The notes beneath the pieces are model-generated. The model saw only the letters and a list, made by a program, of their open reading frames with translations. It did not search any database and was not told the DNA's origin. A DNA stretch of 35,764 nt from Klebsiella pneumoniae (GTDB taxonomy: Bacteria > Pseudomonadota > Gammaproteobacteria > Eutrophobiales > Eutrophobiaceae), in NCBI GenBank assembly GCA_945870865.1, contig CAMBTO010000016.1:1-35764 (forward strand), in the 5' to 3' direction. Made by a program: the position numbers and the translations under genes. Of this stretch, positions 1-35,764 are shown piece after piece. The first letter of the stretch is position 1, and each line of letters opens with the position of its first letter.

Positions 1-819
1 CATACTGAAACCGAGCACGTCCTGATTCCCCATAAAGATTCCCAGTACAAAAACAGCCATAAAGCCGCTGGCATGAAAATGGGTCGCACTGATATAGGCG
101 ATGATTACCGAGACCAATGTCAGTACCGACGCATGGTCAGCCGCCCAGCCGCGGCGCGGGTGTCCGACCAGATACATAACCACATAACCAACCACCGCAC
201 CGCATAACACACCAATCCCGGATTGCCAAAACAGATCGATCACGACGGCTGACGCTGAAAACTCTTTCGTACCCATCACTATCGCCACCAGGGTAAAGGT
301 AAAGATCGCGGCCATTGCGTCATTAAATGCAGATTCACTCATCACGGTCTGTGCTACCCGATCTCGTATTGCTACCTGTCTGAATACAGGCACCAGTGTA
401 GCAGGATCGGTAGAGGCGATTACGGCACCCAGTAATAATGCGATCGGCCAGGCCAGTCCCATCAGATAGTGTGCGGCAGCGGCCGTGATTCCCCCGGTAA
501 TAAGTACCCCGATGGTTGAGATGACCGTAATAGTAATCCAGGTCTGTTTCAACACGGACAGGCGTAACGAAGCGCCTCCGTCATATAATATATAAGCTGA
601 GCCGAATATCAGAATCAACTGGTTCATCTCAGAATCAATCGATACATCCACCCAGTTGAAACCGGCTGGCCCGATTATCATGCCCACGATCAGCAACAAG
701 GCCACATCGGGTGTCCTTAAAAACCGGGCAACAATAGCAATCAATACGCCGATACCCAACATTATGGCTGTCAGGTTCAGATCATGTATCGCTAGTGTTG
801 CAGCGGCAGACGTTTCCAT
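1..819 (-). CDS. CPA1-family Na+/H+ antiporter, C-terminal part outside the window
   Basis: This is the first 273 residues of a cation:proton antiporter, which exchanges cytoplasmic Na+ (or K+) for H+ across the inner membrane. It reads leftwards and runs off the window edge with no stop. The start ATG at 817-819 follows an AGGAG ribosome site. The visible part is a run of hydrophobic helices. It carries the family hallmarks: a TDP motif at residues 137-139 (context ASTDPATLVP), the unwound-helix part of the transport site, and an Asn-Asp pair at 166-167 (context SESAFNDAMA), which is typical of electroneutral CPA1/NhaP exchangers. Ion preference cannot be read from the sequence. It stands alone, divergent from the SCO gene across about 710 bases. 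Confidence 0.9.
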   Translation of the reverse strand, partial: METSAAATLAIHDLNLTAIMLGIGVLIAIVARFLRTPDVALLLIVGMIIGPAGFNWVDVSIDSEMNQLILIFGSAYILYDGGASLRLSVLKQTWITITVISTIGVLITGGITAAAAHYLMGLAWPIALLLGAVIASTDPATLVPVFRQVAIRDRVAQTVMSESAFNDAMAAIFTFTLVAIVMGTKEFSASAVVIDLFWQSGIGVLCGAVVGYVVMYLVGHPRRGWAADHASVLTLVSVIIAYISATHFHASGFMAVFVLGIFMGNQDVLGFSM

Positions 820-1531
820 CAGGGGCTCCTTGATAGCTTTGATAAAACAGCGGGCAAGTATACCAAACCTGAAAAAGACCGCCACTGCTTGTTAAGCCTG
901 CCGATATCCTGCCTGCAGCCTGTTGACGCCGGTATTCGGGCTACAGTTCTGGCACATCATGCCGATAGATAGCCTGTGGGCCAAGCACCCGTTAATGCCC
1001 TATCTCTTGCATAAGGTAAATGTCACAGAAAATACGCGTGTACAACTATCAATTCATGACACCTTCATCCAGATATGGTATGCCGGTATTTCTGCTTGCA
1101 TTCCACCTGCTGGTCTTCCCTACCCGGGCATACTCCGATTCACTTATCGAACAATTGGTGTCCCGCATACTCATGCCAGAATGATAATACAATGCGACCA
1201 GTTCCCGTTCAGACAGGTTAAGTCGTTGAGAATTTCTCATTGTTCAACACCTCGTTTAATATACTCCTATCCATACTAAAGGTGTTGCATTAGAATTTAG
1301 AGACTGCCCCTTCAATAAAGTTCGAATTGGCAATTACGATAGTGATATTATTCATGGAAATCAGATTCTTTTATCCTGTTAACTGTGTGGACTATCATCC
1401 CCGGGGCGAGATATATCCCTGTCCGTGTCGAGGTTATACCTCTGTATATATATCGGCAAAAAACCGGTATCCTTTAGGCCTTAGTGATATATTTTACAAA
1501 GTGCCGATAACGCCACGGGATAAAACGAGAC
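820..1531. other. Long intergenic region between antiporter and SCO gene
   Basis: About 710 bases separate the divergent antiporter and SCO genes. No convincing conserved gene is visible. The only item of note is a short minus-strand reading frame at 1049-1240, listed separately. A plus-strand open frame at 923-1279 has no recognisable protein character. The stretch next to the SCO gene (about 1320-1530) is AT-rich and should hold its promoter, but I could not settle on a clear -35/-10 pair. Confidence 0.5.
1049..1240 (-). CDS. Small ORF resembling a sigma-70 region 4 fragment (uncertain)
   Basis: A 63-residue frame with a GAGGTG ribosome site seven bases before its ATG. Its N-terminal half (residues about 7-40, starting LNLSERELVALYYHSGMSMR) resembles the helix-turn-helix of sigma-70 region 4 or, less well, a LuxR-type helix-turn-helix, including the LSERE opening and an SESxxARV segment. 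The match degrades after residue 20 and the C-terminal third looks random. It is therefore either the worn remnant of a sigma or regulator gene or a chance frame. No neighbour supports a role. I cannot assign a function. Confidence 0.25.
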   Translation of the reverse strand: MRNSQRLNLSERELVALYYHSGMSMRDTNCSISESEYARVGKTSRWNASRNTGIPYLDEGVMN

Positions 1532-2176
1532 ATGCTTTCAAGAAAAACCCTGACAACACTGGCATTAATGACAGCACTGATGATCATTGGTGCGTTACTT
1601 GGTATATACACCAACCGCTTTTATCACCCTGCCCCCTCTGCGGAGTCTGTTCCCGGTCTGTTATGGCCCAATCCGAAACAGCTGACTGAATTTACTACCA
1701 TAAACCAGACCGGCGAAACCTTCGGGCTGGAAAACCTGAAGGGGAAATGGTCTTTAGTGTTTTTCGGTTATACCCATTGTCCCGATGTCTGCCCGATTAC
1801 TCTGACATTACTTGGCCAGATCCATGACAGACTGGAACAGTACTCCAGCCCAGGCCTTCAGACTGTTTTTGTCTCGGTTGATCCGGTACGTGATACCCCG
1901 GAACGCCTGGCCGGATATATCGGTTATTTTCATCCGGATTTTATCGCGCTCGGCGGATCGTTAGATCAGGTCAACGGCCTCGCCAGCCAGATCGGTATAG
2001 CCTCAAGTCATGGCGCTGTAGAAGCAGATGGCAGCTACCCGGTCAACCATTCCACATCCATACTACTGATAGACCCGCAAGCACGGTTGACAGGCATTTT
2101 CTCTGCTCCGCATGAGGCGGAAACGATAATCAGGCAGTTCGCCAGCATAGTGGAATTTATCAACCGGCAGGACTGA
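1532..2176 (+). CDS. SCO1/SenC/PrrC-family copper chaperone
   Basis: A membrane-anchored periplasmic thioredoxin-fold protein that binds copper and helps build the CuA centre of cytochrome c oxidase. The 214 residues begin with a membrane segment (about 8-26) that acts as an uncleaved anchor. The thioredoxin-like domain follows and has the copper-binding CPDVC motif (Cys83 and Cys87) and the distal ligand His173 in NHSTS. The typical SVDPxRDTPE segment is at about 115-124. The stop is followed one base later by the start of the PCuAC-Psd gene, so the two are co-transcribed. SCO and PCuAC proteins work together in CuA loading, which supports both calls. The ribosome site is weak. Confidence 0.93.
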   Translation: MLSRKTLTTLALMTALMIIGALLGIYTNRFYHPAPSAESVPGLLWPNPKQLTEFTTINQTGETFGLENLKGKWSLVFFGYTHCPDVCPITLTLLGQIHDRLEQYSSPGLQTVFVSVDPVRDTPERLAGYIGYFHPDFIALGGSLDQVNGLASQIGIASSHGAVEADGSYPVNHSTSILLIDPQARLTGIFSAPHEAETIIRQFASIVEFINRQD

Positions 2177-2177
2177 T

Positions 2178-3524
2178 ATGTTTCGCCTGTTTGTCCTGTT
2201 GCTGTTGTTACTGTCTGCAAACTTGTTTGTTCGAGCGGATGATGTGATCATCTCTGATGCGTGGATCGCCGAGGGTCCGCCGACCAGTCCTGTGAATGCC
2301 GCTTACCTGCAAATTGAAAACACAGGAACATCACTTGTAACACTGGTGGCCATTGACGGTGCTGGCTTTGAGCGTATCGAGATGCACCGAAGCCGCACGA
2401 AAAATGGAATGGCCACGATGGAGCATATCAGCCGTGTTGATATAGGGCCAGGTTACCGGCAGGTCTTCGCGCCTGGCGATTTTCACTTGATGTTATACAA
2501 TACCGGCAAGCCGCCACAATCCGGTGAAACCCGATCATTAAATTTGCACTTCGCGAATGGCACCAGCAAACAGGTCCATGCCGAGGTAAGGAAATTACCA
2601 GTGAATCAGCACCATCAACATGATGAACACAGCGGAGAAGATTCTGGGACTCTCGATCGGATCAAGGTGCTCTACCAGCATCTGTTACCACAACATTTCC
2701 TGTCCGGACTGATGTATCGGCTGACACGAATAAGTTGGGCACCGATCAAAGACCGGTTCATCCGTCATTTTATTCAGCTGTATAACGTTGACATGTCGAT
2801 TGCGATAGAACCTGCGCCCGAAAAGTACCGTCATTTCAACGAATTCTTTACCCGTCCGCTGAAGGACAGTGCACGACCGGTCGACATGGCGGATAATGCA
2901 ATTGTCTCGCCGGTTGATGCGGCCGTCAGCCAATATGGACAAATCAGCAACGGCAAATTGATCGAGGCAAAAAACCGTGACTACACGGTGGAGCAACTGC
3001 TGGGGGGTGATTCAGAACTGGCAAAACGCTTTAGCAATGGCGAGTTTATTACGCTCTATCTCTCCCCACGCGATTATCACCGCATCCACATGCCCGTGAC
3101 CGGCACGCTGCAAAGTATGACCTATGTCCCTGGCCAGTTGTTTTCTGTCAGCCCTGCGACCACGCGCGGGATAGACAATCTGTTTGCCCGCAATGAAAGG
3201 CTGGTCCAGATTTTTGACTCGGAGATTGGCAGTTTCGCCCTGGTCATGGTCGGCGCCATATTTGTAGGCAGTATGGAAACGGTGTGGGCCGGTCAGGTAA
3301 CACCCGCAAAGGAAAGAACTCAGAACACCTTACATTATCCACTGGCAGGCCAGCCCGACATCCAGCTTGCAAAAGGCAGTGAAATGGGGCGTTTTAATAT
3401 GGGATCAACTGTAATACTGTTATTTCAGCAAGGCAGGCTGGACTGGGACGCGGCCATCAGGACAAACACCTCTGTCCGTCTGGGCCAGAAGATTGCAACG
3501 ATTAATATGGCGACAGCAAACTAA
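2178..3524 (+). CDS. psd: Fusion: PCuAC periplasmic copper chaperone + phosphatidylserine decarboxylase
   Basis: One uninterrupted frame of 448 residues codes for two proteins normally made separately. Residues 1-20 are a signal peptide. Residues about 22-138 are a PCu(A)C domain with the exact copper motif H-x10-M-x21-H-x-M (His70, Met81, His103, Met105). A His/Asp/Glu-rich linker lies at 143-156. Residues about 159-445 are a full phosphatidylserine decarboxylase, which makes phosphatidylethanolamine. It has SPVDAAVSQ with Asp247, YHRIHMP with His301 and His304, and the self-cleavage site GST with Ser410 as the future pyruvoyl group (MGST instead of the usual LGST). Psd normally sits on the cytoplasmic face, whereas PCuAC is periplasmic, so the topology is contradictory. 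An internal GTG start could release Psd alone. The gene follows SCO directly and ends eight bases from the convergent nuoN. Family calls are secure; how the product matures is not. Confidence 0.92.
   Translation: MFRLFVLLLLLLSANLFVRADDVIISDAWIAEGPPTSPVNAAYLQIENTGTSLVTLVAIDGAGFERIEMHRSRTKNGMATMEHISRVDIGPGYRQVFAPGDFHLMLYNTGKPPQSGETRSLNLHFANGTSKQVHAEVRKLPVNQHHQHDEHSGEDSGTLDRIKVLYQHLLPQHFLSGLMYRLTRISWAPIKDRFIRHFIQLYNVDMSIAIEPAPEKYRHFNEFFTRPLKDSARPVDMADNAIVSPVDAAVSQYGQISNGKLIEAKNRDYTVEQLLGGDSELAKRFSNGEFITLYLSPRDYHRIHMPVTGTLQSMTYVPGQLFSVSPATTRGIDNLFARNERLVQIFDSEIGSFALVMVGAIFVGSMETVWAGQVTPAKERTQNTLHYPLAGQPDIQLAKGSEMGRFNMGSTVILLFQQGRLDWDAAIRTNTSVRLGQKIATINMATAN
2583..2603 (+). promoter_or_regulatory. 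Candidate internal ribosome site and GTG start for the Psd half
   Basis: Inside the fusion gene a GAGG and an AAGGA (2588-2592) lie upstream of an in-frame GTG at 2601-2603, with an eight-base gap from AAGGA. Initiation here would give a 307-residue protein starting at codon 142. It would hold the His-rich linker and the whole decarboxylase but no signal peptide, about the usual size of a bacterial Psd. This is inference from sequence only. Confidence 0.45.
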
Positions 3525-3532
3525 ATAACGGT

Positions 3533-4975
3533 TTACTGAACGACGCCGAGAACCTTCAGACACAGCCCCATCAACATGCCTGGCATAAACCCGATCAGCA
3601 ATACTGCAATACCGTTCAGACTAAGGATAAACCGCATTTGTTGTGAACCCTTGAACGCAATCATATTCTCAGGCTCATCAAAATACATCAGCTTGACCAC
3701 GCGCAGGTAATAGAAGGCCCCGATGACGGAGAAGATGACGGCTATCGAAGCAAGCAATACATTACCCGAGGCAATAACTTCCTTGACCACAAACCATTTC
3801 GACCAGAACCCGGCGAGTGGCGGCACGCCGGCCATCGAGAACATCAGGATCAGCATGATAAAGGCATACCAGGGACTGCGTCGGGCCAGACCCTTGAAGT
3901 CGTTCAGGCTGTCGGCTTCCATACCCTTGCGTCCAAGCAGGATAATCATACCGAACGAACCCATGCTCATAATGGCGTAGATCAGGATATAGAACATTGA
4001 ACCGGCATAGCCATTTGGTGTACCACTGATCATACCCAGCAGGAAGAAACCGACGTGCGCAATTGTCGAATACGCCAGCATGCGCTTGATATTGGTCTGT
4101 GCGATGGCAATGACATTTCCGGTCGCCATCGATAATAATGCCAGCACCATCAACATGCCCTGCCAGTCGGCCAGCAACGGTTGCATACCATCCGCCAGTA
4201 ACCTGAAAGTCATCGCAAACGCAGCAATCTTGGGTGCACTGCTGATAAACAGGGTAACGGCTGTTGGAGCACCCTCATAAATGTCGGGAACCCACATATG
4301 GAACGGCACGGCACCCAGCTTGAATGCAACACCTACGATAATAAACACCAGACCAAAAACCAGTAACAGGCTGGAGTTGGCATCACCATTCTGCGCGATA
4401 TAGGCAGAGATCCCCTGTAAATCAAGCACACCGGTCACACCGTATAACATCGAGATACCATAAAGCAGCATGCCGGAGGCCATCGCACCGAGCACAAAAT
4501 ATTTCATCGCCGCTTCCGAGGCCGTCACCGGATGTTTATGCATCGCGACCATGGCATAGAGAGACAGCGACAATAACTCAAGACCGAGATAGATGGTAAG
4601 CAGGCTGGCTGCGGAAACCATAATCATCATACCAAGGACAGCGAACAGTCCGAGCACAAAATATTCGCCGCGAATAATCTCGTGCTTCTTCAGATAATCA
4701 TACGAATAGAAGAACACTACCAGGGACACCAGTGCAATCGCCGCCTTCAATACCACGCTCATCGGGTCAGTGACAAAATGCCCGGAGAAGGCAATTGTTT
4801 CCGTTGCCGGCGATAACCAGACGACCAGAAATGCCACGACCGCCAGCGTTGCCTGGCTAAACCAGTAGGTCAGGGCCTTGTCTTCATCAACTATCACTGT
4901 ATCAAGAATCAAAATGATACAGGCCATCGTCAGTAAAACAATTTCAGGGGCCAGCAGGAGTATTTCCGGGATCAT
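3533..4975 (-). CDS. nuoN: NADH-quinone oxidoreductase subunit N
   Basis: One of the three Mrp-antiporter-like proton-pumping subunits of complex I, buried in the inner membrane (480 residues, about 14 helices). The proton-path residues are present: Glu133 in GLELLSLSLY, Lys219 in AFKLGAVPFHMWVPD and Lys249 in SSAPKIAAF. Length is normal for the family. It is the last gene of the nuo operon, 13 bases after nuoM. Its stop lies eight bases from the stop of the convergent PCuAC-Psd gene, leaving no room for a terminator hairpin between them. Confidence 0.98.
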   Translation of the reverse strand: MIPEILLLAPEIVLLTMACIILILDTVIVDEDKALTYWFSQATLAVVAFLVVWLSPATETIAFSGHFVTDPMSVVLKAAIALVSLVVFFYSYDYLKKHEIIRGEYFVLGLFAVLGMMIMVSAASLLTIYLGLELLSLSLYAMVAMHKHPVTASEAAMKYFVLGAMASGMLLYGISMLYGVTGVLDLQGISAYIAQNGDANSSLLLVFGLVFIIVGVAFKLGAVPFHMWVPDIYEGAPTAVTLFISSAPKIAAFAMTFRLLADGMQPLLADWQGMLMVLALLSMATGNVIAIAQTNIKRMLAYSTIAHVGFFLLGMISGTPNGYAGSMFYILIYAIMSMGSFGMIILLGRKGMEADSLNDFKGLARRSPWYAFIMLILMFSMAGVPPLAGFWSKWFVVKEVIASGNVLLASIAVIFSVIGAFYYLRVVKLMYFDEPENMIAFKGSQQMRFILSLNGIAVLLIGFMPGMLMGLCLKVLGVVQ

Positions 4976-4988
4976 GACTGTTTAATGG

Positions 4989-6506
4989 TTAACCTGTTTT
5001 CGACTGCATTATATGATTGAACAGATATTCAATAGACGGATGCATCATATCGAATATCGGAGCGGGCCAGATTCCAAATACCAGCACAGCTATCGCCAGT
5101 ACGGAAAGAAAGAAGGTTTCCCTGGCGTTGATGTCCTGTAATTCCGCCACATGGTCATTGGCCACATCACCGAATATCACCCGTTTATACATCCACAGGG
5201 AATAGGCAGCGCCCATGATTAAGGTCAGGGCGGCAAGAAATGCTATCCAGAATCCTGACTGGTAGCTGGCAAGTATGACCAGAAACTCACCGACAAAGCC
5301 GGAAGTACCTGGCAGGCCGGCATTGGCCATCGTAAACAGCAACATGAATGCGGCAAATTTCGGCATCGTATTGGCAACACCCCCATACGAACTGATCTCG
5401 CGACTGTGCATGCGGTCATACAGTACACCCACACAGAGGAACATTGCCGCGGAGATAAAACCGTGGGAAATCATCTGCATCATCGCCCCTTCCAGCGCCA
5501 TCAGTGAGCCACTGTTGTCTGCGGTGGAGGTGACAATCGAGAAGACGACGAAAAAGCCCAGCGTGACAAAACCCATATGCGAAATGGAGGAATAGGCGAT
5601 CAGTTTCTTCATATCAGTCTGTACCAGCGCAACAAAACCGATATAGACGATGGCAAACAACGACAACACAATCATGAACGTGTCGTAGGCCATACTTGCA
5701 TCCGGTGTGATTGGCAGACTGAAGCGGATAAAACCGTATCCGCCCATCTTCAGCATGATGGCCGCCAGCACGACTGAACCGGCGGTAGGCGCCTCGACAT
5801 GGGCATCCGGCAACCAGGTGTGTACCGGCCACATGGGAATCTTCACCGCAAAGGCGAGGAAAAAGGCGATAAAAATCAACTTCTGTTCATTCAGTGACAG
5901 CGGCAAAGCATGCATGTCCGGAATACTGAAACTGCCACCCTTCGCATACATATATAGCAGGGCAACCAACATAAATACCGAGCCCAGAAATGTATAAAGG
6001 AAAAACTTGATCGTTGCATAAACGCGGCGTGGCCCACCCCAGATACCGATAATAAGGAACATCGGTATCAACATCGCTTCCCAGAAGAAGTAGAACAGGA
6101 TCGCATCGACCGCTGCAAACACACCATTCATCAGGCCTTCGAGTATCAGGAATGCTGCCATGAACTGTGATACCCGGGATTCAATCACGTCCCAGGCCGA
6201 GAGTATGACCAGGATCGTAGTGAATGTGGTCAACAGGATCAACGGCAGGGCGATGCCATCAATACCGAGGTGATAGTTGATTTTAAATACCTCAATCCAG
6301 CTACGGTATTCGACAAACTGCAGGGCCGGTGTGGTCAGATCAAAATCGGCATAGGCCATCAATGACAGCACAAACACCAGTATGGAAACCATCAGCGAAA
6401 AGACCTTTACAGTCTGCTCCTGGCGGTCACCAAGATACAATACCCAGATACCTCCCAGTATCGGGGTCCAGACCAGCAGGCTTAGAAACGGCAGGTTCAG
6501 ATCCAT
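4989..6506 (-). CDS. nuoM: NADH-quinone oxidoreductase subunit M
   Basis: The second antiporter-like proton-pumping membrane subunit of complex I, 505 residues. The channel residues are in place: Glu143 in FWEAMLIPMF, Lys222 in AVKIPMWPVHTWLPDAH and Lys253 in IMLKMGGYG. The PVHTWLPDAHVEAPT stretch is a family signature. It lies 11 bases after nuoL and 13 before nuoN, so it is translated as part of the operon message. Nothing is unusual about it. Confidence 0.98.
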   Translation of the reverse strand: MDLNLPFLSLLVWTPILGGIWVLYLGDRQEQTVKVFSLMVSILVFVLSLMAYADFDLTTPALQFVEYRSWIEVFKINYHLGIDGIALPLILLTTFTTILVILSAWDVIESRVSQFMAAFLILEGLMNGVFAAVDAILFYFFWEAMLIPMFLIIGIWGGPRRVYATIKFFLYTFLGSVFMLVALLYMYAKGGSFSIPDMHALPLSLNEQKLIFIAFFLAFAVKIPMWPVHTWLPDAHVEAPTAGSVVLAAIMLKMGGYGFIRFSLPITPDASMAYDTFMIVLSLFAIVYIGFVALVQTDMKKLIAYSSISHMGFVTLGFFVVFSIVTSTADNSGSLMALEGAMMQMISHGFISAAMFLCVGVLYDRMHSREISSYGGVANTMPKFAAFMLLFTMANAGLPGTSGFVGEFLVILASYQSGFWIAFLAALTLIMGAAYSLWMYKRVIFGDVANDHVAELQDINARETFFLSVLAIAVLVFGIWPAPIFDMMHPSIEYLFNHIMQSKTG

Positions 6507-6517
6507 ATAAATTCCTG

Positions 6518-8491
6518 TTACTGCATGATTCGATGAACAAAAACTGCCAGCAGTACCAGTAACCCGATGATCATCGTAAACGCATAATCATACAGATGGC
6601 CCGACTGCAGTACCCGTATCCTGGCAGAGAACCAGCGGACCGCGTGGGCTGTTCCATTTACCAGTAAACCGTCAATAATCTTTACATCACCAATCTGCCA
6701 TAACAGCCGTCCCAGATTTCTCGCTCCGCCGGCAAACACAGCCTGGTTGATATCATCCAGCCAGTACTTGTTCATTAACGCGCGGTAGAGCAGACCGGAA
6801 TGTGCCGCAATCTTTGCCGGTATAGTCGGTTGTTTGATATAGAGGAACCAGGCCACAAACACCCCGGCCAGTGCCAGATACACCGGTGCCGCCTGGAATG
6901 AATGCAGGATAAAGGCGGTGATGCCGTGATACTCCTCGCCGATGATACCTATCACATCATGTTCCGGGGCGACATAGATGGCCTCGAGGAAATAGCCGCC
7001 AAATAACATCGGTCCGATCAGGAATGCACCTATAACCAGTGACGGAATCGCCAGCACCGACAACGGCACAGTCACGACCGCCGGTGACTCGTGCAAATAC
7101 TCCTCGGTATGGTGGTCCATACGCTTCTCGCCATGGAACACGAGGAAGAACAACCGGAAAGAGTAGAGTGCGGTAATAAATACACCACTGAGTACCGCTA
7201 CATAGGCCCAGTCAGCAAACGGCAGGTTTGAATGATGGACTGCCTCAATAATCGCGTCCTTCGAGAAAAATCCAGCCGTGCCCGGGAAACCTATCAGCGC
7301 GAGTGAACCTATCAGCGAGGTAATCCAGGTGATGGGCATGTGACGATATAACCCGCCCATCTTGCGCATGTCCTGCTCATGGTGCATACCCATAATAACC
7401 GAACCGGCAGCAAGGAATAACAGAGCCTTGAAGAAGGCGTGGGTGACCAGATGGAATATCGCCGCCGAGTAGGCCGATACGCCGAGCGCCACCGTCATGT
7501 AACCCAGCTGTGACAAGGTTGAATAGGCGATAACGCGTTTGATGTCGTTCTGCACTAGGCCGAGCAGACCCATGAAAAATGCAGTTATCGTACCGATAAC
7601 CAGGATAAACGTCAGTGCTGTCTCCGACAGTTCGAACATCGGTGACATCCTCGCGACCATGAAGATACCGGCTGTCACCATCGTCGCCGCATGGATTAAC
7701 GCTGAGATCGGGGTCGGACCTTCCATCGAATCAGGCAGCCACACATGTAATGGCACCTGGGCCGACTTGCCCATCGCGCCGATAAACAGACAAATACAGA
7801 TGACCGACATCAATGACCAGTCGGTACCCGGCAGGATCTGTACGGTTGCGGTCGCAAAGGCCGGCAACTGGGCAAACACCTCATTATAATCCAGCGTCTT
7901 GAACGTCATCACCACTGCGGCGATACCCAGCAGGAAACCAAAGTCGCCGACCCGGTTGACCAGAAATGCCTTCATATTGGCGAATATGGCTGAATCACGC
8001 TTGAACCAGAAACCAATGAGCAGATACGAAACCAGGCCGACCGCTTCCCAGCCAAAAAACAGCTGCATGAAATTGTTCGACATGACCAGCATCAGCATCG
8101 AAAAGGTAAACAGCGAGATATAGCTGAAGAAACGCTGGTATCCCGGATCCTCGTGCATATAGCCGATGGTGTAGATGTGGATCATCCACGAAACAAAGGT
8201 CACCACTACCATCATCGTGACCGATAAACGGTCAACCAGAAATCCGACATGCAGTGACAAGCTGCCGGTAGTCAGCCAGGTATAGATCGTCTGGTTAAAG
8301 ATTTCACCACCATCGAAAACGATATGCTTGTAAGCATACAGTGACAACAGGCTCGAAATACCCACACCAATAATGGTGACCCAATGGGCACCGTTACGCC
8401 CGATAACACGTCCGAACAGGCCGGCGATAATCGAGCCGATCAGCGGTGCGAGTACAATGGCAAGATAGACTGATTTCATGTCTGTTGGCAT
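6518..8491 (-). CDS. nuoL: NADH-quinone oxidoreductase subunit L
   Basis: The distal proton-pumping subunit of complex I, 657 residues. It has the antiporter core plus the long C-terminal amphipathic lateral helix and final anchoring helix expected of NuoL; the last about 25 residues are again hydrophobic. Glu149 in FGWEAVGLVSYLLIGFW and the SAQVPLHVWLPDSMEGPTPISALIHAATMV region match the proton-channel signature. It starts five bases after nuoK. The start ATG gives MPTDMKS; a second Met at residue 5 could equally be used. Confidence 0.98.
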   Translation of the reverse strand: MPTDMKSVYLAIVLAPLIGSIIAGLFGRVIGRNGAHWVTIIGVGISSLLSLYAYKHIVFDGGEIFNQTIYTWLTTGSLSLHVGFLVDRLSVTMMVVVTFVSWMIHIYTIGYMHEDPGYQRFFSYISLFTFSMLMLVMSNNFMQLFFGWEAVGLVSYLLIGFWFKRDSAIFANMKAFLVNRVGDFGFLLGIAAVVMTFKTLDYNEVFAQLPAFATATVQILPGTDWSLMSVICICLFIGAMGKSAQVPLHVWLPDSMEGPTPISALIHAATMVTAGIFMVARMSPMFELSETALTFILVIGTITAFFMGLLGLVQNDIKRVIAYSTLSQLGYMTVALGVSAYSAAIFHLVTHAFFKALLFLAAGSVIMGMHHEQDMRKMGGLYRHMPITWITSLIGSLALIGFPGTAGFFSKDAIIEAVHHSNLPFADWAYVAVLSGVFITALYSFRLFFLVFHGEKRMDHHTEEYLHESPAVVTVPLSVLAIPSLVIGAFLIGPMLFGGYFLEAIYVAPEHDVIGIIGEEYHGITAFILHSFQAAPVYLALAGVFVAWFLYIKQPTIPAKIAAHSGLLYRALMNKYWLDDINQAVFAGGARNLGRLLWQIGDVKIIDGLLVNGTAHAVRWFSARIRVLQSGHLYDYAFTMIIGLLVLLAVFVHRIMQ

Positions 8492-8496
8492 CGCAT

Positions 8497-8802
8497 CTAT
8501 CCCTTCAAGGTGTCCAGATCAGCAACATTTATGGTGTTCCTGTTCCTGAACAGCACCACCAGTATCGCCAGTCCGATGGCTGATTCTGCCGCCGCGACAG
8601 TCAGGATGAAAAACACGAATATCTGACCGTTGATATCATGCAGGAAGTGGGAGAAGGCGATGAAATTCATATTGACCGACAGCAACATCAACTCGATACA
8701 CATCAACAGGATAATCACGTTTTTACGATTGATAAAAATACCGGCAACACTGATACAGAACAGAATCGCGGCAAGTATGAGTACGTGGCTGAGTGTAATC
8801 AT
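8497..8802 (-). CDS. nuoK: NADH-quinone oxidoreductase subunit K
   Basis: A small three-helix membrane subunit of complex I (101 residues, the usual size) that forms part of the fourth proton channel next to NuoJ. The two conserved membrane glutamates are Glu37 ([11 protein letters not shown]) and Glu73 ([11 protein letters not shown]). Its start overlaps the nuoJ stop by four bases, which indicates coupled translation. Confidence 0.98.
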
Positions 8803-9404
8803 GGCGTCTTCTTCTCCGAGGCCATTTTGACCAGCCGCACCCGATCCTTGCTCTTGACCAGCACCTGCTCATCCGGGTTCTGCGTTTTCAGGGACCTTAC
8901 CTTGCGCAGTGTCAGACTGATTGCGGCAATAATCGCCACCAGCAGGATGGCACCTGATATTTCAAACGGATACAAATAGTCGGTATAAAGCACTATGCCC
9001 AGTTCACGGGTATTGCTGTAATCCAGCGGCGGTTCAGTCACCACATCCAGATGCGCGGCATCCAGATAGACTGTTTTAAGTACCATCCCCATTGCCACAG
9101 CCATCAACACGGCGACCACAACACCCACAGGGAGAAACTGTGCGAACCCTTCCCGCATCTTCGCCAGATTGATATCCAGCATCATCACCACAAACAGGAA
9201 CAACACCATGACTGCCCCGACATAGACCAGTATCAGGATGATGGCGAGGAATTCCGCCCGCATCAGCAACCAGATGGTTGCGCTGGCGAAAAACGCCAGC
9301 ACCAGAAACAGGGCTGCATGCACAGGATTACGGACTGTTATGACCATGGTGGCCGATAACAGCATCACTGCTGCAAAGAAATAGAAGATATATAGTTCAA
9401 ACAT
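8799..9404 (-). CDS. nuoJ: NADH-quinone oxidoreductase subunit J
   Basis: A membrane subunit of complex I, 201 residues with five hydrophobic helices and a charged C-terminal tail. The third helix has the glycine-containing [19 protein letters not shown] signature, the pi-bulge helix that moves during turnover. It overlaps nuoK by four bases. It is separated from nuoI by 37 bases, one of the larger gaps in the operon. Its ribosome site is weak. Confidence 0.97.
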
Positions 9405-9441
9405 AAATGGTTTTTTTCAGTTCTCTATAAGGCCGGGTTGC

Positions 9442-9930
9442 TTACCTGTACATTGCGTCCCTGGCTCGGGCTGCTGCAATCTGTTGCTGATACTTGTCGC
9501 CGTTGTCGAGTAGACGTTGTTTTGTCATCAGCAGATCACCCCGCTTCTCGCCATGATATTCAAATATATGCGTCTCAACGATCGAATCAACCGGACAGGA
9601 CTCTTCACAGAAACCGCAAAAGATACATTTGGTCAAGTCAATATCGTAACGCGTAGTACGACGTGTACCGTCTTCCCTTTGCTCGGAATCGATGGTGATA
9701 GCAACTGCTGGACACACCGCTTCGCATAATTTGCAGGCTATACAGCGCTCTTCCCCGTTCGGGTAACGTCGTAATGCATGCAGGCCACGGAAACGTGGCG
9801 ACATGGGTGTCTTTTCCTCAGGGTAAAATATTGTGATTTTCCGCTTGAACAGGTATTTGCCTGTCAGTTGCAGACCCTTGATCAGTTCCCACAGCAGTAG
9901 TCCCTGGAAATATTGTGTGACTTTGGTCAT
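9442..9930 (-). CDS. nuoI: NADH-quinone oxidoreductase subunit I, 2x[4Fe-4S]
   Basis: The hydrophilic ferredoxin-like subunit of complex I that carries clusters N6a and N6b and passes electrons towards N2 in NuoB. The 162 residues hold two CxxCxxCxxxCP motifs: Cys63, 66, 69, 73 ([12 protein letters not shown]) and Cys102, 105, 108, 112 ([12 protein letters not shown]). The N-terminal amphipathic stretch is the usual membrane-contact helix. It lies 11 bases after nuoH. Size and motifs are those of the proteobacterial type. Confidence 0.98.
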
Positions 9931-9941
9931 TTCGTCTCTCG

Positions 9942-11054
9942 TTAATCGAACCAGGGTGGTATACCTGTAACCACCATCGCCGAAATTATCACAACCCAGA
10001 CGATGGTAATTGGCAGGAAGACCTTCCAGCCGAGACGCATAATCTGGTCATAGCGGTAGCGGGGGAATGTTGCCCGGAACCACAAAAAAAGGAACAGGAA
10101 GAATGATGTTTTTGCCAGCAACCACACGACCGAAGGTTCACCGATGACCGGCACACCCTCAAGTGGTGACAACCAGCCACCCAGAAACAGGATGGACGCC
10201 AGTACGGATATCAGCACCATGTTGGCGTATTCGGCCATAAAGAAGATTGAGAATGCCATACCGCCGTATTCAACGTGAAAACCGGCAACAATTTCAGATT
10301 CACCTTCAGCAACGTCAAACGGCGCACGGTTGGTCTCGGCCACGCCAGAGATAAAATAGATGATGAATACCGGGAACAAGGGGAGCCAGAACCAGTGGAG
10401 GATACTGCCACTCTGGGCCTGGATTACTTCACCCAGGTTCAGACTGCCCGCAGCGATCAGTACGCACACGAGTGCAAAACCCATCGCAATTTCGTAGGAT
10501 ATAATCTGTGCTGCTGAACGAATGGCGCCGAGAAATGCATATTTGGAATTGGAGGCCCAGCCAGCAATGATAATGCCGTATACCGCAAGAGAGGTCAGCG
10601 CGAGGATATAAATCAGACCGGCGTTGATATCTGCCAGCACCATCACATCATCAAACGGTATCACCGCCCAGGCGGCAATTGCCGGGGCAAATGACAGAAT
10701 CGGCGCGAGAATAAACAAGGTCTTGTTTGCACCGGTCGGAATTATAATTTCCTTGAACATCAGCTTGACCGCATCGGCAATCGGCTGGCCGAGGCCCCAC
10801 AGCGGATAACCCAGAAAACCAACCCGATTCGGACCAATCCGGCCCTGGATATAACCGATTATCTTGCGTTCTGCGTAGGTGATATAGGCCACCATCAACA
10901 TCAGCGGGGTAATGATCGCGACAATTTTAACGATTGAACCGGCAACCAACAGCGCCTCGTCCTGCATTGATTCTGGCACAATGACCCCGATAACGGCCAT
11001 CAAGATATTCGTCTCAATCCACCCGAAAATTGTGCCTAATACTGTGCTTAACAT
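9942..11054 (-). CDS. nuoH: NADH-quinone oxidoreductase subunit H
   Basis: The membrane subunit of complex I that forms much of the quinone-binding chamber, 370 residues with about eight or nine helices. Family signatures include [19 protein letters not shown] near residue 61, and [24 protein letters not shown] in the loop that lines the quinone pocket. It is a little longer than many NuoH proteins, mainly through an N-terminal hydrophobic stretch ahead of the usual core. It lies six bases after nuoG. Confidence 0.98.
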
Positions 11055-11060
11055 GGGCGC

Positions 11061-13424
11061 CTATACTTTCCTGATCGTGATATCACTGAACCATGACCCC
11101 AAAACGGCAGTCGCCGGGTGGGCCGCATGGATTAATACGGTATCGTCGGGCAACCTGCTGTCGACGAGACAGGTCAGATCCAGTGTGACGCCCTGCTGCT
11201 CTACCCTGACCTTGTCACTGCCATTCAGACCGAGACTGGCCGCGAGTATACTGCTGATACGTACATTCGCATCGGCGACATCCGCCGTTTCCTGCAACGC
11301 CGGTGCCCGCCTTACCAGCGAATCGACAGAATTCATCGGCATCTCGGTAATACGGTAGACCTGCTTACCCATTGCTGGCAAGGCAGCGGGTCGATCCCAG
11401 ACAGAACCGTTATCAGGCGCAATACCGGAAATGACCTTGCCAAGCTCATTGCGGATTTCATCTATCGACTGGTAGTCCGTGCCAACGATACCCAGATGAT
11501 TTGCCAATACACGTAATATCTTCCAGCCCGGGCGTGCCTGGCCCGGTGCGCTGACACAGGCAGAAAATTGCTGTGACTGACCGGCGACGTTGACGGTTGT
11601 ACCCTCATTTTCGGCATAAATGGCTATAGGTAATAATACATCAGCATGTTTCAATAACGAGGCAGACTTGTATGGGGTGAATGCAATCACAGACTGTGCC
11701 TGCTCCAGACCTTCCAGCACCAGCCGGGTGTTGGCACAATCCAGATCCGGTTCGATATTAAACAAGAGATAAGTCGACTGTTTCTGTTCAAACATACTGC
11801 GGGCATTCAGGCCAGGATTGTCCAGCTTCTGTGCAGCGGGCCCACGATGCGGTACGGCACCGGCAAGCCAGGCACCGGCCTCGTTTGCGGCCTCACCGAG
11901 ATAACCAAAACGGGATCCGGACAGTTCTGCAATATGCCCGGCCAGGTAACGCAGCGTTGCATACTGCGGATGAGCGGTAAACAGGTTGCCTGCCAGTATG
12001 GCGGACTGATTGCCCGCTATCAGTTTGTTTGCTATTGCACGGTGCGCATCCGCAACCGTCACATCATCCAGCAAGCTGCCAACATTTACCTGCTTGCCGG
12101 AAAGTTCACAGACGGCCTTTAATACAGCCGCCAGTTCGCGCACCAGTGCCACCGGTCCGGCTATCAGTTTCGTGTCGATGCGGTAATTAAAGTCATAATC
12201 GACCAGATTGATGACCATCACTTCGGAACCACGTAGCGCGGCCTTGCGTAAACGCAGGTTCAAAAGTGGTTGTTGCTTGCGCGGATTTGCGCAGACCAGC
12301 AGTACGGCATCCAGTTTTTCCAGATCAGCAATAGACTGGCCCAGTGAGGGAAACACGGCATCATGCTGCGCATCGGCGAAATCCGTCTGATGCAGGCGAT
12401 GATCGATATTGTTGCTGCCCGCCGCACGGACTATTTTCTGTAATAACCAGGACTCTTCAGTTGTTGCCGTCGGTGAGACCAGCGCGCCGAGGCTGTTTGC
12501 TGCCTGCTTTAACCTGTCGCTGACAATTCTGAATGCTGTATCCCAGTCACATTCGCGCCAGGTGCTATTTTCCTTCAGCATCGGTACAGTCAGGCGGTCT
12601 TCGCTGTACATTCCCTCGTAGCTGAAGCGGTCACGGTCAGACAACCAGACCTCATTAATGTCTTCATTCTGTGCCGGCACCACACGTTTGACCTGATCGC
12701 GCTTCACATGGAAGTGGATATTTGAACCGGTGCCATCATGCGGTGCAACCCCCGGATACTGGGTAATTTCCCAGGTACGGGCCGAGAAACGAAATGGCTT
12801 TGAGGTCAACGCACCGACCGGGCACACATCTATTACATTACCCGACAACTCGGACACCATGCTCTTTTCCACATAGGTACCGATTTCCATATATTCACTG
12901 CGGCCGGTTGCGCCCAGTTCACGCAAGCCGGCAATTTCCTCACCAAACCTGACGCAACGTGTGCAATGGATACAGCGGGTCATCTCCGTCTGTACCAGTG
13001 GGCCAATGTTCTTGTCCTTTACGACCCGCTTCTTTTCCTGGTAACGCGAGACGTCCGAGCCATAGCCCATGGCCAGATCCTGTAGCTCACATTCACCACC
13101 CTGATCACAAATCGGGCAATCCAGCGGATGGTTTATCAACAGAAACTCCATCACCGCCTTCTGCGCGTCGCGTGCATAGGCGGAGCGGGTCTGCACCTTC
13201 ATACCGTCCATGACCGGTGTCGCACAAGCCGGTAATGGTTTGGGTGCCTTTTCCACCTGCACCAGACACATCCTGCAGTTGGCAGCGATCGTCAGTTTCG
13301 GGTGATAGCAAAAACGCGGGATATAGATATCGTTCGCATCGGTCACCTCGATCAGCATCTGTCCCTTGCGGGCCTGTAGCGGTTTGCCGTCTACTTCGAT
13401 TGTAATTGTGTCGTTATCTGCCAT
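11061..13424 (-). CDS. nuoG: NADH-quinone oxidoreductase subunit G, Fe-S protein
   Basis: The largest peripheral-arm subunit of complex I, 787 residues. The N-terminal quarter carries three clusters. The [2Fe-2S] N1b has Cys39, 50, 53, 67; the [4Fe-4S] N5 has His99, Cys103, 106, 112; and N4 has Cys151, 154, 157, 201. The rest is a molybdopterin-oxidoreductase-like domain that has lost its cofactor role, as usual in NuoG. The extra N7 cluster motif of enteric NuoG is not evident, and the protein is shorter than the roughly 900-residue enteric form. It lies 17 bases after nuoF. Confidence 0.98.
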   Translation of the reverse strand: MADNDTITIEVDGKPLQARKGQMLIEVTDANDIYIPRFCYHPKLTIAANCRMCLVQVEKAPKPLPACATPVMDGMKVQTRSAYARDAQKAVMEFLLINHPLDCPICDQGGECELQDLAMGYGSDVSRYQEKKRVVKDKNIGPLVQTEMTRCIHCTRCVRFGEEIAGLRELGATGRSEYMEIGTYVEKSMVSELSGNVIDVCPVGALTSKPFRFSARTWEITQYPGVAPHDGTGSNIHFHVKRDQVKRVVPAQNEDINEVWLSDRDRFSYEGMYSEDRLTVPMLKENSTWRECDWDTAFRIVSDRLKQAANSLGALVSPTATTEESWLLQKIVRAAGSNNIDHRLHQTDFADAQHDAVFPSLGQSIADLEKLDAVLLVCANPRKQQPLLNLRLRKAALRGSEVMVINLVDYDFNYRIDTKLIAGPVALVRELAAVLKAVCELSGKQVNVGSLLDDVTVADAHRAIANKLIAGNQSAILAGNLFTAHPQYATLRYLAGHIAELSGSRFGYLGEAANEAGAWLAGAVPHRGPAAQKLDNPGLNARSMFEQKQSTYLLFNIEPDLDCANTRLVLEGLEQAQSVIAFTPYKSASLLKHADVLLPIAIYAENEGTTVNVAGQSQQFSACVSAPGQARPGWKILRVLANHLGIVGTDYQSIDEIRNELGKVISGIAPDNGSVWDRPAALPAMGKQVYRITEMPMNSVDSLVRRAPALQETADVADANVRISSILAASLGLNGSDKVRVEQQGVTLDLTCLVDSRLPDDTVLIHAAHPATAVLGSWFSDITIRKV

Positions 13425-13441
13425 TGCCTGTCCGCCGCCGG

Positions 13442-14749
13442 TTATGCGGCCTTGTATTCGGGACTGTCAATAATGCTGCGTCCCTTGTTTTTAATCATGT
13501 ATTCAAATTCATGCCGGTAATGTTTCATAAAGCTCTGTACCGGCCATGCCGCCGCGTCACCAAGTGCACAGATAGTCCTGCCTTCAATCTTGTTGGCCAC
13601 ATCGACCAGCTTGTCCAAGTCTTCCATCATACCCTTGCCGTCGAGGATACGACGCAGCATGCGGTACAACCAGCCGGTACCTTCACGACAGGGTGTGCAC
13701 TGGCCACAGGACTCGGCGGCATAAAACTGCGAGATGCGGCATAACATCTTCACCATACAGGTGGAGTCATCCATGATTACCACAGCACCCGAACCCAGCA
13801 TCGAACCGGCCTGCTTGATCGAGTCATAATCCATATTGGCCTTCAACATCATCTCACCCGGCAATACCGGAACCGATGAACCACCCGGTATGACGGCCTT
13901 CAGCTTTCTGCCATGACGGATTCCACCGGCCAGCTCAAGCAGATCGGCGAACGATGTACCCATCGGGATCTCGAAATTGCCCGGCTTGTTCACATGACCG
14001 CTGACCGAAAAACATTTGGTACCACCACTGTTTGCAACGCCAAGATCAGCGAACCACTTTGCACCGTTACGTATGATTGACGGGGCAGAGGCAAAGGTCT
14101 CGGTATTGTTAATGGTGGTAGGTTTGCCATACAGGCCAAAGTTGGCCGGGAATGGCGGCTTGAAACGCGGCAGACCTTTTTTGCCCTCGAGTGAATTCAG
14201 CAGGGCGGTCTCTTCACCGCATATATAGGCGCCAGCACCGAGTGTCCCATATATATCAATACTGGTATCCGAGCCAAGGATATTGTTGCCCAGATAATTA
14301 TTTGCGTACGCCTCTTTCAGCGCATTTTCAAAGCGGGTAAACGGTTCGTCCATGAATTCGCCACGCATGTAGTTATAACCAACCCTGGTAAGCATTGCGT
14401 AACAGGCAATGATCATCCCTTCAACCAGGGCATGCGGATTAAACCGCAGAATGTCGCGATCCTTGCAGGTACCCGGCTCACTCTCGTCCGAGTTACACAC
14501 CACGTATTTTGGTCCTTCAAACTTCGCGGGCATGAAACTCCACTTCAGACCGGCCGGGAATCCCGCACCGCCCCTGCCGCGCAGACCGGAGGCCTTCATC
14601 TCGTCTATGACCTGCTCCGGGGTGATCCCCTCGCGGATAATCTTTTTCAGCGCCTCGTAACCACCGACCCGGTGATAGTTTTCCAGCGTCCACGGCTGGT
14701 CGACGCCGAGCGTGGCATAACAGACCAGATTTTGTTTTATCTCAGCCAT
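13442..14749 (-). CDS. nuoF: NADH-quinone oxidoreductase subunit F, NADH/FMN site
   Basis: The electron-entry subunit of complex I, where NADH reduces FMN. The 435 residues show the glycine-rich FMN/NADH motif GRGGAGFP at 58-65. Further flavin-site features are [15 protein letters not shown] at 85-99 and [19 protein letters not shown] at 171-189. The N3 [4Fe-4S] ligands are Cys348, 351, 354 and Cys394. Its ATG overlaps the nuoE stop by one base (TGATG), so translation is coupled. Length is standard. Confidence 0.99.
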
Positions 14750-15249
14750 CAGTCCAGTTTGTCCAGGATTTCATCCATCTTCGCATTGGTCAGGTTTTCA
14801 TAATAGACATGGTCCACCATCATCATCGGCCCACCACAACAGGCCGCGAGACACTCCTCTTCCTTCTTCAGAAAGATTCGACCGTCCGTCGTGGTCTCCC
14901 CGGTCCTGATACCGAGCTTCTTTTCTGTGTAATCAACGATTGCATCTGATCCGGTCAGCATGCAGGAGATGTTCGTGCAGATGGAAACGCTGTGCCGACC
15001 TACCGGTTTTGTTTCCAGCATCGAATAGAAACTGCCCACTTCATAGACCGCAATCGGTGGCATCTCCAGATATTCAGCAACTGCATCCATCAATTCTGTG
15101 GTCAAAAATCCATTATTGTCATGCTGGACTTCACGCAGTGCCGCGAGCACGGCGGATTGCTTGCGGTCAGCAGGATACTTTGCCAACCAATGGTCTATCT
15201 GCTCACGGGCATGGTGGGACAATTTGCCTTTTGAATCAGTCATACTCAT
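14749..15249 (-). CDS. nuoE: NADH-quinone oxidoreductase subunit E, [2Fe-2S]
   Basis: A thioredoxin-like subunit of complex I holding cluster N1a beside the FMN of NuoF. The 166 residues carry the four ligands Cys91, Cys96, Cys133 and Cys137 (CTNISC and CLAACC). Start choice is between the ATG at 15249 and another two codons later; the first overlaps the nuoD stop by four bases and is preferred. It is coupled to nuoF through a one-base overlap. Confidence 0.98.
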
Positions 15250-16499
15250 CTGTCCACCTCACCAAACACGATATCCTGGGTACCGATTACCGCCACCACG
15301 TCTGCCAGCATATGGCCCTGGACCATTTCATTCATTGAGGACAGGTGGACAAAACCAGGCGCTCGAATCTTCAGTCGATACGGTTTGTTTGCGCCATCGG
15401 AAACCAGATAAATACCAAACTCACCCTTCGGATGTTCGACGGCGGCATAACACTCGCCTTCCGGCACACAGTAGCCTTCTGTAAACAGCTTGAAATGATG
15501 GATCAATGATTCCATATCGTCCTTCATCGCTTCACGTGTCGGCGGCACCAGCTTGTGGTTATCCAGAATGACCGGGCCGGGGTTCTTGCGTAACCAGTCT
15601 ACACACTGTTTGATAATCCGGTTGGACTGACGCATTTCCTCTATCCGGACCAGGTACCGATCGTAACAATCCCCGTTCACACCCACCGGGATATCAAAGT
15701 CGACCTGGTCATAAACTTCATACGGCTGTTTCTTGCGCAGATCCCATTCCACACCGGAGCCACGCAGCATCGGGCCGGTAAACCCGAGCTGTAACGCGCG
15801 TTCCGGGGTGACTACACCGATACCAACCGTACGCTGTTTCCAGATACGGTTGTCCGTCAGCAGCGTCTCATACTCGTCGACACAGCCGGGGAACCTGGCG
15901 GTAAACGCCTCAATAAAATCAAGCAGTGAGCCCTGGCGGATCGCGTTCAGATCGGCCACGTGTTTTGCATTCTTCCAGGCAGAGGTCTGGTATTTTGGCA
16001 TCTCGCCGGGCAGATCACGGTAGACACCACCGGGGCGATAATACGTGGCATGCATACGCGTGCCGGAGACCGCTTCATAACAGTCCATCAGGTCTTCGCG
16101 CTCACGGAAACAGTACAGGAATATCGTCATTGCACCGATGTCCAGACCGTGTGCGCCCAGCCACATAAGATGGTTCAGAACACGGGTAATCTCGTCAAAC
16201 ATGACGCGGATATACTGGGCACGGATCGGCGGGGTAACACCAAGTAGCTTCTCGATCGCCAGCACATAGGCATGTTCGTTACACATCATCGAAACATAAT
16301 CAAGCCGGTCCATATAACCAATACTCTGGTTATACGGCTTGGATTCAGCCAACTTTTCGGTTCCACGGTGCAACAGGCCGATATGCGGGTCTGCACGCTC
16401 AATGATTTCGCCGTCCATCTCCAGCACCAGGCGCAAGACACCATGCGCCGCAGGATGCTGCGGACCAAAGTTCATCGTCATGTTTCTGATTTCAGGCAT
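15246..16499 (-). CDS. nuoD: NADH-quinone oxidoreductase subunit D
   Basis: The 49-kDa-type subunit that lines the quinone-reduction site with NuoB. The 417 residues open with the [22 protein letters not shown] motif and end with GDVxFGEVDR-type residues (DIVFGEVDR), both typical of the family derived from the [NiFe] hydrogenase large subunit. It is a separate gene, not fused to nuoC, which argues against an enteric host. A 47-base gap separates it from nuoC, the widest in the operon. It overlaps nuoE by four bases. Confidence 0.99.
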
Positions 16500-16546
16500 T
16501 CAATCTCGACTCGGTAATCGTGGGTTATGCTTTATTCTTGTTTTAG

Positions 16547-17221
16547 TTACTTGTTCGGTGTGTCAAAACGGTCATCATGGCGGATGACCTTCGGTACCAG
16601 CACGCGGTTCTTGATCGTTACCGGCTGGTAAACAACACGTTTCTTGTCCGGGTCATAACGTACCTCGACATTCCCTTCCAGCGGGAAGTCCTTGCGGAAC
16701 GGATGGCCAATAAAACCGTAGTCAGTAAGTATACGACGCAGATCCGGATGGCCCTCGAACAGGATACCGAACATATCAAACGCCTCACGTTCGAACCAGT
16801 TCGCACATGCCCAGATATCGACAACAGAATCGATCCTTGGCGGCATATCATCGAGGAATACCCGCACCCGCAGGCGGTGGTTATGGCGAACTGACATCAG
16901 GTGATAAACAACCGCAAACCGTGCCGGCTTGTTCAGATGTTCATCATGTACGTCCTGGCTGACGCCACGGCTGAAGCCTGACGTCGTAGTTTCCTGGGTC
17001 TCCCAGTCGGACTTGCCGTAGCGCTGGTAATCAATTCCACACAGATCTATCAGTTGTTCGAACTGGCAATCCGGGTTTTTACGCAGAGCGCCAAGAACTT
17101 CTATCGCATGATCACGAAGCACTTCCAGCGTCAATTCATTTCGGTAGATGGTTGACGAGCCTAGCTTGTCACCGAACAGACCTGTCAGCAGTGTTTGAAA
17201 TTGTACCAGCGATTCCGACAT
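16547..17221 (-). CDS. nuoC: NADH-quinone oxidoreductase subunit C
   Basis: The 30-kDa-type peripheral subunit of complex I, 224 residues, with no cofactor. The signature is in the second half: [42 protein letters not shown]. It lies 15 bases after nuoB. A short extra loop around residues 75-95 ([20 protein letters not shown]) is charged and polar and looks lineage specific. The start ATG at 17221 gives MSESLVQFQ. Confidence 0.98.
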
Positions 17222-17236
17222 TTTCCGGTTGTATTC

Positions 17237-17722
17237 CTAGGCGGAGATAATATTGACTTTGCCGCGTTTAATCTTCTTCTGGAGCTGGATTATTCCAAAC
17301 AACAAGGCCTCTGCTGTAGGCGGACACCCCGGTACATAAATATCAACCGGCACAATCCGGTCACAACCACGCACCACTGCATAGGAATAATGATAATAAC
17401 CACCGCCATTGGCACAGGAACCCATCGAGATAACCCAGCGCGGTTCGGGCATCTGGTCATACACCTTGCGCAAGGCAGGTGCCATTTTGTTGACCAGCGT
17501 ACCGGCAACTATCATTACATCGGACTGGCGGGGGCTCGGGCGGAAGATTATGCCGAAGCGGTCCAGATCGTACCGGGACGCACCTGCATGCATCATTTCG
17601 ACCGCACAACAGGCCAGACCAAACGTCATCGGCCACATAGAGCCGGTCCTGGCCCAGTTAACGAGATTGTCAAACGAGGTCGTGACTATTCCCGGTTCAT
17701 GGATTTTCTCTTCTACTCCCAT
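17237..17722 (-). CDS. nuoB: NADH-quinone oxidoreductase subunit B, cluster N2
   Basis: The subunit that holds cluster N2, the last electron donor to quinone. The 161 residues have all four ligands: adjacent Cys38-Cys39 ([10 protein letters not shown]), Cys103 (GSCANGGG) and Cys133 (PGCPP). Its start lies inside the end of nuoA with a 10-base overlap. Size and motifs are typical. Confidence 0.99.
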
Positions 17723-18069
17723 TCCAGTGCACCCTTACGCCATTCATAGATAAAGCCGACCACGAGCACGGCAAGAAAGATCATCATCGCCCAGAACCCG
17801 GCGATACTGACTTCACGCAGCGCCACGGCCCAGGGTAGAAAGAACGCGATTTCCAGATCAAAGATAATAAACAGGATGGCGACCAGGTAATAGCGAACAT
17901 CAAACTTCATACGGGCATCTTCAAACGCCTCAAAACCACACTCATACGGTGACATCTTCGCGTCATCATAGCGTTTTGGCCCAAGCACGTAGCCGATGAC
18001 AAAAAATGCAGTAGCCATCACCACGGTGATCACCAGAAAGATCAGAATTGGTACGTAGTTTTCCAGCAT
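17713..18069 (-). CDS. nuoA: NADH-quinone oxidoreductase subunit A, first gene of the operon
   Basis: A three-helix membrane subunit of complex I, 118 residues. The signature [44 protein letters not shown] spans the loop and second helix that meet the quinone cavity. It is the first gene of the 14-gene operon. A near-consensus promoter lies about 85-115 bases upstream, giving a leader of roughly 80 bases. The ribosome site is weak (AACAAG just before ATG). The secG and tRNA-Leu genes that often precede nuoA in proteobacteria are absent here. Confidence 0.98.
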
Positions 18070-18384
18070 CTTGTTATTGTGAACCTATCACTGTGCCTGG
18101 TTTAAATAAATATGGACTACCTGTGATTTCAGGGGTCCATTCAGAATGGGTAAGATTATAGCGGGAAGACCTTGGGTTGTCAGCGAAATGATGTGTAAAA
18201 TTTCAATTGTAGGCGGACAATAATTATCAGCCAGATCAGGTGTCTGGATTCCACTGATCACAGCCACTTGATGAAAATTATTATCGTCATCCACAGGGGG
18301 AGAATTTTTAGAGCTGGACATCTGCGTACGTATCGGCAACATGCCGGGCAATTATCATTTAATCGGTAAACCGGGAGAACTGGA
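18070..18384. other. Divergent intergenic region nuoA / SDR gene
   Basis: About 315 bases between the divergent nuoA and SDR genes. It holds the nuo promoter (18155-18183) and an AT-rich stretch around 18190-18225. An 87-codon minus-strand open frame at 18088-18351 runs through the nuo promoter and has no protein-like features, so it is not annotated. I find no tRNA or secG here. A clear promoter for the SDR gene was not found. Confidence 0.6.
18155..18183 (-). promoter_or_regulatory. Promoter of the nuo operon (sigma-70 type)
   Basis: On the minus strand a -35 box CTGACA (18178-18183, five of six consensus bases) and a perfect -10 box TATAAT (18155-18160) are separated by exactly 17 bases. 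Transcription would start near 18148, about 80 bases before the nuoA ATG. This is the best-matching promoter in the window and fits a constitutive, strongly expressed operon. Confidence 0.75.
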
Positions 18385-19140
18385 ATGACTGTAGTAAATC
18401 AGGACCTGACAGGCCGCGTCGTAATGGTCACCGGCGCGTCGCGTAACATTGGTCGCGCCATTGCCTGTGCGCTGGCGCATGCAGGGGCCAACATTGCCGT
18501 ACATGCAGCCACTGATCGTCAAGCGGCGCTGGAAACCGTTCGTCAGGTTGAGTCAGCGGGGGCCAAGGCGATGCTGGTCATGGGTGATTTAAGTGATCCG
18601 GCCATCACACCACGTATTATTAAGGAAGTGATTGCCGGATTTGGTCGACTGGATATGCTGGTCAATAACGCGGCCATCCGTCCGGAGCGGGCATTTATGG
18701 AAATCAGCTTTACTGAATGGCGTCAGGTCATGGGCGTCTGCCTTGATGCGGTGTTCCTGACCACTCAGGCCGCCCTGCCCTATATCAGCAATAGTGATCG
18801 CGGCACTATTATTAATATAGGCGGACTGACCGGGCATACCGGGGCCGCCCATCGCGCCCATGTAATCAGTGCAAAATCCGCAGTCGTCGGTTTGACCAAG
18901 GCGCTGGCACACGAGCTGTCGGTACAAGGCATAACGGTCAATTGCGTCTCGCCGGGTCTGATCGAAACATTGCGCGCAGATGGCAGCTCCCCACATCATC
19001 ATGCCAGCATCAAAAATCTGGTCGAGCGAAGAGGTCGCCCGGAAGAAGTGGCCGATATGATTACGTTCCTATGCAGCGCACAGGCCCGCTACATCACCGG
19101 CCAGACCATCCATGTAAATGGTGGGGCCTATCTACCCTGA
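18385..19140 (+). CDS. SDR-fold protein with a degenerate active site
   Basis: A short-chain dehydrogenase/reductase-type Rossmann protein of 251 residues. The nucleotide motif is intact (TGASRNIG, 16-23), as are the structural NNAA (94-97) and the C-terminal GQTIHVNGG. The N-S-Y-K catalytic set is largely gone. The Asn position reads Cys119 (VCLDAVF), the Ser position falls in NIGGLTG (Gly), and the YxxxK Tyr is Val160 preceded by His159 (HVISAK). Only Lys164 remains. The protein may bind NAD(P)(H) without standard catalysis or use other residues. The start is supported by GGGAG seven bases before ATG. It is divergent from nuoA and convergent with the molybdenum hydroxylase gene. Substrate unknown. 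Confidence 0.85.
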   Translation: MTVVNQDLTGRVVMVTGASRNIGRAIACALAHAGANIAVHAATDRQAALETVRQVESAGAKAMLVMGDLSDPAITPRIIKEVIAGFGRLDMLVNNAAIRPERAFMEISFTEWRQVMGVCLDAVFLTTQAALPYISNSDRGTIINIGGLTGHTGAAHRAHVISAKSAVVGLTKALAHELSVQGITVNCVSPGLIETLRADGSSPHHHASIKNLVERRGRPEEVADMITFLCSAQARYITGQTIHVNGGAYLP

Positions 19141-19175
19141 ACTTACTTCTGCAGCCCAGGACTAAAACCTGATTA

Positions 19176-21500
19176 TCAGACCTTCGACGCCAGCGCCGCT
19201 TTTACCCTCGCGGCGGTCAGCGGTGCCTTGCGGAAGCGGATACCGGTGGCGTCAAACAGTGCATTGGCGATCGCGGCCGGGGTTACTCGCGTTACCGGTT
19301 CGCCCGCGCCCATCGGCCCAAGCTCGGGACGATTGATCTTTACGATCTTCACTTCCTCAGGCACATCAGTGGCCTCAACAATCGGGTAGGTCGCCCAGTC
19401 AACCGAGTGAACTGACTTCTCGTCAAACTTTACCTCTTCAAACAGCGTACGACTGGTCGCCTGGATCAGATTGCCTTCTATTGTGCGATCCAGCGTGAAC
19501 GGGTTGATGATCAAACCATAATCCGAACCGACGAAGAATCGGCGTACCCAGATCCGCCCGGTCTGCGGAGTGACTTCAATCTCCGCAATGACCGCATTGA
19601 CTGCACCATTACGCTGTGCGTAGGAGATACCCATACCTGTCAGCACACCATTCGCACCCGGTTTTTTTCGTGCAGCGGTGCGTGGCTCCCACTTCGCCAG
19701 TTCAGCCACGGCCTTGATCACATCAGCATCACGCGGGTCAGTTATATATTTCAGGCGGAACGCAACCGGATCCATCCCGGCGGCATAGGCCATCTCATCA
19801 ATGAACGACTCAGCAGCGAAATGGATCTCTGCACCGTACGGATCCCGTAAGTGCGAGACACGTAACGGCGAGGCCATTTCCCGTAACGGTTTGATCGCGT
19901 CCCAGCTGTAACGCTTGTTGGCAAAGCCGTAAGAGTTTGCCGGCTCGGACATCGTCCAGTTGCGCTTGCGCGTATGTCCCAGCAACTGTCCGGCTAATGT
20001 CTCGCTCGGGCTGTGTTCGCGCGAGCTGACATCCTGACGTGAAAATCCCTTCAGATGGAAATGCCAGGCAGTGGCTGTGCCGTCCTTGTCCATGGCGGCA
20101 CGCATACGGATGACCGAGGCCGGACCTTTCGGATCCCAGGCAATACCTTCATTACGCATCCACTGCACACGCACCGGTGCTCCCACAGCCTTTGACAGCA
20201 CAACTGCATCGAGCACACCATCGGCAGAATCGGAACGTCCGTACGAGCCTGGCCCCGGACCCCAGATACCGCGCACAGGGACCTGTTTGCCTTCCTCCAG
20301 CGTCAGCCCCATCATCTTCGCGGAACAGGAGGCAGTGTCATAAAACTTCTGTGAATCGGTCCACACGGTCCCGCCGGTAGCGCTCAATTCGGCCATACCC
20401 AGTGAGGGTGCCATACGCGCATGACTCTGGAACGGCCATTCATATTCGACATCCAGCAGATTGGCCGCACCGGTCAGCGCGGTATCCACGTTACCAATGT
20501 CCTGAACGACCTCGGACTTATCGGCCGGGGCTTGGCGGATATGGTCATGCAATTTTTCCCAGGTAGTCGGGAAACCGCCTTTCGATTCGTCCCAGGTCAC
20601 TTTTAATTCACGCGAGGCGCGGATGGCGTCCCATTCCTTCGGTGCCACCACTCCAACAAAATCCTTTTCAACCACAACCTGGACACCGGGGATATGGGCG
20701 ACCGATGCCTTGTCTACCGAGACTATGGTAGCGCAGGCCACTGTCGGTCTGACCATGCGACCATGTAATACGCCGGGCACACGTGCGTGTGATGCAAAGG
20801 CGGTGGTTGGAATGATCTTGCCGCTGATGTCCTTGCGGAGCACATGGGTGCCGACGACTTTGTAGTTTGCCGGGTCTTTCAGTTTTGCACGACTCTTCAG
20901 ACCAAGCTCGTTTCCAAATTCACCATTCCATTCCAGCGGCACATTAAATAATTTGTCACCGATGATCTCACCGTAACTGATTGACTTGCCGTTATTACCC
21001 TGCTCATGAATAACACCATCGGTGACAGCCAGCTTGTCGATTCCGACATTTAATTGTGCAGCAGCCTTCTCCAACAGGACCAGACGTGCCTCGGCGGCGG
21101 CCTCACGCAAGGCGACACCGGAATCACTGACGCCGGAACTACCACTGGCGCCACCCTGATCCGTCATCACCCATGTATCACCAAACACGACGGTCACACG
21201 GTTGATATCCACATCCAGTTCTTCCGCCACCATCTGGCCAATCGCGGTATCAACACCCTGGCCCATGTCCATCTTGCCCCAGTAGGCCGTGACATCACCG
21301 TTTTTGTTGATGGCAATCCAAGTGTCCAGTCGCGTGGGATCCAGCGTACGTGCTGCCGGAAAAACGGTCAGGTCTTCTGCTGCCAGCAACGTCCGACCCG
21401 GAATACTCATACTCAGCACCAGTGCACCCCCACCGCGTATCGCATTCAGCAGCAGGTCACGTCTGGCAATTTTCAAATCATTTAATGTCTCGATAATCAT
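19176..21500 (-). CDS. Xanthine dehydrogenase-family molybdenum hydroxylase, large subunit, Tat-type signal
   Basis: The molybdopterin-binding catalytic subunit of a periplasmic molybdenum hydroxylase, most like the isoquinoline 1-oxidoreductase/aldehyde dehydrogenase beta type. Such enzymes hydroxylate N-heterocycles or oxidise aldehydes using water. The 774 residues start with a twin-arginine-like stretch (ARRDLL, 12-17) and a hydrophobic segment. Cofactor-contact motifs are GQGVDTAIGQMVAEEL, GASGSSGVSDSG and GPGPGSYGRSDSADG. The catalytic glutamate is Glu734 in GAGEPVTRVTP. It overlaps the small-subunit gene by four bases, so the two are coupled; the cofactor-loaded pair would be exported together. 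No FAD subunit is present, so electrons must leave by another carrier. Substrate not predictable. Confidence 0.92.
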   Translation of the reverse strand: MIIETLNDLKIARRDLLLNAIRGGGALVLSMSIPGRTLLAAEDLTVFPAARTLDPTRLDTWIAINKNGDVTAYWGKMDMGQGVDTAIGQMVAEELDVDINRVTVVFGDTWVMTDQGGASGSSGVSDSGVALREAAAEARLVLLEKAAAQLNVGIDKLAVTDGVIHEQGNNGKSISYGEIIGDKLFNVPLEWNGEFGNELGLKSRAKLKDPANYKVVGTHVLRKDISGKIIPTTAFASHARVPGVLHGRMVRPTVACATIVSVDKASVAHIPGVQVVVEKDFVGVVAPKEWDAIRASRELKVTWDESKGGFPTTWEKLHDHIRQAPADKSEVVQDIGNVDTALTGAANLLDVEYEWPFQSHARMAPSLGMAELSATGGTVWTDSQKFYDTASCSAKMMGLTLEEGKQVPVRGIWGPGPGSYGRSDSADGVLDAVVLSKAVGAPVRVQWMRNEGIAWDPKGPASVIRMRAAMDKDGTATAWHFHLKGFSRQDVSSREHSPSETLAGQLLGHTRKRNWTMSEPANSYGFANKRYSWDAIKPLREMASPLRVSHLRDPYGAEIHFAAESFIDEMAYAAGMDPVAFRLKYITDPRDADVIKAVAELAKWEPRTAARKKPGANGVLTGMGISYAQRNGAVNAVIAEIEVTPQTGRIWVRRFFVGSDYGLIINPFTLDRTIEGNLIQATSRTLFEEVKFDEKSVHSVDWATYPIVEATDVPEEVKIVKINRPELGPMGAGEPVTRVTPAAIANALFDATGIRFRKAPLTAARVKAALASKV

Positions 21501-21976
21501 GATATGTCCCCTCCAGCCATTTCATCTGCGGCGCTGCGCACCGCGTGCAGGATTGCCATGTGTGTGCCGCAACGACATTTAAGCCCGGCCAGTGCATCAC
21601 GAATTTCCGCATCGGTACGTTTCGGATTTTTTTCCAGGAACGCGACCGAGGTCATGACCCAGCCATTGATGCAATACTGGCATTGTCCGGCCTCGGACTC
21701 GATAAAGGCCTTCTGGACAGGATGGGGTTTTTCAGGAGTGCCTATGCCATCAAGCGTGCGTATCTTGCCCTTGATGGCAGAGACCGGTGTGCTGCAGGAG
21801 CGAATCGCCATACCGTCATGAATAACGGTACAGGCACCGCACTGGGCGAGACCGCATCCGAACTTCGGGCCTTTCAGCTCCAGATCATTCGTTAATGCAT
21901 ACAGCAAGGGCATGTCCGGTTCAGACTCAATCTGATGGTCTGTACCATCCACGTTAATCGTATATTGCTTCGCCAT
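21497..21976 (-). CDS. [2Fe-2S] small subunit of the molybdenum hydroxylase
   Basis: The iron-sulfur electron-transfer subunit (159 residues) that pairs with the Mo subunit encoded next. The N-terminal plant-ferredoxin-type cluster uses Cys41, 46, 49 and 61. The second cluster uses Cys99, 102, 134 and 136 (CQYC and CRCG). There is no signal peptide, so export would rely on the partner's Tat signal. The ATG at 21976 follows a GAGGAG ribosome site eight bases upstream. It overlaps the large-subunit gene by four bases. Confidence 0.95.
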   Translation of the reverse strand: MAKQYTINVDGTDHQIESEPDMPLLYALTNDLELKGPKFGCGLAQCGACTVIHDGMAIRSCSTPVSAIKGKIRTLDGIGTPEKPHPVQKAFIESEAGQCQYCINGWVMTSVAFLEKNPKRTDAEIRDALAGLKCRCGTHMAILHAVRSAADEMAGGDIS

Positions 21977-22071
21977 GGCAGGAGCTCCTCAATCGGATGA
22001 CAGGATAATATCCAGTGTAACCCGATCTTGCGGACATGCTCAAGAAATCCTTGATGGCCGACGGGTTAGCC

Positions 22072-22515
22072 TTACTTGCGTTTTTTGAACAATATTGCAT
22101 CCAGACTGAGCGGGCCAGGGCCATAGGCAAACAGGACCATAAACACCAGAAAATACACGGTCGCCAGTTCGCCACCATTGAATGTCGGGAACCAGGCAGC
22201 ATGCGAGGACAGATAGGCCATCACCATCAGGGTCGCTGTCAACAGGGCGGCAGGTCGGGTAAACAGGCCCAGAATAACCAGAATACCGACATAAAACTCG
22301 ATAAATCCAGCTATCCAGAGCATATTGATGCCCACATCAATCCCAAAGAAATCCTTACCCCCGAAAAAAGGCTGTACCTTCTCACCGAAAGTCTTTGCAT
22401 AACCATGTCCAACCACCATCATCAATCCGGACACGATACGCATCAAGTCGATTGATACTGTCTGTAATTTGACGGCAACGCCATCCAGTCGGGAAACCAG
22501 CTTGCACAGAATCAC
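22072..22515 (-). CDS. DoxX-family integral membrane protein
   Basis: A four-helix inner-membrane protein of 147 residues. Conserved DoxX features include the first helix RIVSGLMMVVGHGYAKTFG and the ILVILGLFTRPAALLTATLMVMAYL segment. Members are linked to thiosulfate:quinone oxidoreductase or to redox partners, but most have no known function. The start is a GTG at 22513-22515, chosen because a strong AAAGGAGAG ribosome site lies six bases upstream. It lies 95 bases upstream of the molybdenum-hydroxylase genes on the same strand, so it may share their message. A link to electron transfer from that enzyme is inference only. Confidence 0.85.
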   Translation of the reverse strand: MILCKLVSRLDGVAVKLQTVSIDLMRIVSGLMMVVGHGYAKTFGEKVQPFFGGKDFFGIDVGINMLWIAGFIEFYVGILVILGLFTRPAALLTATLMVMAYLSSHAAWFPTFNGGELATVYFLVFMVLFAYGPGPLSLDAILFKKRK

Positions 22516-22569
22516 GTAATTCTCTCCTTTTATTTAAAACCTATTGTGTACGCTAGTATTGGCCTTTTT

Positions 22570-22575
22570 ATTATA
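22570..22575 (-). promoter_or_regulatory. Candidate -10 box upstream of the DoxX gene
   Basis: A perfect TATAAT on the minus strand, about 55 bases before the GTG start. No good -35 box lies 16-18 bases upstream, so the site is tentative or may need an activator. Confidence 0.3.
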
Positions 22576-22754
22576 TGAATCAAATTGCCCGATCCTGACC
22601 CCGGGAAATACGGGTCCGGCATGCACAGTATTTGCACAATTGATGTACTGATCGATTATCCACCAAATTGCCAGAGTCTTTGAAAATCCATTACTATACA
22701 AAAGGTATTAGTTACTACGTAGTCGTTACCCTTAAACCAGTCTGGATAAAAATC

Positions 22755-23882
22755 ATGAATCAACTTGAAAAAATATTGTTAGCCTGTTTATTCGCACTAC
22801 CCGCCGTAATGGTGCAGGCGCAGATGCCGGACAAGGATCCGGCGACGCTGATTGCCGAAATGGGGCTGGAAGAGGAACCCGTTGCCGTCAGGGACCTGCC
22901 AGGCTGGAAAAAGCCGGAAAAGGTCTACATCAACTTCTCTGCCTACGGTCCGAAAGAAGAGCTGCCGATGATGCTGGAATCTGCACAAAAGGCCGTCGGC
23001 GATGTCGAGATAGTCCAGGTCACTGCCAAGATGAGTGATGAAGACATCAATAACATGGAAGTATTGATAGGTCGGTGCAATATGGACGTACTGGAAAAGG
23101 CCCCGAAGCTGCGCTGGTTTCAGCATTCCGCCCACAGTATTGCCGAGTGTCTGAATCCGGCCATCAAGGAACGCGATTTCCTGATGACGAATGCCCAGCA
23201 TACCTCCGGACCACCGATAGCCGAACATGTGATCGCGATGATGATGATGATGACGCGAGGGCTGCATGTGTATCACTCGGCCATGACACGCGGCGAGTGG
23301 ATTAAAGACGCCATTGATTACCCGATTATTGAGATAGGCGGCAAGACGATGTTGATCGCCGGCCTCGGTGGTATCGGTACCGAAGTCGCCAGACGTGCCC
23401 ATGCACTCGGCATGACCGTCATCGCGACCCGTAATTCCAGCCGTGAAGGCCCCGACTTTGTCGAATATGTGGGCCTGTCGGACGAGCTACTGGAACTGGC
23501 CAAGCGAGCAGATGTGGTGGTAAATGCCCTGCCGCTAACCGATGAGACCCGAGGACTCTTTAACAAGGAGTTTTTTGATACCGTCAAGAAAGGTGCCTTC
23601 TTCATCACGTTTGGTCGCGGTGAGAGCACGGTCACAGCTGACCTGATCGCGGCCCTGAAAGACGGTCGTATCTCCGGCGCCGGACTGGATGTGACAGACC
23701 CGGAGCCGTTGCCACCGGATCATGAACTGTGGAAGCAACCAAATGTGATTGTCACCCCGCACATGGCTTCGACCACCGATCAGGGTCGCTGGCGCCGCTG
23801 GGTTGTCGTGCAGGAAAACCTGCGTCGGTATGTGAATGGCGAAAAGATGTTGAACGTGGTCGACAAGAAAGCGGGCTATTAA
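22755..23882 (+). CDS. D-2-hydroxyacid dehydrogenase family protein with signal peptide
   Basis: An NAD(P)-dependent 2-hydroxyacid dehydrogenase that would interconvert 2-oxo and D-2-hydroxy acids. I start it at the ATG at 22755 because the next residues form a clean Sec signal peptide (basic start, hydrophobic 7-19, AVMVQA cut near residue 22). An upstream in-frame ATG at 22668 would bury that signal. The 375 residues have the Rossmann motif GLGGIG (203-208) and the full catalytic trio Arg288, Glu317 and His336. After the second strand the sequence is TRNSS rather than an acidic residue, which suggests NADP(H). Five Met in a row (162-166) come from an ATG repeat. A periplasmic location for a nicotinamide enzyme is odd. 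It is convergent with the TctC-like gene. Confidence 0.88.
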   Translation: MNQLEKILLACLFALPAVMVQAQMPDKDPATLIAEMGLEEEPVAVRDLPGWKKPEKVYINFSAYGPKEELPMMLESAQKAVGDVEIVQVTAKMSDEDINNMEVLIGRCNMDVLEKAPKLRWFQHSAHSIAECLNPAIKERDFLMTNAQHTSGPPIAEHVIAMMMMMTRGLHVYHSAMTRGEWIKDAIDYPIIEIGGKTMLIAGLGGIGTEVARRAHALGMTVIATRNSSREGPDFVEYVGLSDELLELAKRADVVVNALPLTDETRGLFNKEFFDTVKKGAFFITFGRGESTVTADLIAALKDGRISGAGLDVTDPEPLPPDHELWKQPNVIVTPHMASTTDQGRWRRWVVVQENLRRYVNGEKMLNVVDKKAGY

Positions 23883-23898
23883 TAACAAACCGTAGTTA

Positions 23899-23929
23899 AT
23901 TGCGGTGGGAGACATTCTCCCACCGCAAT
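23899..23929. terminator. Perfect hairpin between convergent genes
   Basis: A 14-base-pair perfect inverted repeat (23899-23912 and 23916-23929) with a three-base CAT loop lies in the 75-base gap between the stops of the hydroxyacid dehydrogenase and the convergent tctC. There is no T-run on either side, so it is not a textbook intrinsic terminator. Placement and stem strength still suggest a two-way transcription or mRNA end. Confidence 0.7.
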
Positions 23930-23957
23930 ACGTACCTTAATAACAAAAACGGGCAGA

Positions 23958-24875
23958 CTATTTTTTGGTCTGTTCCTTGACCAGCTTCGCAAACTCCTCA
24001 CCCGGCATGTATCCCTCATACATATTCGTATTGCTCAGGAACTGTGCAAACTCCGGATGGGCTACAACCTTGACCATCACCTCATTTAGTTTCGCAACTA
24101 TCTCGTCCGGCACATCCTTTGATACCATCAGACCGCGCCAATGCTCGGTCACAATGTTGTATCCCTTTTCCTTCAAAGTCGGCACATCATCATAGGGAGA
24201 GAATCGGGTCTCGGTCGCGAGAGCGAGTACACGTAGCTTGCCGGCTTTGAAGTTGGAATTCACCTCACCCGGGTTTGAAACGACCGCATCGATATGACCA
24301 CCAAGCACGGCGACAACCGGCTCACTGCCACCCTTGTACGGGATATAGTTCAGGTCGATCCCGGCAGACTTTTCAAAGTCGAGCACCAGACTCTCATCGA
24401 CTGATTTCACACTGAAGCCACCCATCGTCAGTTTGCCCGGGTTCGCCTTTGCATGGGCAATTAGGTCGTCTATCGTCTTGAAAGGGCTGTCGGCACGCAC
24501 GGTAACCACAAACGGGTCACGCACCATACGACTCACGTATTTAAAATCATCAATCGACAGGTTACCCGATGTATCCGGGAATAACTCAGTCATGCTGCGG
24601 GTATTACTCATGATGGTATAACCGTCCGGTTTCTGGTTTTTCACATAACTCATCGCCACCTTGCCACCGCCGCCTTCCTTGTTGACTACCACGACCGCCT
24701 GACCGAGATATTCCTCGCTGATCTTGGCCACCACACGCGCCATCAAATCATGACTGGAGCCTGCACTGGACCAGCAGATCAGTGTGATCGGTTTTTCAGG
24801 ATAGGCCGCCTGCGCTGCACCTGCGCCAAGACCAAGCAGGATTGCCACACTCGCCAGTATCGACTTCATCTTCAT
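23958..24875 (-). CDS. Tripartite tricarboxylate transporter substrate-binding protein (TctC/Bug)
   Basis: A periplasmic solute receptor of the TTT system that captures a carboxylated compound and hands it to the TctAB permease. The 305 residues begin with a clear Sec signal (hydrophobic 5-18, cut after AQA near residue 23). The mature protein opens with AAYPEKPITLICWSSAGSSHDLMAR, the usual ligand-contact loop. It is the last gene of the operon tctB-tctA-prpD-tctC, 30 bases after prpD. Receptors of this family bind citrate, aromatic acids, dicarboxylates and others, so the ligand cannot be named. Its presence behind a catabolic gene rather than first in the operon is less common. Confidence 0.93.
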   Translation of the reverse strand: MKMKSILASVAILLGLGAGAAQAAYPEKPITLICWSSAGSSHDLMARVVAKISEEYLGQAVVVVNKEGGGGKVAMSYVKNQKPDGYTIMSNTRSMTELFPDTSGNLSIDDFKYVSRMVRDPFVVTVRADSPFKTIDDLIAHAKANPGKLTMGGFSVKSVDESLVLDFEKSAGIDLNYIPYKGGSEPVVAVLGGHIDAVVSNPGEVNSNFKAGKLRVLALATETRFSPYDDVPTLKEKGYNIVTEHWRGLMVSKDVPDEIVAKLNEVMVKVVAHPEFAQFLSNTNMYEGYMPGEEFAKLVKEQTKK

Positions 24876-24905
24876 AACTCCCCTCCGCTACTTGCCTAGT
24901 TTACT

Positions 24906-26348
24906 CTATTTATGTCCGGTCTGGATCAACAGCGCCAGTTCGGATACGTCCGCCATGTCGAGCACGGACTGACCACCCTTGATCAGTTTAGCGATCCGTT
25001 CGGCATCCAGCACACCGTCACAACAGGCCAGCACCTTGTCGGCCAGTTGTGCGTCGGTCAACGGATTTTCCGGACCACCGCGATAACGCTCGTCTGCCTT
25101 GCCGGAGACTGTCCTGCCGTCCTTCAGCTGAATATGGATGCCGGATCGCATTTTGTCAAAGCCCATCGCCTCAATCTCCGGATCAAACCGGGTGTGCATG
25201 CACTTCTGCATATTCTGCATCGCCTCGCCCTGCACGAAGCAGTCTTCAAACTCGAGTTTGCCGGCCTTGCGATTCAGTGCAACCATCGACAACACGGCCT
25301 GCAGGGAGAACTTCGCCTCCAGATGGTTGCTGGCTATCGGATAGCGGATCGGATTGAGGATATTTGAACCGGCGCTGATAACGACCTTCTCGATCTGGTC
25401 CGGTTTGATGTCATTCTCCACCACCAGTTTCACCATCAGGTCGATGGTCGGGTGCGTCAACACACCACACGGGTACGGCTTGATACTGACACCCGGTTCA
25501 ACAATCGTCCACGGCTTGCCAAAATCCTCGCTATTGAGCTTCGACTCGGTCACGCCACCGCCCTGCACCGCGAAATATCCCCACGGCCCGTCCAGTGACT
25601 GCTTGTCTGCGGTATATCCCTTGTGCGCCAGGATCGCGGCAGTCACGCCATTCTCGCAGGCACGGCCGACGTGTAATGGCTTCGTCATTGTGCCGAAGTT
25701 ACAGCGTATACCCGCCGCAAAGCTGGCGGTGATTCCGATACCGTTACGCAACTTCTCGCCCTTTAAATCAAGCAACTTTGCAGCAGACGCAAACGCACCA
25801 AACGTTCCAACGGTGCCGCTCGAATGAAAGCCGCGCTTGTAATGCTGGGAATACATCCATTCGGAGATCTTGCTCTCGACTTCAAATCCGGACAGAAAGG
25901 CGAGCATGAAATCCTTGCCGGATACGCCGCCGATCTGTTGTGCCATCACCAGCGCGGCGGTCAGCGGTGGTATGGTCGGGTGTGTGAGCAGACCATACAC
26001 ATGGTCAGGATCCTTGCTCACCTGCGAATCGTCCCAGTCATGTGCATGACCGGCTGTACCGATTACGCGGGCGGCCAGGGCAGCGGGTACTTTGGTGTTG
26101 CCATGTCCGAGTAACAAGGCGTCAGCCCTGCCACCCTGTTCAGCAGCGAGTTCAGCCAGCATCGCTGCTGTTTCATGATCAGACCCGGCCACAAACAGCC
26201 CCAGACCGTCGAGCAAACAACGCTTACCGATTGTAATTGCCTCGGCCGGGATAGTGGCATAGGTAGTTGACTCAATAAAACGGGCAGCGCGTTCGGTAAT
26301 CTGGCTATCCTGTGGCACGACGGCAAACTGGTTCTGCTGGATTGACAT
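24906..26348 (-). CDS. MmgE/PrpD family protein
   Basis: A cytoplasmic protein of the 2-methylcitrate dehydratase / cis-aconitate decarboxylase / iminodisuccinate epimerase superfamily, 480 residues. The helical N-terminal domain has the family stretch HAHDWDDSQ (near residue 85) and the segment MTKPLHVGRACENGVTAAILAHKGYTA near 220-245. It sits between tctA and tctC in a transporter operon with gaps of about 30 bases on each side, so it probably acts on the imported acid or its product. No other propionate-pathway gene (prpB, prpC) is near, so classic methylcitrate dehydration is not supported. The exact reaction is unknown. Confidence 0.9.
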   Translation of the reverse strand: MSIQQNQFAVVPQDSQITERAARFIESTTYATIPAEAITIGKRCLLDGLGLFVAGSDHETAAMLAELAAEQGGRADALLLGHGNTKVPAALAARVIGTAGHAHDWDDSQVSKDPDHVYGLLTHPTIPPLTAALVMAQQIGGVSGKDFMLAFLSGFEVESKISEWMYSQHYKRGFHSSGTVGTFGAFASAAKLLDLKGEKLRNGIGITASFAAGIRCNFGTMTKPLHVGRACENGVTAAILAHKGYTADKQSLDGPWGYFAVQGGGVTESKLNSEDFGKPWTIVEPGVSIKPYPCGVLTHPTIDLMVKLVVENDIKPDQIEKVVISAGSNILNPIRYPIASNHLEAKFSLQAVLSMVALNRKAGKLEFEDCFVQGEAMQNMQKCMHTRFDPEIEAMGFDKMRSGIHIQLKDGRTVSGKADERYRGGPENPLTDAQLADKVLACCDGVLDAERIAKLIKGGQSVLDMADVSELALLIQTGHK

Positions 26349-26379
26349 GATCGGGTTCTCTGGCTTGTTCGGTTAAAAG

Positions 26380-27858
26380 TTAAACTACAGGCTTTGCCAG
26401 CCTGCGTAAAAACAATGGGCTGAGCAGGGAGATGGCCGCCACGACTAGCAGCCCCACACTGATCGGATGCGACACAAAAATCATATAGTCGCCGTTTGAT
26501 ACCATCAATGCCCTGCGGAAATTCTCTTCCAGTATACCACCGAGCACCAGTGCGAGAATGATGGGATTGATCGAAAAATCGATCTTGTTGAGGACATAAC
26601 CGAACACACCAAAACCCAGCATGATCCATACATCGACAATATTATTGCTGTAACCATAACTGCCGACGACAGATAACACCGCTATCATCGCCAGCATCAA
26701 CGCCTTCGGTGCGGAGATCACCTTGATCCACAAGGGCACGCCGACCAGGCCAAAAAACAGCTGGAACAGACTGGAAACGACCAGCGCAGCAAAGATCCCA
26801 TAAACCATATCGGGATTCGTCTGGAACAGCATCGGCCCGGGCTGGATGTTGTGCAACATCAACGCTCCTATCAGGATCGAGGCCGTGGCAGAGCCGGGGA
26901 TACCCAGCGTCAGTAAGGGGATTAATGCACCACCGACTACGGCATTGTTGCCACACTCCGGCGCCGCAACCCCTTCCAGCGAACCCTTGCCATATAATTC
27001 CTTTTCTTTCGAGAAACGTCTTGCCTCGTTGTAACAGATGAACGAGGCAATGGTCGCCCCGGCACCGGGCAATACACCAATGAGCGCGCCAAGTATCGAG
27101 GAATGCAGATATACCTTCCACAAGCCCAGCAACACCGATATTTTAGGCATCTCATACGAAAATTTGATCGGGTTCAGTTTTTGCAGGCTCTTCTCAACAT
27201 CGGTAAAGACCGAGGCCATTGCAAACAGACCAATCAGCGCCGGGATTAAACTGATCCCGTCCATCAACTTGGTCACGCCGAAGGTATAACGCTCCTCTCC
27301 GGTAAATCCATCAAGACCGATCGTCGCGAGGAACAGTCCGATAAACATAACCAGAAACCCTTTCAGCAGATTATCACCGGCCAGACTGGAAATTATCGCC
27401 AGACCAAAAACGGCAAGGGCAAAATATTCAGGCGCGCCAAACGAGAGGGCGACATTGGCAAGTGGTTCCGAAAAGGCAAACAGCACCAGCGCACCGGCAA
27501 TCCCGCCAACGGTCGAGGCTACAACGGACACGGTCAGCGCAATACCGGGCTTGCCCTGCTTGGTCAGTTCATAACCATCAATGACGGTGGCCGCCGCCGA
27601 TGCGGTACCCGGCGTGCCGATCGCAATCGCAGTTATTGATCCGCCGTATTCAGCCGCCTGATAAACCGACACCAACAATACAATGGCGACAATCGGATCC
27701 ATACCAAACGTAAACGGTACCATCAGGGCGACCGTGGTCGAGGCACTCAGACCCGGCAAGGCACCGCAGATAATACCAATCAACACACCGGCGCATATCG
27801 CCAACATACCAGGCAATGTCGCTATTGTGGCAAAACCGAGAACCAGATTATCGAGCAC
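26380..27858 (-). CDS. tctA: Tripartite tricarboxylate transporter large permease (TctA)
   Basis: The 12-helix permease of a sodium- or proton-driven TTT uptake system, 492 residues. Diagnostic motifs are GALPGLSASTTVALMVPFTFG near 33-53 and its second-half repeat IGVLPGAGATIASFICYNEARRFSK. The segment VGGALIPLLTLGIPGSATASILIGALMLH also fits. It starts two bases after the tctB stop and is followed 31 bases later by the MmgE/PrpD gene. Confidence 0.96.
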   Translation of the reverse strand: MLDNLVLGFATIATLPGMLAICAGVLIGIICGALPGLSASTTVALMVPFTFGMDPIVAIVLLVSVYQAAEYGGSITAIAIGTPGTASAAATVIDGYELTKQGKPGIALTVSVVASTVGGIAGALVLFAFSEPLANVALSFGAPEYFALAVFGLAIISSLAGDNLLKGFLVMFIGLFLATIGLDGFTGEERYTFGVTKLMDGISLIPALIGLFAMASVFTDVEKSLQKLNPIKFSYEMPKISVLLGLWKVYLHSSILGALIGVLPGAGATIASFICYNEARRFSKEKELYGKGSLEGVAAPECGNNAVVGGALIPLLTLGIPGSATASILIGALMLHNIQPGPMLFQTNPDMVYGIFAALVVSSLFQLFFGLVGVPLWIKVISAPKALMLAMIAVLSVVGSYGYSNNIVDVWIMLGFGVFGYVLNKIDFSINPIILALVLGGILEENFRRALMVSNGDYMIFVSHPISVGLLVVAAISLLSPLFLRRLAKPVV

Positions 27859-27860
27859 GA

Positions 27861-28316
27861 CTAGTCTCCCAAAAGTCCCGCGGGCAATGGTATTGACAGT
27901 GTCTTGACGAACACACCATAAACCAGCGAGGTCAATACCAGCACGCTGATTGCGTTCAGCTTGTGGTTATGAAATCCGGCCAGTACCGGCAAGATAAACA
28001 GAAACAAGGGTGTGGTGATGAAAAATCCGACAGGTTCTATCAGGGCGATATAGACGATACACAGGATGATAATAGGCACACCGCGCAGGCTCACCTGCCG
28101 GGTTGTGGTTTCCCCTGAAACCGGTTTGATAATGACCAGCCAGGACAACAACACGATACAGATGAGAATAAACTTCGGATAGGCCGACGCAGCCAGCGCT
28201 CCAGGCGCATCAGGCGGTGCAACGGTACCTGTCAATCCATACATGATGACAGCAGCGGCTATCACAACGATCGCAAACAGTCGATCAGGATGGTGTAGCT
28301 GGCTCATCACATTCAT
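27861..28316 (-). CDS. tctB: Tripartite tricarboxylate transporter small permease (TctB)
   Basis: The small four-helix membrane partner of TctA, 151 residues as started here. The frame is open up to 28376, but a GGGGAG ribosome site (28324-28329) lies seven bases before the ATG at 28316. The protein from there (MNVMSQLHHPDRLFAIVV) matches the usual start of TctB, so I prefer it. Helices lie at about 15-30, 52-70, 85-105 and 110-140. It is the first gene of the TTT operon and is divergent from the SLC13 transporter gene. Confidence 0.9.
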   Translation of the reverse strand: MNVMSQLHHPDRLFAIVVIAAAVIMYGLTGTVAPPDAPGALAASAYPKFILICIVLLSWLVIIKPVSGETTTRQVSLRGVPIIILCIVYIALIEPVGFFITTPLFLFILPVLAGFHNHKLNAISVLVLTSLVYGVFVKTLSIPLPAGLLGD

Positions 28317-28401
28317 TACAAAACTCCCCATGTCAGTCCGAGGTATCGACTGGCCTGATGAAACGGTATTTGACACTGTCCGGCAGCCAGTTAGATTCGG
28401 C

Positions 28402-28417
28402 GCAGATGATTATCTGC
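28402..28417. promoter_or_regulatory. 16-base dyad in the tctB leader
   Basis: A perfect inverted repeat, GCAGAT and ATCTGC around GATT, lies between the candidate tct promoter and the tctB start. It could be an operator for a dimeric regulator or a small RNA hairpin. No regulator gene is in the window. Confidence 0.3.
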
Positions 28418-28474
28418 AGACAGACGGTCATGCGGCAGTATTGCCGGACTTTATTTTATTCTATATTCTCCAAA

Positions 28475-28503
28475 TTAATAGCTCTTTTGATCATCACCGT
28501 TAA
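28475..28503 (-). promoter_or_regulatory. Candidate promoter for the tctBA-prpD-tctC operon
   Basis: On the minus strand TTAACG (28498-28503) and TATTAA (28475-28480) are 17 bases apart, each with four of six consensus bases. The start would lie about 150 bases before the tctB ATG. It overlaps the plus-strand promoter candidate for the SLC13 gene. Confidence 0.35.
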
Positions 28504-28515
28504 CGCGCATATATT
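28487..28515 (+). promoter_or_regulatory. Candidate promoter for the SLC13 transporter gene
   Basis: TTGATC (28487-28492) and TATATT (28510-28515) are 17 bases apart (four and five of six consensus bases). Transcription would begin near 28522, ahead of a GGAGG-led 33-codon ORF and then the transporter gene. It overlaps the opposite-facing tct promoter candidate. Confidence 0.5.
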
Positions 28516-28550
28516 CTGTCAAGAGCGCCTGAATTAACGGAGGATCATTG

Positions 28551-28652
28551 ATGACATTCTGGTTGTTCCCTTGCCGTCATACTGGCGAATCCGGTATCCA
28601 GCGAATCATTCGTGCCGCAGGCATACCTTCTACCGTTGATTTAAACGCATGA
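28551..28652 (+). CDS. Possible 33-residue leader or remnant ORF
   Basis: A small frame of 33 codons preceded by a perfect GGAGG ribosome site (28539-28543) with a seven-base gap to ATG. It lies just downstream of a candidate promoter and 52 bases ahead of the SLC13 gene. It runs through a palindromic repeat (28576-28601), so part of its coding comes from that repeat. It may be a translated leader, or the 5' stub of a gene hit by the repeat. The product resembles nothing I know. Confidence 0.35.
   Translation: MTFWLFPCRHTGESGIQRIIRAAGIPSTVDLNA
28576..28601 (+). repeat. Dispersed palindromic repeat, copy 1
   Basis: Begins GTCATACTGG and ends CCGGTATCCAG around a short spacer; the arms are complementary apart from one wobble pair. 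It matches the layout of the common small dispersed palindromes of proteobacteria that start GTCAT and end ATCCAG. A related copy lies at 30226-30257, so the SLC13 gene is flanked by the pair. Confidence 0.6.
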
Positions 28653-28704
28653 TTTTGTCATGCTTCCCGAAATTATAAATTCATATAAGACGGGTGGGGC
28701 CTAC

Positions 28705-30213
28705 ATGTCTCGAGACAAGATTGGATTAATACTGGGAATTTTCCTGTTTCTGGTGCTGTGGCTGATGCCCACGCCGGAAGGCATGCCTGTCGAGGCACAA
28801 AGCCTCGCGGCTGTCGCGACACTGATGGCCATCTGGTGGATCACCGAGGCCGTACCCATCCCGGCGACTTCGATGGTACCTATCTTCCTGTTTCCCGTGC
28901 TTGGCATCATGCCGGGGGCGAAGGTCACCCTGTCCTATGCAGACCAGTTGATCTACCTGTATATGGGCGGCTTTCTTATCGCTGTCACGATGGAAAAATG
29001 GAACCTGCACCGCCGTATTGCGCTGCATACGATCCGCATGGTCGGCATTACCCCTGACAGGATTGTTCTCGGCTTCATGGTAGCTACCGGTTTTATCTCG
29101 ATGTGGATCAGCAACACGGCCGCCGCGATGATGATGGTCACGATTGCGCTGCCGGTGTTAACCCAGGTGGCAAAATCAATTGCAGAAAGCGCGGGCAATA
29201 CCGATGATACCCGGCCTGGCCATTTTAACTTCGGTACCGCACTGATGCTCGGTGTGGCCTACAGTGCGTCGATCGGTGGCCTGGGCACGCTGGTCGGAAC
29301 GCCGACGAATGCCGTGTTTGCAGGCATGGTCGAGAAAACCTACGGCATCAACATCAGCTTTGTTGAATGGATGAAGGTCGGTGTCCCTATCGCCGTCATC
29401 ATGTTACTTATCACCTGGTTCTTTCTGGTCAAGGTCGTCTACCCGAGCAAATTCACGCACCTGCCCGGCGGCAAGGAAACCATCCACAAGGAAATCGTCT
29501 CACTGGGTCGCATGGCCAGTGAAGAAAAATGGGTATTTGTTATTTTCGCGTCGGTCGCCATCCTCTGGATAGTACGCGGCTTTATCAAGATCGAGGCACT
29601 CAGCATGGTTACCGACACGACCATCGCGATCGGTGGTGCGCTATTGCTGTTCCTGATCCCGTCGAAGTCACGCAAGGGGGAGTTCCTGCTCGACTGGAAA
29701 ACCGCCGTCACTATCCCGTGGGACGTGTTATTACTGTTCGGCGGCGGTTTTGCACTTGCACAGGGCTTTGGTGATACCGGTCTGACCACCTATCTCGCCG
29801 GCAAACTGGCCGTTCTGGAAGGTACCAGCATCGTCATTGTGATACCTGTCGTGGTCACACTGGTCGTGTTCGCCTCCGAACTAACCTCGAACACGGCCAC
29901 AAATTCGATCATGCTGCCTATCATGGTGGCGCTCGCCTCGGCGATGCAGGTACATCCTTATGGCATGATGATCGCCTCAACGATGGCCGCGTCTTATGCA
30001 TTCATGCTGCCGGTCGGTACACCGCCGAATGCGATCGTATTTGCCACACGTTATGTAACGATGAACCAGATGATCAAGGCCGGCTTCTGGCTGAATATCA
30101 TTGCCATCATGTTGATCTCGTTCTTCGTACTGGTCATGTTGCCGTTGATATGGGGTATCGACCTGAACACCCTGCCAACGGAGTTTGCAGCGCCAGTAAC
30201 AGGTGGCGGTTAG
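28705..30213 (+). CDS. SLC13/DASS-family carboxylate (or sulfate) transporter
   Basis: A sodium-coupled divalent-anion carrier of the inner membrane, 502 residues from the ATG at 28705; an upstream ATG at 28660 gives an implausible polar extension. It has the two inverted-repeat SNT motifs that bind carboxylate and Na+: SNTAAAMMM (136-138) and SNTATNSIMLP (395-397). Each is paired with a Gly-Thr-Pro loop, GTPTNAVF and GTPPNAIVF. About 11 helices can be traced. Family substrates are succinate, malate, citrate or sulfate; neighbouring TTT genes favour an organic acid. It is divergent from the tct operon and followed 86 bases later by an amidohydrolase gene. Confidence 0.93.
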   Translation: MSRDKIGLILGIFLFLVLWLMPTPEGMPVEAQSLAAVATLMAIWWITEAVPIPATSMVPIFLFPVLGIMPGAKVTLSYADQLIYLYMGGFLIAVTMEKWNLHRRIALHTIRMVGITPDRIVLGFMVATGFISMWISNTAAAMMMVTIALPVLTQVAKSIAESAGNTDDTRPGHFNFGTALMLGVAYSASIGGLGTLVGTPTNAVFAGMVEKTYGINISFVEWMKVGVPIAVIMLLITWFFLVKVVYPSKFTHLPGGKETIHKEIVSLGRMASEEKWVFVIFASVAILWIVRGFIKIEALSMVTDTTIAIGGALLLFLIPSKSRKGEFLLDWKTAVTIPWDVLLLFGGGFALAQGFGDTGLTTYLAGKLAVLEGTSIVIVIPVVVTLVVFASELTSNTATNSIMLPIMVALASAMQVHPYGMMIASTMAASYAFMLPVGTPPNAIVFATRYVTMNQMIKAGFWLNIIAIMLISFFVLVMLPLIWGIDLNTLPTEFAAPVTGGG

Positions 30214-30225
30214 AAACTGTAAATT

Positions 30226-30257
30226 CGTCATGCCGGCCATGGATGGCCGGTATCCAG
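30226..30257 (+). repeat. Dispersed palindromic repeat, copy 2
   Basis: Begins CGTCATGCCGG and ends CCGGTATCCAG. The inner arms CCGGCCAT and ATGGCCGG are perfectly complementary around GG. It is the same repeat type as 28576-28601, in the same orientation. It lies just after the SLC13 stop codon, where the hairpin could also protect or end the message. Confidence 0.6.
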
Positions 30258-30299
30258 TAGACAGGACGTCGCTGTAATTTACTGACATGGGGGTATCTG

Positions 30300-31319
30300 A
30301 TGAACCATATAAACCGCCGGACCTTTCTGACCACAACGCTGGCAGCAGCAATGGCCGACCCGTTCGGTCGCAATATCTTCGCGCAGGACAACCCGCGTCG
30401 CATCGATCTGCACCATCACTTCGCGCCACCCGCCTGGATAGCCGATGTCAAAGGCAACCCGCTGCTGAATGCCGCCAACACCAAATGGCTACCCGAACAC
30501 TCAATCGAGGACATGGACAAGGGCGGTGTCGACGCCTCAGTCATCTCGGTGACGAATCCCGGCCTGTGGTTCGGTGACAATGCGCAGGCTGTCCGCCTCG
30601 CACGCGCCTGCAATGACTACGGCGCCAGACTGGTACAGGATCACCCGACGCGCTTCGGCATGTTTGCCGCGATGCCCTTGCCAGACGTCGATGCAACATT
30701 GAAAGAGATTGAATATGCCTACGACACCTTAAAGGTCGACGGCGTCGGCCTGTTTACCAGTTACGGTAATGTGTGGCTCGGCAACGCGGCGTTCCGCCCG
30801 GTGATGGAAGAACTGAACCGGCGCAAGGCGATCGTCGCCGTCCACCCGACCGCCGCCGATTGCTGCCGCAATCTGGAATACGCACCCGGCGCCAGTCCGT
30901 CCAGTATTGAATACGGTACCGACACCACGCGCGCAATCATGGGCATCACCTTCAGCGGTGACGCCGTGCGTTACCCGGACATCCGTTATATCTGGTCACA
31001 TGCAGGCGGCAGCGTGCCGTTTTTTGCCGGACGTATCGAAGGCTCCGCCTCGCGTAACAAGGAGGCCATGCCGAACGGATTTGCCGCCGAACTGAAAAAA
31101 TTCTATTACGACACCGCCGGTGCGACCAACCGCGGCGCACTGACCTCACTTCTCGAACTGGTCACAACACAACAAATTGTATTCGGCACCGACTTCCCCC
31201 CCGGTGGCAACAGCACTGAGGTGGCAGCCGCGATTGCGGCGACCAAACTGTTCAGCGCAAGCGACCTGCGTGCCATTGATCGCGACAATGCGCTCCGGTT
31301 GTTTCCAAAGTTTGCCTGA
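30300..31319 (+). CDS. Amidohydrolase_2-family metal-dependent hydrolase/decarboxylase with Tat signal
   Basis: A TIM-barrel metal enzyme of the amidohydrolase-2 (ACMSD, gamma-resorcylate decarboxylase) superfamily, 339 residues. Metal-site residues are His38 and His40 (IDLHHHF), His182 (VAVHPT), His234 (WSHAGG) and Asp298 (FGTDFP). Members hydrolyse lactones or decarboxylate aromatic and unsaturated acids. The N-terminus NRRTFLTTTLAAAMA is a twin-arginine signal, so the folded enzyme should be exported. That is unusual for this family. A GGGGG-containing ribosome site precedes the ATG. It lies downstream of the SLC13 transporter and probably shares its message. Substrate not predictable. Confidence 0.9.
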   Translation: MNHINRRTFLTTTLAAAMADPFGRNIFAQDNPRRIDLHHHFAPPAWIADVKGNPLLNAANTKWLPEHSIEDMDKGGVDASVISVTNPGLWFGDNAQAVRLARACNDYGARLVQDHPTRFGMFAAMPLPDVDATLKEIEYAYDTLKVDGVGLFTSYGNVWLGNAAFRPVMEELNRRKAIVAVHPTAADCCRNLEYAPGASPSSIEYGTDTTRAIMGITFSGDAVRYPDIRYIWSHAGGSVPFFAGRIEGSASRNKEAMPNGFAAELKKFYYDTAGATNRGALTSLLELVTTQQIVFGTDFPPGGNSTEVAAAIAATKLFSASDLRAIDRDNALRLFPKFA

Positions 31320-31338
31320 TGAGGACTCCAGACCGTGA

Positions 31339-31361
31339 TCCTGTACAGGGAATGTACAGGA
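31339..31361. repeat. Small hairpin after the amidohydrolase gene
   Basis: TCCTGTAC and GTACAGGA form a perfect eight-base-pair stem around a seven-base loop, 19 bases after the amidohydrolase stop. There is no T-run. It could act as an mRNA end or as an operator ahead of the next gene. Confidence 0.35.
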
Positions 31362-31412
31362 CCCAGCGCCATGGACGGTAAGATTCAGATTCCACGATAA
31401 CTAACCCCGGCA

Positions 31413-32408
31413 ATGGACCTGCTCACTCAAGCCCTGCTCGGCGCCACCACCGCCCTGTCCGCCGCGAAACCACAGCAGACCCGCATCGCCCTCACCACCG
31501 GCGCACTCGCCGGTCTGTTACCCGACGCCGATGCCCTGATCCGCAGCAACTCCGATCCGCTGCTCGTACTCGAATACCATCGCCATTTCAGCCACTCACT
31601 GCTGTTCATCCCGTTCGGCGCCGCCATCGTCGCCACACTGGTCTGGTATTTCTATCATCAGCAGATCAGCTATAAACAGGTATATCTGTACGCCCTACTC
31701 GGTATCGCACTCTCTGCCATACTCGACGCCTGCACCAGCTACGGCACCCACCTGCTCTGGCCGTTCTCCGACACCCGTATCAGCTGGAACCTGATCGCGA
31801 TCATCGACCCGGTGTTTACCTTGTGCCTGCTGATCCCGCTGATCATTGCTGTGCGCCGCAAGCTGCCAAACCCTGCACGCATTGGCTTGTTGATCGCTGC
31901 ATGCTACATGTCACTCGCCGCCGTACAACATGACCGCGCCACCACAATTGCAAGCGCACTCATCTCCGAACGCGGTCACACCGCCGAACGTCATCTGATC
32001 AAACCGACGATGGCGAACATTCTGTTATGGCGTTCGGTTTACATCAGCGACGGCAGGATCTACGCCGACGCCGTCCGTGCCAGTATCTTCAGCGCAAACA
32101 AGACCTATGCAGGCGACAGCGTTCCCTTGTTGATACCGGAACAATTGTCCTCAATCCCGCCGGATAGCCGCGCCGCACAGGATCTGAAACGCTTCGCCAC
32201 ATTCTCCGACGGCTGGCTCGCCATCGACCCATCACACCCGGAACTTGTCGGTGATGCGCGCTATGCAATGCTACCGAACAGCAATGTGCCTTTATGGGGA
32301 GTATTGATTGATCGAACCAATTTGAACAAACCTCTGCAATTTATAACCAATCGAAGTCTTTCCAGCGCAGGACGGGATCAGTTTATGCAGATGCTGACGG
32401 GTAAATAA
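31413..32408 (+). CDS. YdjM-type membrane-bound metal-dependent hydrolase
   Basis: An inner-membrane protein of the YdjM / DUF457 'LexA-binding, inner membrane-associated putative hydrolase' family, 331 residues. Family residues are PDAD at 37-40, HRHFSHS at 56-62 and DACTSYGTHLLWPFSD at 105-120, which probably form a metal site near the membrane face. Four or five helices occupy the first 175 residues; the remaining part is soluble. True activity is unknown for the family. No ribosome site is evident and the start rests on the match to the family N-terminus. It is cytosine-rich at third codon positions, more so than the genes at 1500-3500. Confidence 0.85.
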   Translation: MDLLTQALLGATTALSAAKPQQTRIALTTGALAGLLPDADALIRSNSDPLLVLEYHRHFSHSLLFIPFGAAIVATLVWYFYHQQISYKQVYLYALLGIALSAILDACTSYGTHLLWPFSDTRISWNLIAIIDPVFTLCLLIPLIIAVRRKLPNPARIGLLIAACYMSLAAVQHDRATTIASALISERGHTAERHLIKPTMANILLWRSVYISDGRIYADAVRASIFSANKTYAGDSVPLLIPEQLSSIPPDSRAAQDLKRFATFSDGWLAIDPSHPELVGDARYAMLPNSNVPLWGVLIDRTNLNKPLQFITNRSLSSAGRDQFMQMLTGK

Positions 32409-32796
32409 TTTTTAACAGCTTATTTTGATCATAAGCCTGACCTCGAACCTCAACCCATCCAGAATCAGGCCGGCCCATTATTTAGTCTTCCCCACCCGGC
32501 CAGGAGCTACATATCATTAAAAAGGAAAGATTGAGTAGATGAATGCAACCGGACTGCCAAAATTTTTCATAGTGACCCTCTCCTGTTTCAGGACAATTCG
32601 CTAGCGGATATCAGCAGTACGCCTATATAGACAGGCCGGACCCGGAGTTGTTGCTGATCCGGCAGGCGTTCCGAAAAATATATTCGGGCAGTTTGAAATA
32701 CTGTGGTCTGGAGCTGTTACCACGCGACGTCAGAGCGGATTTTCTATAATATTCAGCAAAATTAACCTTTAAAAACCATAAAAAAAAAACCTCCAC
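32409..32796. other. Intergenic region with traces of decayed coding
   Basis: About 390 bases without a clear gene. A hairpin GCTTAT/ATAAGC (32418-32436) follows the YdjM-like gene but lacks a T-run. A plus-strand open stretch at 32576-32749 (57 codons, no start codon) reads like real protein, for example YIDRPDPELLLIRQAFRK, and may be the end of a lost gene. The last 40 bases before the next gene are A-rich. Confidence 0.4.
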
Positions 32797-33687
32797 ATGT
32801 CGAACGACCTCCTGGCTCTGGCTGCCGCAACCTGTTGGGCGTTTGGTGCGATGCTATCGGTCAATCCTGCCCGACAGCTGGGGGCGATTGCGTTTACGCG
32901 CTGGCGTATGTTGATGGTGGGGACGATGTTGTGGCTGGCGGTTGCGGTATTGGGTAGGTGGCAGACCGTTTCATTAATGGATTTTGGCCTGATCGCACTC
33001 AGTGGCTTTATCGGTATCTTTATCGGCGACACGGTCAATTTTGCGGCGATGAACCGGCTCGGGCCGCGACGGTCTGGCATGCTGTTTTCGACCAACGCCC
33101 TGTTCAGTGCGCTGTTTGGTTACGTCCTCTTTGATGAACGCATGAACATGCAGGCGGCGGCCGGCGCGGTCCTGACGATTACCGGTGTCATGATTGCGAT
33201 CATGTATGGCCGACGCAAGAGCGAGGACCATACCTGGGAGCTGAATCAGGGCCACCACGGTCTGGGCATCCTGTTTGGGCTACTGGCGGCGGTTTGTCAT
33301 TCGGTCAGCACGATGATCGCCAAACCGGTTATGACCGGAACAATGGACCCGGTGCTCGCCTCAGCCATACGGGTATCAGTTTCGGTCTGTGGCCACTTTG
33401 TGCTGCTCTGGTCCGGGGTCGGACTGGTAAAACCGGTGCATGCCACGACCCGACGGCTACTGGCACAGACCGCGCTCAGCGGCTTTGTCGGCATGGCGCT
33501 CGGCATGACCTTTCTGTTACTGGCGCTGCGACTCGGTGATCTCGGCATGGTCGCGATCCTGTCCTCGGTCACTCCGATCCTGATATTGCCCCTATTATGG
33601 ATATTCCTGCGGCGGCCACCGGCAAAGTGGGCCTGGTTCGGGGCGGTCTTGTCAGTTATTGGTACCGTACTGATACTTACCCGCTAG
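32797..33687 (+). CDS. EamA/DMT-superfamily transporter
   Basis: A ten-helix drug/metabolite-type permease of 296 residues made of two EamA repeats. The first repeat shows the NFAAMNRLGPRRSGMLFSTNALFSALFGYVLFDERMN segment; the second has LGMTFLLLALRLGDLGMVAILSSVTPILILPLLW. Such carriers export or import small metabolites such as amino acids or nucleotides; the cargo here is unknown. No purine-rich ribosome site precedes the ATG; the upstream bases read ACCTCC, the complement of one. It stands alone between the YdjM-like gene and the aldo/keto-reductase pair. Confidence 0.9.
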   Translation: MSNDLLALAAATCWAFGAMLSVNPARQLGAIAFTRWRMLMVGTMLWLAVAVLGRWQTVSLMDFGLIALSGFIGIFIGDTVNFAAMNRLGPRRSGMLFSTNALFSALFGYVLFDERMNMQAAAGAVLTITGVMIAIMYGRRKSEDHTWELNQGHHGLGILFGLLAAVCHSVSTMIAKPVMTGTMDPVLASAIRVSVSVCGHFVLLWSGVGLVKPVHATTRRLLAQTALSGFVGMALGMTFLLLALRLGDLGMVAILSSVTPILILPLLWIFLRRPPAKWAWFGAVLSVIGTVLILTR

Positions 33688-33747
33688 TGATTCAGCCTGT
33701 TTATTATCTGACAGAGCTCAGGATGTAGAACTCGTTTACTATCAACC

Positions 33748-33776
33748 GTGTCAAACTGGCTTTATACTGATGACAC
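33748..33776. promoter_or_regulatory. Dyad around a candidate -10 box before the AKR pair
   Basis: GTGTCA (33748-33753) and TGACAC (33771-33776) are perfect inverted arms 17 bases apart. They bracket TATACT (33763-33768, five of six -10 bases) about 50 bases before the first AKR start. The layout fits an operator over a promoter. No good -35 box is seen. Confidence 0.35.
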
Positions 33777-33819
33777 AAAATGCGGGTAAATTACTACTAC
33801 TCATTCGAGGGGCGGTTTC

Positions 33820-34779
33820 ATGATTGAATATCACAGCAGAAGGACGTTTCTGAAAACAGTGTCGGCAGCCAGTCTGGCTGGTTTATTTCCGGCAAGCGGC
33901 TTCAGTCAGGATCTCGCCGGCACTATCATTAAACGGGCCATACCGGGTACGGGCGAAATGATGCCTATGGTCGGTTTCGGCTCCTCGGCAGCGGTGATGG
34001 AGATCCTGAACAACGGACCTGCACAGCTGACTGGTTTGCTGGCAGTAATGGTCAAGCTTGGTGCCAGCGTTATCGATACCGCACCTCGTGAGCCTGCCAT
34101 CGACGAGGCCTTTGGTAAGTTGGTTGCGGATGCCCGCTTCAAGGACAAACTGTTTGTAAATACCAAGATAGGCCGCAACCGCGCGATGAACCTGCGATCA
34201 CTTGATAAACAGGCGGGTATTGATCAGATTCGCCAGATTGAACAACAGTTCAACCGAAGACCCACAGACCTGCTCCAGATCGACAGTCTGCTGGACATAG
34301 AGATACACTGGCCTACCCTGCGTGATGCGAAGGCAAACGGTGAAGCACGTTATATCGGTGCCACCACCTCCGATACCGATGGCCATGAACCGATGGAAGC
34401 GTTCATGAAACGCGACAAACCAGACTTTGTTCAGGTCAACTTTTCCCTGTTGGAACCCGATGCGGAACAACGTATCCTGCCACTGGCGCAGGACCTGGGT
34501 ATAGGCGTCATGATCAACAAGCCTTTTGGTGGTGGTGATTTCTTCAAACGCGTCAGCGGCCTGACACTGCCGGACTGGGCCGCCGAGATCGATTGCACCA
34601 GCTGGGCCCAGTTCAATCTGAAATACATTTTGGGTCATCCTGCCATTAATTGCGTGCTGACGGAGACCACAAAAACAAAAAATCTGGAAGAGAACCTGCT
34701 GTCTGCCACCGGTCGCCTTCCGGATGAGGCCATGCGTAAAAAGATGAAGGCCCATTTTGATTCGGTAGCCACGGCTTAG
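33820..34779 (+). CDS. Tat-exported aldo/keto-reductase-like protein, copy 1
   Basis: An AKR-superfamily TIM-barrel protein of 319 residues. It opens with SRRTFLKTVSAASLAGLFPASGFSQ, a strong Tat signal cut near residue 30. In the AKR tetrad (Asp, Tyr, Lys, His) only Asp86 (DTAPRE) and Lys116 (NTKIG) are kept. The Tyr position is Glu91 and the His position is Asp145 (LLQIDSL). Standard NADPH reduction by a Tyr acid is therefore doubtful. The C-terminal cofactor-side region (SWAQFNLKYILGHPAINCVLTETTKTKNLEENL) keeps the AKR pattern. The start is supported by GAGGGGC upstream. It is followed after 34 bases by a close paralogue. Confidence 0.88.
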   Translation: MIEYHSRRTFLKTVSAASLAGLFPASGFSQDLAGTIIKRAIPGTGEMMPMVGFGSSAAVMEILNNGPAQLTGLLAVMVKLGASVIDTAPREPAIDEAFGKLVADARFKDKLFVNTKIGRNRAMNLRSLDKQAGIDQIRQIEQQFNRRPTDLLQIDSLLDIEIHWPTLRDAKANGEARYIGATTSDTDGHEPMEAFMKRDKPDFVQVNFSLLEPDAEQRILPLAQDLGIGVMINKPFGGGDFFKRVSGLTLPDWAAEIDCTSWAQFNLKYILGHPAINCVLTETTKTKNLEENLLSATGRLPDEAMRKKMKAHFDSVATA

Positions 34780-34813
34780 ACATACAAACATACACTGCAA
34801 AGGAAAGAGACCC

Positions 34814-35764
34814 ATGTTGAACAAGCATACCCGTAGGGAATTTATTAAAACTGCATCAGCACTCGGTATGGCCGGGATGCTGCCCGTTAACGGATTCGCA
34901 CAGACCACAGGCGCCATGCTGACCCGCGCCATTCCTGGCACCACAGAAATGCTGCCAGTGATCGGCTTTGGCTCGACAGCGGCGGTAAGACTGATAGTCC
35001 AGGACGGCCCGGCACAGATGACCGGACTGCTGGAGACGATGGTCAAGATGGGCGCCAGCGTGATTGATACCGCACCGAGGGAAGCGGAGATTGATGAAGC
35101 GTTTGGCAAGGTGCTGGTATTACCGCAGTTCAAGGGCAAGTTTTTTGTGACGACGAAGATTGGGCTGAATCGTTTTCTGGATGTACGTGAAGTCGACAAG
35201 CAGGGCGGGATTGGCCAGTACGAACAGACAAAGAAACTGTTCCAACGCTCCCCGGCGGACCTGATTCTGGTCGAGAGCATGACCGACATGGACCTGCACT
35301 GGCCCACGCTGAAAGACTGGAAAAAAAGTGGCGAGGCACGTTATATCGGCATCACCACCTCGGCCACCGCCGACCATGAGCGGATGGAAGCCTATATGAA
35401 GAGCGACAAACCGGACTTTATCCAGGTGAATTATTCCTTGCTGGAGCCGGAAGCCGAGCAGCGGATACTCCCGTTGGCACGCGATATGGGTATTGCCGTA
35501 TTGATCAACAGCCCGTACAACGGCGGTGAATTTTTCAAACAGGTGAAAGGTCACGACCTGCCGGAATGGGCCGCAGAATTTGATTGTACCTCCTGGGCGC
35601 AATTCAACCTGAAATATCTGCTCGGCGAGATGGCTATCAACAGTATCCTGACGGAGACGACCAAGGTCAGCAATATGGTCGACAATCTGAGTGGCGGCAT
35701 CGGTCGTCTGCCGGATGATGCCATGCGCAAGAAGATGAAGGCGCACTTCAGCTCACTGGCAAAG
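34814..35764 (+). CDS. Tat-exported aldo/keto-reductase-like protein, copy 2 (cut by window end)
   Basis: A paralogue of the preceding gene; 317 codons are visible and no stop is reached, though alignment with copy 1 suggests only a few residues are missing. The start ATG at 34814 follows AAGGAAAGAG. The Tat signal is TRREFIKTASALGMAGMLPVNGFAQ. Asp85 and Lys115 are kept. The catalytic Tyr is again Glu (Glu90), and the His position is Glu in DLILVESM. Both copies share the substitution at the Tyr, so it predates the duplication and is probably selected. Spacing of 34 bases points to one message. Confidence 0.88.
   Translation, partial: MLNKHTRREFIKTASALGMAGMLPVNGFAQTTGAMLTRAIPGTTEMLPVIGFGSTAAVRLIVQDGPAQMTGLLETMVKMGASVIDTAPREAEIDEAFGKVLVLPQFKGKFFVTTKIGLNRFLDVREVDKQGGIGQYEQTKKLFQRSPADLILVESMTDMDLHWPTLKDWKKSGEARYIGITTSATADHERMEAYMKSDKPDFIQVNYSLLEPEAEQRILPLARDMGIAVLINSPYNGGEFFKQVKGHDLPEWAAEFDCTSWAQFNLKYLLGEMAINSILTETTKVSNMVDNLSGGIGRLPDDAMRKKMKAHFSSLAK

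Follow-up and report, generated by a model that had tools for sequence, protein, structure and literature searches.

A PCuAC copper chaperone fused in frame to phosphatidylserine decarboxylase in one gammaproteobacterial genus

A copper chaperone of the PCuAC type and a phosphatidylserine decarboxylase (Psd) are joined in a single open frame of 448 codons (448 amino acids) plus stop at positions 2178-3524 on the plus strand of the window, by which we mean the whole stretch of 35,764 nucleotides analysed. Each domain is a typical member of a known family; it is their combination that is new. The fused frame is open in four species. From the features described below, we estimate a probability of about 0.62 that the whole protein is exported and that its Psd part, with the copper chaperone attached, acts from the periplasmic side of the inner membrane.

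The fused protein and its domains

The window corresponds to contig 16 in a draft genome of 2.17 Mb, which comprises 97 contigs and is listed as 100% complete. The ATG start of the fused frame lies one base past the stop codon of a SCO1/SenC copper protein gene, its upstream operon partner (1532-2176, plus strand; Pfam SCO1-SenC, E 5.1e-38). A complex I (nuo) cluster on the minus strand (3533-17722) converges on the fused gene; in G002, a related genome, the fused gene has a different downstream setting. Residues 1-20 (MFRLFVLLLLLLSANLFVRA; 2178-2237, plus strand) were read by eye as a signal peptide of the Sec type with the cut site V-R-A|D, and the structure model has a helix at residues 2-17. 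An alignment of the four fusions showed an N-terminal hydrophobic leader in every one of them.

The PCuAC domain occupies residues 25-133 (2250-2576, plus strand). It matched PF04314 over the full profile (1-109) with an E value of 4.5e-25 and 88.1 bits, compared to a gathering cut-off of 29.4. The motif H(M)x10Mx21HxM is the copper site of PCuAC proteins (PMC9145763). The exact H-x10-M-x21-H-x-M form given in the original prediction was found at H70, M81, H103 and M105, and these residues are invariant in the four fusions. No second PCuAC was found in this genome, and the fused copy is the only one. The domain is followed by a linker at residues 140-157 (2595-2648, plus strand), which is disordered by pLDDT and contains the stretch NQHHQHDEH.

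The Psd part begins with three amphipathic helices at residues 158-202 (2649-2783, plus strand), placed by the model at 158-169, 172-182 and 188-202. They are a putative membrane anchor, as their counterparts in E. coli Psd, H1-H3, bind the membrane (PMC7952604). The catalytic domain at residues 220-440 (2835-3497, plus strand) matched PS_Dcarbxylase (PF02666) with an E value of 1.3e-63 and 214.7 bits against a cut-off of 22, and the NCBIfam model TIGR00163 gave 246 bits (cut-off 112). The Pfam match covers profile positions 1-197 of 198, and the Psd is full-length with its Asp, His and GST residues, as had been claimed. Residues D247, D299, H301, H304 and G409-S410-T411 are identical in the four fusions, and D247, D299, H301 and S410 are the counterparts of E. 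coli D90, D142, H144 and S254 (PMC7952604). The fusion aligns with E. coli Psd as far as the cleavage glycine of that enzyme. Self-cleavage at the G409-S410-T411 motif (3402-3410, plus strand) would yield a PCuAC-linker-beta chain ending at residue 409 and a pyruvoyl alpha chain of residues 410-448.

The AlphaFold2 model (mean pLDDT 88) consists of two confident domains and a flexible linker, with residues 143-156 below 50. In a sequence search against known structures, the best matches were E. coli PSD (6l06, 7cnw) for the Psd part and PCuAC and AccA for the N-terminal part. Foldseek gave TM scores, by target length, of 0.92-0.93 for the Psd part against E. coli PSD (7cnx, 6l06) and 0.90 for the PCuAC part against AccA (9yah). 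The fusion thus shares with PCuAC/AccA proteins (PF04314; PDB 2k6w, 9yah, 3zja) the fold, the H-x10-M-x21-H-x-M site, the leader, a His-containing tail and a SCO1 neighbour. The known members found are free proteins, whereas in the fusion the tail continues into Psd. With the E. coli-type Psd (TIGR00163; 6l06, 7cnx) it shares about 45% identity over the structure, the three N-terminal helices, the Asp and His residues and the GST motif. It differs from that enzyme by an added N-terminal copper domain, predicted to be exported, by the absence of cysteine and by a probable periplasmic location. The PDB entries 6p16 and 6p1g, compared by entry description, are given as the PCuAC domain of PmoF1/PmoF2, a domain that the fusion shares, and no Psd is indicated there. 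In the open-access literature, we found no paper that names PCuAC and phosphatidylserine decarboxylase together, in agreement with the earlier statement that no described PCuAC-Psd protein is known.

Conservation and origin of the fused gene

The genus sample consisted of five searchable genomes, four of which carry the gene: this genome (G000), G001, G002 and G003. The frame is free of stops in all four, which are separate assemblies, and the proteins are 90% (G001) and 45-47% (G002 and G003) identical to the window protein. A joining of two genes by an assembly or sequencing error might be suspected in a draft of 97 contigs. It is for practical purposes ruled out by the open frame in four species, since the assemblies are independent, one of them holds the gene on a 2.18-Mb contig (G002), and neither a stop nor a frame break occurs in any. 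The in-frame fusion is therefore real, with both profile matches above cut-off, and the same domain order recurs in related genomes as far as four of the five in the genus. The public contig CAMDWI010000026.1, which is the G001 contig, holds the nearest relative of the gene and its locus; the Klebsiella pneumoniae label is almost certainly wrong.

The linker was examined in the comparison of G000 with G001. Its 21 codons carry five synonymous and four non-synonymous changes, and third positions account for six of the ten base changes. This preference for third positions is the pattern expected of translated DNA. The length and sequence of the linker are poorly conserved among the four fusions. 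The His-rich linker noted in the original prediction is present here, and the His tail of PCuAC survives as linker in G000 and G001; it is not kept in G002 and G003.

The ancestral form, with separate PCuAC and psd genes, was found in 51 loci from other genera. In these loci, PCuAC typically ends in a His run, Psd begins some tens of bases downstream, and a Sco-type motif lies just upstream in 43 of the 51. The fusion arose from such a SCO1-PCuAC-psd operon. The original prediction had considered relatives in which a one-base difference restores two separate genes. This case does not apply: the two-gene relatives found belong to other genera, and their junction is built differently. The four fusions form one clade with a support of 0.98 in the Psd tree and 0.99 in the joint tree; the PCuAC tree alone was too weak to recover this clade.

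Outside the genus, no fused frame was found in the family (48 other genomes) or in a sample of 368 other genomes of the class, where the full-length matches listed all held in-frame stops. None was found in 298 other genomes of the phylum at E<=1e-90, and none on plasmids at 80% coverage. Two candidates were rejected. The long open frame of G178 (residues 83-439) arises because SCO1 and psd share an open stretch by chance, with no PCuAC between them; in G034 (open frame 552), both matches are in the same frame, but several stops lie between them. As the fusions are one clade and the other genera have the unfused form, these results indicate that the fusion is a single event, so far confined to one genus and kept to about 45% identity.

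Membrane side of the Psd domain

For E. coli Psd, the stated site of action is the cytoplasmic side of the membrane (PMC7952604). In the same organism, new PS and PE first appear in the periplasmic leaflet, which a review calls surprising (PMC8027125). The original prediction had left two options for the fusion, a Psd working from the periplasmic side or a separation of the two parts. We favour export of the whole protein because leaders are present in all four fusions, cysteine is absent from the fused Psd domains, and read-through alone makes the fusion. A single chain would be made from ATG 2178, the signal peptide of PCuAC would direct it through the Sec system, and the leader would be removed after export. 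The amphipathic helices of Psd would then hold the protein on the periplasmic side of the inner membrane, and Psd would cleave itself between G409 and S410, so that PCuAC stays on the beta chain. E. coli Psd is a dimer of heterodimers, and there would thus be two chaperone domains per enzyme. The substrate PS would have to reach the outer leaflet. PCuAC would serve as a membrane-tethered copper carrier, probably acting with the neighbouring SCO1 on the CuA site of the oxidase. The conversion of the chaperone's tail into a linker need not harm it, since the His/Met tail of gonococcal AccA is dispensable (PMC13006917). From these features, we infer that the Psd part is exported and active in the periplasm, and that oxidase assembly may benefit.

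The cysteine content bears on this reading. None of the four fused Psd domains contains cysteine, and the window protein as a whole is free of it. Among unfused Psds of the family, 24 of 25 contain between one and four cysteines, and the short Psds of the genus retain two or three. Cysteine is almost always absent from the exported PCuAC domains. In a wider set, Psds free of cysteine made up 4 of 48 unfused proteins encoded next to PCuAC and 11 of 71 others. The cysteine-free fused Psd fits export, as supporting evidence and no proof, because the four fusions share ancestry and much of the pattern could stem from one loss in their ancestor.

A separate cytoplasmic Psd is possible because candidate internal starts are present, GTG 2601 in G000 and G001 and ATGs in G002 and G003. 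GTG 2601 is the only good candidate here and would give a Psd of 307 amino acids. It is preceded by a possible internal ribosome site (AGGTAAGGA; the site and GTG together at 2584-2603, plus strand) with a hybridisation energy of -7.2 kcal/mol, a value equalled or bettered by 1.7% of 573 internal start-like codons. Two products could then be made, an exported fusion (or a PCuAC cleaved from it) from ATG 2178 and a cytoplasmic Psd from the internal start, with the stop codon lost since read-through is harmless. This main rival to export of the whole protein is, in our judgement, rather unlikely. It is favoured by the strength of the SD-like AGGTAAGGA, by its identity, together with the GTG, in G001, and by an ATG at the old Psd start in both G002 and G003, which in G003 has an SD-like stretch. 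However, GTG 2601 lies inside the former His tail of PCuAC and not at the usual Psd start, the ATG of G002 has no SD (-1.9 kcal/mol), the SD of the window gene overlaps E-V-R-K codons that are constrained by the protein, and the loss of cysteine from Psd is not predicted. SD strength did not decide whether Psd has a start of its own, because the unfused psd genes of the family often have no SD.

Two further explanations concern the fate of the chain itself. A periplasmic protease could cut the exported fusion in the linker, so that PCuAC is set free and Psd stays in the periplasm; the fusion would then be a mere device for Psd export. Residues 143-156 are disordered in the model and the linker is poorly conserved, which speaks for such cutting, but no protease site is known there, and we consider it improbable. 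Alternatively, the signal peptide could be unused, or could stay uncut and serve as an anchor that keeps the C-terminal part inside, leaving Psd in the cytoplasm and the PCuAC half without function. Psd is normally cytoplasmic (PMC7952604), which fits this view; however, the PCuAC ligands and the leader are kept in four species and the genome has no other PCuAC, which makes this explanation very improbable. Taken together, the leader and the absence of cysteine speak against a cytoplasmic-face location of Psd, and the internal GTG would keep it alive. Thus, of the two options of the original prediction, the periplasmic one is favoured by the leaders, the cysteine content and the loss of a second psd gene described below, and a separate Psd is kept in play by the GTG and its SD.

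The only recognised Psd of this genome and its operon

G001, G002 and G003 also carry a short Psd of about 215 amino acids (PRK05305-like) in the gene order ilvC-psd-pssA-leuA. In G000, ilvC and pssA are in place and the short psd is missing. Comparison of contig 29 (3400-3700) of G000 with G001 showed a clean 694-bp deletion between two AGTCTG copies that removes the gene, and no copy was found elsewhere in the G000 genome. This leaves the fusion as the sole recognised Psd of the genome, which retains pssA. This loss leans towards export of the whole protein, and a second product from the internal start would also explain why G000 could lose the short psd. Two complete-looking genomes, G004 of the same genus and G006 of another genus of the family, keep pssA and have no recognised Psd of either type. 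Lack of a recognised Psd is therefore tolerated or compensated in this family, and a lone Psd need not be essential.

In many families of the gammaproteobacteria, PCuAC adjoins psd, and a Sco-type gene precedes the pair in most cases (the 51 loci above). Sco and PCuAC cooperate in building CuA (PMC9145763), and this genome has two genes of the COX1 family; a promoter scan gave nothing useful. The SCO1-PCuAC-psd order may itself indicate that the supply of PE and the assembly of CuA are connected. An effect of the fusion on oxidase assembly is a guess from operon context, that is, from SCO1 upstream here and in 43 of the 51 unfused loci. We propose only tentatively that the PE of the genus is made from the periplasmic face, at sites of oxidase assembly, by a Psd tied to an oxidase-building copper chaperone, which would here be the sole source of PE.

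Mitochondrial Psd1/PISD offers an analogy only. It is an inner-membrane Psd like the fusion, with its catalytic part exposed to the intermembrane space, which corresponds to the periplasm. It differs from the fusion by a membrane-spanning anchor and by having no copper domain. Cytochrome bc1 requires the PE that Psd1/PISD makes, and complex IV is affected by it (PMC6441012).

The membrane side on which PE first appears is an open matter, and Psd has been described as cytoplasmic. A naturally secreted Psd, if true, would mean that a cell can live on PE synthesised in the periplasm, and it would be a ready tool for testing this. If a periplasmic Psd is the only source of PE, PS must flip outward before PE forms. 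The widespread SCO1-PCuAC-psd order and the fusion in one genus suggest that the supply of lipid is linked to the building of the oxidase, a link of which mitochondria show another form.
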